Shown here: positions 1 through 64,000 of the stretch, one piece after another
Layout of the letters: each line of letters opens with the position of its first letter
Numbering within the stretch: the first letter of the stretch is position 1
DNA from: Spirochaeta lutea
GTDB taxonomy: Bacteria; Spirochaetota; Spirochaetia; DSM-27196; Salinispiraceae
Assembly (NCBI RefSeq): GCF_000758165.1
Contig: NZ_JNUP01000064.1
Span: forward strand, 62,001 to 126,000
Length of the DNA: 64,000 nucleotides
Direction of reading: 5' to 3'
Translations under genes and position numbers: made by a program
Notes under the pieces: model-generated
What the model was told of the DNA's origin: nothing
Seen by the model: only the letters and a program-made list of their open reading frames with translations
Database searches by the model: none

Positions 1-1519
1 GTTCCAGACTCTGGTTCAGGCTGGTGAGGTCATCCGGGGTTGCCCTCTTTCCTTGGAGGCTGATAAGTTCATCCGCTGCACCCAGGGCTTCGGCCCGCAT
101 TCCAAGATTTTGGTAGGTACGGGCCATGAGGCTGAGTATCTCTGCATCCCCGGGAATTCGGGCGTTAAGACCTTCCAACTGCCCCAAGGCCTGTTCGTAC
201 TCCCGGTGGTCCAGCATGATGGATACGAGGTAGACCGCTGCGGCACGATCCTCCGGAGTCTGCTCCAGGTAGGCAGTGAGGATTTCTTTGGCACGCTGAT
301 ATTCGCCGCCCTCGTTCCAGGCCATGGCTTCAGCATGGGCGGGTGCTATGGGTTTTTCATTGAGCAGGGTTTGATTTTTCGGCTTACGGCTTCCCAGCTT
401 CCGGGCCCGGTCGAAATACTCCTGAGCCTGGGTCCGGTCATTTTCCAGAAGGGAAATAATCCCCATAAGCCTGTCCATTTCGGGGGTTTGGTTTCCATTT
501 CGCTGAAACGAATCAAGGACAGCCTTGGCTTCAGTGATATCTCCGCGCTTCCTCAGGGCTTGGGCGTAATGGTAGGCAATTTCGGGATTTTCCGGATTCC
601 TGTCATAGAGGGTTTGCAGATCCGCTGCCGAGCTTCCTTCACGATCGGAATGTTCGAGGAGGTGCCCGAGATTTACTGCGGCACGTTCATATTCCGGCGC
701 GTTATCCAGGGCGCTCTTGTAGAGTTGAATTGCCTCGTCCTGTCTTCCTTGGCGGGCATAGGTTGTTGCAAGGTTGTTCTTTGCCCGGACATTAGAATCA
801 TCCAAAGATAGAATTTCTTTAAACGCCTGCTCACTCTCATCGTATTTTTCCAGATGTTGCCGGATTATTCCCAGATTATTCAGGGCGTCAATCCAACCAG
901 GCCGGAGGGAAAGGGCACGCTCGAAATCCTTTTCAGCATCATTGTAGGAATCCAGGTGTTGGAGAACCACCCCGCGGTTATAGAGGATCATGGGATGGTT
1001 CGGGTCCTGATCCAACCCCCTGTTGTAGACTTCCAGGGCAGAGTGGTAGTCGCCCTGCTGCTCATACAGGGTTCCCAGGTTGTTATAGGCCATCATGAGG
1101 TCGGGATCCAGGGTGATTGCATGGCTATACGACTCCACCGCGTCGGCAAACCGTTTCTGCTGCTTGTATACATTCCCCAGGTTGTAGGAGATATCCGCCC
1201 TCTCACCATGGTTTTCCCGGGCTTCCATGAGAACCTGCTCGGCCTTTCCGAGTTCCCCGTTGAATCGGTACATCACACCGAGGTTGTTCAATGCTTCAAT
1301 ATTCCCAGGCCTGAGTTCCAGGGCGCGATGAAACTCACCGATGGCTCGCTTGTATTCCTTTCTGGACCCCAGAACCATTCCCATGAGAATGTGCGGGGAG
1401 GCAGCGTAGGAGGCCTTCGCCATTACCTCCTTGGCATATTTTTCAGCGGTTTCCAGGTCCTGGAGGGCGTAGGCACGTGTTGCCCGGGTCATTAAATCTT
1501 CTAAAACTGTTTTTACCAT
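1..1519 (-). CDS. Tetratricopeptide-repeat protein (3' end outside window)
   Basis: An open minus-strand frame runs from ATG at 1519 to the window edge, about 506 codons without its stop. It is built almost wholly of TPR units of about 34 residues, with recurring motifs such as EALNNLGVMYR, MAYNNLGTLYEQQGD and ISYNLGNVYKQQKR in the first half and more divergent units later. No signal peptide or membrane segment is visible at the start, so it may be cytoplasmic. TPR arrays hold protein partners; nothing here names the partner. It begins 5 nt after the stop of the exported LamG/FN3 gene, so the two are probably co-transcribed. The start follows directly in frame, with GAG-like bases upstream. 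Function unknown. Confidence 0.85.
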   Translation of the reverse strand, partial: MVKTVLEDLMTRATRAYALQDLETAEKYAKEVMAKASYAASPHILMGMVLGSRKEYKRAIGEFHRALELRPGNIEALNNLGVMYRFNGELGKAEQVLMEARENHGERADISYNLGNVYKQQKRFADAVESYSHAITLDPDLMMAYNNLGTLYEQQGDYHSALEVYNRGLDQDPNHPMILYNRGVVLQHLDSYNDAEKDFERALSLRPGWIDALNNLGIIRQHLEKYDESEQAFKEILSLDDSNVRAKNNLATTYARQGRQDEAIQLYKSALDNAPEYERAAVNLGHLLEHSDREGSSAADLQTLYDRNPENPEIAYHYAQALRKRGDITEAKAVLDSFQRNGNQTPEMDRLMGIISLLENDRTQAQEYFDRARKLGSRKPKNQTLLNEKPIAPAHAEAMAWNEGGEYQRAKEILTAYLEQTPEDRAAAVYLVSIMLDHREYEQALGQLEGLNARIPGDAEILSLMARTYQNLGMRAEALGAADELISLQGKRATPDDLTSLNQSLE

Positions 1520-1524
1520 GCACT

Positions 1525-3054
1525 CTATCCTTCAGCCCGAATATGAACTTCACTTGATAATTCCAGGGGAATATGAGCCCCCCGCTGGGGATTGTTGGAA
1601 TAATTATAACTACCTACCCTAAAATAATACACTCTACCGGGCTGGAGGCCCTGGATAAGCGCCTGATTCCCCTGCTCCACCCTGCGGGGGTTCTGGTCGA
1701 AATAGGTATCCGGTCCCGTTCCGAAGAACACCATGTAACCCTCGGGGTTACCCCGTAGTACCGGATTCCATTCTAAGAGCACACCGTCCTCGGTGTTGCT
1801 CACCCGTACTCCCTGGGGTGCCGGGGGAACCGGGTCGGTTCGATATTCGACAGAAAGACTCCGGAGACCGGGTTTATTCTCCCTGACCCCATCGGGGAGC
1901 AGCTCGACCATGGTGTAGAGAAATCTCCCCCGGTAGGCAGGCCGGGGATCTTCGGAGACCTCTTTAAGGCCTCCTTGGACATCTAGCAGCTGCCAGCGCG
2001 GATCGCTAAATCCGGGATCCTCCAGGTAATCACTGAGAAAGAAATAGGTTCTGATCTCTGTAGCGCCAGGGGTTCGGCCTTCCACCTGCGCCCCCTGAAC
2101 CCTGGCGCCGGGATAATACAGATCCAGAGGCCGGTAAATAAGACGGCCTCGTTCAAGATCGCCGGTTCTACTTTGATCCGGCTCCCTCCAGGTTCGGCTT
2201 ATCCGGAACTCATCAACAGCTCCGTTGAGGTACTGGCCGATGCGAACCGCAGGTTCGCTGAGTTCGCCCACATACGGGTTGAAGGGAGTTCCGGTCTGAT
2301 CCCCGGTATCGGTCACATGGACCACCGATTCAGGCACCCCGTTCACCAGATACTCCAACACACTGCGGTCCGGATTGTATCGCAACAGGTGATGACTCCA
2401 GGTTCGGGGAATCAACTCTCTACGCTGCCGAAGCACAACGGGCAATCCGGTGAATCCGTCGGTTTGATCTCCGATTTCACCCCGGACGAAGAAATTCTCC
2501 AGATTCCAGGTCAGGCGTCGATCCTGAAGGCTGACAAGGATTTTCTGAAAAAGCGGCTCGGTCCCAATCCAGCTTGAACCCTGCCAAGCCAGTACCTCCC
2601 CCCCTTCCCGCGGGGCTCCCGAGTAAAACCAAAACTCTATGCTGAAGGCCCCCAAATAGGTCCCTGGCTGAAACATGCTTCCCTGCCGGGGTTCCAAAAC
2701 CATGCCTGCGCTGGAATCCAGGAATACCACAGCCCCGTTCCCCAGGGCATGAAGATCCTTTTGCAGGTACCCTTGAAAAGAAATGAGCTGGTAGGCACCC
2801 TGAACATCCGCCCGTCCGTCATCGAAAGAAAGTAATAAATCGGTGTCTTCATCCATGTGATGCACCGCATCGCGGATCGTAATTTCTTCCTCTCCGGCAG
2901 CGCCGCTGCGCCGCATTATCTCTTCCTGCCGGGCAAATTCACCCTGGTGCATCAAATCTACCACAGCCTCTCCGGCCTGGGCCTGGAGGCTGCTGGCAGC
3001 ACCTCCCAGGAGAGCCATGGTGGTGAGCCACACCAATAATTCCTTCATATTCAT
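1525..3054 (-). CDS. Exported LamG-like / fibronectin type III protein
   Basis: About 509 residues. The N-terminus (MNMKELLVWLTTMALLG, then ASSLQAQA) is a signal peptide with a likely signal peptidase I site. Residues of about 125-300 look like a LamG/concanavalin A-like jelly roll (FSIEFWFYSG early, AVDEFRISRTW at its end), and residues of about 405-505 form a fibronectin type III domain (VPPAPQGVRV, LLEWNP, YYFRVGSYN). Both are binding or adhesive folds, so a cell-surface or periplasmic role is likely; the ligand is unknown. Three in-frame ATGs (3078, 3054, 3048) are possible; I chose 3054 because GGA lies about 6 nt upstream and the 3078 start adds a charged leader before the signal peptide. 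It leads a two-gene unit with the TPR protein and is divergent from uvrC. Confidence 0.75.
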   Translation of the reverse strand: MNMKELLVWLTTMALLGGAASSLQAQAGEAVVDLMHQGEFARQEEIMRRSGAAGEEEITIRDAVHHMDEDTDLLLSFDDGRADVQGAYQLISFQGYLQKDLHALGNGAVVFLDSSAGMVLEPRQGSMFQPGTYLGAFSIEFWFYSGAPREGGEVLAWQGSSWIGTEPLFQKILVSLQDRRLTWNLENFFVRGEIGDQTDGFTGLPVVLRQRRELIPRTWSHHLLRYNPDRSVLEYLVNGVPESVVHVTDTGDQTGTPFNPYVGELSEPAVRIGQYLNGAVDEFRISRTWREPDQSRTGDLERGRLIYRPLDLYYPGARVQGAQVEGRTPGATEIRTYFFLSDYLEDPGFSDPRWQLLDVQGGLKEVSEDPRPAYRGRFLYTMVELLPDGVRENKPGLRSLSVEYRTDPVPPAPQGVRVSNTEDGVLLEWNPVLRGNPEGYMVFFGTGPDTYFDQNPRRVEQGNQALIQGLQPGRVYYFRVGSYNYSNNPQRGAHIPLELSSEVHIRAEG

Positions 3055-3080
3055 TCTGATCCGTGCCCCTGGCTTCATAG

Positions 3081-3109
3081 TTTATTTTCCTTACAACTCG
3101 CTGTATCTT
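3081..3109 (+). promoter_or_regulatory. Candidate uvrC promoter, near-leaderless
   Basis: TTTATT (3081-3086), 17-nt spacer, TATCTT (3104-3109). The predicted start is near 3116, only about 3 nt before the uvrC ATG at 3119, and no Shine-Dalgarno sequence precedes that ATG. The -35 match is weak. Confidence 0.4.
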
Positions 3110-3118
3110 ACTATCGGC

Positions 3119-4942
3119 ATGAAAACTGAAACTCTGCATAGTCAAGCGAAACAGTTTCCCCGGGATCCCGGGGTCTATCTCATGAAAGACCCTAAGGGAA
3201 CCATCATTTATGTGGGAAAAGCAAAGAACCTCAGGAATAGGGTACGGTCTTACTTCACGGGCCACAAGGACCCGAAAACGGCGGTGTTGGTCAGCAAGGT
3301 TCACCATATCGACTTTTTGGTCACCAAGAGTGAGTACGAGGCCCTGATACTGGAAAACAACCTCATCAAGGAATACACCCCCCGGTACAATATCAACCTG
3401 AAGGATGGGAAAACCTATCCGGTGATCCGCATTACTAATGATGCGTACCCCCGGGTCTTCAGAACACGACGGATTATTCGGGACGGGTCTCAGTACTTCG
3501 GGCCATACACCAATATAAAAGCCATTGAACTTTATCTTGAGGTGATCGACCGGTTATATCCCCTCCGAAAATGCCGCGGACCCCTTAAAAAACGCGAATC
3601 ACCTTGCCTGTACTACCATATTGGAAAATGTCCGGGACCCTGTGCCGGTCTCATTTCCAAAGAAGATTATCGGAAGCGGGTCGCAAAGGTTGCCCGGCTT
3701 CTCTCCAAACCGCCGAAGACCCTTATAAAGGAATTTGAGCGGGACATGAAAAAAGCCAGCGCGAACCTTCAGTTTGAGGATGCGGCATACTATCGGGATG
3801 TCATTCAGGCCATGGAGGAGGTCTTTGCAGAGCAGCAGGTGGTGGACTATGACCAGGAAACCCGGGATTACATCGGCTGGTACAACCAGGACCAGTACCA
3901 TAGTTTTGTAGTCCTGCAGATGCGGGAGGGGAAGCTGGCGGGTACCGATATGTTCCGCAGCCAAGGTTACGGCGAAGACTCAGAAAATCTGCTTCAGTTT
4001 ATCACCCAATACTACAGCCAGCATGACCGGCGTCCGGCGGTGGTGTACCTCGGTGAACCGGACGTTCTTCCGGCGATTCAGGAGTTCTTTTCCAGCGAAT
4101 TGGCATCTGCCATTAGGGCGGAAATACCCGAATCTGACCGTGATAGTTCCATCCTGGAGATGGCCAGGGAAAACGCCAGGCAGGATGGGCTCAAGCGGAT
4201 TCATGAACTCGGCAGCCTGCCTGCATTGGAGGAGTTACAGAGGATACTACAGCTTCCCTCCCTCCCCCTGCGTATTGAGGGCTTCGATATTGCTCAGCTC
4301 CATGGCAAACACACCATTGCATCCCTGGTCAGTTTTCATCAGGGGAAACCCGATAAAGCCCAATACCGATATTATAAAATCAAGACCCTGGACGGGGGAA
4401 TAGATGATTTTGAATCCATGCGTGAGGCGGTTGCCAGAAGATACAGCAGGCTTCTCAATGAGGATCGGGACATGCCCGATCTCATCCTTATAGACGGGGG
4501 CAAGGGGCAGTTGAGCGCTGCCAAATCGATTCTCGATAGCCTCGGCCTGGGAGACCTGGCAATCCTCGGATTGGCAAAGCAGGAGGAGGAGATTTTCCTC
4601 CCCGGCAGATCGAAGTCCATCACCCTACCCCCGGGCCACCCGGCGCTCCGTATTCTTCAGAATGTCCGTGATGAGGCCCACCGCTTTGCCACCGGTCTGA
4701 ATCAACGCCTTCGCTCCGGAGACCTCCATCTTGAAACCTTGGAATCTATTCCCGGTATTGGTCCTGCCAGGGCAAAAAAGATACTGCAGCGGTATACGAG
4801 TATGAAGGTTATCCGGGATAAAACCGCCCAGGAAATCTCCCAGGACTGCGGGATTCCCCTGGCCGCAGCAACCGCATTAGAACATCAGCTCGGCCGAATC
4901 TCGAACCCCCTGGAGATCCTTGATACAGATTTCTCGGATTAG
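3119..4942 (+). CDS. uvrC: UvrABC excinuclease subunit C
   Basis: 607 residues, normal for UvrC, the subunit that makes both incisions during nucleotide excision repair. The GIY-YIG nuclease is at residues 16-95 (GVY at 18-20, YVG at 31-33). Cys152, Cys163, Cys171 and Cys175 reproduce the four-cysteine cluster that binds an iron-sulphur cluster in E. coli UvrC. A UVR motif for UvrB contact (FEDAAYYRDVIQAM) follows at about 215-235, then the RNase H-like endonuclease half (GFDIAQLHG, LILIDGGKGQL) and a C-terminal helix-hairpin-helix region (LESIPGIGPARAKKIL). An upstream in-frame ATG at 3017 would add 34 hydrophobic residues not seen in UvrC, so 3119 is preferred. It ends 4 nt from the convergent holA stop; no terminator is evident. 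Confidence 0.95.
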   Translation: MKTETLHSQAKQFPRDPGVYLMKDPKGTIIYVGKAKNLRNRVRSYFTGHKDPKTAVLVSKVHHIDFLVTKSEYEALILENNLIKEYTPRYNINLKDGKTYPVIRITNDAYPRVFRTRRIIRDGSQYFGPYTNIKAIELYLEVIDRLYPLRKCRGPLKKRESPCLYYHIGKCPGPCAGLISKEDYRKRVAKVARLLSKPPKTLIKEFERDMKKASANLQFEDAAYYRDVIQAMEEVFAEQQVVDYDQETRDYIGWYNQDQYHSFVVLQMREGKLAGTDMFRSQGYGEDSENLLQFITQYYSQHDRRPAVVYLGEPDVLPAIQEFFSSELASAIRAEIPESDRDSSILEMARENARQDGLKRIHELGSLPALEELQRILQLPSLPLRIEGFDIAQLHGKHTIASLVSFHQGKPDKAQYRYYKIKTLDGGIDDFESMREAVARRYSRLLNEDRDMPDLILIDGGKGQLSAAKSILDSLGLGDLAILGLAKQEEEIFLPGRSKSITLPPGHPALRILQNVRDEAHRFATGLNQRLRSGDLHLETLESIPGIGPARAKKILQRYTSMKVIRDKTAQEISQDCGIPLAAATALEHQLGRISNPLEILDTDFSD

Positions 4943-4946
4943 CTGG

Positions 4947-6017
4947 TCAAGCGCCGGGTTGAAAAATTCTGTCGCCGGCGGGGATTTTCCGATACAGAAC
5001 CTCCCCGGCCCCTCCCCGTACCACAGCCTGGTAACAGAAGAGAGAAAGCAAATGACAATGCATCGCCGGGCGGTGCTCCCGGAGGGCAAACTCGTATTCT
5101 CCCGCTAACCGGACAATCCGGCCCAGTTCGATGAGAGAAAAATTTCGTAACCCCTGGGCGAATATCGCCTGGCTGCGCTTAAACACAACCCCGTGTTTTT
5201 TGAGACCCTCCTGGCTCGGTACGCCCCGGGGGTAATCGCTCTTTAACCCAAGCAGCACCCGGAACTGCCGAAGCAGCCCCGCCATGATCCCGATCCCCAT
5301 GGAATCCCCGGCCGCAAAAACCTTTTGCAGCCCCTCCAAGGACAGGGAAAAATCCCGCTCCACCACATACTTAAAGATGGTGAAGGGATTTTCCTCCTTG
5401 CTATGGTAGATGTACTGCTCGATATCTTCGGCAACAATTTCACCGATCTGTTGGCCATCTCCGGAGGATATACCATGGAGCAATATCAATTTATCCGCCT
5501 CATGGGCCATCTGTTCGGTATTATTCTGGACAAGATCAAGAAACAGCTCAGCTGCTTCGGTACTGATTGTACTGCCCTTACTCCGAATATAGTTGATCAG
5601 CCAAGATTGGCGCTGGTTTTCAAACATCTCCCAAAATACCTTCTGGGCGGATTTAGGGGTCTTGGCAGCGATACGTTTGAGGCTTGCCGTCTTTTGGGAT
5701 GAGGTTTCATCGCTTTCAAACACAACAAGGGTTTGCTCGGCCGGCTTCTTAAGGTACTCAGCCAGAAGGGAAAGATCACCCGTTCCCTTGATCTGCTCGG
5801 CATTCCGAAACCGGATGAAGACCCCGGCGGAAAAAAGACTACCATTTCTGGCCAGTTCGACCAGCCTGGAGAGGCTGTCCTCAAATCCGTAGAGGGTATA
5901 GGTGTCTATTTCCCCGCCTGCAGCGGATCGATACTGCTCCAGTAACCGGTTTACCGCGGCACCCTTCTCCCCGGATTCAGGACCGAGAAATAGATACACA
6001 GGAAACATGTTATTCAT
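4947..6017 (-). CDS. holA: DNA polymerase III delta subunit
   Basis: 356 residues, matching the HolA family, the clamp-loader subunit that opens the beta sliding clamp. The N-terminus VYLFLGPESGEKGAAV is the family's degenerate nucleotide-binding strand, followed by helical segments typical of domains II and III (AVVERDFSLSLEGLQKVFAAGD and later QFRVLLGLKSDYP are short markers). The ATG at 6017 overlaps the lexA stop by 8 nt; a second ATG three codons later is also possible. It is the last gene of the long minus-strand run, so replication depends on read-through from lexA or an unseen promoter. Confidence 0.88.
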   Translation of the reverse strand: MNNMFPVYLFLGPESGEKGAAVNRLLEQYRSAAGGEIDTYTLYGFEDSLSRLVELARNGSLFSAGVFIRFRNAEQIKGTGDLSLLAEYLKKPAEQTLVVFESDETSSQKTASLKRIAAKTPKSAQKVFWEMFENQRQSWLINYIRSKGSTISTEAAELFLDLVQNNTEQMAHEADKLILLHGISSGDGQQIGEIVAEDIEQYIYHSKEENPFTIFKYVVERDFSLSLEGLQKVFAAGDSMGIGIMAGLLRQFRVLLGLKSDYPRGVPSQEGLKKHGVVFKRSQAIFAQGLRNFSLIELGRIVRLAGEYEFALREHRPAMHCHLLSLFCYQAVVRGGAGEVLYRKIPAGDRIFQPGA

Positions 6018-6609
6018 AGTTTCGAAGAATATGGGAGAGGGTTCCGAGAACCCGGACCTCCCGGGTATAGATGGAGGGATAAGCCGGATTTTCTGCCTGG
6101 AGTCTGACTCGGTTCCGTTCCTTATAAAACCGCTTCAAGGTAACCGCATCGTCTACCATGGCTACCACAATCTGCCCGTTATCCGCCGTTTGCACCTGCC
6201 GGACAATGGCCAGATCACCTTCCATGATCCCGGCATTCACCATGCTGTCACCCCGGACCCGAAGAGCAAAATAATCACCGTGTTTGAGCAGCCCTGCGGG
6301 CACCGGAAGAGCTCCTTCAAAGTTTTCCTGAGACAAAATCGGCAGACCTGCGGCAACGGTTCCCAAGATAGGAACACTCCGGACTATCTCCTCTTTCTCC
6401 TCAGAAACAATCTCAATGGACCTGCTCCGGTTGGAATCCGTATGGATCACTCCCTTCTTTTTCAGGGCCTGGAGATGGTCATAGGCTCCTCGCACCGAGA
6501 TGTCAAAAAAATCAGACACCTCACGAATGGTCGGGGGATATTTATTCTGATCGATAAAGGACTCAATAAAACGCAAGATTTCCTTTTGTCGATTAGTCAG
6601 GTTTTTCAT
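6010..6609 (-). CDS. lexA: LexA repressor
   Basis: 199 residues: SOS repressor and self-cleaving peptidase. An N-terminal winged helix (ILRFIESFIDQNKYPPTIRE, then SVRGAYDHLQAL) precedes the S24 peptidase domain. The scissile bond is Ala87-Gly88 (TVAAGLPIL), the nucleophile Ser122 (RGDSMVNAGI) and the general base Lys159 (AVTLKRF); all are present, so RecA-stimulated autocleavage should work. Its ATG overlaps the stop of the sigma-54 regulator by 4 nt, and holA overlaps its own stop. Being inside a long operon with envelope and nitrogen-type regulators is unusual for lexA. I did not identify a LexA box. Confidence 0.95.
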   Translation of the reverse strand: MKNLTNRQKEILRFIESFIDQNKYPPTIREVSDFFDISVRGAYDHLQALKKKGVIHTDSNRSRSIEIVSEEKEEIVRSVPILGTVAAGLPILSQENFEGALPVPAGLLKHGDYFALRVRGDSMVNAGIMEGDLAIVRQVQTADNGQIVVAMVDDAVTLKRFYKERNRVRLQAENPAYPSIYTREVRVLGTLSHILRNYE

Positions 6610-8000
6610 GGCTTCTCGATTCCGAACTTCTTCATTTTGCCGTGGAGATTACTAGGGTAGATTCCCATCGCAGTGGCAGCCTTGCTGATATTATACTCGT
6701 TCTCTTCCAATTTTTGAAGGATGTATCGCCGCTCAAACTCATCCTTTGCTTCATTCAGCCCCATAACAAAAAATTTATCAAGGCCGCCGAGACCATCTTT
6801 GTTGGCACCGATGTCCCGGCGCTCCTCCGCCAATGCACCATCCACTGCCTCGGCGTGAATGGTATGATTCTCCGAGAAGACGACCAGACGCTGCATGACG
6901 TTTTTAAACTGCCGGACGTTTCCCGGCCAGGGAAACTGTTTCAACCGATCCACCGCTTCATCCCTGAGAACAAACCGCTGCCCGGCTTCGGGATCTTGCC
7001 CCAGGAGCTGGAACTGAAACACGTCCAAGAAATGCTGTCCCAGAAGAGGAATATCCTCCTTCCGCTCCCGCAGGGGTGGTACGGCAACCGGCACCACATG
7101 TAACCGGTAGAACAAATCCTCTCGAAACCGGCCTTCGCTGATCTCCGTCTGCATGTTTTTATTGGTAGCTGCTACCACCCGTACATTAATATCGATGGTC
7201 TCCTCACCCCCGAGACGTTCGATCTTCAATTCCTGTACAGCCCTGAGGATCTTAGCCTGGGCTGACAGAGACAGATCTGCAATCTCGTCTAAAAACAGGG
7301 TTCCCCCGGCGGCAACCTCGAATTTCCCCCGTTTTCGGGAGACAGCCCCGGTAAACGCCCCCTTTTCATGGCCGAAGAGCTCGGATTCAATGAGATTTTC
7401 AGGAATTGCCGCACAGTTTACCGCCACAAAAGGCCCGTTCCTCCGCGGACTTCCCTCATGGACCTTCCGAGCCACCAGTTCTTTCCCAGTTCCGTTCTCT
7501 CCGGTAATGAAAACCGTAGCATTGCTTGGAGCCGCCTGGGCAATAATAGCCCGAATCTCATCCAACTGAGCTGCCTTGCCGAGCATCGCATCCTGGACAT
7601 CCAGGGAATGTTTCAGTTGGCGGTTCTCCCGCTTTAAGGCCTCTACTGTGAGGGCGTTCCGTACCAGGGTTATCACCCGGTCGATGGATAGGGGTTTTTC
7701 CATCATATCAAAGGCACCCAGCTTGATAGCCTTCACCGCCATATCAATATTAGCGTGGCCGGAAATAATGATGACCTCGATCTGCGGATAATCGGCTTTT
7801 ATATGCTCAAGAACCTCGATACCGCCCATCTTGGGAAGCCATACATCCAGAATAACCAGATCCACAACCCGGCTCTTAAGAATCTGAAGCCCTTCAACAC
7901 CATCCTCGGCTGTTACTACCTGATACTCTTCGTCCTCGAGGATATCCTGGAGAACCTCCCTAATACCCGGTTCGTCATCAACAATAAGTATGGTGCTCAT
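6606..8000 (-). CDS. NtrX-like sigma-54-dependent response regulator
   Basis: 464 residues. The receiver domain has acidic residues Asp8/Asp9 and phospho-acceptor Asp52 (LVILDVWLPKMGG). The AAA+ domain carries Walker A GENGTGKE, the sigma-54 contact loop GAFTGA and Walker B GTLFLDEIADL; a Fis-type helix-turn-helix ends the protein (NISKAATAMGIYPSNL). Such proteins remodel RpoN-RNA polymerase after phosphorylation. The start at 8000 gives MSTILIVDDEPG, the normal receiver start, and overlaps the kinase stop by 4 nt; an earlier in-frame ATG at 8081 would lie inside the kinase gene. Kinase upstream and rpoN further up the same run make a coherent regulatory set. Target genes are unknown. Confidence 0.92.
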   Translation of the reverse strand: MSTILIVDDEPGIREVLQDILEDEEYQVVTAEDGVEGLQILKSRVVDLVILDVWLPKMGGIEVLEHIKADYPQIEVIIISGHANIDMAVKAIKLGAFDMMEKPLSIDRVITLVRNALTVEALKRENRQLKHSLDVQDAMLGKAAQLDEIRAIIAQAAPSNATVFITGENGTGKELVARKVHEGSPRRNGPFVAVNCAAIPENLIESELFGHEKGAFTGAVSRKRGKFEVAAGGTLFLDEIADLSLSAQAKILRAVQELKIERLGGEETIDINVRVVAATNKNMQTEISEGRFREDLFYRLHVVPVAVPPLRERKEDIPLLGQHFLDVFQFQLLGQDPEAGQRFVLRDEAVDRLKQFPWPGNVRQFKNVMQRLVVFSENHTIHAEAVDGALAEERRDIGANKDGLGGLDKFFVMGLNEAKDEFERRYILQKLEENEYNISKAATAMGIYPSNLHGKMKKFGIEKP

Positions 8001-9775
8001 GTCTTTCCCTCCTGTTCGTCCATGGGATCCGGAAGATCGATATAAAACCGTGTACCGTGGTGTTCGGTGGATTCGAACCATATTTGCCCGAGATGATCAC
8101 TGATAATCCGCTCCACAATGGCAAGTCCGAGCCCCGTCCCATCCTTTTTTGAGGTGTAATACGGGGTAAAAATCTTATCCCGATGCTCTTCGGCAATTCC
8201 CGGTCCGTCATCTTCCACGGTAATTCTGCAGTACGAGATTCCGCTTTTCTGTACCTTAAAGGCGCCGAGCTTTATCATACCACTTCTCTCACCAATTGCA
8301 TCTACCGCGTTTGCTAGAAGATTTCCCAGAACCTGCCGCAACTGGCGTTCATCGGCGAACACGTGTAAATCGGGCGTTCCTACAGAAACCTCAATCCGGA
8401 GATTTGCATACCCGGAGTACATTCCTTGGAGGCTCTCCGCGAAGGGGGAGAATGGTATCCAGCTGGGTTCGGGATTCGGCAGACGGGCGAAGTTTCGGAA
8501 TTCGGTAAGCATACTGCTGAGGCGATCAACCTCGGTGATTATCCGGGAAACAGATTGCTCGAGAACCCCGCGGAAGGTCTCTGGGGAGCTCTCATATTTC
8601 CGAATCAGCCGTTCTGTGGACAGCTTGATAGGGGTCAGGGGATTCTTAATCTCATGGGCCAGCCGCTGGGCGAGGTCTTTCCACGCCGCAATCCGCTCGG
8701 AATGAACCAGTTTTTGCCGGGACCTGTCCAATTCCAGGATCATCCGGTTAAAGGATTCAGCCAAATGATCGATATCCTCATTGCCCCGGGTAAGAATTCT
8801 ATAAGAAAAATCACCCTGAGCAATACGCTGGGTCGCCACCTCCAGGTTCATTATGGGCCTGATGATCTCATCACTGAAATAGAAGCTGGCAAGCACCGCC
8901 ACCAAGAGAAGGGGCAGGGCGAATAAGAGATAAAAGAACAGAACCGCAAAGGTAAAGGTGGCCTGATTCCGGCTAAATTGATTGAAATAGGTAACATTTT
9001 CCTGGATTGTCCGTGCCCGATCCTCAAACTCCGGGCTGATTTCCAGGGTCAACAGCACCACCACCCTCCGCCCGCCGTCTTGGAAGCTGCGCTTTATTCG
9101 TACTATGTCATGGTTTTCCAGGCTGTATCTGACGATCCTGCCGTCGGCCTCCTGTAATACCGCCTGGGCTGGGATCAACATGGAGGCCCCCCCCCATTGT
9201 CCGAGGATGACACCGTTTGCTGCGACTAATTGTACGGCGGACAGTTCGGGTCGTACCTGACGAATCCTCTGGATGATCCTATCCGGCTCAGAAGCAGCCC
9301 CCACCAAAATACCGTCCAGCAAATCAGACGCGGCGAATTGCTCCAACCTACGTACCTCCTGCTGGTAGTAGTCGATGGTCATGTCCAACCCGGCCTCGAG
9401 GGCCTGCCCCATCCCCGGACGGAACCAGGTTGAAACTGCAACCCGGACAAAGTTGAAGGAGAGCACGGCCTGGGGGATTGCTGAGATAAGCACGATAACC
9501 ACAAAACTTGCTAACATCCGGTAACGGAACCGGGAACCGGGATGGCCCCTTCTCCGCTCCCGAACAAGTCTGAGAATGCGGATTATTACCGCGGCAATCA
9601 GGACCAAGGGAAGGAGCAGGGCGATGCCCAAAATCACCCAGAGAACGGCATTTTGCTGAAACTCAACCCCTTCCAAAACCTGAACGGAGAGCACCAGGAG
9701 CAGCGCCAGGATGAAGACATAGAGAAAAACCAGCCCCAACAGGGACCCCAGAGAGCTGCTACTGTTCCGTGCCAT
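7997..9775 (-). CDS. NtrY-like membrane sensor histidine kinase
   Basis: 592 residues. About four membrane helices lie in the first 320 residues (two near the N-terminus, one near 85-105, one near 270-295), enclosing an extracytoplasmic sensor region, followed by HAMP (IRPIMNLEVATQRIAQGDFS). The phospho-acceptor box is HEIKNPLTPIKLS and the HATPase domain shows DGPGIAEEHRDKIFTPYY and GTGLGLAIVERI. This is the NtrY layout, and the overlapping downstream NtrX-like regulator is its probable partner. The ATG is preceded by GGGAG and overlaps the end of the DUF4390 gene by 17 nt. The signal sensed cannot be read from the sequence. Confidence 0.92.
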   Translation of the reverse strand: MARNSSSSLGSLLGLVFLYVFILALLLVLSVQVLEGVEFQQNAVLWVILGIALLLPLVLIAAVIIRILRLVRERRRGHPGSRFRYRMLASFVVIVLISAIPQAVLSFNFVRVAVSTWFRPGMGQALEAGLDMTIDYYQQEVRRLEQFAASDLLDGILVGAASEPDRIIQRIRQVRPELSAVQLVAANGVILGQWGGASMLIPAQAVLQEADGRIVRYSLENHDIVRIKRSFQDGGRRVVVLLTLEISPEFEDRARTIQENVTYFNQFSRNQATFTFAVLFFYLLFALPLLLVAVLASFYFSDEIIRPIMNLEVATQRIAQGDFSYRILTRGNEDIDHLAESFNRMILELDRSRQKLVHSERIAAWKDLAQRLAHEIKNPLTPIKLSTERLIRKYESSPETFRGVLEQSVSRIITEVDRLSSMLTEFRNFARLPNPEPSWIPFSPFAESLQGMYSGYANLRIEVSVGTPDLHVFADERQLRQVLGNLLANAVDAIGERSGMIKLGAFKVQKSGISYCRITVEDDGPGIAEEHRDKIFTPYYTSKKDGTGLGLAIVERIISDHLGQIWFESTEHHGTRFYIDLPDPMDEQEGKT

Positions 9776-10349
9776 CGGTATCTCCCAAGGTTATAACCTG
9801 ATCAAAGACCTCAACCCGCCCGGGGATGAGCACAGACAGGATCCACAGAGCCGGATCAAGTACATACCGCTCAAAGGTGACCCTAATTCGATAGTCCCCC
9901 GGAACACCGACCCTTAGAAAGGATCGGTCGGTAAAATGCCGGAGGGCATCGGAGAGTGCCGGGGCATTATACAGCAGGGTGTCCCCGTTTTTAACCAGGT
10001 ATTGTTCTTCAAAGGGGTCGTAACTCAACTTTCGGTCCCAGACCCCGATGAGTGAATCCCCAGGGAGGGAGTAGAGCCGCCAGGTCAGCCGTACGGTCTG
10101 CCCGCCCAAAAGCAGGGATTCCACATAGGCCTGGTCATCCTGAGAAAGCCCGAACCTGGCATGTAAGCCCAGGGGGTCTTCAGGCCGGGGAAGGTAGACC
10201 GGTCCGGTAGATTGAGCGGCCAGGGGAAATTCCCCGAGGATCCATAGGAGGAACCATAATCCGAGGAACCGGGATGCCCCTGGGAGCCTACTGCTCCTCG
10301 AACCGGTTTTCGAATAGTGTCGCCAAGGCCTCCACTGCATCTTGCTCAT
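9759..10349 (-). CDS. DUF4390-like exported protein
   Basis: About 196 residues if it starts at 10349. A basic stretch and hydrophobic segment (FLGLWFLLWILGEF) end in PLAAQ, a signal peptide. The mature part resembles DUF4390 proteins (VWDRKLSYDPFEEQYLV), which in proteobacteria commonly precede ntrY, as here; I judge the family by motif and context. No ATG, GTG or TTG occurs between the ptsH stop at 10288 and the hydrophobic segment, so translation must begin within ptsH. The ATG at 10349 has GGAG 5 nt upstream, giving a 62-nt overlap. Possible partner or sensor accessory of the NtrY kinase. Confidence 0.65.
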   Translation of the reverse strand: MSKMQWRPWRHYSKTGSRSSRLPGASRFLGLWFLLWILGEFPLAAQSTGPVYLPRPEDPLGLHARFGLSQDDQAYVESLLLGGQTVRLTWRLYSLPGDSLIGVWDRKLSYDPFEEQYLVKNGDTLLYNAPALSDALRHFTDRSFLRVGVPGDYRIRVTFERYVLDPALWILSVLIPGRVEVFDQVITLGDTDGTEQ

Positions 10350-10554
10350 CCGCTCCATCTGCTTCGATGGTAATCTCTGTATTGTATGACGCACCCAGGG
10401 TAATGATCCCCATGATGGATTTTGCGTTTATCTCTTCATTTTCCTTTTTGAAAAGAATCTTAGATTCAAAGCGCCCTGCGGTTTGGACAATGAGGGCAGC
10501 CGGGCGCGCATGTATCCCAGCCCTGTTCCGTACTGTTACAACTCGTTCAGTCAT
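10288..10554 (-). CDS. ptsH: Phosphocarrier protein HPr
   Basis: 88 residues. His15 in AGIHARPAA is the site phosphorylated by enzyme I and Ser46 in AKSIMGIITLG is the site modified by HPr kinase; both are intact. Directly downstream of hprK (12-nt gap, CGGAG before the ATG). No enzyme I or sugar-specific EII gene lies in the window, so a regulatory role, rather than sugar uptake, is plausible. Its 3' end is overlapped by the start of the next gene. Confidence 0.95.
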   Translation of the reverse strand: MTERVVTVRNRAGIHARPAALIVQTAGRFESKILFKKENEEINAKSIMGIITLGASYNTEITIEADGADEQDAVEALATLFENRFEEQ

Positions 10555-10566
10555 GAATACTCCGTA

Positions 10567-11592
10567 TTACTCTGAGTCATCTCCCCGGAGTCTATCCTGG
10601 AGAGATTCAATCATCTGCCGTTTCTGCATGTATATTTTACGGGCATTTTCCGTTTCAAGCCACTTCATAACACTCTGGTTAAACTCTTTTGCGGAAAAAT
10701 ACCCCATTTTTTTTAACCGTTCATTCATGGCTGCGGTTTCGATGATGATCGGTATGTTTCTCCCCGGTTTTACCGGTACCAGGAGGTAGGGAACCTTGAC
10801 TCCCAGGATCTCCGTGGTCTTCTCTTCTGCTCCGATACGGTCATACACCTTCTCGGAGTCCCAGTTTTCCAGTTCTACCACCAGCTGAATCTGCTTGGTT
10901 TCTCGTATGGCGCCAACTCCGAAGAGGTGGGTTATATTAATGATACCGAGCCCCCGGATCTCCATATGGTGGCCCAGGGCTTTGTTGGCTCCGGAGCCGA
11001 TAAGCACGTTACCGGATACATTCCGAATCTCCACCGCATCGTCGGCAACCAGCCGATGTCCGCGGTGCACCAACTCCAGGGCGGCCTCGCTCTTGCCCAC
11101 CCCGCTGTCTCCAATAATAAAAATTCCGATACCGAACACCTCCACCAAAACCCCGTGGGTTGTCAGGGTTTTGGCAAAAACATTGCTCAGGGCCCGGATA
11201 AGCCGGGAGTTAAAATCTGATGTGGCCAGACTTGTCTGCAAGACCGGGGTACCCGTGTCGGTGGCAATGGCGATTAACCGTTCGGTGGGATAAAGATCAT
11301 GGGTAAAAATCGCGCAGGGTACCCCCTGTTCGAATAGATGCCTGATTGTATCGCTGTTCCCCTGGGCATCCAGTTTTTCTAAATAGGCGTGTTCCCCCCT
11401 GCCGAAGATCTGGATCCGCTCATACCCGAAATTATCAAAAAAACCCGAGAGAGCCAGGCCGGGACGGTTCAAATCCGGCATCCGAATCTCACGGCTTAAG
11501 CCCTGGCGCCCGGCGATACACCGGAGCCCCAGGTCATTATGTTCTTTCAGATCAAGGTTGAGTAGATCAAGAACGGTGAAGGTCTGTCTCAT
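10567..11592 (-). CDS. hprK: HPr kinase/phosphorylase
   Basis: 341 residues. Bifunctional enzyme that phosphorylates or dephosphorylates Ser46 of HPr. The N-terminal half resembles the HprK N domain, and the C-terminal catalytic domain has His146 (THGVLVEVFG) and a P-loop GDSGVGKSE at 161-169, with RGHRLVADDAV following. The ATG overlaps the hpf stop by 4 nt and ptsH follows after 12 nt. In many proteobacteria the equivalent slot between hpf and the NPr gene holds ptsN and rapZ, so this is a different phospho-relay in the same neighbourhood. Confidence 0.95.
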   Translation of the reverse strand: MRQTFTVLDLLNLDLKEHNDLGLRCIAGRQGLSREIRMPDLNRPGLALSGFFDNFGYERIQIFGRGEHAYLEKLDAQGNSDTIRHLFEQGVPCAIFTHDLYPTERLIAIATDTGTPVLQTSLATSDFNSRLIRALSNVFAKTLTTHGVLVEVFGIGIFIIGDSGVGKSEAALELVHRGHRLVADDAVEIRNVSGNVLIGSGANKALGHHMEIRGLGIINITHLFGVGAIRETKQIQLVVELENWDSEKVYDRIGAEEKTTEILGVKVPYLLVPVKPGRNIPIIIETAAMNERLKKMGYFSAKEFNQSVMKWLETENARKIYMQKRQMIESLQDRLRGDDSE

Positions 11593-11891
11593 TTATGGTG
11601 ATCCTGAATCTTATCCTTTTCTTTTCGCACCTTCTGCTCAAGTCTATCTATCAGTTTCTCGATGGCTTCATGGAGATTATAGTCACGCTCGGAGATATGG
11701 GCGCTTACACCAAACCGGAAGTTCACCGTTACCTCCGCAGTCCAATCGTTGCTTCCCTTACCTTTCGTGAGGGTGAAAAGCAGATCGGTAATCATGTCCG
11801 ACGCAAAGTCCAGCTTGCTCAGCTTTGTTGTTAAAAATTCCCGGGTATCTTCTGTCAGTTCGTAGTGAACACCTTTAATCTCTACTCTCAT
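11589..11891 (-). CDS. hpf: Ribosome hibernation promoting factor, short form
   Basis: 100 residues, the length of the short HPF/RaiA type without the C-terminal dimerisation domain. The sequence follows the family pattern: RVEIKGVHYELTEDTREFL at the start, TVNFRFGVSAHISERDYNLH in the middle and a basic end (DRLEQKVRKEKDK). Such proteins bind the 30S subunit during stationary phase. GGAGG precedes the ATG; it lies 16 nt after rpoN, the conserved rpoN-hpf arrangement. Confidence 0.92.
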   Translation of the reverse strand: MRVEIKGVHYELTEDTREFLTTKLSKLDFASDMITDLLFTLTKGKGSNDWTAEVTVNFRFGVSAHISERDYNLHEAIEKLIDRLEQKVRKEKDKIQDHHK

Positions 11892-11907
11892 TCAAGCCTC
11901 CGTTGTA

Positions 11908-13296
11908 TTATGGTCGATCGTAAGAAGAAGAAATGTCGAGCTCCTTGCGGTATTTTGCCACGGTCCGCCTGGCTATGGAAACCCCGCGTTTTTTCAGGAG
12001 ATCGGCAAGCTTCTGGTCCGAGAGGGTACCACCCTGCTCAGAATCAAGAATTTCTTTCAGTATCGCTTTCACCCCCTCCTTCGAGTATTGAATGCCCTTG
12101 GCGTTGGTTCCCGCAACGGCATTAGAAAAGAAATACTTCAGTTCAAACAGGCCAAAATCGGTATGTACATACTTTCCATTGGTAAGCCTGCTCACCGTTG
12201 CCTCGTGCACACCGATCTCCCCGGCAATATCCCGGAGGGTCAGGGGTACGATGTACTTCGGTCCCCGGAGAAAAAAATCACGCTGAAACTCCACGATGGC
12301 CTTGGCGACCTTTAACAAGGTTTTATTGCGCTGCTGAAGGGTCTGGATGAACCAGCGTGCATCCCGGATCTTGGAGGTTACAAACTGTTTCACCTCCTTC
12401 TGATCCCCCTGACTTTGGAGTACCTCATCAAAAAAGGCATTTACCCCGAGCACGGGTATTTCCTCATCATTGAGGATGATTACGAATTCGCCGTCCTTTT
12501 GGGTGATCATCAGGTCGGGAATGACGTACTGGGGACTGGTTGCAGAGTATTCCCGCCCCGGAAAGGGGGTAAGGGTTTGGATGAACTCAAGGGACCGCTC
12601 AATCTGATGCTCCGGAACCTTCAGCTGCCTGGCGATCTCCTTGAGCCTTCCTTTTTCCAGAAGCTCCAGGTGGTGCTCCAAAATCGGAATTACCGATGAT
12701 GGCACTACTTCTTCGGAAAGCCGGGCCTGAACCAGGAGAGAATCCTGGTAGTTGGCAGTGCAGGTACCCTGGGGTTCAAATCCCTGGATGATGGACATCA
12801 CCTGCCGGAGTGCGGGGTGCATTTCTTCGGGAACCAATTCCAGGGGATCTTCCCGGTGGAATCCGTTTCCATCCAGGTTCCGTATGAGTAATTCTCCAAT
12901 CTGGAAAAACTCATCCGGAAGAGGCTGGAGGCGCAGCTGCCAAATGAGGTGATCCTGGAGGCTCTCGGGGCGGGCAATGGCCCCCTCCATGAACTTGCGC
13001 TTTGCCTCGCTGGCCTCATCGTCATAACCGCCGTAGGAGGTCGTGTAATCTCCGATATTTCCCGGATCACTGGTATTCTCGAAGGCCTCGTAATCCCCGG
13101 ATTTCCCGGAGAACTCATCGATGGATACGGTTTTACGCTCCTCCACCACCTCGAGGGCAGGATTCACCTCCAGCTCTTCCTGAATCCGAGCCTGTAAATC
13201 CTGGAGGGGCATTGCTAATATCTGAATCCCCTGCAGCATCTGGGGGCTTAGTTTTAATTTCTGCTCCTGCATCATGGCAGGACGCTGGATCTGCAT
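11908..13296 (-). CDS. rpoN: RNA polymerase sigma-54 factor
   Basis: 462 residues. Region I begins QKLKLSPQMLQGIQILAMPL, the glutamine- and leucine-rich activator-interacting segment; an acidic region II follows, then the core-binding and helix-turn-helix regions, and the RpoN box appears as ARRTVAKYRKEL near the C-terminus. Directs transcription from -24/-12 promoters with enhancer-binding proteins such as the NtrX-like protein encoded 4 kb downstream in the same run. AAGGAG precedes the ATG, and a promoter lies in the 81-nt gap after lptB, so it need not depend on pyrG transcription. Confidence 0.96.
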   Translation of the reverse strand: MQIQRPAMMQEQKLKLSPQMLQGIQILAMPLQDLQARIQEELEVNPALEVVEERKTVSIDEFSGKSGDYEAFENTSDPGNIGDYTTSYGGYDDEASEAKRKFMEGAIARPESLQDHLIWQLRLQPLPDEFFQIGELLIRNLDGNGFHREDPLELVPEEMHPALRQVMSIIQGFEPQGTCTANYQDSLLVQARLSEEVVPSSVIPILEHHLELLEKGRLKEIARQLKVPEHQIERSLEFIQTLTPFPGREYSATSPQYVIPDLMITQKDGEFVIILNDEEIPVLGVNAFFDEVLQSQGDQKEVKQFVTSKIRDARWFIQTLQQRNKTLLKVAKAIVEFQRDFFLRGPKYIVPLTLRDIAGEIGVHEATVSRLTNGKYVHTDFGLFELKYFFSNAVAGTNAKGIQYSKEGVKAILKEILDSEQGGTLSDQKLADLLKKRGVSIARRTVAKYRKELDISSSYDRP

Positions 13297-13323
13297 TGTT
13301 ACTCCTTCGACGACCCTACTGTA

Positions 13324-13352
13324 ATTGTGATTGAGCTATCCTGCTTTGTCAA
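13324..13352 (-). promoter_or_regulatory. Internal promoter for rpoN-hpf-hprK-ptsH
   Basis: On the minus strand: TTGACA (13347-13352), 17-nt spacer, CACAAT (13324-13329). The predicted start is near 13317, about 20 nt before the rpoN ATG and upstream of its AAGGAG. It is in the only sizeable gap of the long run. Confidence 0.6.
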
Positions 13353-13377
13353 CGAAACGAAGAATCGCCCCGGAGGG

Positions 13378-14103
13378 TTACATCCGAAACGCAGACCCCA
13401 GGTAAATCTCCCGGGCAAGGGGATTATCCATGATTTCTTCCCGGGAACCGGAGACCAAAATCTCCCCCTGGGAGATAATGTAGGACCGATGGGTAATCTC
13501 CAGGGTATCCCGGACGTTGTGGTCGGTAATTAAAACCCCGATATTCTGTTCGGTTAGGGATGAGATTATCTGTTTGATTTCGTGGACGGCAATGGGGTCG
13601 ATGCCGGCAAAGGGCTCATCCAGAAGCAGGAACTTGGGTTCGATGGCCAGGGCACGGGCAATCTCCGTACGGCGCCGCTCCCCTCCGGATAAACTGTAGG
13701 CCTGTTGGTTCCGACGGTCTTGTATGCCCAACTCTTCCAGAAGCAGCTCTAACCGCTCCCTTTTCTCCTTCTTGGAAAGGTCCTTTCGGGTTTCCAGGAT
13801 TGCCCAAATATTGTCCTGAACACTGAGTTTCCGGAATACTGAGGCATCCTGGGGCAGGTAGCTGATTCCGAGCCGCGCCCGTTTATACATGGGAAGGTGG
13901 GTTATTTCGTGGTGGTCCAGCTCGATGAACCCGTCGGTGGGCTTTATAAACCCGACTATACTGTAGAAACAGGTCGTTTTGCCCGCCCCGTTCGGTCCCA
14001 AGAACCCCACGATTTCACCGGTGGTCATAGAAAAATCCACACCCTTCAGGGCAAATTTTTTTCCGTACCGCTTCTTGAGATTTCGAACCCTGAGCTCACT
14101 CAT
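13378..14103 (-). CDS. lptB: LPS export ABC transporter ATPase
   Basis: 241 residues. Walker A GPNGAGKTT, signature LSGGERRR, Walker B FLLLDEPFAGID and switch histidine in ITDHNVRDT are all present; the LptB-specific context (SYLPQDASVFRKLSVQDN) is clear. It powers lipopolysaccharide or related glycolipid extraction from the inner membrane. AGGAG precedes the ATG, which overlaps lptA by 8 nt. The membrane partners LptF/LptG are not in the window. Confidence 0.95.
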   Translation of the reverse strand: MSELRVRNLKKRYGKKFALKGVDFSMTTGEIVGFLGPNGAGKTTCFYSIVGFIKPTDGFIELDHHEITHLPMYKRARLGISYLPQDASVFRKLSVQDNIWAILETRKDLSKKEKRERLELLLEELGIQDRRNQQAYSLSGGERRRTEIARALAIEPKFLLLDEPFAGIDPIAVHEIKQIISSLTEQNIGVLITDHNVRDTLEITHRSYIISQGEILVSGSREEIMDNPLAREIYLGSAFRM

Positions 14104-14779
14104 TTCGATTCTCCTGTTCGATGATACCGGTTACCCGGCCGTCTAGGAGGATGTCATCGGTGTCCAGGTTGATAGAGATGCGGTTCGCCCGGTATTCATC
14201 CCCGTCGCTGAAAACCAAGGGATTGCCGGAGAGTTCAAGCTGCTGGGTATTCCGGTGGTACTGCACTACCTCGGCCCGGGCCACGAGATCCTCCTTGAGA
14301 ATCCGTACCCCCACTTGAATAATGGCCAGTTCCTGTTCCCCCCGGTTTTCTATAATACCGCCCCGGACGATCAGCCCCTCATCGGCATCCTCCAGCATGG
14401 CATTGCCCGATACCAGAAGAATGTCGTAGGTACGGTCGTATTCCAGGCTGTCCCCCTCCAGGGTGAGATTCTGCTTCTTTTCTATGATCAGCACCCCGCC
14501 GGTGGCCCGGATGGTTCGCTGATCGCTGCCGAGGATCTCAATCCGCTGGGCCTTGATCTGGACTCGTTCGGTATCTACCTGGGCATCACCCTGGAGAACG
14601 GTCCTCTCCCGGCCTTCGGCGGTTACCGATTCCACAGTCATGGCGGAAAACCGGATTGTCTCGCTGGCCAGGGGCATGAGAATCACCCCAAAAAAAAGCA
14701 CTGCAAAACACCGAAGAGGGCACCGCTTCAGCGAGAGAAAGCTCAAGGTATTACTCTGTGGCATCGTTTGAAGATTCAT
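14096..14779 (-). CDS. lptA: LptA/OstA-like periplasmic bridge protein
   Basis: 227 residues. A hydrophobic leader (CFAVLFFGVILMPLA) is followed by an OstA/LptA beta-jelly-roll with regular short repeats (LQGDAQVDTERVQI, IRATGGVLII, LEGDSLEYDR, ELSGNPLVF). LptA oligomers link the inner-membrane LptC end to the outer membrane. The ATG at 14779 has AGGAG 5 nt upstream and overlaps lptC by 29 nt. Diagnosis rests on the fold pattern and on its place between lptC and lptB. Confidence 0.85.
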   Translation of the reverse strand: MNLQTMPQSNTLSFLSLKRCPLRCFAVLFFGVILMPLASETIRFSAMTVESVTAEGRERTVLQGDAQVDTERVQIKAQRIEILGSDQRTIRATGGVLIIEKKQNLTLEGDSLEYDRTYDILLVSGNAMLEDADEGLIVRGGIIENRGEQELAIIQVGVRILKEDLVARAEVVQYHRNTQQLELSGNPLVFSDGDEYRANRISINLDTDDILLDGRVTGIIEQENRNE

Positions 14780-15380
14780 CTTGCTCCTGGGCTTGAACCT
14801 CGCCGCTCACCCCGCCGCTAAACCGGATGGACTTCTCGGTAAGGTCCGCCGCGAACCCCCGGCCCTGGATCCGGTCTCCGTCATCGGTAACCACCTGGAC
14901 CTCCTGATCAGACAAACTGGTGATCATTCGGTTAGAATCACTCCAATAAAAGTACTCCCCGGTGACCTCCGCCCCCTCCTGATCGCTGTATACCACAATA
15001 TTTCCCTGGAGCTCCACATCCTCGGTATCGGTGAAGAGGGTGGCGAAGTCCGCGTGACCGTAGGATACCACCTCCCCCTTGAGGGAATACTCCTCAAACC
15101 GTACCCCTTCAAGTTCCCGGAGATTTCGAGAGGCATAGGATCGGGAGTGATCTGCTTCTAGCCGAAGCAGGAGGCTGTTATTGCGGTAGATGTTCTGCCG
15201 GAAGGCGGTAACCTCAATGTCCGGCACCTGATCGGATAGAGAATCGGCTTCTACATCGGCCCCGTAGTCCAGACGGCAGGCCTGGGTTGTCAACCCCATA
15301 GCCAGGAGAAGAAGCAGGGCCAAGGGTTTCCGAGGCTGCGTTCTAATCTGTATGTTTTTGTTGACACCCCGGGTGATCAT
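14751..15380 (-). CDS. lptC: LptC-like lipoprotein
   Basis: 209 residues. The N-terminal hydrophobic segment ends in a lipobox, GLTTQAC, so this LptC relative would be a lipoprotein rather than the single-pass membrane protein of E. coli. The mature region has LptC-type strands (VEADSLSDQVPDIEVTAF, RLEADHSRSY, VELQGNIVVYSDQEG). It would accept glycolipid from the LptBFG pump and pass it to LptA. It starts 2 nt after pyrG with no clear Shine-Dalgarno, suggesting translational coupling. Confidence 0.85.
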   Translation of the reverse strand: MITRGVNKNIQIRTQPRKPLALLLLLAMGLTTQACRLDYGADVEADSLSDQVPDIEVTAFRQNIYRNNSLLLRLEADHSRSYASRNLRELEGVRFEEYSLKGEVVSYGHADFATLFTDTEDVELQGNIVVYSDQEGAEVTGEYFYWSDSNRMITSLSDQEVQVVTDDGDRIQGRGFAADLTEKSIRFSGGVSGEVQAQEQDESSNDATE

Positions 15381-15382
15381 AC

Positions 15383-17062
15383 TCAGCTGTCCGTGCTATG
15401 GTTCGCAGCTTCAGGATTTGAACCGTTTTTCCCAGCTTCTATGGGTGTGCTGCGTTTCGCAGCTTCAATGAAGGAGGTAAAGAGGGGGTGACTTTTTAAG
15501 GGTTTTGAGAGGAATTCAGGGTGATATTGAACCCCGAGCCCCCAGGAATGGTTCGGCCACTGTACACTCTCCACGAGGTCGCCGTCCTTGGTTGTAGCGG
15601 TGATTAGCAGACCCGAGCGTTCTAGATCGGCACGCACCTTGTTGGAGACCTCATAACGATGCCGGTGCCGCTCGGCAATAACCGGGGCGCCGTAAATCGA
15701 GGCGATGGTTGTGCCCTCATGGAGATAGGAGTCGTTGCGCCCCAGGCGCATGGTACCGCCGTAGTTCTTCACGTCAATCTGCTCTTCCAGGAGGCTCACC
15801 ACGGGGAACTTGCAGTCCGGTGCAAACTCCGTGCTATTAGCATCCTCCCAGTCAAGGACATCCCGCGCCCATTCGATAACCATGATCTGCATTCCCAAAC
15901 AGATGCCAAAATACGGCAGCCCCCGCTCCCGACAGTACCGGGCGGTCAATACCATCCCCGGAATTCCACGGCTTCCGAACCCCCCGGGTACCAAAACGCC
16001 TTCCAGGTGGCCGAGCCGGTCCCCCAGGGCGTCCATGCCGCCTGCGGCATAGAGTTTTTCCAGCTCCTCGGAGTCGATCTTTTCGATTTCTACCCGAACC
16101 CCATTGGCTACCCCGGCGTGCAGCAGGGCCTCATCCACGGACTTGTAGCTATCCGCTAATTCGATGTATTTACCGATCATCCCGATGGTGATTACCCGCT
16201 GGGCGTTGGTGTAGGTAGTGACGTAGTTATTCCAATGGGACATATCGGCTTCCGGGGCCTGGATGCCCAGCCGGTGGAGGATGATCTGGTCGACCTTCTG
16301 CTTTTGGTAGCTGAGGGGGATTTCATAGATCGTACGGGAAACATCGTGGGCGCTTATCACGGCATCAAAATGCACGTTGGTGAACAGGGCGATTTTCCTA
16401 CGCATATCGTCTTCAAGAACATGGGGGGCCCGACAGAAGAGCATATCCGGTTGAATACCGATTTCCCGCATTTTGTTAACCGAGTGCTGGGTGGGTTTTG
16501 TCTTCAGTTCGCCCCCGGCAACCTCGGGTATGAGGGTCAGGTGCAGAGACAGGGCGTTTTCATGGCCGATCTCGTGGATCATCTGACGGGCCGCTTCCAG
16601 GAACGGAATGCTTTCAATATCCCCAACGGTTCCGCCGACCTCTATGATCGTAACATCCACTTCTGCTTCTTCGCCCACCGCCAGAATGCGCTGCTTTATC
16701 CGGTCGGTAATATGGGGAATAACCTGGACAGTCCGGCCGAGGTAGCGGCCTTCCCGCTCCCGCTGAATGACCTCCTGGTATACCTGCCCGGTGGTGATGG
16801 AATTCTGGCGGCTGAGGGTGGAATTTGTGAACCGGGAATAATTACCCAGATCAAGGTCGGTTTCTGCTCCGTCATCGGTAACGAAAACCTCTCCATGTTG
16901 GTAGGGACTCATGGTGCCGGCATCAACATTGATGTAAGGATCAATCTTTACCATCCGAACAACAAGGCCCCGGGCCTCCAATAGACTCCCTACGGAGGCA
17001 GCTGCGATTCCCTTACCCAAACTGGAGCAAACGCCCCCGGTGACGAAAATATACTTCTTCAT
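15383..17062 (-). CDS. pyrG: CTP synthase
   Basis: 559 residues, usual length. The amidoligase domain begins with KYIFVTGGVCSSLGKGI and the KIDPYINVDAGTMSPYQHGE motif; the class I glutamine amidotransferase half has nucleophile motif GICLGMQ and a C-terminal GVQYHPE. Converts UTP to CTP with glutamine. It is the first gene of the long minus-strand run; CTP also feeds lipid and KDO activation, which may explain the link to lptCAB. Its promoter sits so close that the transcript would have about 2 nt before the ATG, with no Shine-Dalgarno. Confidence 0.97.
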   Translation of the reverse strand: MKKYIFVTGGVCSSLGKGIAAASVGSLLEARGLVVRMVKIDPYINVDAGTMSPYQHGEVFVTDDGAETDLDLGNYSRFTNSTLSRQNSITTGQVYQEVIQREREGRYLGRTVQVIPHITDRIKQRILAVGEEAEVDVTIIEVGGTVGDIESIPFLEAARQMIHEIGHENALSLHLTLIPEVAGGELKTKPTQHSVNKMREIGIQPDMLFCRAPHVLEDDMRRKIALFTNVHFDAVISAHDVSRTIYEIPLSYQKQKVDQIILHRLGIQAPEADMSHWNNYVTTYTNAQRVITIGMIGKYIELADSYKSVDEALLHAGVANGVRVEIEKIDSEELEKLYAAGGMDALGDRLGHLEGVLVPGGFGSRGIPGMVLTARYCRERGLPYFGICLGMQIMVIEWARDVLDWEDANSTEFAPDCKFPVVSLLEEQIDVKNYGGTMRLGRNDSYLHEGTTIASIYGAPVIAERHRHRYEVSNKVRADLERSGLLITATTKDGDLVESVQWPNHSWGLGVQYHPEFLSKPLKSHPLFTSFIEAAKRSTPIEAGKNGSNPEAANHSTDS

Positions 17063-17070
17063 GTGTGATC

Positions 17071-17099
17071 ATTATTCAAGGCACCCAGGGGGTTGTCAA
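17071..17099 (-). promoter_or_regulatory. pyrG promoter, near-leaderless
   Basis: Minus strand TTGACA (17094-17099), 17-nt spacer, AATAAT (17071-17076): a 6/6 and 5/6 match. The start 7 nt after the -10 falls at 17064, two bases before the ATG at 17062. The spacer contains a C-tract followed by a G-tract. Confidence 0.7.
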
Positions 17100-17136
17100 T
17101 GCCGTAGCTTTGACCGTCCGTATAATCTGGTTTTGC

Positions 17137-17165
17137 TTGACACCCCATGAGGGGGTGCATAGACT
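17137..17165 (+). promoter_or_regulatory. cheR promoter
   Basis: TTGACA (17137-17142), 17-nt spacer, TAGACT (17160-17165). An inverted repeat CACCCC-ATGA-GGGGTG lies inside the spacer. The start would be near 17172, about 32 nt before the cheR ATG. Confidence 0.6.
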
Positions 17166-17203
17166 TTAACAATGTACAAACCCCCGCGGGAAAGCAGGTA
17201 GTC

Positions 17204-18019
17204 ATGGCTGGTTTTCTTACCGACAGTGAATTTGATCAGTATAAAAAGCTCATATACGATGCCAGCGGAATAACCTTTTCAGCCAGCAACCGATCCATTC
17301 TTGAGAGCCGTCTCCGGGAACGGCTAAAGTCGGCAAATCTAGATTCTCCGGCCGAATACTATCGGCTCCTAACCAGCAGCCACGATGAACTCAAAACCCT
17401 GCTGGACTCTGTGACCACCAACCTTACGCGGTTCTTTCGTAATACAGCCCATATTCAAACCTTTGAGTATTACGTGATCCCTGAACTCATAAAGCAAAAA
17501 CAGGCTTCGGGCAACAAGACTATAAAGCTGTGGAGCGCCGGGTGTTCCACCGGGGAGGAGCCCTACACCCTGGCAATGGTACTGAAGGAAACCCTGCCCG
17601 CCGACTTTACTATTCAGATCGTTGCATCGGATATCAGCCTTAAATCCTTGATGATCGGCAAAGAGGGATTTTACGGTCATAATAAAATGGCGGGGGTTCC
17701 CCAGAATTACCTCTCAAAATACTTCGATGAAAAGCCCGACGGTTTCCAGGTTAAGGGTTTTTTAAAGGACAATATCCGTTTCGATTACCATAATCTGAAG
17801 CATGATAGCGGACTCCGGGGGCTGGATGTTGTATTCTGCCGGAATGTGCTCATCTATTTTGATGCGCCGGCACAAAAGTCTGTGATCGACCGGTTTTGGG
17901 AGTGTATGGCCCCGAAGTCGTTCCTGTTCATCGGCCATAGTGAATCACTGTTCGGAATGGATACCCAATTCGAGTTTTTGAAAACCGATTGGGCGTGTAT
18001 ATACCAAAAGAAAACCTAA
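17204..18019 (+). CDS. cheR: Chemotaxis protein methyltransferase CheR
   Basis: 271 residues. The small N-terminal helical domain (FDQYKKLIYDASGITF) precedes the SAM-dependent methyltransferase domain with GCSTGEEPYTLAM as the SAM-binding motif and DVVFCRNVLIYFD as the family marker. It methylates glutamates of chemoreceptors. The start at 17204 follows AAAGCAGG; an ATG at 17147 would place translation across its own promoter. cheB follows after 66 nt, so addition and removal of receptor methyl groups are encoded together. Confidence 0.95.
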   Translation: MAGFLTDSEFDQYKKLIYDASGITFSASNRSILESRLRERLKSANLDSPAEYYRLLTSSHDELKTLLDSVTTNLTRFFRNTAHIQTFEYYVIPELIKQKQASGNKTIKLWSAGCSTGEEPYTLAMVLKETLPADFTIQIVASDISLKSLMIGKEGFYGHNKMAGVPQNYLSKYFDEKPDGFQVKGFLKDNIRFDYHNLKHDSGLRGLDVVFCRNVLIYFDAPAQKSVIDRFWECMAPKSFLFIGHSESLFGMDTQFEFLKTDWACIYQKKT

Positions 18020-18085
18020 GCGAATCTCAGCCTGCTCCCAGGAGCCGGGCTTTATAATAGGATACGTAACGTTATAGAGGAACCC

Positions 18086-19282
18086 GTGGAAAAAAAACCA
18101 ATTCAGGTGCTGGTGGTTGATGATTCAGCGCTCATGAGAAATATAGTCAGCCGGATTGTCGACTCGGCACCGGATCTTGAGGTAGCCGGCAAGGCCATGA
18201 ATGGCCGTTTTGCCCTCCAAAAAATTGAAACCCTGAAACCGGATCTCATCATCCTGGATCTCGAAATGCCCGATATAAACGGCCTTGAGTTTCTCCAGGA
18301 ACGCAGAAAACGGGAAATCGATATTCCAGTGATTGTTCTGTCGGCAGTAGCCCGGCGGGGGGCATCCATTACTATGGAAGCCCTGTCCTTGGGTGCTGCT
18401 GATTTTATAATGAAGCCCACCGGGGGAAATCCCGATGAGGTTCAACAGATTGCCAGCCAGCTGATAGAGCTCGCACGATCCTACGGGGCCACCTACCGGC
18501 AAAGCCATGGATTGGCTCCCATCGGCCTTAAACCGGGCACCGAGGAAACCCAGAAAAAATCTCCCGGCAGCGCCACTGCTCCGGCTGAAATACCCGGATT
18601 GCGAACCAGGCAGGACCAAGCGATTCCCGGCAAACCGGGAAGAATTCCGTCCAGTCCTTCGGGGGTTCCCCTGCGGAAACGAAGCCGTGCCGGTGGACCG
18701 GGCCCCCTGGAACTCATCGCCCTGGGTATTTCTACCGGGGGTCCGAATGCCCTGCGGCAGGTTTTTTCCGGGCTGGATCCGGAGCTGCAGACGCCCATCC
18801 TGGTAGTCCAGCACATGCCAGCCGGGTTCACCCTGGAATTTGCGAAGAGTTTGGACCGTATCTGCCCCATGGAAGTTAAGGAGGCTGAAGAGGGCGACCT
18901 GGTACGGCCCGGACGGATTCTCATTGCCCCGGGAGATTACCACATCGTTCTGGAACGCAAACGCTTGGCCACCATTGTCCACCTGGATTCCGGCCCGGCA
19001 AAAAACGGACACCGCCCCAGTGCCGACGTCCTGTTTGAATCTGCAGCCTCCATCTACGGTAACCGCTGTATGGGTGTAATCATGACCGGCATGGGTCGGG
19101 ACGGGGCGGAGCATATCGGTGATATTTGGGAGGCCGGGGGGATAACCCTGGGACAGGATCAGCAGTCCAGCGTTGTCTACGGTATGCCCCGGGTGGCCTA
19201 CGAATACGGCCACATTCTTAAGCAGGTAAGCCTTTCCGATATGGCAAAAGCCATCTGTGACTACGCCGCAGAGTTGGTGTAA
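18086..19282 (+). CDS. cheB: Protein-glutamate methylesterase CheB
   Basis: 398 residues with a GTG start preceded by AGAGG. The receiver domain has Asp12/Asp13 and phospho-Asp58 (LIILDLEMPDINGLEF); a proline- and charge-rich linker of about 80 residues follows; the methylesterase domain has the serine motif GISTGGPNA, histidine in VVQHMPAGF and aspartate in GMGRDGAEH. It demethylates and deamidates chemoreceptors when phosphorylated by CheA, which is not in the window. A perfect TATAAT at 18053-18058 hints at its own promoter, though the -35 is poor. Confidence 0.95.
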   Translation: MEKKPIQVLVVDDSALMRNIVSRIVDSAPDLEVAGKAMNGRFALQKIETLKPDLIILDLEMPDINGLEFLQERRKREIDIPVIVLSAVARRGASITMEALSLGAADFIMKPTGGNPDEVQQIASQLIELARSYGATYRQSHGLAPIGLKPGTEETQKKSPGSATAPAEIPGLRTRQDQAIPGKPGRIPSSPSGVPLRKRSRAGGPGPLELIALGISTGGPNALRQVFSGLDPELQTPILVVQHMPAGFTLEFAKSLDRICPMEVKEAEEGDLVRPGRILIAPGDYHIVLERKRLATIVHLDSGPAKNGHRPSADVLFESAASIYGNRCMGVIMTGMGRDGAEHIGDIWEAGGITLGQDQQSSVVYGMPRVAYEYGHILKQVSLSDMAKAICDYAAELV

Positions 19283-19294
19283 GTTGGTGTAATT

Positions 19295-20008
19295 ATGAGC
19301 ACGGAATCAACGAAAAAACTCCTGGCGGTGCGCCACCTGGGCCTGGTCCCATACAGCCAGGCCTACGAAATTCAGCAGAGGCTCCACACCCAACGGGTTG
19401 AGGAAACCATTCCCGACACCCTTCTACTGCTCCAGCACCCCCATGTAATAACCCTGGGCAAACGCGGAACCGCCGAAGACTTGCTGCTCCCTCGAAGGGA
19501 GTATGACGAGCGAGGTATTGAGATAGTGGAAACCGACCGGGGCGGCCAGGTGACCTACCATGGCCCCGGACAGCTGGTGGGCTATATTATCAGTCATTTA
19601 TACTCCCACAACAGGCGGCTCCGCTGGTTTGTGGAAACCCTTGAAGAGGTGATCTCGTCGGTTCTCCGGGACGGATTCGACCTTTCAGCCAGGGGAAGCG
19701 ATACCGAACACGGGGTATGGGTCGATTCAGGAAATGAACCGCCCAGGAAAATAGCGGCCCTGGGAATTGCGGTAAAGAACCGGGTAACCATGCACGGCTT
19801 CGCACTGAATGTGGAACCGGATATGAGTTTCTTCAAGACCATCATTCCCTGTGGAATCCGAGACAAGGGCCAAACGAGTCTGCGCATGGAACTGGAACGT
19901 ACTGGCGGTATCCGGGAGAACCGGCCCGCGTTAATGGATCAGGTGACGGAGCTGGTTATCCGGGAATTCTGCGAGTTGTACGACTATGAGGCGGTAGAAT
20001 CCCCTTGA
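19295..20008 (+). CDS. lipB: Octanoyltransferase LipB
   Basis: 237 residues. Transfers octanoyl from acyl carrier protein to lipoyl domains. The family motif RGGQVTYHGPGQLVGY is complete, with the catalytic lysine in RKIAALGI and catalytic cysteine in IIPCGIRD. It begins 12 nt after cheB, where a 10-bp tandem duplication (TTGGTGTAA unit, 19274-19292) repeats the last cheB codons and stop. Its 3' end overlaps the convergent phosphoesterase-like gene by 25 nt. lipA is not in the window. Confidence 0.93.
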   Translation: MSTESTKKLLAVRHLGLVPYSQAYEIQQRLHTQRVEETIPDTLLLLQHPHVITLGKRGTAEDLLLPRREYDERGIEIVETDRGGQVTYHGPGQLVGYIISHLYSHNRRLRWFVETLEEVISSVLRDGFDLSARGSDTEHGVWVDSGNEPPRKIAALGIAVKNRVTMHGFALNVEPDMSFFKTIIPCGIRDKGQTSLRMELERTGGIRENRPALMDQVTELVIREFCELYDYEAVESP

Positions 20009-20829
20009 CTATCCTCTTCGGGCTGAAGCTGTTCAGCCGGGGTTTCCACGGGCACCCGGACAGCCTCCACGGACACAGCCTTCCCGGAATCATCTAATTC
20101 GAAGATAGCCCCCTGAAGCTCCAGGCCCTGCCACCACTCATAGGACCGCTCAGGTATTCCGCCCACCAGCTGCTGGATCTCAATCTCCGGCTTGAACCCC
20201 TTTACGGACTGAATACTCCCGGTTCGGCCGGTATCAAGGATACTCCCGGTTCCCTTGGGCAGTACCTCGGCATCCGCGGTCAGGGTACGCATACCCGTTC
20301 CGGCGATCATCGTCACCTGGCCGTCGGCCATGAGTGCCATCGCCGCCTTTTCCGCGGTGGTGCAGGAATGGAAATCCAGAAAGGTGGCATGAACATCCTG
20401 GTTAATCCGCCGGAGGATCTCAGGTAAAAAGCTAAATGGGTTACTCGGATGCACCCGGTTGAATCCCGCCAGACCCATGAGGCTGATGACTGCAATCCGG
20501 TATTCGCCGAAGGTGAAGGTCCGCCAGCCCCGGCCGGGGTTTCCGGGCGGGAAATTGGCCGGGCGTAGGATGTAGGGTGCCTGCTCCATGTGGGGATGGA
20601 GATCCTTTTTAAAGTAGATTTGATCGCCTCCGGTGAGCACGTCGATTCCGAGCTTCCGGAGGTAGATGGAGTGGTTCCGCCCAAGGCCGTAGCCGTGGGT
20701 CGCCCCGTCGGCATTGGCTATGACACCGTCAATCCCTTGTTCTTCCTTGAAGCGCTGGAGCGCCGTCTTTACTACATAGATTCCCGGTTTACCGACAATT
20801 TCACCCAGAGCAAGTATTCGTAATCCCAT
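19984..20829 (-). CDS. YmdB-like metallophosphoesterase family protein with degenerate metal site
   Basis: 281 residues. The scaffold of the YmdB/TIGR00282 cyclic-nucleotide phosphodiesterase family is visible from the start (LRILALGEIVGKPG) through ILRPANFPPGNPGRG and LDFHSCTTAEKAAM to LPKGTGSILDTGRTG. Compared with the usual motifs GDIVG, ANGENA, GNHTWD, DFHAE and GTHTHVQT, this protein has GEIVG, ANADGA, GDQIYF, DFHSC and GTGMRTLT. Most metal-binding aspartate, asparagine and histidine positions are thus replaced and only the DFH histidine is kept. The rest of the fold and the full length are preserved, so this looks like a maintained non-catalytic or altered member. The C-terminal 35 residues are an acidic extension. 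Confidence 0.75.
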   Translation of the reverse strand: MGLRILALGEIVGKPGIYVVKTALQRFKEEQGIDGVIANADGATHGYGLGRNHSIYLRKLGIDVLTGGDQIYFKKDLHPHMEQAPYILRPANFPPGNPGRGWRTFTFGEYRIAVISLMGLAGFNRVHPSNPFSFLPEILRRINQDVHATFLDFHSCTTAEKAAMALMADGQVTMIAGTGMRTLTADAEVLPKGTGSILDTGRTGSIQSVKGFKPEIEIQQLVGGIPERSYEWWQGLELQGAIFELDDSGKAVSVEAVRVPVETPAEQLQPEEDSQGDSTAS

Positions 20830-20883
20830 CCCGCCATACTACCCCATCGGAGAAAAAAAGTATTCCCATGGACGATGATTTCC

Positions 20884-20912
20884 TTGGGTTTTCTCTGGAG
20901 TATGAGTATATT
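20884..20912 (+). promoter_or_regulatory. hsp20 promoter
   Basis: TTGGGT (20884-20889), 17-nt spacer, TATATT (20907-20912). The predicted start near 20919 gives a leader of about 119 nt, long for this window. Confidence 0.5.
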
Positions 20913-20918
20913 TGCATC

Positions 20919-21037
20919 ACAGACCCAGCGCTCCTGAGAGGAGGCTGGACCAGGCGAGGGTTCCTGCTTGGACGGTCTGATTACAATGCTACTGCCCCGT
21001 AACGGGGAGCAGCCACAATCGCTTTAAGGAGGATTGT
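20919..21037 (+). promoter_or_regulatory. Structured hsp20 leader, candidate ROSE-like RNA thermometer
   Basis: Three structures can be drawn. A 10-bp hairpin with one bulged G (20925-20948: CCAGC, CTCCT, loop GAG, AGGAG, GCTGG). A shorter hairpin around 20992-21012. And TCCTGCTT (20962-20969) can pair with the Shine-Dalgarno AAGGAGGA (21026-21033) through seven pairs with a single G-G mismatch, the arrangement described for ROSE thermometers, where a UYGCU motif opposes the ribosome-binding site. Inference from sequence only. Confidence 0.4.
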
Positions 21038-21583
21038 ATGAAAAACAGAGATTTTTTGGATCTGCGTGAACTAATGGATGAGATTTTTGAAGCCGCCACT
21101 GATTTCAAAAACGCATTCACCGATGAGATGGGTTCCTGGAAACCCGACTTCAACTGGGGCGAACACCGGGATTACTACCCCGCCTATTCCTACCCCCCGA
21201 CCAATGTGTACATGACTGCCGATAAGAGCCTGGTATTCCAGTTCGCTCTGGCAGGCTTCCAGGAAGAGCATATCGGCCTTGAATTCCGGGGCGATTACCT
21301 CTTCTTCTCCGCTAAGGCCCCGGAGGGCTTTGAGGAGGATGAGTCGGTTAAGTACTTCAAACGCAGACTGAAATTCAAAGACATCAAAGAGCAGAAGTAT
21401 TTTGTTCCCGAGGATAAGTTTAATCGCGAGGCTGTGAAAGCTGTGTTAAAACATGCTATTCTCACCGTAACGATTCCAGCAAAGGATGAGGTGAAGGGTC
21501 CCGAAGGGGTAAAGGTTACCATCGTATCGGAAGATGAGCCTGGCCAGGCCCCGCCCAAAACCGGAAAGAAAGACAAGGAATAA
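21038..21583 (+). CDS. Hsp20/alpha-crystallin family small heat shock protein
   Basis: 181 residues. The alpha-crystallin domain spans about residues 48-150 (PPTNVYMTADKSLVFQFALA, EHIGLEFRGDYLFFSAKAPE, short beta strands, then VLKHAILTVTIPAKDE in the place of the usual GVL motif). An acidic, aromatic N-terminal arm precedes it and a charged, lysine-ended tail follows. Such proteins hold unfolding proteins as an ATP-independent chaperone. AAGGAGG lies 5 nt before the ATG and may be masked by the leader. The next gene, a membrane microprotein, starts 15 nt after the stop and shares its terminator. Confidence 0.85.
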   Translation: MKNRDFLDLRELMDEIFEAATDFKNAFTDEMGSWKPDFNWGEHRDYYPAYSYPPTNVYMTADKSLVFQFALAGFQEEHIGLEFRGDYLFFSAKAPEGFEEDESVKYFKRRLKFKDIKEQKYFVPEDKFNREAVKAVLKHAILTVTIPAKDEVKGPEGVKVTIVSEDEPGQAPPKTGKKDKE

Positions 21584-21597
21584 CCCAGGAGGAACAG

Positions 21598-21732
21598 ATG
21601 TTAGGCACATTGTTTACCGTGCTGGTGGGAGTTGTCCTCGGATACGTGTTCAAACCCCAGATTGACCGGGCCCTGAAAAAGGTGGTCCGCAAGCTTGAGG
21701 ATAAGAGCAAGGACGATTACCGCGACTTTTAG
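21598..21732 (+). CDS. 44-residue single-pass membrane microprotein
   Basis: ATG at 21598 with AGGAGG 6 nt upstream; 44 residues then TAG. Residues 5-18 (LFTVLVGVVLGYVF) form one hydrophobic helix, followed by KPQIDRALKKVV and a charged tail (RKLEDKSKDDYRDF). The strong ribosome-binding site, position directly after hsp20 and the terminator immediately downstream support a real gene. No family recognised. A membrane-anchored amphipathic tail co-expressed with a small heat shock protein suggests an envelope stress link, by inference only. Confidence 0.7.
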   Translation: MLGTLFTVLVGVVLGYVFKPQIDRALKKVVRKLEDKSKDDYRDF

Positions 21733-21762
21733 CACACGTTCTTATTAGAACAAAAGGAACCC

Positions 21763-21799
21763 AAGGGGACTGTCTCATTCGCAGGCAGCCCCTTTTTTT
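21763..21799 (+). terminator. Rho-independent terminator after hsp20 and microprotein
   Basis: AAGGGG, bulge A, CTG on the left pair with CAG, CCCCTT on the right, followed by seven T. Confidence 0.85.
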
Positions 21800-22151
21800 A
21801 TCCTCCCCGCAGGCCTAAATCAGGTCCTCAACACAAACAAACCATGGCGTGTATTTCCCAATCAACCAAACTCCGGTATTCTCCGGCAGGCGGGGAACGC
21901 CGAAGACCTGGGGGCCCCGGTGGGTATCGGCCGGCGGTGGCTGAGCGGCCTGCTACAAGTGAAATTTACAGAAAGAGTGTTTCGTATTCATCGGCCGGCT
22001 TTCTGGAATGTCTTGTAGTGCGCAAAAAATGGTTCGACAAGGTTCGGCCACCAAGGTGGCGGGAAAGCCCCCTTGGTGGTCCGAGGTAGGCAGGCCGCGG
22101 CGGACAACGGCGGAAGATCGAATTCACTCTACTCAGAGCATCCCCCGCATC
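21800..22151. other. Intergenic region with repeat fragments
   Basis: About 350 bp without a convincing gene; the open frames have no ribosome-binding site or recognisable product. It holds TGGCGTGTATTTCCCAAT (from 21844), which recurs inverted at 26744-26760, the lone element end TAGTGCGCAAAA at 22016, and a hairpin CCACCAAGG/CCTTGGTGG around 22050-22080. It reads as a graveyard of small inverted-repeat elements. Confidence 0.5.
22016..22131. repeat. Degraded copy or lone end of the MITE-like family
   Basis: Starts with TAGTGCGCAAAA, identical to the first 12 bases of the intact element at 33448. No matching right arm is found; the nearest inverted candidate (CACTCTA ending at 22131) is weak. 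Confidence 0.35.
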
Positions 22152-22181
22152 TTGACAGGTGCTGAGAGAATACGGTATTGT
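22152..22181 (+). promoter_or_regulatory. tRNA-Leu promoter
   Basis: TTGACA (22152-22157), 18-nt spacer, TATTGT (22176-22181), predicted start near 22188, seven bases before the tRNA. Confidence 0.65.
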
Positions 22182-22194
22182 ATGCGAACCTGAT

Positions 22195-22278
22195 GCCCAG
22201 GTGGCGGAATTGGTAGACGCGCTAGATTCAGGTTCTAGTGGGGGCAACCCCGTGGAGGTTCAAGTCCTCTTCTGGGCA
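22195..22278 (+). tRNA. tRNA-Leu (anticodon CAG)
   Basis: 84 nt. Acceptor arms GCCCAGG and TCTGGGC pair; the D arm contains TGGCGGAATTGGTAGACGC; anticodon stem CTAGA/TCTAG encloses loop TTCAGGT, so the anticodon is CAG, reading CUG. A long variable arm (TGGGGGCAACCCCGT) marks a class II leucine tRNA, and the T arm carries GGTTCAAGTCC. The 3' CCA is not encoded. A promoter and a terminator flank it as a single-gene unit. Confidence 0.97.
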
Positions 22279-22281
22279 TAG

Positions 22282-22319
22282 AAAAAGCAGATTGGCCTCT
22301 GGCCGGTCTGCTTTTTTTT
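22282..22319 (+). terminator. Terminator of tRNA-Leu
   Basis: AAAAGCAGA and TCTGCTTTT pair around an inner GGCC-TCT-GGCC helix; eight T follow. Confidence 0.9.
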
Positions 22320-22616
22320 GTGTCCAATGACCGGCGGACTTGAAGCGGAGGCGCGGAGTAATTCAAGACCCAACCCTCGGGTAGTGCCGCCACCATACAT
22401 AGTTGCAACTCGCAGTACGCTGCAAAACCGTAACCCCCAGGTACAGAACCCAGGAAAACACCGGTTACTTGCACAAACCCTCCGGTGCTGGTACTATCGG
22501 GTACTCATTTTTAGGGAGAATCGACGGGATGATAGACAGAAACTAGGGAGTACCGGACAACTCGAAGCGGCACGTACTCACTGTTTCTCTATCCTCAGCC
22601 GCTCATAAATACCTTT
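22320..22616. other. Intergenic region upstream of the ABC-F gene
   Basis: About 300 bp. No coding signal, tRNA or strong promoter was recognised; it has several short GGTACT/AGTACC-type repeats (for example GGTACTATCGGGTACTC near 22491 and GGGAGTACCGG near 22548) of unknown meaning. Confidence 0.3.
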
Positions 22617-22627
22617 AGGAGGTGATT

Positions 22628-24142
22628 ATGGGCAAGTCGTTCCTTCATATATCGGAACTAACGTTTTCCTATCCCCAATCACATACGAATATCTTCAACC
22701 ACTTTAGTATCCAACTCCCAGAGGGATGGACCGCTGTAACCGGGGCAAACGGGAGCGGAAAATCCACCCTCTTGAAGCTTGTTGCGGGGCGGCTTATCCC
22801 GGAAGCGGGTCAGATCCGATTTGACGGTACCTGTGTATACTGTCCCCAGGAGGTCAGGGTTATGGAAGAGAACCTTATTGGTTTCTTTTCCGAGCTTTAC
22901 GATGGAAACTCCCTTGCGGGTAGATTGTTCAGTCAGCTGGAGCTGGACCATGATTGGCCGTACCGCTGGGAAAGCCTGAGTTACGGTGAGCGCAAGCGAT
23001 TCCAGCTGGCCCGGGTGCTACTCGATGACCCGGAGGTGTTACTATTGGATGAGCCTACCAATCATCTGGATACCCGGGCACAACACTTGGTTTCGGAAGT
23101 ACTCTCGGACTACCACGGTATAGCCCTTCTGGTAAGCCATGACCGGCGGCTTCTGAACCGGCTGACCACCCACACCCTCATGCTCTCATCCGCCGGTGAC
23201 GGGGCTGAACCGAGATTTTTTAAGGGCAATTGGGACAGCGCTTGGACACAGTATGAACAGGAGCAGGAAACACTGCTGAAAAACCGCCGAAAGGCCCAGG
23301 TTGAAGAACAACGCCTGAGGCGGGAAATCCAACGGCGCAAGCAAGAGGCTCAGGGACATAAAAAGGACTTCAGCAAACGGCATCTCGACCCCAAAGACCA
23401 TGACGGCAAGGGAAAGATTGATCTCATGAGGCTCACATCCAAGGATGCTACTGGAGCCAACGTTATTAAGAACCTTGAAGGCAGGGTTCAGGATCTACAG
23501 GACGGTCAGATCAAGCCCGATTACCGGAAAAAAACAGGAGTTACCCTGATTTCCCGCTCATTTGCTTCGGATTCCTTTTTTCAACTGGAGCCAGGGACTC
23601 TAGACCTGGGTGAAAAAAGGCTTGTTTATCCGGAGATTAGCATGGCTGCGGCGGACAGGATCTGCCTGGTGGGCCCGAACGGATCCGGAAAAACCAGTAT
23701 TATTCGGCTGATTCTGAGCAAGTCGGGGTTGGGAAAAGAAGACTACGCCTACCTGCCCCAGGAGATACCTTCCCAAGACGCCGAAGATCTATTACTGCAA
23801 TTCTCATCTCTAAACAACACAGAACGGGGAGAGATTCTTTCCCACTATTCCAGGCTCAATGGTGATCCCCAGTCCTTACAGGATGAGGATGTGCCGAGTC
23901 CCGGGGAACTACGCAAGATCCTGGTGGCTATGGCGTTTTTTAGAGCAATTCCCCTGATAATCCTCGATGAGCCTACGAATCATTTGGACCTTCCCTCACG
24001 GATGGCCCTGGAGGAGGCCTTGGTCCAGTATACTGGCGCAGTACTGCTGGTGAGTCACGATGACGAGTTCCGGGATAAAATTGGTTGCAGAATTTGGGAT
24101 ATCTGTCAGAATGGACAAGTTCATAGGTTGCAGCGGGATTAG
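22628..24142 (+). CDS. ABC-F family ATP-binding protein
   Basis: About 504 residues with two ABC domains and no membrane segment. First domain: Walker A TGANGSGKST, signature LSYGERKR, Walker B VLLLDEPTNHLD. A charged linker rich in K, R, E and Q (residues of about 205-280) joins the second domain: GPNGSGKTS, weak signature PSPGELRK, LIILDEPTNHLD. ABC-F proteins act on the ribosome's E site; some protect against antibiotics, others are housekeeping translation factors. The short linker and lack of neighbours give no reason to call this one a resistance gene. Start at ATG 22628 with AGGAGG 6 nt upstream; a GTG two codons earlier is less likely. Confidence 0.85.
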   Translation: MGKSFLHISELTFSYPQSHTNIFNHFSIQLPEGWTAVTGANGSGKSTLLKLVAGRLIPEAGQIRFDGTCVYCPQEVRVMEENLIGFFSELYDGNSLAGRLFSQLELDHDWPYRWESLSYGERKRFQLARVLLDDPEVLLLDEPTNHLDTRAQHLVSEVLSDYHGIALLVSHDRRLLNRLTTHTLMLSSAGDGAEPRFFKGNWDSAWTQYEQEQETLLKNRRKAQVEEQRLRREIQRRKQEAQGHKKDFSKRHLDPKDHDGKGKIDLMRLTSKDATGANVIKNLEGRVQDLQDGQIKPDYRKKTGVTLISRSFASDSFFQLEPGTLDLGEKRLVYPEISMAAADRICLVGPNGSGKTSIIRLILSKSGLGKEDYAYLPQEIPSQDAEDLLLQFSSLNNTERGEILSHYSRLNGDPQSLQDEDVPSPGELRKILVAMAFFRAIPLIILDEPTNHLDLPSRMALEEALVQYTGAVLLVSHDDEFRDKIGCRIWDICQNGQVHRLQRD

Positions 24143-24254
24143 TAACCCGCTGCCTGACGGGAAAGACTTGTGCCAATGTCATTTGTGGGGTAATTTTCCC
24201 TTCATACCGGGTACCGGGCTTCTAGTCGGAATCACCTGCAATACTGAGGTTGCC

Positions 24255-25214
24255 ATGCACAATAAAATCACCATAAAGGATATAGCCCGGGAAGCTGGGG
24301 TTGGTATAAGCACTGTTTCCCGGGTCCTCAACGGATACCCCCTGGTAAAGGAAGAAACCAGAACAAGGGTTTTGGATATCTGCAATAAGAGAAACTTCAT
24401 TCCCAACGGCGCCGCGAGAATGCTGGTTAAAAAATCGGGACAGGAAAATACCATCGCCATAGTCATGTCGGAGATCGCCCACCAGTTTTTCTTCGAACTC
24501 ATCTCCAGTATGCAGGCCAATATGAGGAATGCTGGTTTTCATGCCATGATCTTCAACACCGACCAAGGCCGGGAATCGGTGATTCAGTACATCATTGAGC
24601 TGGGAATCTCGGCAGTCATTATTATGGGCACCCCTCAAATATCGGATGCCGATAAAGAACTGCTCCGGTTATACCGGGTGCCGCTTCTGTACATTGATCG
24701 CCACGATAAAGATTCCAACTTCATCACCTATTCCAATCACCACGGCGGCCGTCTGGCTGCCTCATACCTGGCAGAGAAGGGAGCCACCCAGGTGATGCTG
24801 GTAGGACTCACCGACCGGTCTGAACCCCAGGTGGACCGGTTTGAGGGGTTTCTGGCATACATTAAGGACGCCAATCTGCCCATGAGGACCCAGGAAGTAT
24901 TGGTCTCTGACGAACAGGGAGCCTATACCTTGGCGAAGTCATTGATGTTGGATCAATCCATAGACGGCTATTTTTTCTTTATCGATACCATGGCAATGGC
25001 GGGAAAACAGGCAGCCAGGGATCTAAATAGAAACGTTCCCATTATTGGATACGATGATATATTTCCCGCCCGCTTTATGAATCTAACCACCGTCAGACAA
25101 TCAGTAGCGGTACTGGGCGAGAAAACGGTCGGAATTATCAAAACTCTGATAACAGAACATCCAGATCATCTGATACAGGAAATCCTTACTCCGGAACTAA
25201 TTATACGCGACTGA
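24255..25214 (+). CDS. LacI-family transcriptional regulator
   Basis: 319 residues. The N-terminal helix-turn-helix and hinge read ITIKDIAREAGVGISTVSRV followed by LNGYPLVKEETRTRVLD, the LacI hallmark; the rest is a periplasmic-binding-protein-like effector domain (IAIVMSEIAHQFFFELI, IIGYDDIFPARF, LTTVRQS). The ATG at 24255 gives the canonical start with GAGG 7 nt upstream; an earlier frame start lies inside the ABC-F gene. It precedes a sugar ABC importer whose upstream region has a large palindrome, so it probably represses that operon and is released by the sugar. Confidence 0.93.
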   Translation: MHNKITIKDIAREAGVGISTVSRVLNGYPLVKEETRTRVLDICNKRNFIPNGAARMLVKKSGQENTIAIVMSEIAHQFFFELISSMQANMRNAGFHAMIFNTDQGRESVIQYIIELGISAVIIMGTPQISDADKELLRLYRVPLLYIDRHDKDSNFITYSNHHGGRLAASYLAEKGATQVMLVGLTDRSEPQVDRFEGFLAYIKDANLPMRTQEVLVSDEQGAYTLAKSLMLDQSIDGYFFFIDTMAMAGKQAARDLNRNVPIIGYDDIFPARFMNLTTVRQSVAVLGEKTVGIIKTLITEHPDHLIQEILTPELIIRD

Positions 25215-25264
25215 CCTCACACGGACAGCAAAAGCCTCCATCTCGGAGAATTACTGGCGAAGTA

Positions 25265-25295
25265 GGTTCCTTCAAATCGGATCTTTGAAGGAGCC
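25265..25295. other. Inverted repeat after lacI-type gene
   Basis: GGTTCCTTCAAA and TTTGAAGGAGCC form a 12-bp stem with a 7-nt loop and one G-U pair. No T-run follows, so it is not a standard terminator; it may limit read-through from the regulator gene into the importer operon. Confidence 0.4.
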
Positions 25296-25342
25296 ATGGG
25301 CTGGAATAGCAGAACTTTTGCAATTGGCACGTTGGAAAATCC

Positions 25343-25376
25343 TTGACAACAAAAAGATTATGCCTGACCATATATA
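25343..25376 (+). promoter_or_regulatory. Tentative promoter of the sugar importer operon
   Basis: TTGACA at 25343-25348 and TATATA at 25371-25376 are 22 nt apart, longer than the usual 17, so the pairing is uncertain. The LacI-type operator begins just downstream. Confidence 0.35.
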
Positions 25377-25379
25377 CCA

Positions 25380-25403
25380 GAAAATGAAAACGTTTTCATT
25401 TTC
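25380..25403. promoter_or_regulatory. Perfect 24-bp palindrome, probable LacI-family operator
   Basis: The core TGAAAACGTTTTCA with a central CG is typical of LacI/GalR-family operators, and the symmetry extends five bases further on each side without error. It overlaps the expected transcription start and lies 26 nt before the substrate-binding protein start. The adjacent LacI-family gene supplies a likely repressor. Confidence 0.8.
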
Positions 25404-25429
25404 AGATTTTTTTAATGGAGGACTTCTTT

Positions 25430-26683
25430 ATGAAGCGACTAACTGCTCTTGTTTTAATCCTGGTAGCAGCCACAGGATTTGTATTTGCTGGAGGAGATCA
25501 AGAGGGAGGCGGAGTGCCCCGACTCGAGATTCTCCAGAATAAGCCCGAAATAGATGCTCAACTCAAAGCCTATGCTGCAGCATGGGGACAAAAAAACGGT
25601 GTCCAGGTTGTAGTAAAGACCGTTGGAGGTTCGGTCGACGTAGACGTTGACCAGATGCTCACCATCGGGTATGCAGCCGGAGAAATGCCGGATATCTTCG
25701 TATTTCCCGGAGTGGCGGACTATGAAAAATGGTCGGAAGTAATTCTTGATGTTTCTGATCAGCCCTGGGTTGAAGAGACCTCGGTAGAATTCACCTATGA
25801 CGGAAAGGTCTACGGCTTCCCTGTTGCAGTTGAGGGCTGGGGCCTTGCCTACAATGCCGACATCCTTGAGGCTGCCGGTGTTGATCCTGCTTCATTGGTG
25901 AACTATGCAGGTTACAAGGCAGCTTTCGAGAAAATTGACTCTATGAAAGCGGAATTAGGCCTGGAATCTGTGGTCTCCATGGCTGCATCCATTTCTATGT
26001 CGTGGGTAACCGCTCACCATAACTTCAACAGCCTACTTTCCGCAGGACTTCCCTACGGTGACCTTTCGGTGGTAAACGATCTTTTGGCGGGTAATGTAGA
26101 TATGGCACGTCTGAGCCAATATGCCGACTGGGTTGAACTGCTCTTCACATACGCCGACCAGGCGGTACTGCTGACCGGAGATTACGATGCCCAGGTTGGC
26201 GCCTTCGCCCAGGGCAAGGCTGCATTCCTGCACCAAGGAAACTGGGCGGATGGTAACATTGAGGCTGCTGGCGCGGAATTCCCCCGGGCATTCGCTCCCC
26301 ACGGCGCTCTCGCTACCGAAACAGACGGTATCTTTGCCTCAGCCCCGGCATACTACGCCATCAATGCTGATTCGGATGTTCAGGAACTTGCAAAGAAATT
26401 CCTGAATGACCTGGTATTCACCGATGCCGGACATCGCTACATGGTAGAGGAAGCCGGAATGATTCCCGCCTTTGCCTCAGTAGAACTGTCCCCCGCCTCC
26501 CCCCTGTCTCAGTCCGTACAGGAATGGGTTGCTTCCGGCAAGGTATACAGCTGGAACCAGTATTACTTCAGCGATTCCTTCCGTGACGACACCCTTGGTC
26601 CCATTTATAACCAGTTCGCCAGCGGAACCCTTTCAAAGGCCCAATTCATTCAGGCAATGAAGCAAGCCTTCGAATCACGGTAA
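25430..26683 (+). CDS. Sugar ABC transporter substrate-binding protein
   Basis: About 417 residues. Signal peptide MKRLTALVLILVAATGFVFA; there is no lipobox cysteine, so it should be a soluble periplasmic protein, in keeping with a diderm cell. The mature protein is a family 1 (CUT1) binding protein: VDVDQMLTIGYAAGEMPDIF, YGFPVAVEGWGLAYNADIL, AFAQGKAAFLHQGNWADG. It captures an oligosaccharide and presents it to the two permeases encoded downstream. GGAGG precedes the ATG at 25430. Substrate unknown: no glycosidase adjoins the operon. Confidence 0.92.
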   Translation: MKRLTALVLILVAATGFVFAGGDQEGGGVPRLEILQNKPEIDAQLKAYAAAWGQKNGVQVVVKTVGGSVDVDVDQMLTIGYAAGEMPDIFVFPGVADYEKWSEVILDVSDQPWVEETSVEFTYDGKVYGFPVAVEGWGLAYNADILEAAGVDPASLVNYAGYKAAFEKIDSMKAELGLESVVSMAASISMSWVTAHHNFNSLLSAGLPYGDLSVVNDLLAGNVDMARLSQYADWVELLFTYADQAVLLTGDYDAQVGAFAQGKAAFLHQGNWADGNIEAAGAEFPRAFAPHGALATETDGIFASAPAYYAINADSDVQELAKKFLNDLVFTDAGHRYMVEEAGMIPAFASVELSPASPLSQSVQEWVASGKVYSWNQYYFSDSFRDDTLGPIYNQFASGTLSKAQFIQAMKQAFESR

Positions 26684-26696
26684 TCAGCTAACGGGA

Positions 26697-26760
26697 TGGC
26701 GTGTACCCGCAGTGACCGGAAAAGCCGAAGGCTTGTACTGGGCATTGGGAATACACGCCA
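26697..26760. repeat. 64-bp inverted-repeat element with TGGCGTGTA ends
   Basis: TGGCGTGTA (26697-26705) and TACACGCCA (26752-26760) are perfect inverted ends; inside, AAGCC-GAA-GGCTT and CAGT/ACTG also pair, so the whole element folds on itself. The right end plus flank matches 21844-21861 at 17 of 18 bases, and TGGCGTGTA occurs again at 45537. Confidence 0.5.
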
Positions 26761-26861
26761 GTTGACTGAAGTTGCGAAGCAGCGGAAGACAACTGGCGGG
26801 CTTGTCCGCCGCCCGATTTTCTAAATACCCTCCCCGGCACTCTCATTACGGGAGTGTCGGG
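26758..26861. other. Two intercistronic hairpins between importer genes
   Basis: CCAGTTG (26758-26764) pairs with CAACTGG (26790-26796), and CCCGGCACTC (26833-26842) with GAGTGTCGGG (26852-26861, one G-U). No T-run follows. Hairpins in this position commonly protect the binding-protein message so that it outnumbers the permeases. Confidence 0.5.
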
Positions 26862-26884
26862 TTACATCATTATCAGGTACAAAT

Positions 26885-27799
26885 ATGAGAAAACAAAAAT
26901 TCGATATGACCTCATGGCTTTTGCTGCTGCCTGCTCTTTTTGCCTTTGTTATGGTAATTATCATCCCATTTATTATGGGAATCCTCTATTCTTTTACCGA
27001 CTGGTCATCCCGTCCGCAGCCCGACGGTATGCAGGTGGTAGGACTTTTAAACTACCTAGAAACCTTTAAGGATCCCTCCTTTCTCTATTCCTTTATTGTT
27101 ACTACGGTGTACACCGCCCTCAATATGCTCATAATCAATGTAGTCGCCTTCATTCTTGCATTGCTGGTAACCAGTAATATCAAGTTTAAACACGCCTACC
27201 GGGTGGGATTCTTTCTTCCCAACCTCATCGGCGGGCTCATTCTGGGGTACATCTGGCAGTTTATTTTCAACATCGTAGTTCCGAACCTCCCCCTCATTAC
27301 TGAATTGATTCCGGCCATCCAAAATCCTGCCAACTATATTCTGGCGGAGCGAAATTCCGCTTTGATGGCTATTGTGATCGCAGGGAGTTGGCAATACGCC
27401 GGCTATATAATGATGATTTATGTTGCCGCAATCATATCCGTTCCCGGGGAACTCTTCGAAGCCGCTAAAATCGATGGTGCCGGCCCCTGGATGCAGCTAC
27501 GAACCATCATCATTCCCATGACCGCCCAGGCGTTTACCGTCACCCTCTTTCTTACCCTGGTACAATCCTTCAAGCAGTACGATGTAAACGTATCCCTGAC
27601 CGGCGGTGGCCCGGCTACAACCTTTATGGAAAAGTCCATCCTGGGAACCGAACTATTGGCTATGAACATCTATAACACCGCCTTCAAAGCGAACCAACTG
27701 GCGCAGAGTCAGGCCAGAGCAGTAATCTTTTTCCTCGTCCTGGCTGTCATTTCTACATTCCAGGTCCGGGCAAATAAAAAACAGGAGATCGAATTATAA
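26885..27799 (+). CDS. Sugar ABC transporter permease (MalF-type)
   Basis: 304 residues, six predicted membrane helices (first LLLLPALFAFVMVIIIPFIM). The cytoplasmic EAA loop is EAAKIDGAGPWMQLRTIIIP, which docks the ATPase. One of two permeases of the importer; the ATPase gene is not present here, so an MsmK-type shared ATPase encoded elsewhere is likely. A weak CAGGT precedes the ATG. Confidence 0.93.
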   Translation: MRKQKFDMTSWLLLLPALFAFVMVIIIPFIMGILYSFTDWSSRPQPDGMQVVGLLNYLETFKDPSFLYSFIVTTVYTALNMLIINVVAFILALLVTSNIKFKHAYRVGFFLPNLIGGLILGYIWQFIFNIVVPNLPLITELIPAIQNPANYILAERNSALMAIVIAGSWQYAGYIMMIYVAAIISVPGELFEAAKIDGAGPWMQLRTIIIPMTAQAFTVTLFLTLVQSFKQYDVNVSLTGGGPATTFMEKSILGTELLAMNIYNTAFKANQLAQSQARAVIFFLVLAVISTFQVRANKKQEIEL

Positions 27800-28722
27800 T
27801 GGCAGATCAACATACCCAGTTTCAAAAAACCGGAGTACAGGCCAAAAAACTCCGTCAAACCCGGGAAACCAGAGCAAAAACGGGACTCATCGGTCTTGAG
27901 ATCATTACCGCCCTACTTTTTCTTGTTACCCTCTTTCCCATTTTTCTGGTCTTGATTAACTCTGGAAAAACCGCCTTTTCCGTAACGGCATCCCCCCTTA
28001 CCCTGCCCGAGGATTGGCTCCAGATCTTTCGGAACATGAAAACCATTTGGGTGGATCCGAATATCCAGTACGGCTCTTCCTTCTATTCGTCCCTCTTGAT
28101 AACGGTTTTTTCCGTTGGGGCGATTATCCTGATTTCAGCCCAAGCCGCTTGGGTCCTAGTACGCAGCAAAACCAGGATCGCTGCCTTCCTCTTTATGATG
28201 TTCGTTGCCGCAATGACGATCCCGTTCCAGATCGTTATGCTTCCCCTGGTGCAGTGGTTTCGAATTTTAGGTGATTTTATCGGATTCCGGCTGCTTCGAA
28301 CCTATCCGGGAATGATTCTATCGTATATGGGCTTCGGAATGAGTTTATCCATCTTCCTGTACCACGGCTTTATTAAAGGGATTCCCTACGAGCTTGAGGA
28401 GGCCGCAATCATCGACGGAGCCTCCCGGGTCGGTACCTTTTACCAAATTGTGTTTCCCTTGTTAAAACCCATCACCGCCACGGTGATGATTCTCAACGGG
28501 ATATGGATTTGGAACGACTACCTTCTGCCCCTTTTAATCCTCGGGAAGGGCAACAGAATTCAGACCATTCCCTTGGCGGTTGCAAACTTCGCAGGTGCCT
28601 ATGTTAAGCAGTGGGACCTCATTCTTACGGCCATCCTCATGGCCATGATCCCGGTTATCATCGTCTTTTTAATCGCCCAGAAGCAGATTATTAAGGGCAT
28701 GGTTGCCGGTTCTATAAAATAA
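27799..28722 (+). CDS. Sugar ABC transporter permease (MalG-type)
   Basis: 307 residues with six predicted helices after a charged N-terminal arm of about 30 residues. EAA loop: EEAAIIDGASRVGTFYQIVF. Its ATG shares one base with the stop of the preceding permease, so translation is coupled. The unit ends at a strong terminator. Confidence 0.93.
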   Translation: MADQHTQFQKTGVQAKKLRQTRETRAKTGLIGLEIITALLFLVTLFPIFLVLINSGKTAFSVTASPLTLPEDWLQIFRNMKTIWVDPNIQYGSSFYSSLLITVFSVGAIILISAQAAWVLVRSKTRIAAFLFMMFVAAMTIPFQIVMLPLVQWFRILGDFIGFRLLRTYPGMILSYMGFGMSLSIFLYHGFIKGIPYELEEAAIIDGASRVGTFYQIVFPLLKPITATVMILNGIWIWNDYLLPLLILGKGNRIQTIPLAVANFAGAYVKQWDLILTAILMAMIPVIIVFLIAQKQIIKGMVAGSIK

Positions 28723-28753
28723 TCCATACAACCTCCTAATACCCCTTTTTCTC

Positions 28754-28786
28754 GCCCGGACTCCCCCAGGAGTCCGGGCCTTTTTT
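28754..28786 (+). terminator. Terminator of the sugar importer operon
   Basis: GCCCGGACTCC and GGAGTCCGGGC form an 11-bp perfect stem with a 4-nt loop, followed by C and six T. Confidence 0.95.
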
Positions 28787-28865
28787 CATCTCATCTTACC
28801 TTTCGTCAATGCACCGGTCTCTCCATACCTGGATACTATGAAAAACACGTATTCAGGAGTTGATT

Positions 28866-29606
28866 ATGAACAATTCATCATCCCCGAAGGCTGGATGGAC
28901 TATCGACAAAGGGCAACGAAGAGCAGCCCTGCAGAGCGGGATCTATCTTCTATTGATGGCGGTATTCGCCGGAATTGCCTACGGGGCCATCCATGGGCAG
29001 CTTGTGGTTGCCGGAAATTCCGATGCGACCGCTGCCAATATTGCTACTGCGCCGTGGCTCTGGGGTACAGAGATTGCTCTTTGGCTGGTGATTGCCGGTC
29101 TGGATGTTGCTGTCTCTCTCAGTTTGTTCGGGTTATTTGCGGGGACAGACCAAGCCCTGACTCGCGGAATGGCGGTCAGCCGCATCTTGTACACCCTGGT
29201 ATTGGGGGCAGGCATCAGTCAATTGTTTTTTGGATTTCAGGGTGCAGGGGCTCTCGATGCAATCCAGCGCTTCGAGACTATTTGGTACTGGGGACTCATA
29301 GTCTTCGGCATTCATCTTTGTCTGCTCGCGTTCCTATCGGCTCGTAGCAGGTTTATACCCTGGGTACTCACCGGGTTACTCTTTATCGCTGGCCCTGCAT
29401 ACACCGTTATCCATGTGTTGTTTGTAATCGGGGGTGGAGCCAAGGAATTCGGACTGACATTGCAAGGAATATTCATGATCCCCATGACCTTGGGAGAACT
29501 GGGCCTAGCCCTGTGGCTCATAATCCTGGTTTATATCCAGCGGCGTCGGACTATCGCCCACGCTGATGGAGACGCCGCTTTATCCGGCTCAGAGACTCCG
29601 GTGTAA
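28866..29606 (+). CDS. DUF4386-like integral membrane protein
   Basis: 246 residues with about seven hydrophobic helices (SGIYLLLMAVFAGIAYGAI first, LGLALWLIILVYI last). The pattern fits DUF4386 membrane proteins of unknown function; the family call is by topology and general resemblance. AGGAG precedes ATG 28866. Its 3' end overlaps the convergent Crp/Fnr gene by 56 nt, and such a regulator is often found beside DUF4386 genes. Confidence 0.65.
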   Translation: MNNSSSPKAGWTIDKGQRRAALQSGIYLLLMAVFAGIAYGAIHGQLVVAGNSDATAANIATAPWLWGTEIALWLVIAGLDVAVSLSLFGLFAGTDQALTRGMAVSRILYTLVLGAGISQLFFGFQGAGALDAIQRFETIWYWGLIVFGIHLCLLAFLSARSRFIPWVLTGLLFIAGPAYTVIHVLFVIGGGAKEFGLTLQGIFMIPMTLGELGLALWLIILVYIQRRRTIAHADGDAALSGSETPV

Positions 29607-30138
29607 CACCGAGGTAACTGGCAAGCTGGTGCTGGGGTACTCGGGCGGCTAAGCCAGGGCGTTTTTGGAGAAGGTAGATGTAGCGGTCCGCGGGATTTGA
29701 TGATCTAAAGGTAGCCAGATCCTCCTGACCCGCTGCAAGATTCTCCTCCATGGCGGACCGGGTTATTTCAGCAAGGAAGGGAAATCGGCGGTTCATCTCA
29801 TCCTCGTTGGTGAGATCCCCTTCCAAGAGAAGACAATCCTCAAGGCATTCCACGGCGTAGGGGGAGGGATGCTGATGTTTGTAGCTTTCAAAGATCACTA
29901 GGGATTGGGATTCGGTAATGAAATCGCTGGTGTGTTCAACCCCCGCCTCATCGACAAAAAACAACCTGAGGCACCCGGATAGAACAAAATAGCAGTCGGC
30001 AGCAACATCACCTTGCCGAACCAGGATGGTTTTTTTCGGGTACTCCCGGGCCGGGAGTGCGGCAACTAGTTCTTCCAACCTATCCTCAGCTAATTGGGGA
30101 GCCATAGACCGGATGAATTGTGATAATGAGATGCCCAT
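29551..30138 (-). CDS. Crp/Fnr-family transcriptional regulator
   Basis: 195 residues. A cyclic-nucleotide-binding-like beta barrel (KKTILVRQGDVAADCYFVLS) is followed by a long helix and a winged helix (QHQLASYLGVTPESLSRIKR). No N-terminal four-cysteine set of Fnr is present, so it is not an iron-sulphur oxygen sensor; the ligand is unknown. ATG 30138 has AGGAGG upstream; the frame extends further 5' but without a start signal. Confidence 0.88.
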   Translation of the reverse strand: MGISLSQFIRSMAPQLAEDRLEELVAALPAREYPKKTILVRQGDVAADCYFVLSGCLRLFFVDEAGVEHTSDFITESQSLVIFESYKHQHPSPYAVECLEDCLLLEGDLTNEDEMNRRFPFLAEITRSAMEENLAAGQEDLATFRSSNPADRYIYLLQKRPGLAARVPQHQLASYLGVTPESLSRIKRRLHQRGR

Positions 30139-30242
30139 ACACCCTCCTGGGAGATTATACCCGATATTCTTGAGCAAGTGATTCCATGAATCAACTAGGG
30201 TATACGCAAAGGCTTGGGAACTAGGCCGGGTATGGCGGGACT

Positions 30243-31520
30243 CTAGTCCTTTCTCCGAGCCGATGGCAGACCGAGATACACCAGGGCTGAAATAAACAAG
30301 GCTGCCCCGGAAACCGTCCAAACCAGGGGAATCGAGTAGGTTCTAGCAAGAAACCCTAGGATAACCGATCCGCCTAGACCGCCGAACTGCATGATCAAAG
30401 AAGCCACGGAAAGTACGGTACTTCGGCGGTCAGAGGATACCTCGCGGTTAAGCACGGCAGATTCCGGGGAATTAGCCATTCCGTTAAAGAAAAACGTACC
30501 TATATAGAAAACCGAAAAGCCCGGTAATCCCCGGCTGCGGGCCAGCAGTACGAGACCTGCCGCCATCGCAGCGCGAATAAGAACCAGCATGAGGGTATAG
30601 TTCCCCTTGGTAAGGCGTCCTACCAACCCCGAGACAAGACTCCCGGCTGCGGCAGCCACGAAGTAACCCGCGGCAAGAAACCCAAAAACCCGGGAGTGAA
30701 CCTCATCTGAACCTATCTCTTGAACCCGGGGCTGCCAGAACTGCTCCAGCCCGGAGATGGAAAAACCCCAGAGAAATCCCCCTATTAATAAAAGTAGGAT
30801 CGCTTTATTTTTTAATCCTAGCTCCAAGGCGGACACAATAATACGGGGTACCGCCTTGAATCCCTCGGATAGCTGTTGTAACCCCGGACGCGGTCGGGAT
30901 TCATGAATGAGCGTCAGAGTCAGAAGCATTTGAATCACCATAAGAGAAAGCATGACCAGAACATTCAGGCTGTAGGCATCTCTGAGAAGCCAGGGGACAC
31001 CCAATCCCTCGCTGAGGTCGGGCAGATACCCGCCCAGAAGGGAGAACAGCCCGAGGGAAACCGGCACAGCCGCATGCACCTTCGCCATGACGCGTTGAAG
31101 ATCGACCTCCGGATTTTCAGCATAGAGGGCGTCGATAAAGTGGGCATCCATGGTTCCCGAAGCGAGGGCCCGGCCTGTACCCAAGAACAAAAAGGCAACG
31201 GCTATTCCGGTGAAGGATCGGGCAGCATAGAAAACAAGGGCACCGGCGGCCATACAGCAGAGGGCGGATAGGTACACCGTTTTCCGACCCAGACTATCAG
31301 CCAACCCGCCCGTGGGAAGCTCAAGGACCACTGTGGCCCCGGAGTAAACAGCCATGAGGATACCGAGCTGGAAATAATTCATGCCCTTGGCAAGGATAGC
31401 CAGGGAAAGTACCGGGAAGATCACACCGACAATGGACCAGTGAATCCCCTGATTCAGAATAAACAGTCCCTGGGTGGATAGACGGGGCGGTACGCCATTA
31501 GAGCGGGGTTGCGCTTTCAT
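30243..31520 (-). CDS. Major facilitator superfamily transporter
   Basis: About 425 residues with 12 predicted membrane helices. The loop motif between helices 2 and 3 reads GGLADSLGRKTVY, the MFS signature. No motif identifies the substrate; drug-efflux-like carriers look similar. Start ambiguous among ATGs at 31556, 31538 and 31520; 31520 leaves room for regulatory DNA before the divergent antiporter gene but its GGAGG is only one base away. Confidence 0.85.
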   Translation of the reverse strand: MKAQPRSNGVPPRLSTQGLFILNQGIHWSIVGVIFPVLSLAILAKGMNYFQLGILMAVYSGATVVLELPTGGLADSLGRKTVYLSALCCMAAGALVFYAARSFTGIAVAFLFLGTGRALASGTMDAHFIDALYAENPEVDLQRVMAKVHAAVPVSLGLFSLLGGYLPDLSEGLGVPWLLRDAYSLNVLVMLSLMVIQMLLTLTLIHESRPRPGLQQLSEGFKAVPRIIVSALELGLKNKAILLLLIGGFLWGFSISGLEQFWQPRVQEIGSDEVHSRVFGFLAAGYFVAAAAGSLVSGLVGRLTKGNYTLMLVLIRAAMAAGLVLLARSRGLPGFSVFYIGTFFFNGMANSPESAVLNREVSSDRRSTVLSVASLIMQFGGLGGSVILGFLARTYSIPLVWTVSGAALFISALVYLGLPSARRKD

Positions 31521-31570
31521 GCCTCCATAGTGCACCATGGGAACGCTGTCGTCCATATCCGGAGGCTATC

Positions 31571-32818
31571 ATGGGCTTTGAAGTATTATTTTTTTTAATC
31601 TTTGCAGGGGGCTGGGTCATGGGTCGTTTGGCCGAGAGATTCCGGTTGCCCGGGGTTTTGGGTATGACGATCTGGGGGATTGTCCTGGCCTTAATTCCCA
31701 GCCTGTTAGCCGGGGGGTCGGCTGACATGGGGGCGGCGGCACCCTCGGTCGGCTCCGGAAGCGGATTCTGGCCGTCGGGATTCTGGGAAACTGCTCCGTT
31801 TTTAAAATCCTTGGCTTTGGTGGTGATTCTCCTGCGTGCCGGCCTGGGAATCAGCAAGAGCGACCTTTCCCGGGCCGGAACAGCAGCCCTGCTGATGGCC
31901 TTTATTCCCTGCCTATTTGAGGGGGCCGTACTCACCCTTCTCTTTCACGGTCTCATGGGATTTCCCTGGATGGTAGCGGGGCTAACCGCCTTTATGTTGG
32001 CTGCGGTGAGCCCCGCTGTAGTAGTTCCATCCATGCTCGAGCTTCAGGACCGGGGATTGGGTAGACAAAATGGTGTGATTACTACGGTATTAGCCGGAGC
32101 CTCGGTGGATGATGTGGTGGTGATTACCCTGTTTACCCTGTTTTTGAACCTGGCTGTCAGCCCGGAACAGACCCGAATCGGATTAACCCTGGTTAGCATT
32201 CCCCTTTCCCTGCTGGGGGGGATCGCCCTTGGGGCGGTAATCGGATTGGTGCTTGCCTGGTGGTTCCGAAGTCACCATGCCTCCATTCGAGCTACGGAGA
32301 AGGCTCTGCTGCTCCTGGCTTCCTCGGTTTTCCTCCTGCAGGTAGGGGACTGGGTTCATCTCGCTGCCCTGCTGGGGGTGATGACCATCGGGTTTGTCCT
32401 TCTCGAACGGGCCGAACCCCAGGCTAGAGAACTAGCTGGGAAACTGGGTAAGGTCTGGGTGCCTGCCCAGATTGCATTGTTTGTGATAATCGGTTTATCC
32501 ATAGATGTGCAGACAGCCTTCGAGGTTGGACCGGTAGCCCTGCTCATCATACTTACAGGCCTTCTTGCCCGGTCGGTCGGAGTAGTATTTGCAACCCTCC
32601 CCTCATCCATGAACTGGAAGGAGCGGCTATTCTGCGTCATCGCCTATACGCCCAAGGCCACCGTACAGGCGGCACTGGGCGGAGCTGCCTTATCCGCTGG
32701 ACTACCCCAGGGCAAGATCATTCTGGCAGTGGCGGTGCTGGCGATTGTTATTACGGCACCCCTGGGGCTTATTGGCATCCGCGGATCAGCAAAACGGCTA
32801 TTGGCTTCCGAGTTATGA
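31571..32818 (+). CDS. Cation/proton antiporter-like membrane protein
   Basis: 415 residues, about 12 helices. The sequence follows the NhaP/KefC-type (CPA) sodium/proton antiporter pattern: RLAERFRLPGVLGMTIWGIV at the start, LAAVSPAVVVPSML in an unwound helix, and LAGASVDDVVVITLFTLF, where the two aspartates are the presumed ion-binding pair. No C-terminal RCK/TrkA domain. GGAGG precedes the ATG. Expected role: sodium or pH homeostasis. Confidence 0.82.
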   Translation: MGFEVLFFLIFAGGWVMGRLAERFRLPGVLGMTIWGIVLALIPSLLAGGSADMGAAAPSVGSGSGFWPSGFWETAPFLKSLALVVILLRAGLGISKSDLSRAGTAALLMAFIPCLFEGAVLTLLFHGLMGFPWMVAGLTAFMLAAVSPAVVVPSMLELQDRGLGRQNGVITTVLAGASVDDVVVITLFTLFLNLAVSPEQTRIGLTLVSIPLSLLGGIALGAVIGLVLAWWFRSHHASIRATEKALLLLASSVFLLQVGDWVHLAALLGVMTIGFVLLERAEPQARELAGKLGKVWVPAQIALFVIIGLSIDVQTAFEVGPVALLIILTGLLARSVGVVFATLPSSMNWKERLFCVIAYTPKATVQAALGGAALSAGLPQGKIILAVAVLAIVITAPLGLIGIRGSAKRLLASEL

Positions 32819-33403
32819 CTCCCGGATCTTCCTTTCCATGGAGTGTTGGAGGATATGGTAGCAGAAAAACCCTACTCCCACCCCCAAGACCTTATCAACC
32901 ACATTAATCAGAACCCGAGCGATGAATGCCGAAGATCCGATGGACTGACCGGCCACAACCAAGGCGCGTACCAAGGAATCCACGGGCTCTCCCGTGGTCC
33001 CGCCCATGAATACTGTAACAATAACCGTCCCAGCCAAGGCATTCGCCAGGGCGACTGCAATGAGAACCACCAGGGCATCCAACAGACTGTTAAAATGTCC
33101 GTTCCGAACAAAGAGATGTACAATGACGGCGGTGAGCATGTTCACCAACGCGAAGGGGTACAAAAACCCGGGAAATCCAGCGATGACCTCAAAAAACAAG
33201 TTTGAGAGAACCCCAACGGTTAGTCCCGGCCAGAGACCGAATAATACCGTAGCAATAATGGTGAAATTAGAATCTAAAAAGACCGGGAGCATGAGCACTC
33301 GGTTGAGTAAAAAAAAGAGCCCGTTCATCAATACGGCACCTACAATACCAACACCGACCACAACCCTGCTCATAGGAGGGTCTATAAGTTTATGAATTTC
33401 CAT
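32813..33403 (-). CDS. ECF S-component-like membrane protein
   Basis: 196 residues with five or six hydrophobic helices (VVVGVGIVGAVLMNGLFFLL, IIATVLFGLWPGLTVGVLSN). Layout resembles substrate-binding S components of energy-coupling factor transporters, which import vitamins; the substrate is not readable, and a riboflavin type cannot be claimed. Its stop overlaps the convergent antiporter gene by 6 nt. Clear Shine-Dalgarno: AGAGGCAG region just before the ATG. Confidence 0.6.
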   Translation of the reverse strand: MEIHKLIDPPMSRVVVGVGIVGAVLMNGLFFLLNRVLMLPVFLDSNFTIIATVLFGLWPGLTVGVLSNLFFEVIAGFPGFLYPFALVNMLTAVIVHLFVRNGHFNSLLDALVVLIAVALANALAGTVIVTVFMGGTTGEPVDSLVRALVVAGQSIGSSAFIARVLINVVDKVLGVGVGFFCYHILQHSMERKIRES

Positions 33404-33834
33404 ACTGCTCTGCCTCTCAATACCAGTTCATCTCATTAAACCATGTGTAGTGCGCAAAAGGTTGTAACTTTTGGCCTCCGCGACACCATCCCTGGGTTAG
33501 CGTTCGGAACGCGCCGCTATATCTGGTGTCGTTTACAACCTTTTGCGCACTAAATAAACCATGAAGCCTTCGATTCTTCATGCTGTAGCATCACTTCATG
33601 GCTAACAAGAAAAGGTGTCCACATTCTCCAGTATAGAACCCTTCCAGTTTTTTGCGAAGTCTTTTTCTCCCATCCCTGGGAACCGTAATTTTTTGGCGGA
33701 GATAGCAGCACGGCGTGGCGACGGATTCTTGGTGGATCCCAGGTGGGGTGGTGTGTTTCGGGAGGTAGTTATCTAGGGAGGTAGGGGGTGCTGGCAGCCT
33801 TGCCTATCCATGAGCCCGGGGAAACGCCGGTGTA
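33404..33834. other. 430-bp intergenic region
   Basis: Holds the MITE-like element (33446-33554), an 8-bp inverted repeat CCATGAAG/CTTCATGG (33560-33567, 33594-33601) and a second CCATCCCTGGG (33672) matching one inside the element. The remaining 200 bp before the OmpA-type stop is G-rich and shows no gene. Confidence 0.5.
33446..33554. mobile_element. 109-bp MITE-like element with 9-bp target duplication
   Basis: Inverted ends TAGTGCGCAAAAGGTTGTAA (33448-33467) and its exact complement (ending 33552) enclose nested inverted repeats CGACACCA/TGGTGTCG and GCGTTCGGAACGC, so the element can form one long hairpin. Directly outside lie two copies of TAAACCATG (33437-33445 and 33555-33563), as expected of a 9-bp target duplication. 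No coding capacity, so it would need a transposase in trans. Confidence 0.75.
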
Positions 33835-34992
33835 TTAATTTTCTAGTAGCAGGATCTCAACCCGCCTATTTTTTTGTCTCCCCTGCTCGGTTTGATTATC
33901 AGCTACGGGTTCAAGACCGCCTACTCCTCGGTAGATGATACGCCTGGCTTCGATCCCGCGGCGGATGAGTTCATCAGCAATTACCCTGGCACGCTGCTCC
34001 GAAAGCTCTTGTTGGCTCTCCTGGGTGCCAACATCGGCGGTGTGACCAGTTATGAGGATGTTTCGGTCGGGATACTGACCAAGGATCCGGGAAATCGCCT
34101 CCAGCCGAGACTGCTCACCAGGCAGCAAAAGGGATTGATCCGCAATAAAGAGTAGGTTCTCCAGGGAAACGCGGATACCCTCGGCTACCTGGGTAATGTT
34201 TACGTCCTTCAATTCTTCAGCATCCACCCGGGCTTGGAGTTCACGGGTTATTTCCTGCCGGGGCAGAGCCGCAAGATACTCATACCAGGTTAGAAAAAAG
34301 CCCCGGTTCTCAACCGTTCCGCCTCCCTGGATGCCGAACTGTTCTTCCACGGTGGAACGGAAAAAGAGGGGCTGCCAATCTTTCGTATAGTAAATCACCG
34401 ATTGGTGACGGCCTTGGGCAGAAACCACCTTAGGATCCCCATAGGGATCTCCACCCCGGTAGCGCAGGGCGAACAAGCTATCGACAACCCAAACAGCCTG
34501 CTCTCCATAGGTTCCTTCCCCCCTGAGTCGGTATTCGGCGATTATAGGAATACGGGTCATTTCCCCGCTATCCAGAGGATCCACTAAAACGGCGCCCAGG
34601 GCTTGCCAGGATTCCCCCACTGCCACAGGCTCCGGCGGCGGGGCGGGAATGTTCTGAAAGAGTAAGACATCCTCTTCCTCGGGTATTTGAATCACCCCAC
34701 GATCATCCACAGTCACCGGCGCAGACGCAACCGTTTCAACCAACCGCTTCTCCAAACGGCCGTCATGGGCTAATTTCTCAAGATTATACTGGTGAATCCG
34801 AAGGTCAGGGGGAGATTCAGAAATCAGGGAAAACCGGTATTCACCGTACACCAGCCCCTGGTACCGGTTATTCACCGTCCTGCGTACATCATACCGAGTT
34901 GTTATCCTTCGATGGGTCTGTCCCGGCAGAGCGATGGAGGTTCCTAGCACAAAAACCAGGATGGATACCGTAAGAGTACACCGGCGTACCAT
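33835..34992 (-). CDS. OmpA-like outer membrane/periplasmic protein
   Basis: 385 residues. Signal peptide MVRRCTLTVSILVFVLGTS then IALPGQ. The N-terminal 240 residues are a beta-rich domain I do not recognise (IQIPEEEDVLLFQNIPAPPP, AVWVVDSLFALRYRGG). Residues of about 265-385 are an OmpA C-terminal peptidoglycan-binding domain (ILITGHTADVGTQESQQELS, RRGIEARRIIYRGVGG, KNRRVEILL). It likely anchors an envelope structure to the cell wall. One-base overlap with the preceding gene implies coupled translation. Confidence 0.85.
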   Translation of the reverse strand: MVRRCTLTVSILVFVLGTSIALPGQTHRRITTRYDVRRTVNNRYQGLVYGEYRFSLISESPPDLRIHQYNLEKLAHDGRLEKRLVETVASAPVTVDDRGVIQIPEEEDVLLFQNIPAPPPEPVAVGESWQALGAVLVDPLDSGEMTRIPIIAEYRLRGEGTYGEQAVWVVDSLFALRYRGGDPYGDPKVVSAQGRHQSVIYYTKDWQPLFFRSTVEEQFGIQGGGTVENRGFFLTWYEYLAALPRQEITRELQARVDAEELKDVNITQVAEGIRVSLENLLFIADQSLLLPGEQSRLEAISRILGQYPDRNILITGHTADVGTQESQQELSEQRARVIADELIRRGIEARRIIYRGVGGLEPVADNQTEQGRQKNRRVEILLLEN

Positions 34993-35915
34993 CAGAAAAC
35001 CCTGTACTCACGGATGCTATCTATTTGTATGCGCACCCGAACCTCTGCTAGAAACTCCCCGGCTCTGACTATGATCCGCGGTGGGGTCTCCAGCAGCACT
35101 TGGCCCTCCAAGGACTGGGGCTTGTCGTAGGTTATCCCTCTTGCATGACTCCGGATTGCTTGTTTTACCGCCTCTTGAACAGCCTGAAGCTGGCCTGAGA
35201 CATCCATGGTATAGGAAGCGGTTCCTCTGGACTGACTATTTGGAATTCCCGGGGTAAGCCAGGCGTTCCGCCGTTGAATTTGCCAGTCCTGGAGCCAGTA
35301 TCGCAGACGCAGCTCAATCATGGAGGCATCGTCATACCCCTCTAAAAACTCAAGTCCCGGATCGCCCCAAGGAATACGGTGGAGGGGGGTCAGGGTAAAG
35401 CGCTCTGACACCTGTCTCGCATTGTCGGAGGGTATATAAGAAAAGGAATATCCGTAGATCATTCCAGAGACCAGAGATCGAGCGAAATCCAATAACACGG
35501 CAATCCGTAGGTCCGGCGTCTCGATGGCCGTGGGATCAACCAAGCGATCAACCAGGCCCGCCTCTCCAGGGGGCACGGGCTCGGGGGTCATGGGTATTGA
35601 TTCAGAGGATTCTTCAGCAGGAGTTCGCGCCGCCGAGTCTGCTCCCTTGGGGCCTCCAATCCCAGGATCCCCGGATTCACTCCAGGAATGCATCAGCACC
35701 TCCGGCTCCGGGGCCTCCCTATCCATCCAAACCAGCAGTTCCAGGACCCCATCCTCGGGAGGCATCTGGGCGTACCCGGCAACCGGAGTACCGGCAAACA
35801 ACCAGAAAACGAGAATTACCCCAAAAATTCCGTGCTGTGCCCCGGTAGAAACCATCCTAGATACCCCATGGTAATTCCGCCGAACAGTTCCGGGCACTAC
35901 CGTTGTCCGAACCAT
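34992..35915 (-). CDS. Exported protein of unknown function
   Basis: 307 residues. A hydrophobic segment (GIFGVILVFWLFAGTPVAGY) before AQ looks like a signal peptide. A proline/serine/glutamate-rich stretch (about 65-105) follows, then a beta-rich domain with alternating aromatic strands (MIYGYSFSYIP, ELRLRYWLQDWQIQRRNAWL) and a short C-terminal repeat-like end (LLETPPRIIVRAGEFLAEVR). No family recognised. It lies between rhomboid and OmpA-like genes with overlapping ends (19 nt and 1 nt), so it probably acts with the OmpA-like protein. A second start at 35855 is possible. Confidence 0.75.
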   Translation of the reverse strand: MVRTTVVPGTVRRNYHGVSRMVSTGAQHGIFGVILVFWLFAGTPVAGYAQMPPEDGVLELLVWMDREAPEPEVLMHSWSESGDPGIGGPKGADSAARTPAEESSESIPMTPEPVPPGEAGLVDRLVDPTAIETPDLRIAVLLDFARSLVSGMIYGYSFSYIPSDNARQVSERFTLTPLHRIPWGDPGLEFLEGYDDASMIELRLRYWLQDWQIQRRNAWLTPGIPNSQSRGTASYTMDVSGQLQAVQEAVKQAIRSHARGITYDKPQSLEGQVLLETPPRIIVRAGEFLAEVRVRIQIDSIREYRVF

Positions 35916-36559
35916 ATTCGAAAGGCGTTTCTATTGAGACGAAGCAGCAAGTACAAATAGGCAAAGGCAAACCCGGCAAGGTGGGTAAGATGGGCCACCC
36001 CGCTGCCGGGATTACTGAGTTGGCTGAAGAGCTCAATGACCGTATAACCGATCACCAACACTGGACTTCGAATGGGAAATATACCAAATACAAAAATCCG
36101 CGCATCAGGATAGTAAACCGCGAAGCCAAGAAGCACGGCGAATACAGCCCCACTGGCACCCAGGAGGAACACCCCGTAGGCACCGGTTACAAGAAAAATG
36201 ACCAGGGATAATAACCCTGCTAAGAGCCCTGTAATAAGGTAGAAGGTCAAAAACTCCCAGGTTCCCAGGGTTCGTTCCAGCTGGGTGCCAAAAAAGAACA
36301 GACCAAGCATGTTAAAGAGCAAGTGGGTGATATTCGCGTGGGCAAACATGTAGGTAAAGGGTTGCCAAATAAATCCCCGCTGGGTCACCAGAATGGGGTT
36401 CATGGCCAAGTAGCCCATCAGGTCTTGGAAGATATTCAGCCGCAGGAGAAACTGGTGAATTACAAATACAGCAACATTCAACCCTATTAAAAGCAGGGTA
36501 ATATTCCGAAACTCAAAACGAAACGGTCTCTTATAGAGGGGGATGGTATTTCCAGTCAT
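35897..36559 (-). CDS. Rhomboid-family intramembrane serine protease
   Basis: 220 residues with six predicted helices. Catalytic dyad: serine in LLGASGAVFA (GxSG) and histidine in HLTHLAGF; the HAN motif after helix 1 reads FAHANITHLLFNM. Cleaves membrane-anchored substrates within the bilayer. It is first in a minus-strand unit with two exported envelope proteins, which could be substrates, though nothing proves it. Confidence 0.92.
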   Translation of the reverse strand: MTGNTIPLYKRPFRFEFRNITLLLIGLNVAVFVIHQFLLRLNIFQDLMGYLAMNPILVTQRGFIWQPFTYMFAHANITHLLFNMLGLFFFGTQLERTLGTWEFLTFYLITGLLAGLLSLVIFLVTGAYGVFLLGASGAVFAVLLGFAVYYPDARIFVFGIFPIRSPVLVIGYTVIELFSQLSNPGSGVAHLTHLAGFAFAYLYLLLRLNRNAFRIWFGQR

Positions 36560-36644
36560 TCCATTAATCTATGCACAAAGTCTGCAGCGGTCAAGGCAGC
36601 CCCGATAGAAGCCGGCAGGGCTACCGCAATTCGCTTTCCAGGCT

Positions 36645-36672
36645 TTGGAATTTGCCGAAGCCGTAGTATAGT
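36645..36672 (+). promoter_or_regulatory. Candidate promoter of the NlpC/P60-like lipoprotein
   Basis: TTGGAA (36645-36650), 16-nt spacer, TATAGT (36667-36672). The expected start is near 36679, leaving a leader of about 6 nt before the ATG at 36685. Confidence 0.45.
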
Positions 36673-36684
36673 TTAGGAATCATT

Positions 36685-37548
36685 ATGATTATAAAAAAAT
36701 ACGGGCCGGTCATTCTGAGCCTGACTTCGTTACTGGTACTAAGCCTCCCCGGTTGTGCAACCATGGAACGCTACTCCAGCTTTCCCGATGCACGCATTCG
36801 CCGGGGGGAGCGTCAACCGAATCAATTGCTTCCCCGCCTCACCGCCGACGACAGCGGTTCTGAACAGGCAAACCGGCAACCCGGCGACACACGGGTGCAG
36901 CAGACCAGGGCCGCCGGCTCCGGAATCTCCCGGATGGTCGAAGACGGGTACGGGCGTGAATTTTCGGTCTCCACAGCCGGTCTCTCCGAGAACAGACGTC
37001 GACTCGTCCAGGCAGCGCTCTCCCTCCTCGGCCGTGAAAACCTCCGTTTTTCCGATGCTACCTTCCCTCTGGACTGCACGGGGGTTGTTCTGGCTGCCTA
37101 CCACGAGGCGGACCTCGATCTGACGGCGGAGTTTACCAAGTACACCGGGAACGGCGTCCAACGCCTCTATGAAATGGCGTACTCCAACGGGACGGCCTTT
37201 TCCTCCCGGCTGCCAGCGCCCGGAGATGTAATAATTTGGGACAATACCTACGATCGGAATGAAAACACCAGGTGGGATGATGAATACACCCACACCGGCA
37301 TTGTCGTTGATGTTAACCAAGACGGTCAAATCACCTACATCCACCACAACTATGCCAAGGGAATTGTTGCCGCCCGGATGAACCTCCAGAAAGCCCAGAC
37401 GTACCTGGCAGAAACACAGGAGTCCGGCAGTACCCTGATCAACTCGCCCATGAGGATGAAAAGCCACCGCTACCTGAACCCGGACATGTGGTTATCCAGC
37501 CACCTATTCCGGACCTACGTAAGTCTGGCCGAGCTACCTCGAGATTAG
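36685..37548 (+). CDS. NlpC/P60- or CHAP-like lipoprotein
   Basis: 287 residues. Signal peptide with lipobox LSLPGC, so lipid-anchored. After a low-complexity linker, residues of about 105-240 show a papain-like peptidase pattern: cysteine in PLDCTGVVLAAYHEA and histidine in EYTHTGIVVDVNQDG. Such enzymes cut peptidoglycan stem peptides. The sequence is too divergent to choose NlpC/P60 or CHAP. Solitary gene. Confidence 0.7.
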   Translation: MIIKKYGPVILSLTSLLVLSLPGCATMERYSSFPDARIRRGERQPNQLLPRLTADDSGSEQANRQPGDTRVQQTRAAGSGISRMVEDGYGREFSVSTAGLSENRRRLVQAALSLLGRENLRFSDATFPLDCTGVVLAAYHEADLDLTAEFTKYTGNGVQRLYEMAYSNGTAFSSRLPAPGDVIIWDNTYDRNENTRWDDEYTHTGIVVDVNQDGQITYIHHNYAKGIVAARMNLQKAQTYLAETQESGSTLINSPMRMKSHRYLNPDMWLSSHLFRTYVSLAELPRD

Positions 37549-37550
37549 GA

Positions 37551-37586
37551 GCCCCCTATTCCCCCCCCTATTCCCCCCCTGTTCCC
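37551..37586. repeat. C-rich low-complexity tract
   Basis: Three imperfect repeats of a C-run followed by TATT or TGTT, between the lipoprotein stop and the polyprenyl synthase stop. On the complementary strand this is a run of G-tracts. Confidence 0.6.
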
Positions 37587-37637
37587 GCTATGGAACTAGG
37601 GACGAATAGAGCATTCAGGGCCAAAAACCCCTAACAC

Positions 37638-38870
37638 TCAGTAGCGCCGGGATGCCAACAGGGTATTCAGGTCTACCAAGGTAGTGCGTAGCCCCTCATG
37701 GCCGCTGCTCGGGCCGTCCTGGAAAACCCGGTCGATCTCCGCCTCGGCCCGCACCATGTATGTATGAGCCTCGTTATGGGCTGCAACAAAACCCCCGGCT
37801 GTTTCTATCTCTTCCAGGATTTCTGAGAACGCGTTTTCATCCCCGGATTTAAACCTACGTATCCCCTGGATCAACCGGACTCGCTCGTTCTTTTGGGATG
37901 ATTTTAATGCCTCGATAACCGGCAGGGTTATTTGTCCGTCCCGGAGATCCTGTCCAAGGGGTTTGCCAAAGCGCTTGGGGTCACCCTTAAAGTCAAGGAT
38001 ATCGTCCTGTATCTGGAAGGCAAGCCCCAGGTAGTACCCCGCCCGGCGGAGCATCTGCGCCCGTGAGCCCTCAGCACCCATTTCCCTAGCGCCGACATGG
38101 AAGGCCAGGCTGAACAGCAGAGCAGTTTTACCGGTTATAACCCGCACATACCGCCTCCTGCTGGGATTCTGAAGCAAGGTAAAAAAACGCTCCCGGTCTT
38201 CAGCCTGAAAAAACTCGCTGCGACACATCACCCGCACCATACTGGAGAGCAGCTGCCCGGTCTGGGGCTCTGCACCATGACTCACCAGGGCGAAGGTAAG
38301 GCTTAACAGCAGATCTCCCAGAAGAACCGCCTGGCTTGCACCAATCTGCTTCCACACCGCCGGCAATCCCCGGCGCTGGGTTGATCCGTCAATCACATCA
38401 TCGTGGACCAGGGTGGCAAGATGTAATAGCTCTAGGGATGCTGCGAGAAGATAGATCCGCCGGGGAAGTCCGCCCGGGAAGGCCGGCTGATTTTTCCACT
38501 CGAGAATTTCCTGGTGTTCCTTGGCAGAAACCGTCCATCCGCTGCGTTTCAGTCTGGTCAGAAACCCATGATCGTGCCTGAGGATCCTGGACAATTCCGC
38601 GGTACCCGGAGCACCCGATTTCTGAGAGGGGTAGCCCGGCGGATACACCTCCGGACCTGACCCCTCTGTTCGCGCACCGAGAATGACCAGCAGGGGCCGC
38701 AGAAGTTTACCCCGGGCCGCTGAGAACCCTCGAAGGACCCGGGCGACCTCGGGGGCCTGTCGGGCCTCTTCATCCAGGAGGTAGTCAAGAATGGACTGTA
38801 CATATGAAAGTTCAGCCTGGATCCACGGCTGTTTACACAGAGAATCCAGGCTGGTAATAGGTTTACTCAT
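37638..38870 (-). CDS. Polyprenyl diphosphate synthase with insertion
   Basis: 410 residues, against about 320-330 for most family members. Both aspartate-rich motifs are present: HDDVIDGSTQRRG (first) and FQIQDDILDFKGD (second), with GKLLRPLLVILGA early. Elongates allylic diphosphates with isopentenyl diphosphate, normally to the quinone side chain or undecaprenyl carrier. The extra length is mostly one insertion at about residues 68-138, between GKLLRPLLVILGA and the helix before the first motif. It starts 13 nt after the NADH dehydrogenase gene, which suggests a quinone product. Confidence 0.88.
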   Translation of the reverse strand: MSKPITSLDSLCKQPWIQAELSYVQSILDYLLDEEARQAPEVARVLRGFSAARGKLLRPLLVILGARTEGSGPEVYPPGYPSQKSGAPGTAELSRILRHDHGFLTRLKRSGWTVSAKEHQEILEWKNQPAFPGGLPRRIYLLAASLELLHLATLVHDDVIDGSTQRRGLPAVWKQIGASQAVLLGDLLLSLTFALVSHGAEPQTGQLLSSMVRVMCRSEFFQAEDRERFFTLLQNPSRRRYVRVITGKTALLFSLAFHVGAREMGAEGSRAQMLRRAGYYLGLAFQIQDDILDFKGDPKRFGKPLGQDLRDGQITLPVIEALKSSQKNERVRLIQGIRRFKSGDENAFSEILEEIETAGGFVAAHNEAHTYMVRAEAEIDRVFQDGPSSGHEGLRTTLVDLNTLLASRRY

Positions 38871-38883
38871 GCGGTGATGGTAG

Positions 38884-41100
38884 CTATTTACGCTTCTTTT
38901 TTACAATAGGTTCGCCATCGTAGAGGAAGGTCCGTTGAGCAAGTTTGGTGCTGTTCCAGCGATCCTTCAACCATGGCATAACCCAGTGATCAAGACCGGC
39001 CGCATGACCTGCTCCACCCATCATTACGATAGCAATGAAGATAAACCAGAGCTGGTTCCATGCGAACATCCCCGAGAGGGTAAAGACAACACACATCCCG
39101 ATGGACACAACAGCTGCTGGCCAGGTCAACAATCCCGCCATGAGGGCAAGGCCGATGGCAACCTCTGTTCCGACGATCATTACCTGGAAAAATTGGTAGG
39201 GCAGCAGGGCGAAAAGACCGTCCATGAAGGTTTCCCTGAACCAGGTTACCAGAGGAGAATTCCAAGCGAAGATCGGCGCTTCTAAATCCCAGCCCCAGGG
39301 CTCGAAACCACCGCTGGCAACATCCGCAACCGTGTCCGTTGCAGTATCCCAGGCTTCACTGGCGGCCGTCGTCGCATCCGCAGCTGCCGAGGAAACTGCG
39401 TCCCCAGCCTGGGCCGCTGCATCACCAGCTGCATCCCAGGCCTCGCTGGCAGCAGCCGTGGCATCGGCACCTGCGGTAGCCGTATCTGCGGCTTGTGCCA
39501 CAGCATCAGCACCCTCTTCCCAGGCTTCGCTGGCTGCGGCGGTTGCATCCGCCGCGGCAGTTGCTGTTCCCCCCGAGGCAGCTGCAGACTTAACCCCAGC
39601 CTGTGAAACCCCGGCACTGAACATCCAGCCTGACTTTGAACCAAGCTCAAAGTTAAACCAGCCCTCGCCGATTTTATTAACACCTTCGATGACCCACATC
39701 AGCCCAAGCCATAACCGGGCCGGCAGCGCCCAGTACGCGGGAATTTTTGCCGAAGCATGCCCGCCAAGAATCGAACGCTTATTTTTGATCTGGAAGAATT
39801 CCTCCTGGAGGTATCCCCAGCAGGCGTTAAAGCCGGCTAATCCCCAGAGGTAATGCAGGTTAATAAAGTGCTTCAACGCCATGGCGAAAAACCCGTAGAG
39901 GTTCATCCCCATAACAGAGGCAACACCGTACCGTCCTCCGATGGAAACCATGAATCCATGGTAGTTGGGCTTATAGGTCTTTTTATCTTGTTTACTGATC
40001 TCGGCAATGATGTTGTGGGCCGCCACTTCAGCACTCTGCAGGGCGTTTTCTACAATCTGGGGTACAACCTTTTCCTCATGGAGATACCAGATCATGTCCC
40101 CTGCGAGAAATACATTAGGGAAATCCACGGATTGCATATTATCGTTTACTAAGATACGGCCCCGTTCACCCACGATATCCCGGTCTTCCTCATCAAAGTG
40201 ACAGCCGGCCATACCATGAATACCCTCAGGTGTTGCAATAGAACAGGTATCATTGGAAACACGGCCCTTGGTCAAGCCGATCTTTGCGGTAAATTCCGAA
40301 CCCTGGATACCACAGGTCCATACGAAGGTGTCTGCATCGATGGTGCGTCCATCCTTGAGGGTGTAGGTACCTTCCCCGTCGCCCTTCACAATCGGTGCGT
40401 TTAACAGGATTTCTACACCGTGCTTCTCCATATAATTACGGGCTTTTCGCTGGGGTTTATCCGAGAGGATTGGGAGAATTCGATCCTGGGCCTCTATTAC
40501 CATAATCCGCACCTCATCCTTATCGATGTGGTACTTCCGGCACAGGGTCTCGGACCGTTCAATCAGTTCCCCGACCAGCTCAATTCCGGTGAACCCCGCC
40601 CCTGCGACCGCAAAGGTTAGGTGCTTACGCCGCCGCTGCTCGTTGGGCTCCTTGGCTGCTGCCCGGAACATCAGCTCGACATGTTCACGAATTCGGATGG
40701 CATCCTCCAGAGACCAGAGAGTAAAGCTGTTCTGCTGAATCCCCTCGATCCCGAAGAATTCCGGATGCCCCCCGGTGCTTAATACGAGATAATCGTAGTG
40801 ATACTCCGAATCCTCGGATTTTAAGACCTTGGTCTCAAAATCAATGCCCTCGATTTCATCGACAACCACCCTGACCCGGGTACCGCTGAAAATCCGTTTA
40901 AAGCTAACCTGAACCGCTTCAGGTTCGGTACGGTGCCCTGCTACCTCATGCAGTTCTGTCATGAGGGTGTGGTAGGGGTTCCGGTCAATGAGAGTTATCT
41001 CAACATCCTTATCCTTACGGTATTTCTTGTTGAGGATTTTTGCAGATTCTATTCCTGCGTATCCTCCCCCAAGAATGACTATGCGCGTTTTGGTACTCAT
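38884..41100 (-). CDS. Type II NADH dehydrogenase fused to a DoxX-like membrane domain
   Basis: 738 residues. Residues 1-400 are an NDH-2 flavoprotein: FAD-binding RIVILGGGYAGIESAKIL, NAD-binding FAVAGAGFTGIELVGEL, and FPNVFLAGDM near the end. Residues of about 455-490 (WALPARLWLGLMWVIEGVNK) and 605-710 form a DoxX/DoxD-like four-helix membrane domain. Between its first and second helices is an alanine-rich insert (about 510-595) of three repeats of 28-29 residues starting ADATAAASEAW. NDH-2 passes electrons from NADH to quinone without pumping; DoxX-type domains also interact with quinones, so the fusion may channel electrons within the membrane. AGGAGAG precedes the ATG. Confidence 0.88.
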   Translation of the reverse strand: MSTKTRIVILGGGYAGIESAKILNKKYRKDKDVEITLIDRNPYHTLMTELHEVAGHRTEPEAVQVSFKRIFSGTRVRVVVDEIEGIDFETKVLKSEDSEYHYDYLVLSTGGHPEFFGIEGIQQNSFTLWSLEDAIRIREHVELMFRAAAKEPNEQRRRKHLTFAVAGAGFTGIELVGELIERSETLCRKYHIDKDEVRIMVIEAQDRILPILSDKPQRKARNYMEKHGVEILLNAPIVKGDGEGTYTLKDGRTIDADTFVWTCGIQGSEFTAKIGLTKGRVSNDTCSIATPEGIHGMAGCHFDEEDRDIVGERGRILVNDNMQSVDFPNVFLAGDMIWYLHEEKVVPQIVENALQSAEVAAHNIIAEISKQDKKTYKPNYHGFMVSIGGRYGVASVMGMNLYGFFAMALKHFINLHYLWGLAGFNACWGYLQEEFFQIKNKRSILGGHASAKIPAYWALPARLWLGLMWVIEGVNKIGEGWFNFELGSKSGWMFSAGVSQAGVKSAAASGGTATAAADATAAASEAWEEGADAVAQAADTATAGADATAAASEAWDAAGDAAAQAGDAVSSAAADATTAASEAWDTATDTVADVASGGFEPWGWDLEAPIFAWNSPLVTWFRETFMDGLFALLPYQFFQVMIVGTEVAIGLALMAGLLTWPAAVVSIGMCVVFTLSGMFAWNQLWFIFIAIVMMGGAGHAAGLDHWVMPWLKDRWNSTKLAQRTFLYDGEPIVKKKRK

Positions 41101-41130
41101 TATCTCTCCTTCTACCTGGTAATCCAGAGA

Positions 41131-41158
41131 TTTATTGTCTTTTTATTACAAGTATGAT
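41131..41158 (+). promoter_or_regulatory. Candidate apbE promoter
   Basis: TTTATT (41131-41136), 16-nt spacer, TATGAT (41153-41158), with a predicted start about 6 nt before the apbE ATG. Weak -35. Confidence 0.35.
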
Positions 41159-41170
41159 TATCTGTGGATC

Positions 41171-42220
41171 ATGAAACGAATCAAACCCACAGGTATTGTA
41201 CTACCGATTATATTCTTTGTGGCCGTCTATCTTACCGGCTGCACACAAAATGCCGCTCCGACCTCCCGAACCAGCCTAGACTGGCTGGGAACAACCATCA
41301 CTATTACGGTCTATGACCGCGTTAATTCCAACACCATGGATGCGGTGTTCTCACGAATTGAAGACATTCATACAAAAATGAGCCTCCAATTGCCGACCAG
41401 CGAGATCTCCAGGATAAATGCCGCCGCCGGAGATTCCCCGGTTTCGGTATCGCCGGACACCTACTATGTGATCCAAAGGGCTATGGAGATCGCCGAAGCC
41501 TCCCAGGGAGCCTTTGATCCGACCATCGGGCCCCTGGTAAGTCTCTGGGACATTACCGGTACCCCGTACCTACCAACCCAGGCTGAACTTGATGAACTCA
41601 TTCCCTTGGTAAACTACCGGTTGGTTGAACTCAGCCCGGAAAACCGCTCGGTGTATCTACCCCTTCAGGGTATGAAACTTGACCTGGGTGCAATAGCCAA
41701 GGGCTATGCTGCAGATGAATCCGCCTCCATCCTCCGAGATGCAGGAGTTGAACACGCTATTCTGGATCTCGGGGGTAACATTGTAGTCATGGGGAATAAA
41801 CCCGACGACTCACCGTGGCGCGTAGGCATTCAAAACCCCTTCTCTCCCAGAGGATCTCATCTGGCCATCTATGCTGCCAAGAATCAGACCCTGGTCAGTT
41901 CCGGTATGTACGAACGGTTTTTCATCCAGGATGGGATCCGGTACCATCACATCCTCGATCCTTCCACAGGGTTTCCCGCGGAAGCCGGTATCGCCGGTGT
42001 TACCATTATCAGCGACTCATCAATCCTTGCCGATGCTCTTTCAACTGCATCCTTTGTTCTCGGGGTAGAGAAGGGTATGAACCTTATTTCCCGTTACCCG
42101 GGTGTTGAAGCAATTTTTATTACATACGGTCAGGAAATTATCACCAGTAAATCAATGAATAATCAGCTCAATTATACAGACGAGGACTTTTCTAACACCA
42201 CCTATTCCGGTACGCGGTAA
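41171..42220 (+). CDS. apbE: FAD:protein FMN transferase (ApbE), lipoprotein
   Basis: About 349 residues. Lipobox AVYLTGC anchors it to a membrane outside the cytoplasm. ApbE motifs: FDPTIGPLVSLW, LDLGAIAKGYAAD, ILDLGGNIVVMG, HHILDPSTGFPA and the metal-binding end DALSTASFVLG. It attaches FMN covalently to threonine in exported proteins; the two-domain FMN-binding lipoprotein encoded next door is the obvious substrate. Start 41171 yields a proper lipoprotein signal; a frame start at 41135 adds 12 residues. Confidence 0.94.
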   Translation: MKRIKPTGIVLPIIFFVAVYLTGCTQNAAPTSRTSLDWLGTTITITVYDRVNSNTMDAVFSRIEDIHTKMSLQLPTSEISRINAAAGDSPVSVSPDTYYVIQRAMEIAEASQGAFDPTIGPLVSLWDITGTPYLPTQAELDELIPLVNYRLVELSPENRSVYLPLQGMKLDLGAIAKGYAADESASILRDAGVEHAILDLGGNIVVMGNKPDDSPWRVGIQNPFSPRGSHLAIYAAKNQTLVSSGMYERFFIQDGIRYHHILDPSTGFPAEAGIAGVTIISDSSILADALSTASFVLGVEKGMNLISRYPGVEAIFITYGQEIITSKSMNNQLNYTDEDFSNTTYSGTR

Positions 42221-42242
42221 CCTCCCCGACCCTTAATTAACT

Positions 42243-42285
42243 GCTGCTGCTCTCCCGAAGGAGAACAGCAGCTACCCCGAAGGGT
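42243..42285. terminator. Tandem hairpins between convergent apbE and FMN-lipoprotein genes
   Basis: A 13-bp stem with one mismatch (42243-42255 with 42260-42272) and then ACCC-CGAA-GGGT (42274-42285); both loops are CGAA. Only short T-runs adjoin, so termination is probable, not certain. Confidence 0.55.
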
Positions 42286-43038
42286 TTATCGCATCTCTCG
42301 GACCTTCTGGACCAAACCGGCGAAGTTATTGTAGGCACCGGTTGCTCCGGTAATTACATCGGCCTCACTGACACTCTGATTCGCTACCAGGGCGTCCGCA
42401 TAGGCTTTATACACCTCTGCAGGATTCTGTCCCCAGCGCTCGGCATATGCAGCATCCTCAGACTTCCGATAGTTGATGGTTCCATCCTCAGCCTTTTTTA
42501 CCTCATCGTAGGCAACTTCAGCAATCTTATCGTTGCGATAGGTTACTTCCAAATGGGCAATGTATCCCCGGGAATCCGGCTCAGTCTCTACTACGTAGGT
42601 ATCGTTCATGGGAAGAACAGCGGTAGTTGTATCGCCGGCTTTTGCCTTGGCCAGTGCAGCCTGTGCCAGGGCATTGAAGTTTTCAGTCGAGTGGGTAGCA
42701 CCGGCAATAACATCGACAGGAGCGCTTTGCTTCTCTACCAGAGCCTTTTCGAGAGCCACGGTAAATTGCTCAGGATTGGTGGTGCCGGTAATTTGGAGCA
42801 TGCGCTGATTATATCCATCGTCTTCACTCTTCCGAGCTCCGGCTTTATTCACATAATCAAAATCTACCTCGGTGATTTTTCCACCCTCGGTAACAGCAAC
42901 CTCAACATAGGGCTTCCATCCGTGGCTGTCCAGTGCACTGTACTCAGCACGGTAGGTTACAGCCTCTTCTTGGCCGCAGCCGACGAACAGCAGCAGAGCA
43001 GCCGCAACAATAAATAGGGCGATCATGGATTTTCTCAT
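42286..43038 (-). CDS. Two-domain FMN-binding lipoprotein (PplA-like)
   Basis: 250 residues from ATG 43038, which has AGGAGG upstream; a longer frame has no start signal. Lipobox LLFVGC puts the anchor at Cys21. Two FMN_bind domains follow (about 28-130 and 146-250), each ending in a flavinylation-type motif: DVIAGATHS at 109-117 (Thr115) and DVITGATGA at 227-235 (Thr233). The first deviates at the residue before GAT (Ala instead of Ser/Thr). Duplicate flavin domains on a lipid anchor resemble Listeria PplA, which hands electrons to outside acceptors. Faces apbE convergently. Confidence 0.88.
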   Translation of the reverse strand: MRKSMIALFIVAAALLLFVGCGQEEAVTYRAEYSALDSHGWKPYVEVAVTEGGKITEVDFDYVNKAGARKSEDDGYNQRMLQITGTTNPEQFTVALEKALVEKQSAPVDVIAGATHSTENFNALAQAALAKAKAGDTTTAVLPMNDTYVVETEPDSRGYIAHLEVTYRNDKIAEVAYDEVKKAEDGTINYRKSEDAAYAERWGQNPAEVYKAYADALVANQSVSEADVITGATGAYNNFAGLVQKVREMR

Positions 43039-43147
43039 AATCTTCCTCCTTTTGTGATTTCGGTATGGTTTCGGAATAATTCCTGTTAACCAGTGTAATG
43101 TGAGAATAAAAAAGTGAAAAGTAGTTTTTGCCTTTTTCTGATATGAA

Positions 43148-43208
43148 TCACAATAAAAAAACAATCTGTTCACAATAAATGCCGGATTATTCCTTTTTTA
43201 TTGTGAAA
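43148..43208. promoter_or_regulatory. Three copies of TCACAATAAA, possible regulator sites
   Basis: TCACAATAAA at 43148 and 43170 are direct repeats 22 bp apart (two helical turns); the third copy is inverted, and TTCACAATAAA (43169-43179) pairs with TTTATTGTGAA (43198-43208). They lie about 110-170 bp upstream of the FMN-lipoprotein gene and just beyond the end of the NusG-II gene, in AT-rich DNA. Confidence 0.5.
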
Positions 43209-43236
43209 TAGTAACTTTATTTCGTGTTTTTATGTG

Positions 43237-43653
43237 TTAATAAGATAATAAATCAGCTTCTTCTGTACTTTCTGTTGTATTATTTGCAGAATCTGCCTCT
43301 ACCCTGACAAAAAGCTTGTTGGGCAAACAGGCGGTCCATTCATTCTCATGCTCCAGCCAGCCGGCAGCAACACAAACCTGATCCCTGCAGGGGGAAGAAA
43401 GTACCCGGACACGGTGGTCATGGATTTCCACCACCGTTTCTCCAATGGGCCCGGTAAATACGAACTCCCCCGGCTGCTCTAAAGAGTAGAGGTAATCCCC
43501 GGTTTCAGCCTGAACATGCACCTGCCCTCCCTGATTCGAAGAAGAATATGCCGCCGCCGTAACCCCGAGAAACACGGCCAGGGACACTAAAAAGACAACC
43601 CCGTCCAGAAGGGTAATGGTTATACCAAGTCTTCGTATCGTGAACGCCTTCAC
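43237..43653 (-). CDS. NusG domain II-containing membrane-anchored protein
   Basis: 138 residues. One N-terminal membrane helix (LLDGVVFLVSLAVFLGVTAA) and an outside NusG-II domain with family residues SPCRDQVCVAAGW, where two cysteines could form a disulphide. Proteins of this kind usually sit beside FMN-binding and ApbE genes; here it is the last gene of the thyX-NYN unit, 3 nt after the NYN gene and 200 bp upstream of the FMN lipoprotein on the same strand. Exact role unknown; an accessory in flavin-based electron transfer is inferred. Confidence 0.8.
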   Translation of the reverse strand: MKAFTIRRLGITITLLDGVVFLVSLAVFLGVTAAAYSSSNQGGQVHVQAETGDYLYSLEQPGEFVFTGPIGETVVEIHDHRVRVLSSPCRDQVCVAAGWLEHENEWTACLPNKLFVRVEADSANNTTESTEEADLLSY

Positions 43654-43656
43654 CCC

Positions 43657-44409
43657 CTAGGACCTCCGCCTTCTGCTATCCCGAACATAGATGGTTTTCG
43701 ACAGCCCCGAGGGACTAATCCGTGCATCCACATCAAAGAGCCCGATTGCCCTGATTAGTTCTCCGAGCTTTTGATAGCCGTAGTTCCGGGTGTCAAAGTC
43801 CGGAAACTTATTGGTAATCTTTTGTCCCAGGGTTCCCAGGTTGGCCCAGCCGTCATCATCCGCAGAGTCTTCGATGGCATTTCGAATGCTGTTCACCAGC
43901 CAGCTGTCCTGGCGCAGATCGTTATTGGAGGCTTTTCGCGGTTTCGGCGTCGTCTCCTTTTCCGTATCCGTCCTCAGGTTCTCGGTATATATAAAACGGT
44001 CGCAGGAGCCGACGAAGGATTTTGGGGTCTTTTTCTCCCCAAACCCGTAAACGATCATACCTCCTTCTCTCAGGCGGGCTGCTAAGCGGGTAAAATCGCT
44101 ATCCGAGCTGACGATACAAAAACCATCCAGGGTATTGGTGTATAACAGATCCATGGCATCAATGATCAGCGCTGAATCCGTGGAGTTCTTTCCCGTGGTG
44201 TAACTAAATTGCTGGATGGGTTGAATCCCGTACTGTAGGAGGGTTTCCTTCCAGCCCTTGAGGTTTGGACTCGTCCAGTCGCCGTAAATCCGCTTTACGC
44301 TGGCAACGCCAAGATTTGCCACCTCTTCCAGTAGCCCCTCAATGATTGCCGAAGGGGCATTATCGGCATCAATGAGCACCGCAAGGCGGCGTTGATTCTC
44401 TGAACTCAT
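43657..44409 (-). CDS. NYN-domain nuclease with OST-HTH/LOTUS-like domain
   Basis: 250 residues. Residues 8-145 are a LabA-like NYN/PIN fold with the expected aspartates: AVLIDADNAPS, KNSTDSALIIDAMDLL and FCIVSSDSDFTRLA. Residues of about 172-245 (LVNSIRNAIEDSADDDGWAN, FDTRNYGYQKLGELIRAIG) fit the OST-HTH/LOTUS RNA-binding module. Likely an RNA-directed nuclease; target unknown. The ATG overlaps thyX by 4 nt. Confidence 0.88.
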   Translation of the reverse strand: MSSENQRRLAVLIDADNAPSAIIEGLLEEVANLGVASVKRIYGDWTSPNLKGWKETLLQYGIQPIQQFSYTTGKNSTDSALIIDAMDLLYTNTLDGFCIVSSDSDFTRLAARLREGGMIVYGFGEKKTPKSFVGSCDRFIYTENLRTDTEKETTPKPRKASNNDLRQDSWLVNSIRNAIEDSADDDGWANLGTLGQKITNKFPDFDTRNYGYQKLGELIRAIGLFDVDARISPSGLSKTIYVRDSRRRRS

Positions 44410-45290
44410 GTCATCCTCCCTGTGGTAAGTTTCAATGCCAGACGCTGGCGTTCACGGCTGGATAAGCCGCTGTGTTCCAGGGCCGACTGCAGCGCCCCGG
44501 GCACGGAGGCATCAGAATCCCCTTTAATCCCAACAAGCTCCTGCAGTATCGCGAACTCCTTGGCAGAGAAGGTTACCGCTCCAAGCCGGTGGGTTGAAAA
44601 ACTCTCGCAGGCCATGGGTACAACGGTTTTAGCAATCTCGAACATGGTTTGGGCATAGGCGCGGATCTCGTACTGGGCATGATTGTCCATACGCAGCCGG
44701 AGGAAGTGAAAGAGGTTATGGAGATCTATCTGCCAGTACCATTCAGTATACATGGAAAGCGGCAGGTTTATCCGGGCCAGCTCCCGGGCCAGCCCCTGAT
44801 CAATGAGGGCCTGATACGCCTGGTAGGCTGCCCCCTGTTGGGATTCCAAACTTTGCCGGATCCGCTCCTGAACCTCCGGGGGGACCGGCTCATCGCTGCG
44901 GCCCTGTTTATTGTCCTCACTCTGCAAAGAAATATGTTCGCCCCTGGGCAGGTAAAACTCATCCTTCATAATACTGTAACGGCCGCTGATCTCATTCAGC
45001 CGGGCGGTACGGTGACGGACCCATTGCCGGGCTACAAATACCGGCATCTTGGCATGAAAGGTCAGCACCACCTGCTCAAAGGGGCTGGTATGTTCATTAC
45101 GCAGCAGATAATCAATGAGTCCCTGGTCCTGCCGGTAGCTTTTTGTGCCCTCGCCGTAACTTACCCGGGCGGCTTGGACGATCCGTTGATCCGAGCCCAG
45201 GTAGTCAACCAGGCGTATAAAACCCTTATCAAGAACGGGGTATTCCTTATCAAGTATGGCTTCGGCTTCAGGAACCAGAGTATGAGCCAT
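44406..45290 (-). CDS. thyX: Flavin-dependent thymidylate synthase
   Basis: 294 residues. Converts dUMP to dTMP using FAD and methylenetetrahydrofolate. The ThyX motif is RHRTARLNEISGRYS, with FEQVVLTFHAKMPVFVARQW before it. Longer than the about 220-residue minimum through an N-terminal arm and a loop rich in charged residues (SLQSEDNKQGRSDEP). AAGGAG precedes the ATG. First gene of thyX-NYN-NusG-II. No thyA is in the window. Confidence 0.95.
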   Translation of the reverse strand: MAHTLVPEAEAILDKEYPVLDKGFIRLVDYLGSDQRIVQAARVSYGEGTKSYRQDQGLIDYLLRNEHTSPFEQVVLTFHAKMPVFVARQWVRHRTARLNEISGRYSIMKDEFYLPRGEHISLQSEDNKQGRSDEPVPPEVQERIRQSLESQQGAAYQAYQALIDQGLARELARINLPLSMYTEWYWQIDLHNLFHFLRLRMDNHAQYEIRAYAQTMFEIAKTVVPMACESFSTHRLGAVTFSAKEFAILQELVGIKGDSDASVPGALQSALEHSGLSSRERQRLALKLTTGRMT

Positions 45291-45655
45291 GATGTTCTCC
45301 TTATGTGTTGATAGATGGTTAATCTAGGATGATTCTACTGCCAGTGTATCTCATAGACGGCATTACTGCCAGAAGCAGCCCATCCTGCGGACCCCTGGCT
45401 GAGGCTGATCCCGGTGCATGGCTTTGATAGTGCACATAAGAATGTACACCGCCCAAGATATGGCCGCTCCATCTACGGGTCACACAACCGGCTGGGTCGT
45501 CAGCACCGGATGTTACAACCCTTTGCGTACTACCCCTGGCGTGTAACCTACATCCGCCAGACTCCAACCCTTCGTGGGGAGGAGCTCCAGGCATAATAAC
45601 CTTGGCTTGTTGTAAGGCTGGACGCTGCCCTTCCCTGGGGCATTCCCATGAGAGC
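45291..45655. other. 365-bp intergenic region with a degenerate element
   Basis: No gene found; the open frames here lack start signals and family features. Contains the diverged MITE-like copy at 45428-45532, TGGCGTGTA at 45537, and two direct copies of TACTGCCAG (45336 and 45364). Confidence 0.5.
45428..45532. mobile_element. Diverged copy of the MITE-like element
   Basis: Exactly 105 bp between outer TAG...CTA ends, as in the intact copy. Left arm TAGTGCACATAAGAATGTAC; right arm GTTACAACCCTTTGCGTACT. Read on the minus strand, the last 42 bases align with the intact copy including ATATCT-GG, so it is inserted in the opposite orientation. Confidence 0.55.
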
Positions 45656-46873
45656 CTACCAGGGAGTCCGATCGCGCTTCAATGCATGCCTCAGAAGGCT
45701 TTGAACCTGTTCCAGGCGGTTCCGGTAGAAGGTGCGCCATTCTTCTCGGAGATTTTTATCCTGGGTTAGATCCCTGAGCAGGTTCACGAAGGTTCCTTGT
45801 TCGGCGGAGGGGCCTGTACGGACGTTTTTAGTACTGATGAGGATTGCCTGAGGCATGTCCATGGTGATTTCCGGTGAATACTGCCCTGGCCGGTATCGGC
45901 GATGGACCCGAACCCGAAGCAGCACGGAATCCCCGGTAAAGGCCCGGTTGACCGCCCAATCCCCGGGGCCGAGAAACCAGGTCTGTCCGGAAACAAAGTT
46001 GCCTAGGGAGGGCATGATTACTCCCCGGATCCTGGGAAGATAGGGATCGTCTGCTTCCGGATATCCCGGGGTAACATCAGCAGGGGGCGGGGCATATTGA
46101 ACCTCCCAGGGCTGTAATACGTGGGGATGGTGTCCCCAGACGATATCCGCACCTGCCTCATAGAGTTGGCGCATAAAAGCCATTTTCCGTTCCTGAGGCT
46201 GGGTCACATATTCAGTACCCCCATGGTAGGACAGGATAAAGAGGTCAAACCGGGGGCGGTGCTCCCGGATTAAGGAAAGCAGGGCACGTTCTGCCTCAGC
46301 ATCCCAATAGGGAACCATGTAGGTTCGTTCATGCCCCTTCCACTCATTGATAAACGCGGTAACCGATAAAAACCCGATGGTCCAGTCCCAGTGGCGGATC
46401 TCGGTAATGCCCATGGCTTCCTGTTCATGCCTCCGAATACCCGAGCTATGTACCCGGCCGGGATAGGTGCGCTGCAATCTCTGAACCGAGAGCAGGGTTT
46501 GCAGGGCGCTCCAGGAACCATGGTCGTTGGTGTGGTTATTCGCCAGGCTGAAGACATCAAAACCGGCTAGTACCGCTTCCTCCACATAGGGAATGCGTAC
46601 ATTAAAAAAGGGAAAGGTCTGGTAGGCTTTAAAGGGATCCACCACGGTTTCCAGGTTAACAAAACTGAGATCATCCCTATGAAGCAGCTCTCCCAGCCCG
46701 GCATAGATGTCTGAAAAATCTGACATGCGAAACGAGGGGGCATGAGCCATGAGATCCCCAGCGAAGGTCAGTACCAGGGAATCACCGGTGGTCTGGGCGG
46801 ATAGGTGGGCCCCAGCCGGAAGGTACAAGAAGAAGGGAATCAAAATGAATGGGAAGGTATGCCTTTTTTTCAT
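45656..46873 (-). CDS. CapA-like metallophosphatase family protein
   Basis: About 405 residues. Signal peptide MKKRHTFPFILIPFFLYL. The fold is that of the CapA/PgsA family: LVLTFAGDLMAHAP, SFVNLETVVD, DVFSLANNHTNDHG, and ADIVWGHHPHVLQPWE, whose Asp, Glu, Asn and His residues form a metallophosphoesterase-like site. Family members act in poly-gamma-glutamate or capsule-related export, but no polymer genes accompany it, so the role is open. Start 46873 lacks a Shine-Dalgarno and has TATGAT close upstream; an ATG at 46927 would overlap the divergent M23 gene. Confidence 0.82.
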   Translation of the reverse strand: MKKRHTFPFILIPFFLYLPAGAHLSAQTTGDSLVLTFAGDLMAHAPSFRMSDFSDIYAGLGELLHRDDLSFVNLETVVDPFKAYQTFPFFNVRIPYVEEAVLAGFDVFSLANNHTNDHGSWSALQTLLSVQRLQRTYPGRVHSSGIRRHEQEAMGITEIRHWDWTIGFLSVTAFINEWKGHERTYMVPYWDAEAERALLSLIREHRPRFDLFILSYHGGTEYVTQPQERKMAFMRQLYEAGADIVWGHHPHVLQPWEVQYAPPPADVTPGYPEADDPYLPRIRGVIMPSLGNFVSGQTWFLGPGDWAVNRAFTGDSVLLRVRVHRRYRPGQYSPEITMDMPQAILISTKNVRTGPSAEQGTFVNLLRDLTQDKNLREEWRTFYRNRLEQVQSLLRHALKRDRTPW

Positions 46874-46894
46874 GGGGGTAGTATCATATAGCCT

Positions 46895-48172
46895 ATGAAT
46901 CTCTCGAATGCACAGGTAACTATACACGGCTTTTTCTGGTTCCGGAAACTAAAAACCGTTTTTTTTCTTTTTGTGATGGTGATTTTCCCCATTTTGATAC
47001 TTCCAGCCCAGAATCCCCAGGTACTACCCCTGGACTACCATCAGACCGAAGACGGCAGGGTCATTTTTTATACGACCAACACCCTGATCAGCCAGGCCTA
47101 TCTCTTTGTCGATTTTCCTCAGCTTCGAAACATGGAAGCCTCTGTGGAGTTACCCTACCGGCTGGGGGTTACTCCGGATCAGACCGGTAACCCCCGGAAC
47201 GTCCCCCTTCCCGAGGGGTGGCAGCCCGGACAACGTGATCTCATACTGTTTTCCCTCGAACCCAGGGATCCCGGAACAGGTCGGGGATATTCCACCAGTT
47301 TCCAGGTCCGGTACCGAAGTGCCTGGGGAAACCCCGATACCGTAACACCCGACGGATTTTCTTACTGGCTGCCCTACGAACACGGAACCAAACATCAATT
47401 AACCCAGGGATTCAACGGCAATTTCACCCACTTCGGCGAGAACCAGTTTGCCCTGGATTTTGATTTGGATACGGGTACCCCTGTTCATGCAGCCCGGGCT
47501 GGCATAGTCATTGAGGTTAAGGAGGATTCGAACCGCGGAGGCAGTAGTGCCGCGTATTCCCAGGATGCAAACTTTATCCTCATCGCACATCAAGACGGAA
47601 CCTTTGGGAATTACGTCCATCTGCAACCCGGAGGCTCTCTGGTTGAACCGGGAGACAGGATTGAGGCAGGGGATCACATCGGATTTTCCGGAAACACGGG
47701 TCGTTCATCAGGTCCTCATTTGCATTTTGATGTTCGGATTCCGACCCATGAGGGGCGCATGATTTCTATTCCAATTGAACTACGCGGTCGAAATGGTATA
47801 CCCGAAGAGCCCCGAGAAGGACGTTTTTACTACGCCTACCACCCCGGAGGTCCAGCCTTTGAGGCCGTTTTCGGCTCGGAACTCAGTAACCAGGATTATG
47901 AAGACCATACGGCATCAATTGCAGCCACGGATACCATTACATTCCGAACCGAAGAGGTAGACAGTACGATTATTGTATTTCTCCAAAACGGCTTTGCAGA
48001 GCCCCAGTATGTGGAGGTTCAACTGGGACTAACGAATATGACAAGCACCCAAGGCAGGTCGGTTTCTCTGGAGGTTCCAGGGACAACCGAGGTGTTTCTC
48101 ACTATCCTGCGGCCCAACCCCGGGGTTTCTCGGGCAGCTTACCGATTCCAGTACCGTTACTCTCCCCGATGA
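46895..48172 (+). CDS. M23-family peptidoglycan peptidase-like protein
   Basis: 425 residues. A hydrophobic export segment (TVFFLFVMVIFPILILP) is near the N-terminus. Residues of about 165-290 hold the LytM/M23 domain: FTHFGENQFALDFD (first zinc ligands), NYVHLQPGG and GPHLHFDVR (catalytic HxH). A beta-rich C-terminal domain of about 130 residues follows. Probably cuts cell-wall cross-links during growth. Only 21 bp separate its ATG from the divergent CapA-like start, so regulatory DNA must overlap coding DNA or the start is further in. Confidence 0.85.
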   Translation: MNLSNAQVTIHGFFWFRKLKTVFFLFVMVIFPILILPAQNPQVLPLDYHQTEDGRVIFYTTNTLISQAYLFVDFPQLRNMEASVELPYRLGVTPDQTGNPRNVPLPEGWQPGQRDLILFSLEPRDPGTGRGYSTSFQVRYRSAWGNPDTVTPDGFSYWLPYEHGTKHQLTQGFNGNFTHFGENQFALDFDLDTGTPVHAARAGIVIEVKEDSNRGGSSAAYSQDANFILIAHQDGTFGNYVHLQPGGSLVEPGDRIEAGDHIGFSGNTGRSSGPHLHFDVRIPTHEGRMISIPIELRGRNGIPEEPREGRFYYAYHPGGPAFEAVFGSELSNQDYEDHTASIAATDTITFRTEEVDSTIIVFLQNGFAEPQYVEVQLGLTNMTSTQGRSVSLEVPGTTEVFLTILRPNPGVSRAAYRFQYRYSPR

Positions 48173-49122
48173 AAGGCAGCGGCGTAGTCTTCCAGGTACA
48201 TGTCATAGATCTTCTGGATCATCCGGATTCCCGGGTGGAGGGGCATTTCTATGGTCCCTGGCAGATGGTGGAGGGGTTCGGGATTCAGGGCGTGCCGGGG
48301 TCCTTGATAGCCTTCTTGGCCGAGGGGATTCATGATCCGGGAGATGGGCATTATCTTCGTTGAGGTGCTGGAAACCCAAAGACTGATTGTTCCTGAAGCC
48401 AAATTCTCCAGGGAAAGGGGCTTCTCAACACATGCAATACCATGGTTCTTCAGGGCGGTGATAATAGTCCGCCGAGTAATGCCCTCGAGGACCGTTGTAC
48501 CCGGAGGCGTATACACTACCGGCGGGAGCTCCGTGGTGCTCCCACTCCTGTCCATCGGCAGAAAAAAGATATTCGTCCTTGTCCCCTCCGTCACCTCCCG
48601 TCGATGATTAACCAATAATGCGTCATAACAGTCCATTTCTTGTGCTTGGCGAAAAGCCAGAGTACTCATGAGCATGGATAGACTCTTGGCCTGGGGAAAG
48701 TGGCGTTCCCCCATGTAGAGGGATGCCGTTCCCCCATGTTTTAGCTGCCGCCGGTCCGGGTACAAGGGATTGGTCAGAAATGCATACACATCCCCGGGTC
48801 TTCCCGTGTGGCCCACCAGAATAACCTTGATATTCCAGCTGCCCGGCTGGGAATTGCTCTGGGACTGGCCCCATGCCATAAGGTCCCGCAATCCTTGAAC
48901 TAGTTGGCCGGGCTTGAGTTCATGGCGGATACCAAGTAATTGCGCTGAGTTCATGAGACGTTCTTCATGGAAGTCAGGGAAGAATAACACCCCGTTTCGA
49001 ACCTTTAGGGTCTCATATACCCCGTACCCGTAGGCAACATCGATGTCTGCCAATGAAACCCGGGCCTCTTCATCAGCAACCAGTCTGTTATTCAGTAGTA
49101 TTCGGCTTTCTCTCACATTCAA
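48157..49122 (-). CDS. Class IV aminotransferase
   Basis: 321 residues. Fold type IV PLP enzyme (branched-chain aminotransferase, D-amino acid aminotransferase and aminodeoxychorismate lyase share it): AYGYGVYETLKVRNG at the start, presumed catalytic lysine in FPQAKSLSMLMSTLAFRQAQ, and REVTEGTRTNIFFLP. Sequence alone does not separate the three activities. Convergent 16-nt overlap with the M23 gene. Confidence 0.88.
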   Translation of the reverse strand: MNVRESRILLNNRLVADEEARVSLADIDVAYGYGVYETLKVRNGVLFFPDFHEERLMNSAQLLGIRHELKPGQLVQGLRDLMAWGQSQSNSQPGSWNIKVILVGHTGRPGDVYAFLTNPLYPDRRQLKHGGTASLYMGERHFPQAKSLSMLMSTLAFRQAQEMDCYDALLVNHRREVTEGTRTNIFFLPMDRSGSTTELPPVVYTPPGTTVLEGITRRTIITALKNHGIACVEKPLSLENLASGTISLWVSSTSTKIMPISRIMNPLGQEGYQGPRHALNPEPLHHLPGTIEMPLHPGIRMIQKIYDMYLEDYAAAFHRGE

Positions 49123-49141
49123 ATCCCTTCAATCCTGTATG

Positions 49142-49252
49142 TAGTACTTCCTGGGCAAAGACTGTAAACACCCCTGTGGAGAAGTGAAGTGTTCTGATTC
49201 CGCCCCATTGGTCGGGTCGAAGGAGGGGAATGCTCCATGCCTTTGCGCACTA
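49142..49252. mobile_element. Third copy of the MITE-like element, degenerate
   Basis: Right end CTTTGCGCACTA (ending 49252) matches the intact element at 11 of 12 bases; left end TAGTAC with GCAAAGACTGTAAAC after a short insertion. 111 bp end to end. It fills the gap between the aminotransferase start and the ppk1 stop. Confidence 0.45.
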
Positions 49253-49257
49253 TCAAC

Positions 49258-51402
49258 TCATTCCTGTGTTGCCTTGGGGGGTTTCCGCCGAACACTGAAC
49301 TCCTGACGGTTTATCGCTTTTTTTGCCCGTTTCGTCTGCCGGAGCGATTGGTAGCGCGCCCATTGGGATTCCAGGGGCGGCTCGTTGGGGCCGGGTTGAA
49401 TTCGAGTATAGCTCCCGTCGGGCTGTAACTCATAGGCCTGCTGGTTGTCCCCTAGGCAGAGATCCAGGCTTTCACGTAGGCGTTGCTTCAATTCCGGCTG
49501 CTCAATGGGAAACATGAGTTCAACCCGGCGTTCCAGGTTCCGAGGCATCCAATCCGCGCTGGACAGGTAGTACTCACCATCCCCGCCGTTTCCGACGAAA
49601 AGCGCCCGGGTATGTTCGAGATAGCGGTCTACAATGCTGCTAACCCGGATGTTCTCACTCTGCCCCGGTACCCCGGGTACCAACATACAAATGCCCCGGA
49701 TATTCAGGAAAATTCGCACATGGTGGTTGTTTGCCCGATAGAGAGCCTCAATGATATCCACATCTGCAAGGGCGTTGAGTTTCGCGATGATTAACCCGGG
49801 CACCTCCGGAGACGATTTCTGAATCTCCCGATGAATCAGCTCCAGCAAACGCGGTTTTAAAACATGGGGGGCCATCAAGAGTTTTGTGAGGTTAGGTATC
49901 GCCGAGTATCCGGTTATGGCATTGAAAAAGAGGCCCGCCTCGTAACAGAGATCGTCCCGGCTGGTTAGAATACTCATATCTGTGTAGAGTTTAGCGGTTT
50001 TATCGTTATAGTTCCCGGTTCCCAGATGCAAGTAGCGTTTGATCCCGAAGCTCTCTTTCCGGACCACCAGCATGGCTTTAGCATGAACCTTCAGCTGGGC
50101 AATTCCATAAATAACGATGACCCCTGCCTGTTCCAACCGCTCAGCCCAGGAGATGTTTCGCTGTTCATCAAAGCGGGCCTTTAGCTCAACCAAAACCGTC
50201 ACCTGCTTCCCGTTCTGTGCAGCCCGTTGGAGGGCTCGGACAATGGGTGAGTTACCGCTGGTTCGATAGAGAGTCATTTTTATCGCGAGTACCTGGGGGT
50301 CCTCTGCCGCTTCTTCAACCATCCGGATGACCGGGTTGAAGCTCTCGAAGGGATGGTGCAGCAATACATCACCCCGTTTCAGCTGCTCAAAAACCGATTC
50401 ATCCTCGGGTATCAGGGTGGAATCCATGGGGGGCCAGCCTTCAATTTTCAGATGGTCAAAGCCCGGAAGGGCTACGATAGCCATGAGGCTGTTGAGTTCC
50501 AAGGGTTCGGGCACCGAGTACACCTCCCGGTCGCTCAACCCCAGACTGCTTCGAAGAATTTCTCTCAGCCGGTCGCTGGTATTGCCAACGGTCATACGTA
50601 CTGCCATGCTCTTATCCCGATTGTTCAATACCTGTTCCATGGCCTCAACAAAGTCTTCATCACGGCTCTCATCAACACCGAAATCTGCATCCCGGGTAAC
50701 ACGGAAGACCAGGTGCTCAGTAATATCGTATCCGGGGAACAGGGTATGGGCAAACTCCTCGATAAGGGTTTCCAGGAGTACAAAGCTTCGATGATCTCCG
50801 CGGTCTGGGAGAAACACCACCCGGTCCAGACTGGAGGGAATTTGTACGATTGCAAGGTGATCTTCCTGGTCCTCGGGCCGGATCAATTGAACGCCCTGGG
50901 TTGCATGCAGTAAAAACGCCACCTGGAGCCGCAAATTTGCACCCCGGAGGGTTGGATCCTCAACATTCATCCGCACCGGTGTCAGCAGGGGAAAAACCTG
51001 ATTCGTGAAGAAGCTCTTTGCATAACTCCGTTGTTCCGGGTCCAGATCCTGGTACTGCACCTTATGCTCCAGCCCCTGGACCGTCAGTTTAGGGAATACA
51101 TCGTGTAACAGGCATTCGTACTGGGCCTGAACCAGTTCTCTAACCGTATCCGAACATGCCTTCAGCTGGGCCTCGGGACTCATTCGGCTAGGACAGGTCG
51201 TATAGTTTCCATTTAAATACTGGCGCTTCAAACTCGCCATTCTAACCATGAAAAACTCATCCAGGTTGGCACTCACGATCGCGAGGAATTTAAGGCGCTC
51301 CAGTAACGGTTTGTCCTTACGCTGAGCCTCGGAAAGCACCCGGCGGTTAAACTCCAACCAGCTGAGTTCTCTATTAAAAAACCGTTGAAACGTAGTACTC
51401 AT
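49258..51402 (-). CDS. ppk1: Polyphosphate kinase 1
   Basis: 714 residues. Makes polyphosphate from ATP. The N-terminal domain begins RFFNRELSWLEFNRRVL; the catalytic domain has IKRYLHLGTGNYNDKTAKLY with the autophosphorylated histidine and KVHAKAMLVV. The C-terminal tail is basic. It follows the Ppx/GppA-type gene by 7 nt, a common pairing of synthesis with breakdown. It ends directly at an inserted repeat element. Confidence 0.96.
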   Translation of the reverse strand: MSTTFQRFFNRELSWLEFNRRVLSEAQRKDKPLLERLKFLAIVSANLDEFFMVRMASLKRQYLNGNYTTCPSRMSPEAQLKACSDTVRELVQAQYECLLHDVFPKLTVQGLEHKVQYQDLDPEQRSYAKSFFTNQVFPLLTPVRMNVEDPTLRGANLRLQVAFLLHATQGVQLIRPEDQEDHLAIVQIPSSLDRVVFLPDRGDHRSFVLLETLIEEFAHTLFPGYDITEHLVFRVTRDADFGVDESRDEDFVEAMEQVLNNRDKSMAVRMTVGNTSDRLREILRSSLGLSDREVYSVPEPLELNSLMAIVALPGFDHLKIEGWPPMDSTLIPEDESVFEQLKRGDVLLHHPFESFNPVIRMVEEAAEDPQVLAIKMTLYRTSGNSPIVRALQRAAQNGKQVTVLVELKARFDEQRNISWAERLEQAGVIVIYGIAQLKVHAKAMLVVRKESFGIKRYLHLGTGNYNDKTAKLYTDMSILTSRDDLCYEAGLFFNAITGYSAIPNLTKLLMAPHVLKPRLLELIHREIQKSSPEVPGLIIAKLNALADVDIIEALYRANNHHVRIFLNIRGICMLVPGVPGQSENIRVSSIVDRYLEHTRALFVGNGGDGEYYLSSADWMPRNLERRVELMFPIEQPELKQRLRESLDLCLGDNQQAYELQPDGSYTRIQPGPNEPPLESQWARYQSLRQTKRAKKAINRQEFSVRRKPPKATQE

Positions 51403-51409
51403 ATCTTAC

Positions 51410-52990
51410 CTATTCCTGCTCCAGGACAATCCTGTATCCAAAGATCTCTTCGAAAAGGCTGCCCTTTCTACTGAGACCGTATCGTTCTACCGCGAGATCA
51501 CCCCTAAAGGGTACCCTGAGGATCAAATCACCATCAACAATAGTACAAACCACCGAGGAAATCTGCTGGTTATGGTTCCGGTCCAGGGCATCAGCTACCC
51601 GGAGGATTGAACTGAGTTTCATAACGATGAGCCGTTCATCCCGGGCCAGACTGGAGTACTCAAAATGATTATTACTCGGTTTGGTAGTCCGATGGTACCG
51701 TACGATATTCGAGATAATTTGTATATCGTTCTTCGATAATCCGAAGATCTCCGAATGCTGCACGATGTACTGCCCATGTTTATGGTGCCCGCTGGGATTA
51801 ATGAAGTACCCGATATCATGGAGAATCCCCGCCACTTCGAGGTATAGACGCTCCCGTTTTCCTAACCCGTGCTCAGCCACCAACTGATCAAAGAGCTGGA
51901 GAGCAAGCCCGGTTACATGCTGGCTATGCTTTTCATCCGAATGGTATTTCTTACCCAAACTTTGGGCGCTCGCCACTACCTGACTGGCAAACTGTGGATT
52001 CAGGTTGTTATCATGACCCAGGGCATACCGGAGCAAAACCCCTTCCCGAATACTGACATTGGGCACGATAATAATCTCCGCATTGGTTTCTTCCAAGAAG
52101 ATTTTATATACCGTCAACGCGGGCTGCAGGTTTTCTGCCTCATGGTAGGTTATCCCTAGGCTTCTCACGATCTCTTCCACCGACCATCTCTGCAACTGAG
52201 CTACGAAATTGACAAAATCATTACGTTCAATAATCCAATACGCCTCACCCTGGGACGTCCCGACGTTATGGGCGGCTATCCGGGCATCTCCGCCGACCAT
52301 CACAAAATATCTGAGCCGTCCGATGGAGGTTTCCGCATCAATCCCGTCCATGGTCACCCGAAACTGCTCACGGATATACTCCTCAAAGGGGAACTCGCCG
52401 CCGGACTGTGAGACCGTTGGAGCCATCTGTTGTTCGATACGGATGGTTCCCATCTTCAGGCTATGGGTGGCCGCCATCTTTCCACGCTTTAAAACCATTA
52501 CTTCAATGGATCCACCGCCAACTTCCAGGATAAGCGAATTGGCCTTAGAGAAGGACCCATACATTCCGTCTACGGAGTGTTGCACAGCAATATAGGTCAA
52601 ATGGTTCTCTTCAACCCCTTCCACCACCCTAACCTTTAGGCCCGTCTTCATAAGAACCCGGTCGATAAAGGTATCCCGGTTCCGGGCCTCCCGGATTGCA
52701 CTGGTAGCGATAACGAAAATATCCTCTTCTCCAACCTGCCAGCCCTTCATGAGTTCCACAAATCCGGACAAAATGGTGATAGCCTGGAGGATGGTATCCC
52801 GTTTTATAACCCGGGTCATAAAAACATCCCGCCCGAGGCGAACAGGACGGTTCGCCCGGTCCACCCGTTGGTAGGTTCCGTCTGCTAACACCTCAATCAC
52901 CACCAACCGAATAGCAGTTGACCCTATATCAATCACCGCCACCAGACGCGGTTTTCCCAGAAATACATCCTGGCGTCGTTTTTGTTTCAT
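51410..52990 (-). CDS. Ppx/GppA phosphatase with HD domain
   Basis: 526 residues. The sugar-kinase/Hsp70-like ATPase fold is shown by VAVIDIGSTAIRLVVIEV, IATSAIREARNRDTFI and LILEVGGGSIEVMVLKRG. A C-terminal HD domain (residues of about 330-480) contains EVAGILHDIGYFINPSGHHK with its metal-binding HD pair. Hydrolyses exopolyphosphate, and some members hydrolyse pppGpp. First gene of the ppx-ppk1 pair. Confidence 0.92.
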   Translation of the reverse strand: MKQKRRQDVFLGKPRLVAVIDIGSTAIRLVVIEVLADGTYQRVDRANRPVRLGRDVFMTRVIKRDTILQAITILSGFVELMKGWQVGEEDIFVIATSAIREARNRDTFIDRVLMKTGLKVRVVEGVEENHLTYIAVQHSVDGMYGSFSKANSLILEVGGGSIEVMVLKRGKMAATHSLKMGTIRIEQQMAPTVSQSGGEFPFEEYIREQFRVTMDGIDAETSIGRLRYFVMVGGDARIAAHNVGTSQGEAYWIIERNDFVNFVAQLQRWSVEEIVRSLGITYHEAENLQPALTVYKIFLEETNAEIIIVPNVSIREGVLLRYALGHDNNLNPQFASQVVASAQSLGKKYHSDEKHSQHVTGLALQLFDQLVAEHGLGKRERLYLEVAGILHDIGYFINPSGHHKHGQYIVQHSEIFGLSKNDIQIISNIVRYHRTTKPSNNHFEYSSLARDERLIVMKLSSILRVADALDRNHNQQISSVVCTIVDGDLILRVPFRGDLAVERYGLSRKGSLFEEIFGYRIVLEQE

Positions 52991-53077
52991 AATGCTACAC
53001 CACTTCCCATCTTCCTAGAGTATAACCAGGAACCAGTACCCTTGTCGCCGTATGCCTTCCCTGGGTACATTGTGCCC

Positions 53078-54016
53078 ATGGATACACCCCAACATCCAAC
53101 CCAGCAAAAACCGGAACCACAAGGAACACCCCATACCACCGGGGCAATCATCGGCCGGTTCATGCCCCCCCATAATGGGCACCGCTACCTCATCGATTTT
53201 GCCCAGGGTTTCGTGGATCACCTCACCGTATTCCTCTGCTCTCTGCCCGATGAGCCCATTCCCGGTGAGCTGCGGGAGCGGTGGATGCAGGAGCTTTTCC
53301 CCCAGGTAACCCTCGTCCACTTTACTCAAGCCATTCCTGAGGCCCACCGTGACAATCCCCACAGCCCAAGCATCTGGGCACAGGCGATGAAACCCCATCT
53401 GCCCCAATCCACCGACTACCTTTTTGCCAGCGAATCCTACGGCGAAAACCTCGCCAAGGCCTTGGGGGCTCGATTTATTCCAGTCGATCCTAGTCGTAAT
53501 CAGATTGCTGTATCCGCTAGTCTGATTCGGAAAAGCCCCCTCGCCTACTGGAGCTACATTCCCCCTCCCGTACGGCCCTATTTTGTCCGACGGATCTTAG
53601 TGATAGCCGGCTCGAAAAGCGAGGATATTGCCCAACACCTCTCCGAGGTATTCTCCACCGTATACCTTCCTCATTATACCAGTAGATCGTTACAAAACCA
53701 TGAACTGGAATCCATCCACGCCGCCCAGTGGTACGCCCTATCCCGGCAGGCAAACCGACTCATCTTCTACCCCCAAAACCCGAATTCCAGTCAGCACTCC
53801 ACCCTGGCCATTACCCCCCCCGGCCTTCCGGAACCTCACCTTATTCTGGTATTCGAACAGGGCCTTTCATCCGGCGACCTGCACGCCCTCAAAACAAAGA
53901 CCTCCGACATGAATCTACCCATCCACTACTTCGATAAGGCGGTCGGTATAAATCTGGAGGTTCTCAAGCATAGAATACTTGCGGAATTCCACCAATGGGG
54001 ATTAGACTCTCTTTAA
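53078..54016 (+). CDS. nadR: NadR-like NMN adenylyltransferase with degenerate kinase half
   Basis: 312 residues from ATG 53078. Residues of about 20-190 are a NadR-type nucleotidyl transferase: GRFMPPHNGHRYLIDFAQ holds the HxGH motif, followed by YLFASESYGENLAKALGARF and SASLIRKSPLAYWSYIPPPV, lines closely like E. coli NadR. The last 115 residues align with the NadR ribosylnicotinamide kinase domain, but the P-loop position reads IAGSKSEDIAQ without GKS/T, and the aspartates after ANRLIF are replaced by YPQN. There is no N-terminal DNA-binding domain. Expected activity: NMN plus ATP to NAD. A 5' extension to 52982 is open but overlaps the divergent gene. Confidence 0.82.
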   Translation: MDTPQHPTQQKPEPQGTPHTTGAIIGRFMPPHNGHRYLIDFAQGFVDHLTVFLCSLPDEPIPGELRERWMQELFPQVTLVHFTQAIPEAHRDNPHSPSIWAQAMKPHLPQSTDYLFASESYGENLAKALGARFIPVDPSRNQIAVSASLIRKSPLAYWSYIPPPVRPYFVRRILVIAGSKSEDIAQHLSEVFSTVYLPHYTSRSLQNHELESIHAAQWYALSRQANRLIFYPQNPNSSQHSTLAITPPGLPEPHLILVFEQGLSSGDLHALKTKTSDMNLPIHYFDKAVGINLEVLKHRILAEFHQWGLDSL

Positions 54017-54478
54017 ATGGGTATATCTGAAATCATCTGGTTAGTTCTCGGCTTAGGTCTCATCCTCTCAGAGTTCGCTCTTCCCGGATTTGTCATCTTC
54101 TTCTTCGGCACCGGGGCCCTTCTCACTGGGCTTCTAACCTGGCTCATCCCCGGTCTGGGCAGCAACCTGCTTCTTCAAATCATCCTGTGGCTTGGTACCT
54201 CGGCATTATCCCTGGGGTTCCTGCGGAAAAAACTATCCTCGGTCTTTAAGGGGACTCTTTTAGGTGATTCCAAGGCCCCACAGCTCGAATCCGATGCAGA
54301 TTCGGGACAGACAGCCACGGTGGTTCAGGACATCTCCCCGGAAAAAGCCGGGAGAATAAGTCTTCATGGGACCACCTGGACAGCTAAGAGTTTCGATGAG
54401 CACTTCCAGAAGGGCGAGACCGTAGAGATTCTCAAGAAGGAAGGCATGACCTACTGGGTAACCCGTAGCCTCATCTAA
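54017..54478 (+). CDS. NfeD-family membrane protein
   Basis: 153 residues. Two to four hydrophobic helices (IIWLVLGLGLILSEFALPGF, LTGLLTWLIPGLG) and a C-terminal OB-fold-like domain (ISLHGTTWTAKS, KGETVEILKKEGMTYWV). NfeD proteins are partners of SPFH proteins, two of which are encoded next. It starts on the base after the nadR stop. Confidence 0.9.
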   Translation: MGISEIIWLVLGLGLILSEFALPGFVIFFFGTGALLTGLLTWLIPGLGSNLLLQIILWLGTSALSLGFLRKKLSSVFKGTLLGDSKAPQLESDADSGQTATVVQDISPEKAGRISLHGTTWTAKSFDEHFQKGETVEILKKEGMTYWVTRSLI

Positions 54479-54552
54479 GCAAAACCCGCTGAATCTGAAT
54501 ATCTCCCCATCCGGGGGGTACAACAAGCACAACCAAATAAAAGGAGAAGCCT

Positions 54553-55536
54553 ATGGATCTAGTAACAAGCTGGATTTTGGCCGGCGGTTTACTCGTACTG
54601 TTCTTTATTGTCTTCTTTAAGATGATTCGAATAGTACCCGAACAACAGGCCTGGATTGTAGAATTTCTAGGTAAATATCAAAGAAGCCTTGGACCCGGAT
54701 TTCACCTCGTAATCCCCTTCGTACAAAAGATTTCCTACAAGCAAATCCTCAAAGAAGAGGTCATCGATGTTCCCCCCCAAGTCTGCATTACCAGGGATAA
54801 CGTCCAGGTTACGGTAGACGGAGTCCTCTACCTAAAGGTGATCGACCCTGCAAAGGCTGGATACGGCATCGACGATTACCGCTTTGCTACCAAGCAGCTG
54901 GCTCAAACCACCATGCGTTCGGAAATCGGTAAAATTGAACTCGATAACACCTTCAGCGAGCGGAACCGCATTAACGAGGCCATCGTTCAGGCCGTGGATG
55001 AGGCCTCTGATCCCTGGGGTATCAAGGTCACCCGCTACGAAATCAAGGATATTACCCCGACCCAAACCGTTGAGGAAGCCATGGAACAACAGGTCCGGGC
55101 AGAACGCGAAAAGCGTGCGGAGATCTTAACCTCAGAGGGTGAACGGGAAAGCCGGATCAATGTCTCCGAAGGAAACCGGGAAGAATCCATTAACCTGAGT
55201 CAGGGGGAACGTCAAAAACGGATCAACGAAGCCGACGGGCGCGCTGAAGCCATGGAGATCCTTGCCAACGCTACCGCCGAAGGGATCAAGGAAGTAGCGG
55301 AAGCAATAAATATTCCCAACGGAGAAAAGGCAGTAAAACTCCGTATCGCTGAGCAATTCATTGACCAGCTACGGACGATTCTCAGCGAGGCAGAAACCAG
55401 CGTACTACCCCACGACTTAGCACAGCTGCAAGGGGTCATCGGCACATTGTTTAACGGAAATCAATCTGGCCAGACGGCCAAATCAGGTGCCGGCAAAGGT
55501 GGACCGACCTCGGGAATTAAGGGAGGTAACGCATGA
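54553..55536 (+). CDS. SPFH/stomatin-like membrane protein 1
   Basis: 327 residues. One N-terminal membrane helix (WILAGGLLVLFFIVFFKM), then the SPFH domain (IVPEQQAWIVEFLGKYQRSL, VQVTVDGVLYLKVIDPAKAG) and a long charged coiled coil (about 185-250, repeats like ERESRINVSEGNREESINLS). Forms large membrane rings with proteases or NfeD. AAAGGAG precedes the ATG. The C-terminus is Gly/Lys-rich. Confidence 0.92.
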   Translation: MDLVTSWILAGGLLVLFFIVFFKMIRIVPEQQAWIVEFLGKYQRSLGPGFHLVIPFVQKISYKQILKEEVIDVPPQVCITRDNVQVTVDGVLYLKVIDPAKAGYGIDDYRFATKQLAQTTMRSEIGKIELDNTFSERNRINEAIVQAVDEASDPWGIKVTRYEIKDITPTQTVEEAMEQQVRAEREKRAEILTSEGERESRINVSEGNREESINLSQGERQKRINEADGRAEAMEILANATAEGIKEVAEAINIPNGEKAVKLRIAEQFIDQLRTILSEAETSVLPHDLAQLQGVIGTLFNGNQSGQTAKSGAGKGGPTSGIKGGNA

Positions 55537-56447
55537 TTAACCCGGTAATTATTGTACTCGGATTATTTGGTTTTGTAGTTCTGGTCTCCATTTTGCGGAG
55601 CATCAGAATCGTCCCTGCCCAACAAGCCCAGATTGTGGAGCGCCTTGGTAAGTATGCCGGCACCCTGCAAAGCGGGTTCCACATCCTTGTTCCCTTCATC
55701 GACAAGGTCCGGTATCACCACAGTCTAAAAGAACAAGCAGTGGATGTTCCGGTACAAACCTGTTTTACCCACGACAACGTAAAAATTCAGGTCGACGGAG
55801 TGTTGTATTACCGTGTCGTCGATCCAAAAAAAGCCAGCTACGGTATCACCAACTTCCAGCAGGGAACCGTTCAGCTGGCCCAAACAACCATGCGGTCTGT
55901 CATTGGGAAGCTTGAGCTAGACAAGTCTTTTGAAGAACGAGACAATATCAATGCAGCCATCGTCCGCGAGGTGGACGAAGCCTCCGACGAGTGGGGTGTG
56001 AAGGTCACCAGGTACGAAATCAAGAACATAGAAGTACCCCGTACCATACTCGGGGCCATGGAAGTTCAGATGAAGGCCGAGCGGGAAAAACGCGCACTCA
56101 TTGCCCGGTCCCTGGGGGAAAAAGAATCAAAGGTAAACTACTCCCAAGGTATTATGACCGAGTCAGTCAACCGCTCCGAGGGTGAAAAGCAGAAGATGAT
56201 TAACGAAGCCGAGGGCCGGGCCGCAGAAATCCGTGCCATTGCCAGGGCAACGGCCACTTCTATTAAGACCCTTGCCCAGGCGATATCGGTCCCTGGTGGT
56301 CCAGATGCGGTTAATCTTCAGTTGGCTGAACAGTACATCCACACCCTAAACTCCGTAGCACGGAAGGGAACAAAGGTGGTTCTCCCAATGGATCTAACCG
56401 ATATGGAAGGAACCATGGAGACTCTAAAAAAACTCACCAAAAATTAG
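55533..56447 (+). CDS. SPFH/stomatin-like membrane protein 2
   Basis: 304 residues, a paralogue of the preceding gene with the same order: membrane helix (IIVLGLFGFVVLVSIL), SPFH domain (IVPAQQAQIVERLGKYAGTL, VKIQVDGVLYYRVVDPKKAS), coiled coil with AEREKRALIARSLGEKE. Overlaps the first by 4 nt, suggesting equal synthesis and a mixed ring as for HflK/HflC. Confidence 0.92.
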   Translation: MINPVIIVLGLFGFVVLVSILRSIRIVPAQQAQIVERLGKYAGTLQSGFHILVPFIDKVRYHHSLKEQAVDVPVQTCFTHDNVKIQVDGVLYYRVVDPKKASYGITNFQQGTVQLAQTTMRSVIGKLELDKSFEERDNINAAIVREVDEASDEWGVKVTRYEIKNIEVPRTILGAMEVQMKAEREKRALIARSLGEKESKVNYSQGIMTESVNRSEGEKQKMINEAEGRAAEIRAIARATATSIKTLAQAISVPGGPDAVNLQLAEQYIHTLNSVARKGTKVVLPMDLTDMEGTMETLKKLTKN

Positions 56448-56462
56448 TAGCATAATAAAACT

Positions 56463-56490
56463 GCTCAGGACACCCCGAGGTGTCCTGAGC
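56463..56490 (+). terminator. Hairpin after the SPFH operon
   Basis: GCTCAGGACACC and GGTGTCCTGAGC form a perfect 12-bp stem with a CCGA loop. Only a short, interrupted T-run follows. Confidence 0.65.
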
Positions 56491-56671
56491 CTATTCTAAA
56501 AAGCCTTTCAGTTTTTGATGCTCTGGAAAAATTAAAACCAGTGAGGTTCAATCAATACCCTCTGTTGCATGAACCATGGGTCGGACTAAAACCAGAAAAC
56601 CAATTCTTGGAGATGATCTCCTGTTCTCCAATCATTGGGGATACCCAGGGCTATCGACGCTAAACCATGGA

Positions 56672-57166
56672 TTACTGACCATCCCCCACCAGGAGCTTTT
56701 TTACAAAATTTGCAGCGTTTTCCCGCTCGGTAAATCCATGGGCCGCGTAAAATCCCCGGGCATAGGAGGGCATTTCCTTCAAATTATTGAGCATTAGCCG
56801 TTTACAACTCTGTGCCTGGGCAAATTGTTCCGCATGAGCCAGTAGCAGACTGCCGCACCCCCTGCCTCGGTAATCCGGTGATACGAGTAAGTCCGAAATA
56901 TACAGCTCCCTGCCGGCCATGAGGGGAAAGGGGATCATATGAACGCCAATGTACCCGACCACCGACTCCCCTTCCGCTGCAACAAACACCCTGCTTAACG
57001 CCTCTCCGCCGGTTCGGGATAGGGAACCCATGAACTCGAGTTGATCCAGAACCTTCTGGTAATCCTCTTCAGAAAACTCCTTCGCGGTTTCTGCGCGGTA
57101 CCCTTTTATGAGCCCGCAAATCTGCTGAATATGCTTTTTTTCCAGGGATTCTATCGTTATCGACAT
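56672..57166 (-). CDS. GNAT-family N-acetyltransferase
   Basis: 164 residues. Acetyl-CoA-binding motif: LVSPDYRGRGCGSLLLAHAE; then RLMLNNLKEMPSYARGFYAA and a FTERENAANFVKKL end. The substrate cannot be told. It starts one base after the aspS stop and is the last gene of gatC-gatA-gatB-aspS-GNAT. Confidence 0.9.
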   Translation of the reverse strand: MSITIESLEKKHIQQICGLIKGYRAETAKEFSEEDYQKVLDQLEFMGSLSRTGGEALSRVFVAAEGESVVGYIGVHMIPFPLMAGRELYISDLLVSPDYRGRGCGSLLLAHAEQFAQAQSCKRLMLNNLKEMPSYARGFYAAHGFTERENAANFVKKLLVGDGQ

Positions 57167-57167
57167 T

Positions 57168-58442
57168 CTAGGGTTTGATCCGTTTCCGGTCCCGGGGGAA
57201 GAGGCTAGCCTCCTTCACATTGCTGAGACCAAGAATTTTCTGGGTTATCCGTTCCAGGCCAATGGCAAATCCCCCATGGGGAGGACACCCGTATTTAAAG
57301 ATATCCGTGTAGCCGCCTAGGCCCTCTTCGGTTAGTCCGAAGCGTGGCAGGGTTTCCAGCAGCATCGGATATTCGTTTATCCGCCTTCCACCGGTAGTGA
57401 TTTCCAACCCCCTGAATATTAGGTCGAAACTCATGGTTTTTAATCCCTTGGGGTAGGTATAAAAGGGGCGTTTTTTCCGGGGAAACTCATTGATGTACAC
57501 CAAATCTACCCCGTACTCCTCCATAGCCCATTCACAAATCACCCGCTCAGCCTCGGGATTAATCTCGAAAACCCTCCGTCCCAAACGTTGGGACACAATC
57601 TTTTTCGCTTCCTCATGGGCAATTCGGGGTGCTCGAGCTACATCCTCGGGACTCGGTACCCGAGCATCCCATAGCTCGAGAATATCCGAGTGCTCCTCTT
57701 GAATCCGGGCGAACATATAGCTCAGAATCCCGGATTCAAGATCCATCAAATCATGTTCATCCTCAATAAACCCCATCTCCACATCGAGGGAAATGTATTC
57801 ATTGAGATGCCGGGGTGTCTCATGCTTTTCTGCTCGGTAGGCTGCTCCTACCTCGAAGACCCGCTCCATACCGGAGCTTACCATGGCCTGTTTATAAAAC
57901 TGAGGACTCTGAGCCAGATACACCTTGGTGTCAAAATACTCAACCTCAAAGAGACCTGTTCCACCCTCGGTACCGCTCCCGATGAGTTTGCTGGTTTTGA
58001 TTTCGGTGAAGTCCTGGTTGTGAAGGTACTCAGCGAAGTAGCGGCAGATCTCGCTCTGCAATGTAAAAATGCTGCGGATCTTGGGATTCCGCAGACTAAT
58101 CAACCGGTTATCGAGTATTGCCTCAATCCCAAAGTTCTTGGGATCCTGGTTTACCGGGACCGGTAGATCGGGTGCAGCCGTGGCTAAAACCCTGGTCTCT
58201 GCAACCAACAACTCGAATCCTGCGGGTGCTTTTACATTTTTTTGGACCCTCCCTGAAACCGATACAACGGTTTCCAGGGTAACATCCACCGATCCTTCAT
58301 AGACCAGCTGTGCCTGACCGGAACGATCACGAAGAATTACAAAGTTTATACCCCCCAGCTCTCGGATACGGTGTACCCAGCCCTGAAGTGTAATCTCCTG
58401 TTCAACATGGTCTGCGATATCTTTTATTAGTACTCTACTCAT
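57168..58442 (-). CDS. aspS: Aspartyl-tRNA synthetase, archaeal type, probably non-discriminating
   Basis: 424 residues, short because the bacterial GAD insertion is absent; this is the archaeal/AspRS2 type. Class II motifs include GTGLFEVEYFDTK, RAEKHETPRHLNEY and GFAIGLERITQ with the end SLFPRDRKRIKP. At the two positions known to separate discriminating from non-discriminating enzymes it has His24 (GWVHRIRELGG) and Pro73 (VKAPAGFE), the non-discriminating combination. It would charge both tRNA-Asp and tRNA-Asn with Asp, and GatCAB, encoded in the same operon, would amidate the latter. Overlaps gatB by 4 nt. Confidence 0.92.
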   Translation of the reverse strand: MSRVLIKDIADHVEQEITLQGWVHRIRELGGINFVILRDRSGQAQLVYEGSVDVTLETVVSVSGRVQKNVKAPAGFELLVAETRVLATAAPDLPVPVNQDPKNFGIEAILDNRLISLRNPKIRSIFTLQSEICRYFAEYLHNQDFTEIKTSKLIGSGTEGGTGLFEVEYFDTKVYLAQSPQFYKQAMVSSGMERVFEVGAAYRAEKHETPRHLNEYISLDVEMGFIEDEHDLMDLESGILSYMFARIQEEHSDILELWDARVPSPEDVARAPRIAHEEAKKIVSQRLGRRVFEINPEAERVICEWAMEEYGVDLVYINEFPRKKRPFYTYPKGLKTMSFDLIFRGLEITTGGRRINEYPMLLETLPRFGLTEEGLGGYTDIFKYGCPPHGGFAIGLERITQKILGLSNVKEASLFPRDRKRIKP

Positions 58443-59866
58443 ATCATTTCCTTAAGAACTGCCTGGACCGCCTGAGGTTCTGCTCGGCCGGCAGTAGCTT
58501 TCATAACCTGACCCATAAGGAACCCGAAGGGTTTGGGATCGCCTGCTCTAATCTGCTCAATAGCCTTGGAATGTTCCTGAAGGATCGGCTCGATAATGGC
58601 AGCAATTTCCTTCGGATCGGTTATCTGTTCCAATCCCTTGTCCTTCATAACCTGTTCAGGATCCACATCCTCTTCGAACACAATATCCAGGATCTGTTTC
58701 GCAATCTTGCCGTGGATTTTCCCCGATGCCAACAGGGTCAATAATTGATGAAACCTGGGTGGGGTTAGAACCGAATTGGAAGCCTGCACCCCGTACCGGT
58801 TAAGCAGCTTTTGAACATCCCCTGAGAGCCAGGTTGCCAGGGCGACCGGATCCGAGCCTAGGGCGATGATCTCCTCAAAATAATCAGCGGTACTGCGCTC
58901 CTCACAGATTTGCTCAGCCTGCTGCTCGTGTATCCCGTAGTCATTGATGAGCCGAAGCTTTCTTGCCAGGGGCAATTCGCATAACCGCTCCTCAATTCGA
59001 GTCAGAAACGGCTGATCGGTTACAAAGGGGGGTAAATCGGGTTCAGGGAAATACCGGTAATCATTGGCATTTTCCTTACTACGCATAACCACGGTCTGAT
59101 CACGGTTCTCGTTCCATAACCGTGTTTCCTGTACCACCGTGCCTCCCTCTTCCAGGATTTCAGATTGACGGTCAATCTCATAATTCAGACCAAGGCGGAC
59201 AAACCGGCTGGAGTTCAGGTTTTTAATTTCCACCTTACGGCCAAGGCCATGCCCCTTCAAGTTGAGGGAGATATTCGCATCGCATCTCATGGATCCTTCA
59301 TCCATATTTCCGTCGCTCACTCCTAAATACCGCACGATCCTTCGTAGCTCATGCATGAGAATCTCTGCTTCCTCCCCTAGACTCATGTCGGGTTCGGTGA
59401 CTATCTCTAACAGCGGTGTTCCGGTTCGGTTGTAATCCACCAGTGACATATCCCCAGCATGGATCATCTTTCCGGCATCCTCTTCGAGATGGCATTCATG
59501 GATGCGAACACGTTTAACCTGGCCATCCACTTGGATATCAATGTATCCATTTGTACCCAAGGGGGCATCAAACTGGCTGATTTGGTAGTTCTTCGGTAAA
59601 TCCGGGTAAAAATAGTTCTTTCGTTCAAACATGGTCCGGGGGGTTAGGGTACAGTTCAGCGCTCTGGCCACCAGATACGCCTTTTCCATGGCTTCGGCAT
59701 TCAGACTTGGTAAGCTCCCGGGCAGCCCCATACAAACAGGGCAGATATTGGTATTAGGCTCATCTCCGAAGTTATTTTTGCATGAGCAGAAAACCTTTGA
59801 TTCCGTGGTTAGCTGCACATGAATTTCTAGACCTACAAAACTATCATACTTTGTTTGATACCTCAT
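58439..59866 (-). CDS. gatB: Asp/Glu-tRNA amidotransferase subunit B
   Basis: 475 residues from ATG 59866. VGLEIHVQLTTESKVFCSC opens the catalytic domain, with zinc-site cysteines continuing in NICPVCMGLPGSLP; HLEEDAGKMIHAG, the helical tail and a YqeY-like end (FGFLMGQVMKATAGRAEPQ) complete it. It binds misacylated tRNA and activates it with ATP. The start overlaps the gatA stop by 4 nt; the longer frame to 59995 lies within gatA. Confidence 0.96.
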   Translation of the reverse strand: MRYQTKYDSFVGLEIHVQLTTESKVFCSCKNNFGDEPNTNICPVCMGLPGSLPSLNAEAMEKAYLVARALNCTLTPRTMFERKNYFYPDLPKNYQISQFDAPLGTNGYIDIQVDGQVKRVRIHECHLEEDAGKMIHAGDMSLVDYNRTGTPLLEIVTEPDMSLGEEAEILMHELRRIVRYLGVSDGNMDEGSMRCDANISLNLKGHGLGRKVEIKNLNSSRFVRLGLNYEIDRQSEILEEGGTVVQETRLWNENRDQTVVMRSKENANDYRYFPEPDLPPFVTDQPFLTRIEERLCELPLARKLRLINDYGIHEQQAEQICEERSTADYFEEIIALGSDPVALATWLSGDVQKLLNRYGVQASNSVLTPPRFHQLLTLLASGKIHGKIAKQILDIVFEEDVDPEQVMKDKGLEQITDPKEIAAIIEPILQEHSKAIEQIRAGDPKPFGFLMGQVMKATAGRAEPQAVQAVLKEMI

Positions 59867-61308
59867 ACTGCTCCTCCCGATCCAGCCATGGTGTAGGGAT
59901 GGGGGGTATGGGGTGAATACTGTACTGGCAACAGCTCCGATAGCCGTCTTGCCACATCCATCAGTCTCTCTTCCCCGAAATACGGACCCATACACTGGAT
60001 TCCCGTTGGCAGGCCCTGATGAACCCCGGTGGGAATCGCCAGGGCAGGCATACCCGTGAGGTTCGCTGCTGTGGTGAATTTATCTGCAACTTTCTGCTGA
60101 AAGGGATCCAGGCCACCCTCCCCATGTTTAAATGCCTGGGTGGGATACACCGGCATAATGATTGCGTCTACCTTTGAGAAAATACGTTCAAAATCCATCC
60201 GAATGGCAGTTCGAATTTTTTGAGCCCGGTGATAAAACTGGTCTTGAAATCCGCTCCGGAGGACGTAGGTTCCGAGAAGGATCCGGAGCTTCACCTCATC
60301 ACCGAATCCCTCATCTCGGCTCTTTCTGATGAGCTCTTCCGGATTTTCAGCAAAAATCGGCCGATGGCCGTATCGGATGCCGTTGAACCGTGCAAGGTTG
60401 GCACTTGCTTCGGCGGTAGCGATGGTGTAGTAGGCTGGTACGGCATATTCAAGCATGGGCAGGGAGATCTCCTCCACCGTATAACCAAGCTGCTCCAGAG
60501 CTTTCCGGGAATTCCCGTACGCCTCGGCTACACCGGGATCAAGGCCTAAATCGCCTACCAGCATTCCAATGGTCCGCCCCGCGGTTTTGGTTTCCCGGAC
60601 ATGAGAATCATCCCAAACTAGACTGGTCTGATCCCGCGGGTCCACTCCCCGCATCGTCCGGAAACACTGCTCTAAAAGGTCAATGTCGAGACTGGTGATT
60701 CCAATGACCTCCAAACTGGACGCATAGGCAACCAGACCATAGCGGCTCACAGCCCCGTAGGTAGGTTTCAAGCCGTACACACCGCAAAAATTCGCCGGTT
60801 GCCGTACAGAGCCCCCGGTATCGCTGCCAAGAGCCAGGGGTACGAGTCCGGCAGCAACCGATGATGCGGAACCGCCGGAACTGCCCCCGGCGACAAACTC
60901 GGAATTCCAGGGGTTATTGGTGTTCATTAATGCGGAATTATCGGTGGATGATCCCATCCCGAATTCATCCAGGTTGGTTTTTCCCACTGGCACGGCCCCT
61001 TGGGTAATGAGGCGTTCCACAGCGGTGGCTGTGTAGGGGCTTACAAAGGTGGAAAGCATCTTACTTCCGCAGGTTAGTTTGAAGTTTTTGAGGGCGATGT
61101 TGTCTTTAATTGCGAAGGGAATATTCTTTAGAAGGGGCTCGGAATCGGAAACTTCTGTTTTTTTCTGGGTCTGGGCGGTCATCAGCCCCCGGGCGGGATC
61201 GAATTCCAGAAACGATCCGAGGGTTTGATCCTTTTCACGTACCCATTGGGCATACGAACGCCCTCCAGCCTCAGAAAGGACACTACTCCAGTGCTTTTGT
61301 TGTTCCAT
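59863..61308 (-). CDS. gatA: Asp/Glu-tRNA amidotransferase subunit A
   Basis: 481 residues. Amidase-signature enzyme that frees ammonia from glutamine. Catalytic lysine in PFAIKDNIALKNF, Ser-cis-Ser region GGSSGGSASSVAAGLVPLA with GSDTGGSVRQPA holding the nucleophile. Separated from gatC by 112 nt that contain a short AGGTG/CACCT hairpin. Confidence 0.96.
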   Translation of the reverse strand: MEQQKHWSSVLSEAGGRSYAQWVREKDQTLGSFLEFDPARGLMTAQTQKKTEVSDSEPLLKNIPFAIKDNIALKNFKLTCGSKMLSTFVSPYTATAVERLITQGAVPVGKTNLDEFGMGSSTDNSALMNTNNPWNSEFVAGGSSGGSASSVAAGLVPLALGSDTGGSVRQPANFCGVYGLKPTYGAVSRYGLVAYASSLEVIGITSLDIDLLEQCFRTMRGVDPRDQTSLVWDDSHVRETKTAGRTIGMLVGDLGLDPGVAEAYGNSRKALEQLGYTVEEISLPMLEYAVPAYYTIATAEASANLARFNGIRYGHRPIFAENPEELIRKSRDEGFGDEVKLRILLGTYVLRSGFQDQFYHRAQKIRTAIRMDFERIFSKVDAIIMPVYPTQAFKHGEGGLDPFQQKVADKFTTAANLTGMPALAIPTGVHQGLPTGIQCMGPYFGEERLMDVARRLSELLPVQYSPHTPHPYTMAGSGGAV

Positions 61309-61420
61309 GTGTATCTCACTATGTCTAACGAATGGTTAGGTGTCGTCCACCTGCTCCTTGATCGACGACGTTTTATGTGCTGCTTGTAATGATAAAATAG
61401 GGTTGCAGTTGTATTAATTT

Positions 61421-61699
61421 TTACAGCACGTTGGGAATACAGATAAAACGATCTTCAAGATCAGGAGCCTGTTCCAGAATATCGTCGGCCAGGTCTGAGG
61501 TATTATTATTGTCCGGCCGGAGCCGGTTCGTTTTAAGCATTGCATGGGTGGTCGGCTCCAACCCCTCGACAGAGACTTCCATCATTTTTTCGAAGTAGGA
61601 AACCATTTGGGTAACCTCTTGGGTTAATCGTTCGGTTTCCTCTTCACGGAGCTCAATTTGTGCAAGCTCCGCAGTAACTGTCAGTTCACGCTTCTCCAT
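61421..61699 (-). CDS. gatC: Asp/Glu-tRNA amidotransferase subunit C
   Basis: 92 residues, the usual length. Small helical protein that wraps around GatA and joins it to GatB: VTAELAQIELREEETERLTQ early and PTTHAMLKTNRLRPD in the linker. First gene of the operon; a promoter lies so close that the leader would be about 2 nt. Confidence 0.93.
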   Translation of the reverse strand: MEKRELTVTAELAQIELREEETERLTQEVTQMVSYFEKMMEVSVEGLEPTTHAMLKTNRLRPDNNNTSDLADDILEQAPDLEDRFICIPNVL

Positions 61700-61707
61700 A
61701 GTCTCAC

Positions 61708-61736
61708 TGTTTACAACGCCCCTGGGGTACTGTCAA
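61708..61736 (-). promoter_or_regulatory. gatC promoter, near-leaderless
   Basis: Minus strand TTGACA (61731-61736), 17-nt spacer containing CCCCAGGGG, TAAACA (61708-61713, weak). Predicted start 61701, two bases before the ATG. Confidence 0.45.
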
Positions 61737-62122
61737 GGTTCCACCCTCCCGATTCACCGAATTAGGGTTCGGGAAAGCAAGGACCATGATTTGACGGATT
61801 AAAAAATATGAAATAAATTAGGGTCGGCGAGTTCAAAAACAAGATGCCTATGGTATACTTATAGTTCTATATATAAAGAGAATAATCGATGGTCATCAAT
61901 GTAACCGAGCATCGATGATAGAATTCAATGGTACGTTACTATACCCCGGTGTTCATTCGTAAAATTTAGGCGGGAACAGAATACCGCCGCTGGTATAACG
62001 TTAGCAGGTATACATAATTCTCCAACGTTCCAGAACCGAATAAGTCATCTCACGGCTTTTCGGCTTGGGTTGTAGGATTTATCATAGATTGCTGCGTAGC
62101 GGGTATAAGATAAGGAGTTTTC
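61737..62122. other. Intergenic region upstream of the MGH1-like gene
   Basis: About 385 bp, partly AT-rich (around 61840-61890). Contains an ATCGATG/CATCGAT inverted repeat around 61890-61917 and several TATAC/GTATA stretches. Promoter elements for the glycosidase gene are probably here but none is clear. Confidence 0.3.
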
Positions 62123-63544
62123 GTGGCGAAAAAAGACTTTCCTGGTGTCCACTTTTATGATCAGGACTTCGTCGATGTGTATGACCAAACCTGGGCTTGG
62201 ATTGAAGAATTCTGGCAGAAGGGTTCAGAAGAAAATGGGTTGCAGCCAAAATTTTTCAACCAGCCAACCGCAGAAACCATTAGCCAAGTCGAAGCCTGTT
62301 TCTCCACATTCTTCCTTGTCTACAGTAATAAAATCTACCCCTGCACTCCCCAGCTTGACAATTTTTATGCAAAACAGGAAGAAAATGGTGCAATCAGGAG
62401 TGAATACCGGGTTAGCGACGGCTCAGCCTTTTTAACGGACGATAACCCGGAGGGGGTATGTCTACCCTTATTTTCATGGGCTGAGCATAACCTCTTTCAT
62501 AAAATCGGTAATAAAAAGCGAATCAAAGAAATCATGCCGATCCTTGAGAAACACTTCTCCTGGCTGGAGTCGACCTTTAAGGATGAAAACGGCCTCTACC
62601 GCGTACCGCTCTCAGCAACCGGGATGCCGAACAGTCCCCGTAAAAACAGCGTATACTATTGCGATTTCAATATGGTTATGGCAGTGAATGCCATGTATAT
62701 GGCCGAGCTGGCTGATATTCTCAATGATAAAGAAATCAGCTTTTTTTATAAACGCCATTACTTCTCACTTAAAACGAAAATCAACCAGCTCATGTGGAAT
62801 GAAGAATCAGGAACCTATTTTGACCTTGATGAGTCCCTTGCCCAGGTTCCGGTAAAACATCTGGGAGCCTTCTGGAGCCTGCTCTGTGAATTGCCCAACG
62901 ATGCGAAGGCTGAAAAGCTTCTCGACCATCTCAAGAATCCCGATACCTTCGGTACCCCCAACCCCTTTCCTTCCCTTGCCGCTGATGAACCTGAGTTTCA
63001 CGAAACCGGCAATGGATACCGGGGGTCGGTATTCCCCCACCTGACGTTCATGGTCATAAAGGGGCTTGAGAAGTACGCCGGCTACTCCCTGGCCCGGGAG
63101 AGCGCTATCCGCCACCTCTACTATATGCTTGATACCCTTCATCCCGAGGGCAATCGACGGGGTAAGGTATGGGAAGCCTATAAACCGACCAAAGAAGGTC
63201 CGGCAGAGTGGCCGGACAACCCAGATTTTCCCCGTGAGCAGTTCATCACCACCGTTAGCCTCTCAACCATAACCCTGATGATAGAGAATGTCATAGGATT
63301 GTTTGTTAGCTTGCCCCGAAAAACGGTGGATTGGATCGTCCCGACCCTGGAGGTCATGGGAATTGATAATCTATCCCTAAAACGCAACCTCATAACCATC
63401 CTTAGCAACAAATCAAATAGGGGCTGGGAGATCAGGTTAGAGAGCGAAAAATTGTATTACTTTACCATCGATATAATCGGGGATAAGAAAAAGACCCTGC
63501 CCATCCCCTCCGGTAAGTGTTCAATGCTCATCGACAAGCTGTAA
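62123..63544 (+). CDS. MGH1-like glycoside hydrolase (trehalase-like alpha/alpha barrel)
   Basis: 473 residues, GTG start with AAGGAG upstream. The pattern is that of (alpha/alpha)6-barrel enzymes such as trehalase and GH63: TFKDENGLYRVPLSATGMPN, VYYCDFNMVMAVNAMYMAEL, LMWNEESGTYFDLDE, ETGNGYRGSVFPHLTFMVIK and GKVWEAYKPTKEGP. Acidic residues in these motifs may be catalytic. No signal peptide, so cytoplasmic sugar breakdown is likely. A short extra domain of about 90 residues ends the protein. Exact substrate unknown. Confidence 0.8.
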   Translation: MAKKDFPGVHFYDQDFVDVYDQTWAWIEEFWQKGSEENGLQPKFFNQPTAETISQVEACFSTFFLVYSNKIYPCTPQLDNFYAKQEENGAIRSEYRVSDGSAFLTDDNPEGVCLPLFSWAEHNLFHKIGNKKRIKEIMPILEKHFSWLESTFKDENGLYRVPLSATGMPNSPRKNSVYYCDFNMVMAVNAMYMAELADILNDKEISFFYKRHYFSLKTKINQLMWNEESGTYFDLDESLAQVPVKHLGAFWSLLCELPNDAKAEKLLDHLKNPDTFGTPNPFPSLAADEPEFHETGNGYRGSVFPHLTFMVIKGLEKYAGYSLARESAIRHLYYMLDTLHPEGNRRGKVWEAYKPTKEGPAEWPDNPDFPREQFITTVSLSTITLMIENVIGLFVSLPRKTVDWIVPTLEVMGIDNLSLKRNLITILSNKSNRGWEIRLESEKLYYFTIDIIGDKKKTLPIPSGKCSMLIDKL

Positions 63545-63714
63545 CCAGGGGTCAGATTTTAATTCCGCCTGGAGGGCATACAAGGTTGCAAGGGTTCCTA
63601 CAGGCGGTACAATTCCGTGGGTCACCCACTGGTTATAAAACCCGGGACTAGACTACTTTCCTTCAATTATTGCAGGCTCTTCAAACATTTGCTTTGAATG
63701 AGCCCCGCGCTGGA
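63545..63714. other. Intergenic sequence after the glycosidase gene
   Basis: No gene seen. It begins with GGGGTCAGATTTTAATT, a motif type often found beside REP-associated transposase genes in other genomes, but no such gene is present. Confidence 0.25.
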
Positions 63715-63755
63715 CCAAAAAACAGAACCTCGTTTCTAAGAAATGAGGTTCTGTT
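63715..63755 (-). terminator. Terminator of nudC
   Basis: AACAGAACCTC (63721-63731) and GAGGTTCTGTT (63745-63755) extend inward to a stem of about 16 bp with a 3-nt loop. On the minus strand it is followed by six T (63715-63720), so it serves nudC. Confidence 0.85.
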
Positions 63756-63807
63756 CTCTAATTGCCGCGTACTAGGTGCAGACGACTTCTGCACTTGGCT
63801 CATCAAG

Positions 63808-64000
63808 TTATTTTTTTTCTTCGCCTCTGCCCAATACGAGGTCGGTTAATTGCCGGGATAAACTCAGGGCCGGAGGCAGGAGCGGTAGATCCCCGGCAGT
63901 ATAGAACCCTGCATGGGCTAACTCATCCTCCTGGAGATCCAGTTCTCCCGAGTGATATTCCGCCGTGTATCCCAGCATGAGCCCCTCCGGAAAGGGCCAG
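63808..64000 (-). CDS. nudC: NADH pyrophosphatase-like Nudix hydrolase, C-terminal part
   Basis: The 63 C-terminal residues are in the window; the 5' part lies beyond the right edge. The fragment reads WPFPEGLMLGYTAEY, then ELDLQEDELAHAGFYTAGDL, PLLPPALSLSRQLTDLVL, and matches the NudC segment after the Nudix box (the SQPWPFPxS-type NADH-specificity motif is at the edge). NudC cleaves NADH and NAD-capped RNA. The zinc-binding and Nudix-box parts cannot be checked here. Confidence 0.8.
   Translation of the reverse strand, partial: WPFPEGLMLGYTAEYHSGELDLQEDELAHAGFYTAGDLPLLPPALSLSRQLTDLVLGRGEEKK

Follow-up and report, generated by a model that had tools for sequence, protein, structure and literature searches.

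A putative FLEET-type electron transfer module in the spirochaete Spirochaeta lutea

Known flavin-based electron transfer systems

The FLEET/EET locus of Listeria monocytogenes, which Light and colleagues are said to have described in 2018, reportedly consists of dmkA, fmnA, fmnB, pplA, ndh2, eetA, eetB and dmkB. Experimental evidence for FLEET comes from single-membrane bacteria, in which PplA sits on the membrane and faces outside; spirochaetes have an outer membrane, and to our knowledge flavin-based electron export has never been tested in Spirochaetota. Experiments in Lactiplantibacillus plantarum support an Ndh2 -> EetA -> PplA order (PMC9888254) and the scavenging of DHNA, the quinone head-group (PMC10746273). 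EetB-type FAD exporters belong to PF07456 (PMC9973259). A module of cad, apbE, NDH-2, menA and HepS, the same gene set, was noted in a 'Spirochaete' representative by Vasieva 2019, which states that cad-apbE pairs are confined to genomes that lack rnf (PMC7074142). Meheust et al. 2021 describes an 'EET system' as a flavinylation gene cluster that includes a K03885 NADH dehydrogenase bearing a transmembrane helix (PMC8238504).

Organization of the locus

The window analysed here is a stretch of 64,000 nucleotides from S. lutea, and positions are counted within it. An ORF check placed five genes at 37638-43653, exactly where the preliminary description had them, and Pfam agrees with its listing of a polyprenyl synthase, an NDH-2, ApbE, an FMN_bind lipoprotein and a NusG-II protein within 6 kb. 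The features are as follows.

37638..38870, minus strand: DmkB-like synthase of long-chain polyprenyl diphosphates, 410 aa, with both DDxxD motifs (PF00348 182 bits)
38884..41100, minus strand: Ndh2, a type II NADH dehydrogenase with a fused C-terminal DoxX-type membrane domain, 738 aa (Pyr_redox_2 127 bits, DoxX 27 bits)
39304..39585, minus strand: Ala-rich repetitive loop of Ndh2 that separates membrane helix 1 from helices 2-4 (aa 506-599; low pLDDT)
41101..41170, no strand: short divergent intergenic stretch between ndh2 (minus) and apbE (plus), from the sequence
41135..42220, plus strand: ApbE/FmnB-type FAD:protein FMN transferase, a lipoprotein (Pfam ApbE 314 bits; likely start ATG 41171)
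42286..43173, minus strand: open reading frame of the FMN_bind lipoprotein (Pfam FMN_bind 43 bits)
42286..43038, minus strand: PplA-like lipoprotein, 250 aa when started at ATG 43038, with lipobox FVGC and a pair of FMN_bind domains (NF041941; Listeria PplA match)
42694..42696, minus strand: predicted FMN-Thr 115, domain 1, motif DVIAGAT
42340..42342, minus strand: predicted FMN-Thr 233, domain 2, motif DVITGAT
43237..43653, minus strand: EetA-type NusG_II protein with one N-terminal membrane helix (PF07009 75 bits; C-x4-C...CLP cysteine motif)
43657..44409, minus strand: NYN-LOTUS (OST-HTH) protein, a constant syntenic neighbour of EetA

The NYN-LOTUS protein is 63-77% identical within the order and is not thought to be part of the redox system. 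Promoter and terminator scans of the locus gave no excess over shuffled sequence.

Ndh2 and the polyprenyl synthase

In direct comparison Ndh2 is 42% identical to Listeria Ndh2 over its core, with a further match to the C-terminal membrane part; the core of its AlphaFold model (pLDDT 83.7) aligns with the solved NDH-2 4nwz at a TMt of 0.94. The Ala-rich loop is probably extracytosolic; its length ranges from 52 to 173 aa in 82 relatives, and conserved Ndh2 residues and the loop recur in these 82 proteins. The membrane fusion had been described as a departure from Listeria; however, the Ndh2 of Listeria and Enterococcus carries the same DoxX-type domain and a loop that is Ala-rich as well, so the fusion is a shared feature, a form unique to the S. 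lutea genome is ruled out, and the notion that it is special to this organism is corrected. The polyprenyl synthase is 33% identical to Listeria DmkB at 125-127 bits, against 53-57 bits for the other polyprenyl synthase of the genome.

Spirochaetal Ndh2 proteins form one clade apart from those of Bacillota, the split being supported at 99 SH-aLRT in a tree made by a quick method, with long branches present and only 6 Bacillota rows. A recent gene transfer from Bacillota was rejected on this separation of the two phyla; the spirochaete-like host that had been suspected is also borne out.

ApbE, the PplA-like lipoprotein and EetA

ApbE is 45% identical to Listeria FmnB in direct comparison, and its best match among solved structures is Listeria FmnB 7esa (301 bits), with Treponema Ftp at 187 bits. 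It is encoded by a single-copy gene, and its likely clients also include RnfG and NqrC, whose genes lie elsewhere in the genome; therefore the presence of ApbE is no proof of EET.

The lipoprotein is 32% identical to Listeria PplA over 276 aa and matches the NCBIfam PplA model NF041941 across both domains at 123.6 bits, below the curated cut-off of 325. Flavinylation is predicted from its sequence at Thr115 and Thr233; these positions, proposed in the preliminary description, are right when counted from ATG 43038 and not from the upstream GTG. Of the two GAT flavinylation motifs proposed with them, DVITGAT is perfect, while the first reads DVIAGAT and not [S/T]GAT; the prediction for Thr115 is less certain because the usual S/T is missing. 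Given the outer membrane of spirochaetes, the lipoprotein may lie in the periplasm.

The Ala in the motif of domain 1 could be read as a sign that a former FLEET system is being lost in the order or repurposed, and order-mates in family f3 have lost the first motif of the PplA-like protein, while L072 has lost the PplA gene. We regard such decay as very unlikely here: all frames at the locus are open, the lipoboxes, DVITGAT, DDxxD and FAD/NADH motifs are intact, and G003, the nearest family member, retains both [S/T]GAT motifs.

The NusG_II protein is 34% identical to Listeria EetA, which is itself a PF07009 protein, and its cysteine motif is present in every EetA found, including those of Listeria and Enterococcus. 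Identities to all five Listeria proteins thus uphold the homology to Listeria FLEET that had been proposed.

Components elsewhere in the genome

Protein-family searches covered the S. lutea genome, a 96%-complete draft. The putative quinone branch would be divided: the DmkB-like gene lies in the cluster, and a DmkA-like UbiA of the DHNA-prenyltransferase type is found on the same contig; UbiA orthologues (42-47%) adjoin NDH2 and the polyprenyl synthase (NDH2-PPS) in L121, L129 and L135. The EetB/FmnA flavin exporter is absent from the window and the cluster; contig C3 encodes a protein that joins an EetB homologue (PF07456 113 bits) to an ECF-T-like domain. Pfam does not support the ECF-T reading of its C-terminal half in the S. 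lutea genome; in a relative, the EetB fusion shows a weak fold similarity to RibU and ECF-T subunits (E 0.06-1). EetB lies inside the cluster in G063, L139, L141, L144 and L146, and DmkA-like and EetB-type genes both occur inside the cluster in relatives. The claim that a DmkA-like prenyltransferase and an obvious flavin transporter were lacking is overturned by these UbiA and EetB candidates. An ECF S-component at 32813-33403 was also considered as the exporter and rejected; its match is to the CD3073 family, below cut-off, and not to PF07456, and it has no adjacent ECF partners.

MenD, MenB and MqnA/D were not found by the family searches of the draft, so the quinone head-group, DHNA, is probably scavenged. 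A separate quinone had been deduced from the locus, for which the polyprenyl synthase alone is insufficient. A bd oxidase was not found in the genome either. There are no rnf or nqr genes (RnfB or NqrF) at the locus; complete rnf and nqr sets lie on contigs C46 and C42. Four FMN_bind genes occur in the genome, none being a fused fumarate- or urocanate-type reductase. Contig C49 encodes a 131-aa single-domain FMN_bind protein.

Conservation across Spirochaetota

NDH2 is directly followed by a polyprenyl synthase at 39 of 40 full-flank loci; the pair is found in the cultured Alkalispirochaeta alkalica, Breznakiella homolactica, Rectinema subterraneum and Sphaerochaeta halotolerans, the last of which is non-pathogenic and has a flavin lipoprotein as well. 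Of 42 sampled genomes with both ApbE and NDH2, 13 from 10 families have the two side by side (0.03 expected), an adjacency that is not chance, and the divergent apbE/ndh2 pair recurs in 12 genomes with 185-348 bp between match ends. PplA is present at 10 of 40 spirochaetal NDH2-PPS loci; its co-occurrence with NDH2 by genome is weak (Fisher p 0.026; 0.13 for a strict two-domain PplA), and PplA-like proteins of relatives stand in varied gene neighbourhoods. Tree-based tests of co-variation are borderline for ApbE/EetA (median p 0.06) and not significant for PplA/EetA. The close relatives L072 and L120 keep EetA-NDH2-PPS, with PplA and ApbE missing there, and the full set with EetB and an ECF-T-like protein is found in G063 and Sphaerochaetaceae-type loci. 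The suggested co-occurrence of five genes across the phylum is borne out in part, NDH2-PPS being near-invariant, ApbE recurrent and PplA patchy; the conserved core is the NDH2-DmkB pair, not PplA.

This pattern bears on whether the locus holds two unrelated units, with NDH2-PPS as a general NADH:demethylmenaquinone oxidoreductase, ApbE and EetA serving to flavinylate Rnf/Nqr, and PplA as a bystander. The invariance of NDH2-PPS alone in most spirochaetes, the need for a single ApbE to serve RnfG and NqrC, and the patchy PplA linkage speak for this division; it is nevertheless considered unlikely, as ApbE adjoins NDH2, not rnf or nqr, across the 10 families, EetA remains by NDH2 even where ApbE is gone, and in Listeria-type bacteria this set of genes has been proven to carry out EET.

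Proposed electron route

The locus is likely to be a spirochaetal FLEET-type module with a relay from NADH to PplA. Ndh2 would oxidise NADH at the inner membrane, and its DoxX-type domain would pass electrons to the extracytosolic side via demethylmenaquinone, a step that may or may not form part of the path. The DmkB-like synthase of the cluster and the DmkA-like prenyltransferase encoded elsewhere would produce the demethylmenaquinone, from DHNA probably taken up from neighbours. ApbE/FmnB would load PplA with FMN, using FAD for which the EetB/ECF-T-like fusion is the probable exporter. Since the cell is diderm, electrons would first reach the periplasm, where EetA and PplA are proposed to form the relay; they may leave it on soluble flavins or quinones, on small ferric chelates or through some outer-membrane partner.

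Counted for the FLEET reading were the five Listeria matches, the unusual Ndh2 fusion, the FmnB-like ApbE, the recurrent linkage, the lack of a bd oxidase, the EetB homologue, the UbiA orthologues by NDH2-PPS, the weak RibU/ECF-T-like fold similarity and the L. plantarum experiments; counted against it were PplA missing at most NDH2-PPS loci, its weak co-occurrence with NDH2, the L072/L120 losses, the f3 motif loss, RnfG and NqrC as ApbE clients, and NF041941 below cut-off. From the preliminary description, the Listeria homology, the linkage in relatives and the spirochaete host are retained, and the claimed differences and the derivation of a separate quinone from the polyprenyl synthase alone are corrected.

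The relay could instead end within the periplasm, at a reductase or a maintenance reaction (a flavinylated acceptor, or the repair of methionines or disulfides), with nothing crossing the outer membrane. The diderm host, a lipoprotein topology that allows periplasmic placement, the C49 protein as a potential partner and the varied neighbourhoods of PplA-like proteins make this a real possibility, somewhat short of an even chance; against it, none of the four FMN_bind genes is a fused reductase of the types named above and the cluster holds no terminal reductase.

As a Listeria-type gene set occurs in a spirochaete, with the rest elsewhere in the genome, flavin-based electron export probably extends past single-membrane bacteria into Spirochaetota. 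A phylum-wide FLEET in two-membrane cells, running from the DoxX domain through a scavenged DHNA-derived quinone and flavinylated lipoproteins to some outer-membrane step, is a more doubtful proposal; if true, fermentative spirochaetes would have a cytochrome-free extracellular electron transfer dependent on quinone cross-feeding. A conserved version in diderm spirochaetes, cultured ones included, raises the question of how the relay ends behind the outer membrane. It predicts that some fermentative spirochaetes discharge electrons to flavins, quinones, iron or electrodes and rely on neighbours for DHNA.

Comparison with known systems

As in Listeria FLEET, homologues of Ndh2 (with the same fusion), FmnB, PplA, EetA and DmkB are clustered in S. 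lutea, and homologues of EetB and DmkA are in the genome. The divergent layout had been considered unlike Listeria; however, Listeria is also divergent, with pplA (minus) opposed to ndh2 (plus), whereas in S. lutea it is ApbE that diverges from ndh2. S. lutea further differs in its diderm cell, in an EetB fused to an ECF-T-like domain and placed outside the cluster, in a DmkA-like gene about 53 kb away, in a single ApbE that Rnf and Nqr are likely to use as well, and in DHNA synthesis genes not found in the draft. L. plantarum likewise keeps DmkA/DmkB without a full menaquinone pathway, which implies the use of exogenous DHNA (PMC10746273, PMC9888254); the case for S. lutea is drawn from a 96%-complete draft in which MenD, MenB and MqnA/D were not found. 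In contrast to the pairs described by Vasieva 2019, the S. lutea genome has rnf and nqr too. The EetB homologue adjoins EetA in G063 and Sphaerochaetaceae-type relatives, while that of S. lutea is fused and outside the window's cluster. In terms of protein domains, the locus shows the 'EET system' arrangement of Meheust et al. 2021, its NDH-2 having membrane helices and its neighbouring genes encoding ApbE and FMN_bind proteins, and the cluster holds the FLEET hallmarks of a fused Ndh2, an FmnB-type ApbE, a two-domain PplA lipoprotein (first motif atypical) and EetA.

Gene-by-gene comparison with Listeria

The five genes, part of contig C61 of the 3.5-Mb, 69-contig Spirochaeta lutea draft (G000), lie where the preliminary description placed them, and its domain assignments were upheld by profile search. 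Reference proteins came from Listeria monocytogenes records found by NDH-2 search, which are labelled plasmids yet hold a ribosomal operon and the EET locus; in one, dmkA is unannotated and broken into two ORFs (L069:4356-5314), perhaps a sequencing error or strain mutation. The proposed likeness to the Listeria locus is borne out, as every gene matches its counterpart directly (32-45%): Ndh2 at 42% over the core, its C-terminal membrane region aligning separately; ApbE at 45% to FmnB; the NusG_II protein at 34% to EetA, itself PF07009 (NusG_II) by domain search; the polyprenyl synthase (PPS) at 33% to DmkB; and the lipoprotein at 32% to PplA. The best solved-structure match of ApbE is also Listeria FmnB (301 bits; Treponema pallidum Ftp, 187).

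Both domains of the lipoprotein are covered by a match to the curated PplA model that scores under the model's cut-off. Translation probably begins at the ATG at 43038, from which the numbering of the predicted FMN residues, Thr115 and Thr233, is correct. Of the two GAT flavinylation motifs reported earlier, the second (DVITGAT) has the textbook form; the first (DVIAGAT) is without the usual S/T. PplA homologues of the sister family f3 (L037, L038, L039, L040, L041, L042, L043) retain only the second motif, the first having been lost; PplA in that family may thus work with a single flavin.

Conservation across Spirochaetota

Whole-genome search of 100 relatives found the fused NDH2 in 47; 42 genomes have both this gene and ApbE, and in 13 of these, from 10 families, the two are adjacent (expected 0.03). 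Linkage was counted separately among the best 80 of 368 loci in named genomes (76 Spirochaetota, 4 Bacillota), using the 40 of about 19 kb or longer. PPS is linked to NDH2 in 39/40, against 12 for EetA, 10 for PplA, 7 for ApbE and 6 for EetB; the PplA profile overlooks some flavin lipoproteins (L074, L117). The invariant unit is therefore NDH2-PPS, and the flavin genes have been gained and lost repeatedly (11-14 changes on the tree); co-occurrence of all five genes is partial, near-invariant for this pair, recurrent for ApbE and patchy for PplA. Complete sets with EetB and an ECF-T-like gene occur in G063 (L044), L139, L141 and L146. In the Ndh2 tree the spirochaetal proteins form one clade separate from Bacillota (99 SH-aLRT).

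The lipoproteins adjoining NDH2 at L074:6865-7764 and L117:7778-8566 carry SGAT motifs and matched no Pfam family; they are possibly divergent flavinylated carriers in place of PplA. EetA's most constant neighbours in the order are ThyX and a NYN-LOTUS (OST-HTH) protein (window 43657-44409; 63-77% identity), the latter beside EetA in the window, L036-L043, L072, L076, L077, L095 and L099; in three f3 loci the two are separated by an MscS-type channel gene. A functional tie of this neighbourhood to electron transfer is not obvious. A short tandem repeat, CCCCCTATTCCC, lies at window 37552-37586, in the gap where the CHAP and polyprenyl synthase genes converge.

Membrane domain of Ndh2

The NDH-2 fusion does not distinguish this locus from Listeria, whose Ndh2 matches DoxX too, and DoxD weakly. 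The 82 relatives compared all share one architecture: an NDH-2 core, single helix, Ala-rich loop (52-173 residues) and more helices, the later ones with invariant Q639, G650, G656, W685, G696, G698, G702 and D704. AlphaFold (pLDDT 83.7) models the core and helices of the window protein confidently and the loop as disordered; against solved structures, Foldseek matches the NDH-2 core only (4nwz, TMt 0.94). Because thiosulfate:quinone oxidoreductase contains DoxX/DoxD-type domains, the membrane domain likely acts in quinone handling or transmembrane electron transfer.

Candidate quinone branch and flavin exporter

A DmkA-like prenyltransferase, previously thought absent, has a candidate on the same contig about 53 kb from the locus: a UbiA, the sole copy in the genome by family search, of the 1,4-dihydroxy-2-naphthoate prenyltransferase type (every match below curated cut-offs). 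It matches the N-terminal half of Listeria DmkA at 31%. In L121, L129 (Alkalispirochaeta alkalica) and L135, orthologues of this UbiA (42-47%) are encoded next to NDH2-PPS. Profile search of G000 found neither MenD (best 72 bits, cut-off 244) nor MenB (56, cut-off 343), and no match to MqnA/D; with the draft at 96% completeness, this absence is strong without amounting to proof. G000 does have DmkA- and DmkB-like enzymes, a combination also seen in L. plantarum, a user of exogenous DHNA (PMC10746273). Family search found no cytochrome bd oxidase in G000. In another spirochaete, UbiA and UbiD genes stand immediately upstream of NDH2-PPS (L107:5560-7867), so the quinone route may vary among lineages.

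A candidate for the flavin transporter, likewise reported missing, is encoded outside the locus:

L057:6703-8013 (contig C3), EetB homologue, 436 aa (PF07456, 113 bits)

In G063 a gene of its own, following EetB, aligns with the C-terminal half of this protein; Pfam gives that gene solely a sub-threshold CbiQ (ECF-T) match. The same fusion of EetB to an ECF-T-like second domain, which Pfam does not recognise, is seen at L088:3104-4390 and L131:2608-3894; in other spirochaetes the two parts are separate genes. The fold model of the L088 fusion resembles RibU S-components, and ECF-T chains more weakly, with E-values too weak to decide. About 4 kb from the locus, window 32813-33403 encodes an ECF-type S component (CD3073 family, 89 bits, under cut-off) with no ECF-A/T genes beside it.

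Other likely clients of ApbE

ApbE is single-copy in G000, where the rnf and nqr sets are complete, RnfG and NqrC included; judged by gene content, the window ApbE must have Rnf and Nqr as clients too, so that finding this gene is not in itself proof of EET. According to a 2019 survey (PMC7074142), cad(pplA)-apbE pairs are confined to genomes that lack rnf, a rule to which G000 is an exception. A membrane-anchored, single-domain FMN_bind protein of 131 aa (L055:8464-8859, contig C49) might act as a partner of the relay or accept its electrons.

Proposed mechanism and comparison with known systems

Gene identities, architecture, synteny and partner genes were observed directly, and fit a scheme in which Ndh2 would oxidise NADH, electrons would pass through its membrane domain and demethylmenaquinone, and EetA and flavinylated PplA would be the extracytosolic carriers. 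L. plantarum genetics support that role for both (PMC9888254). At loci that have lost PplA and ApbE (L072, L116, L118, L120, L122), EetA is still found next to NDH2, which suggests that it is the nearer partner of Ndh2.

The literature search, whose coverage excluded the 2021 survey's tables, found no paper on FLEET in spirochaetes; the gene module is mentioned for one spirochaete in a single sentence (PMC7074142), and EetB homologues are known beyond Firmicutes (PMC9973259). The locus is a homologue of FLEET, dispersed in form and in a diderm host, with a putative extracellular function.
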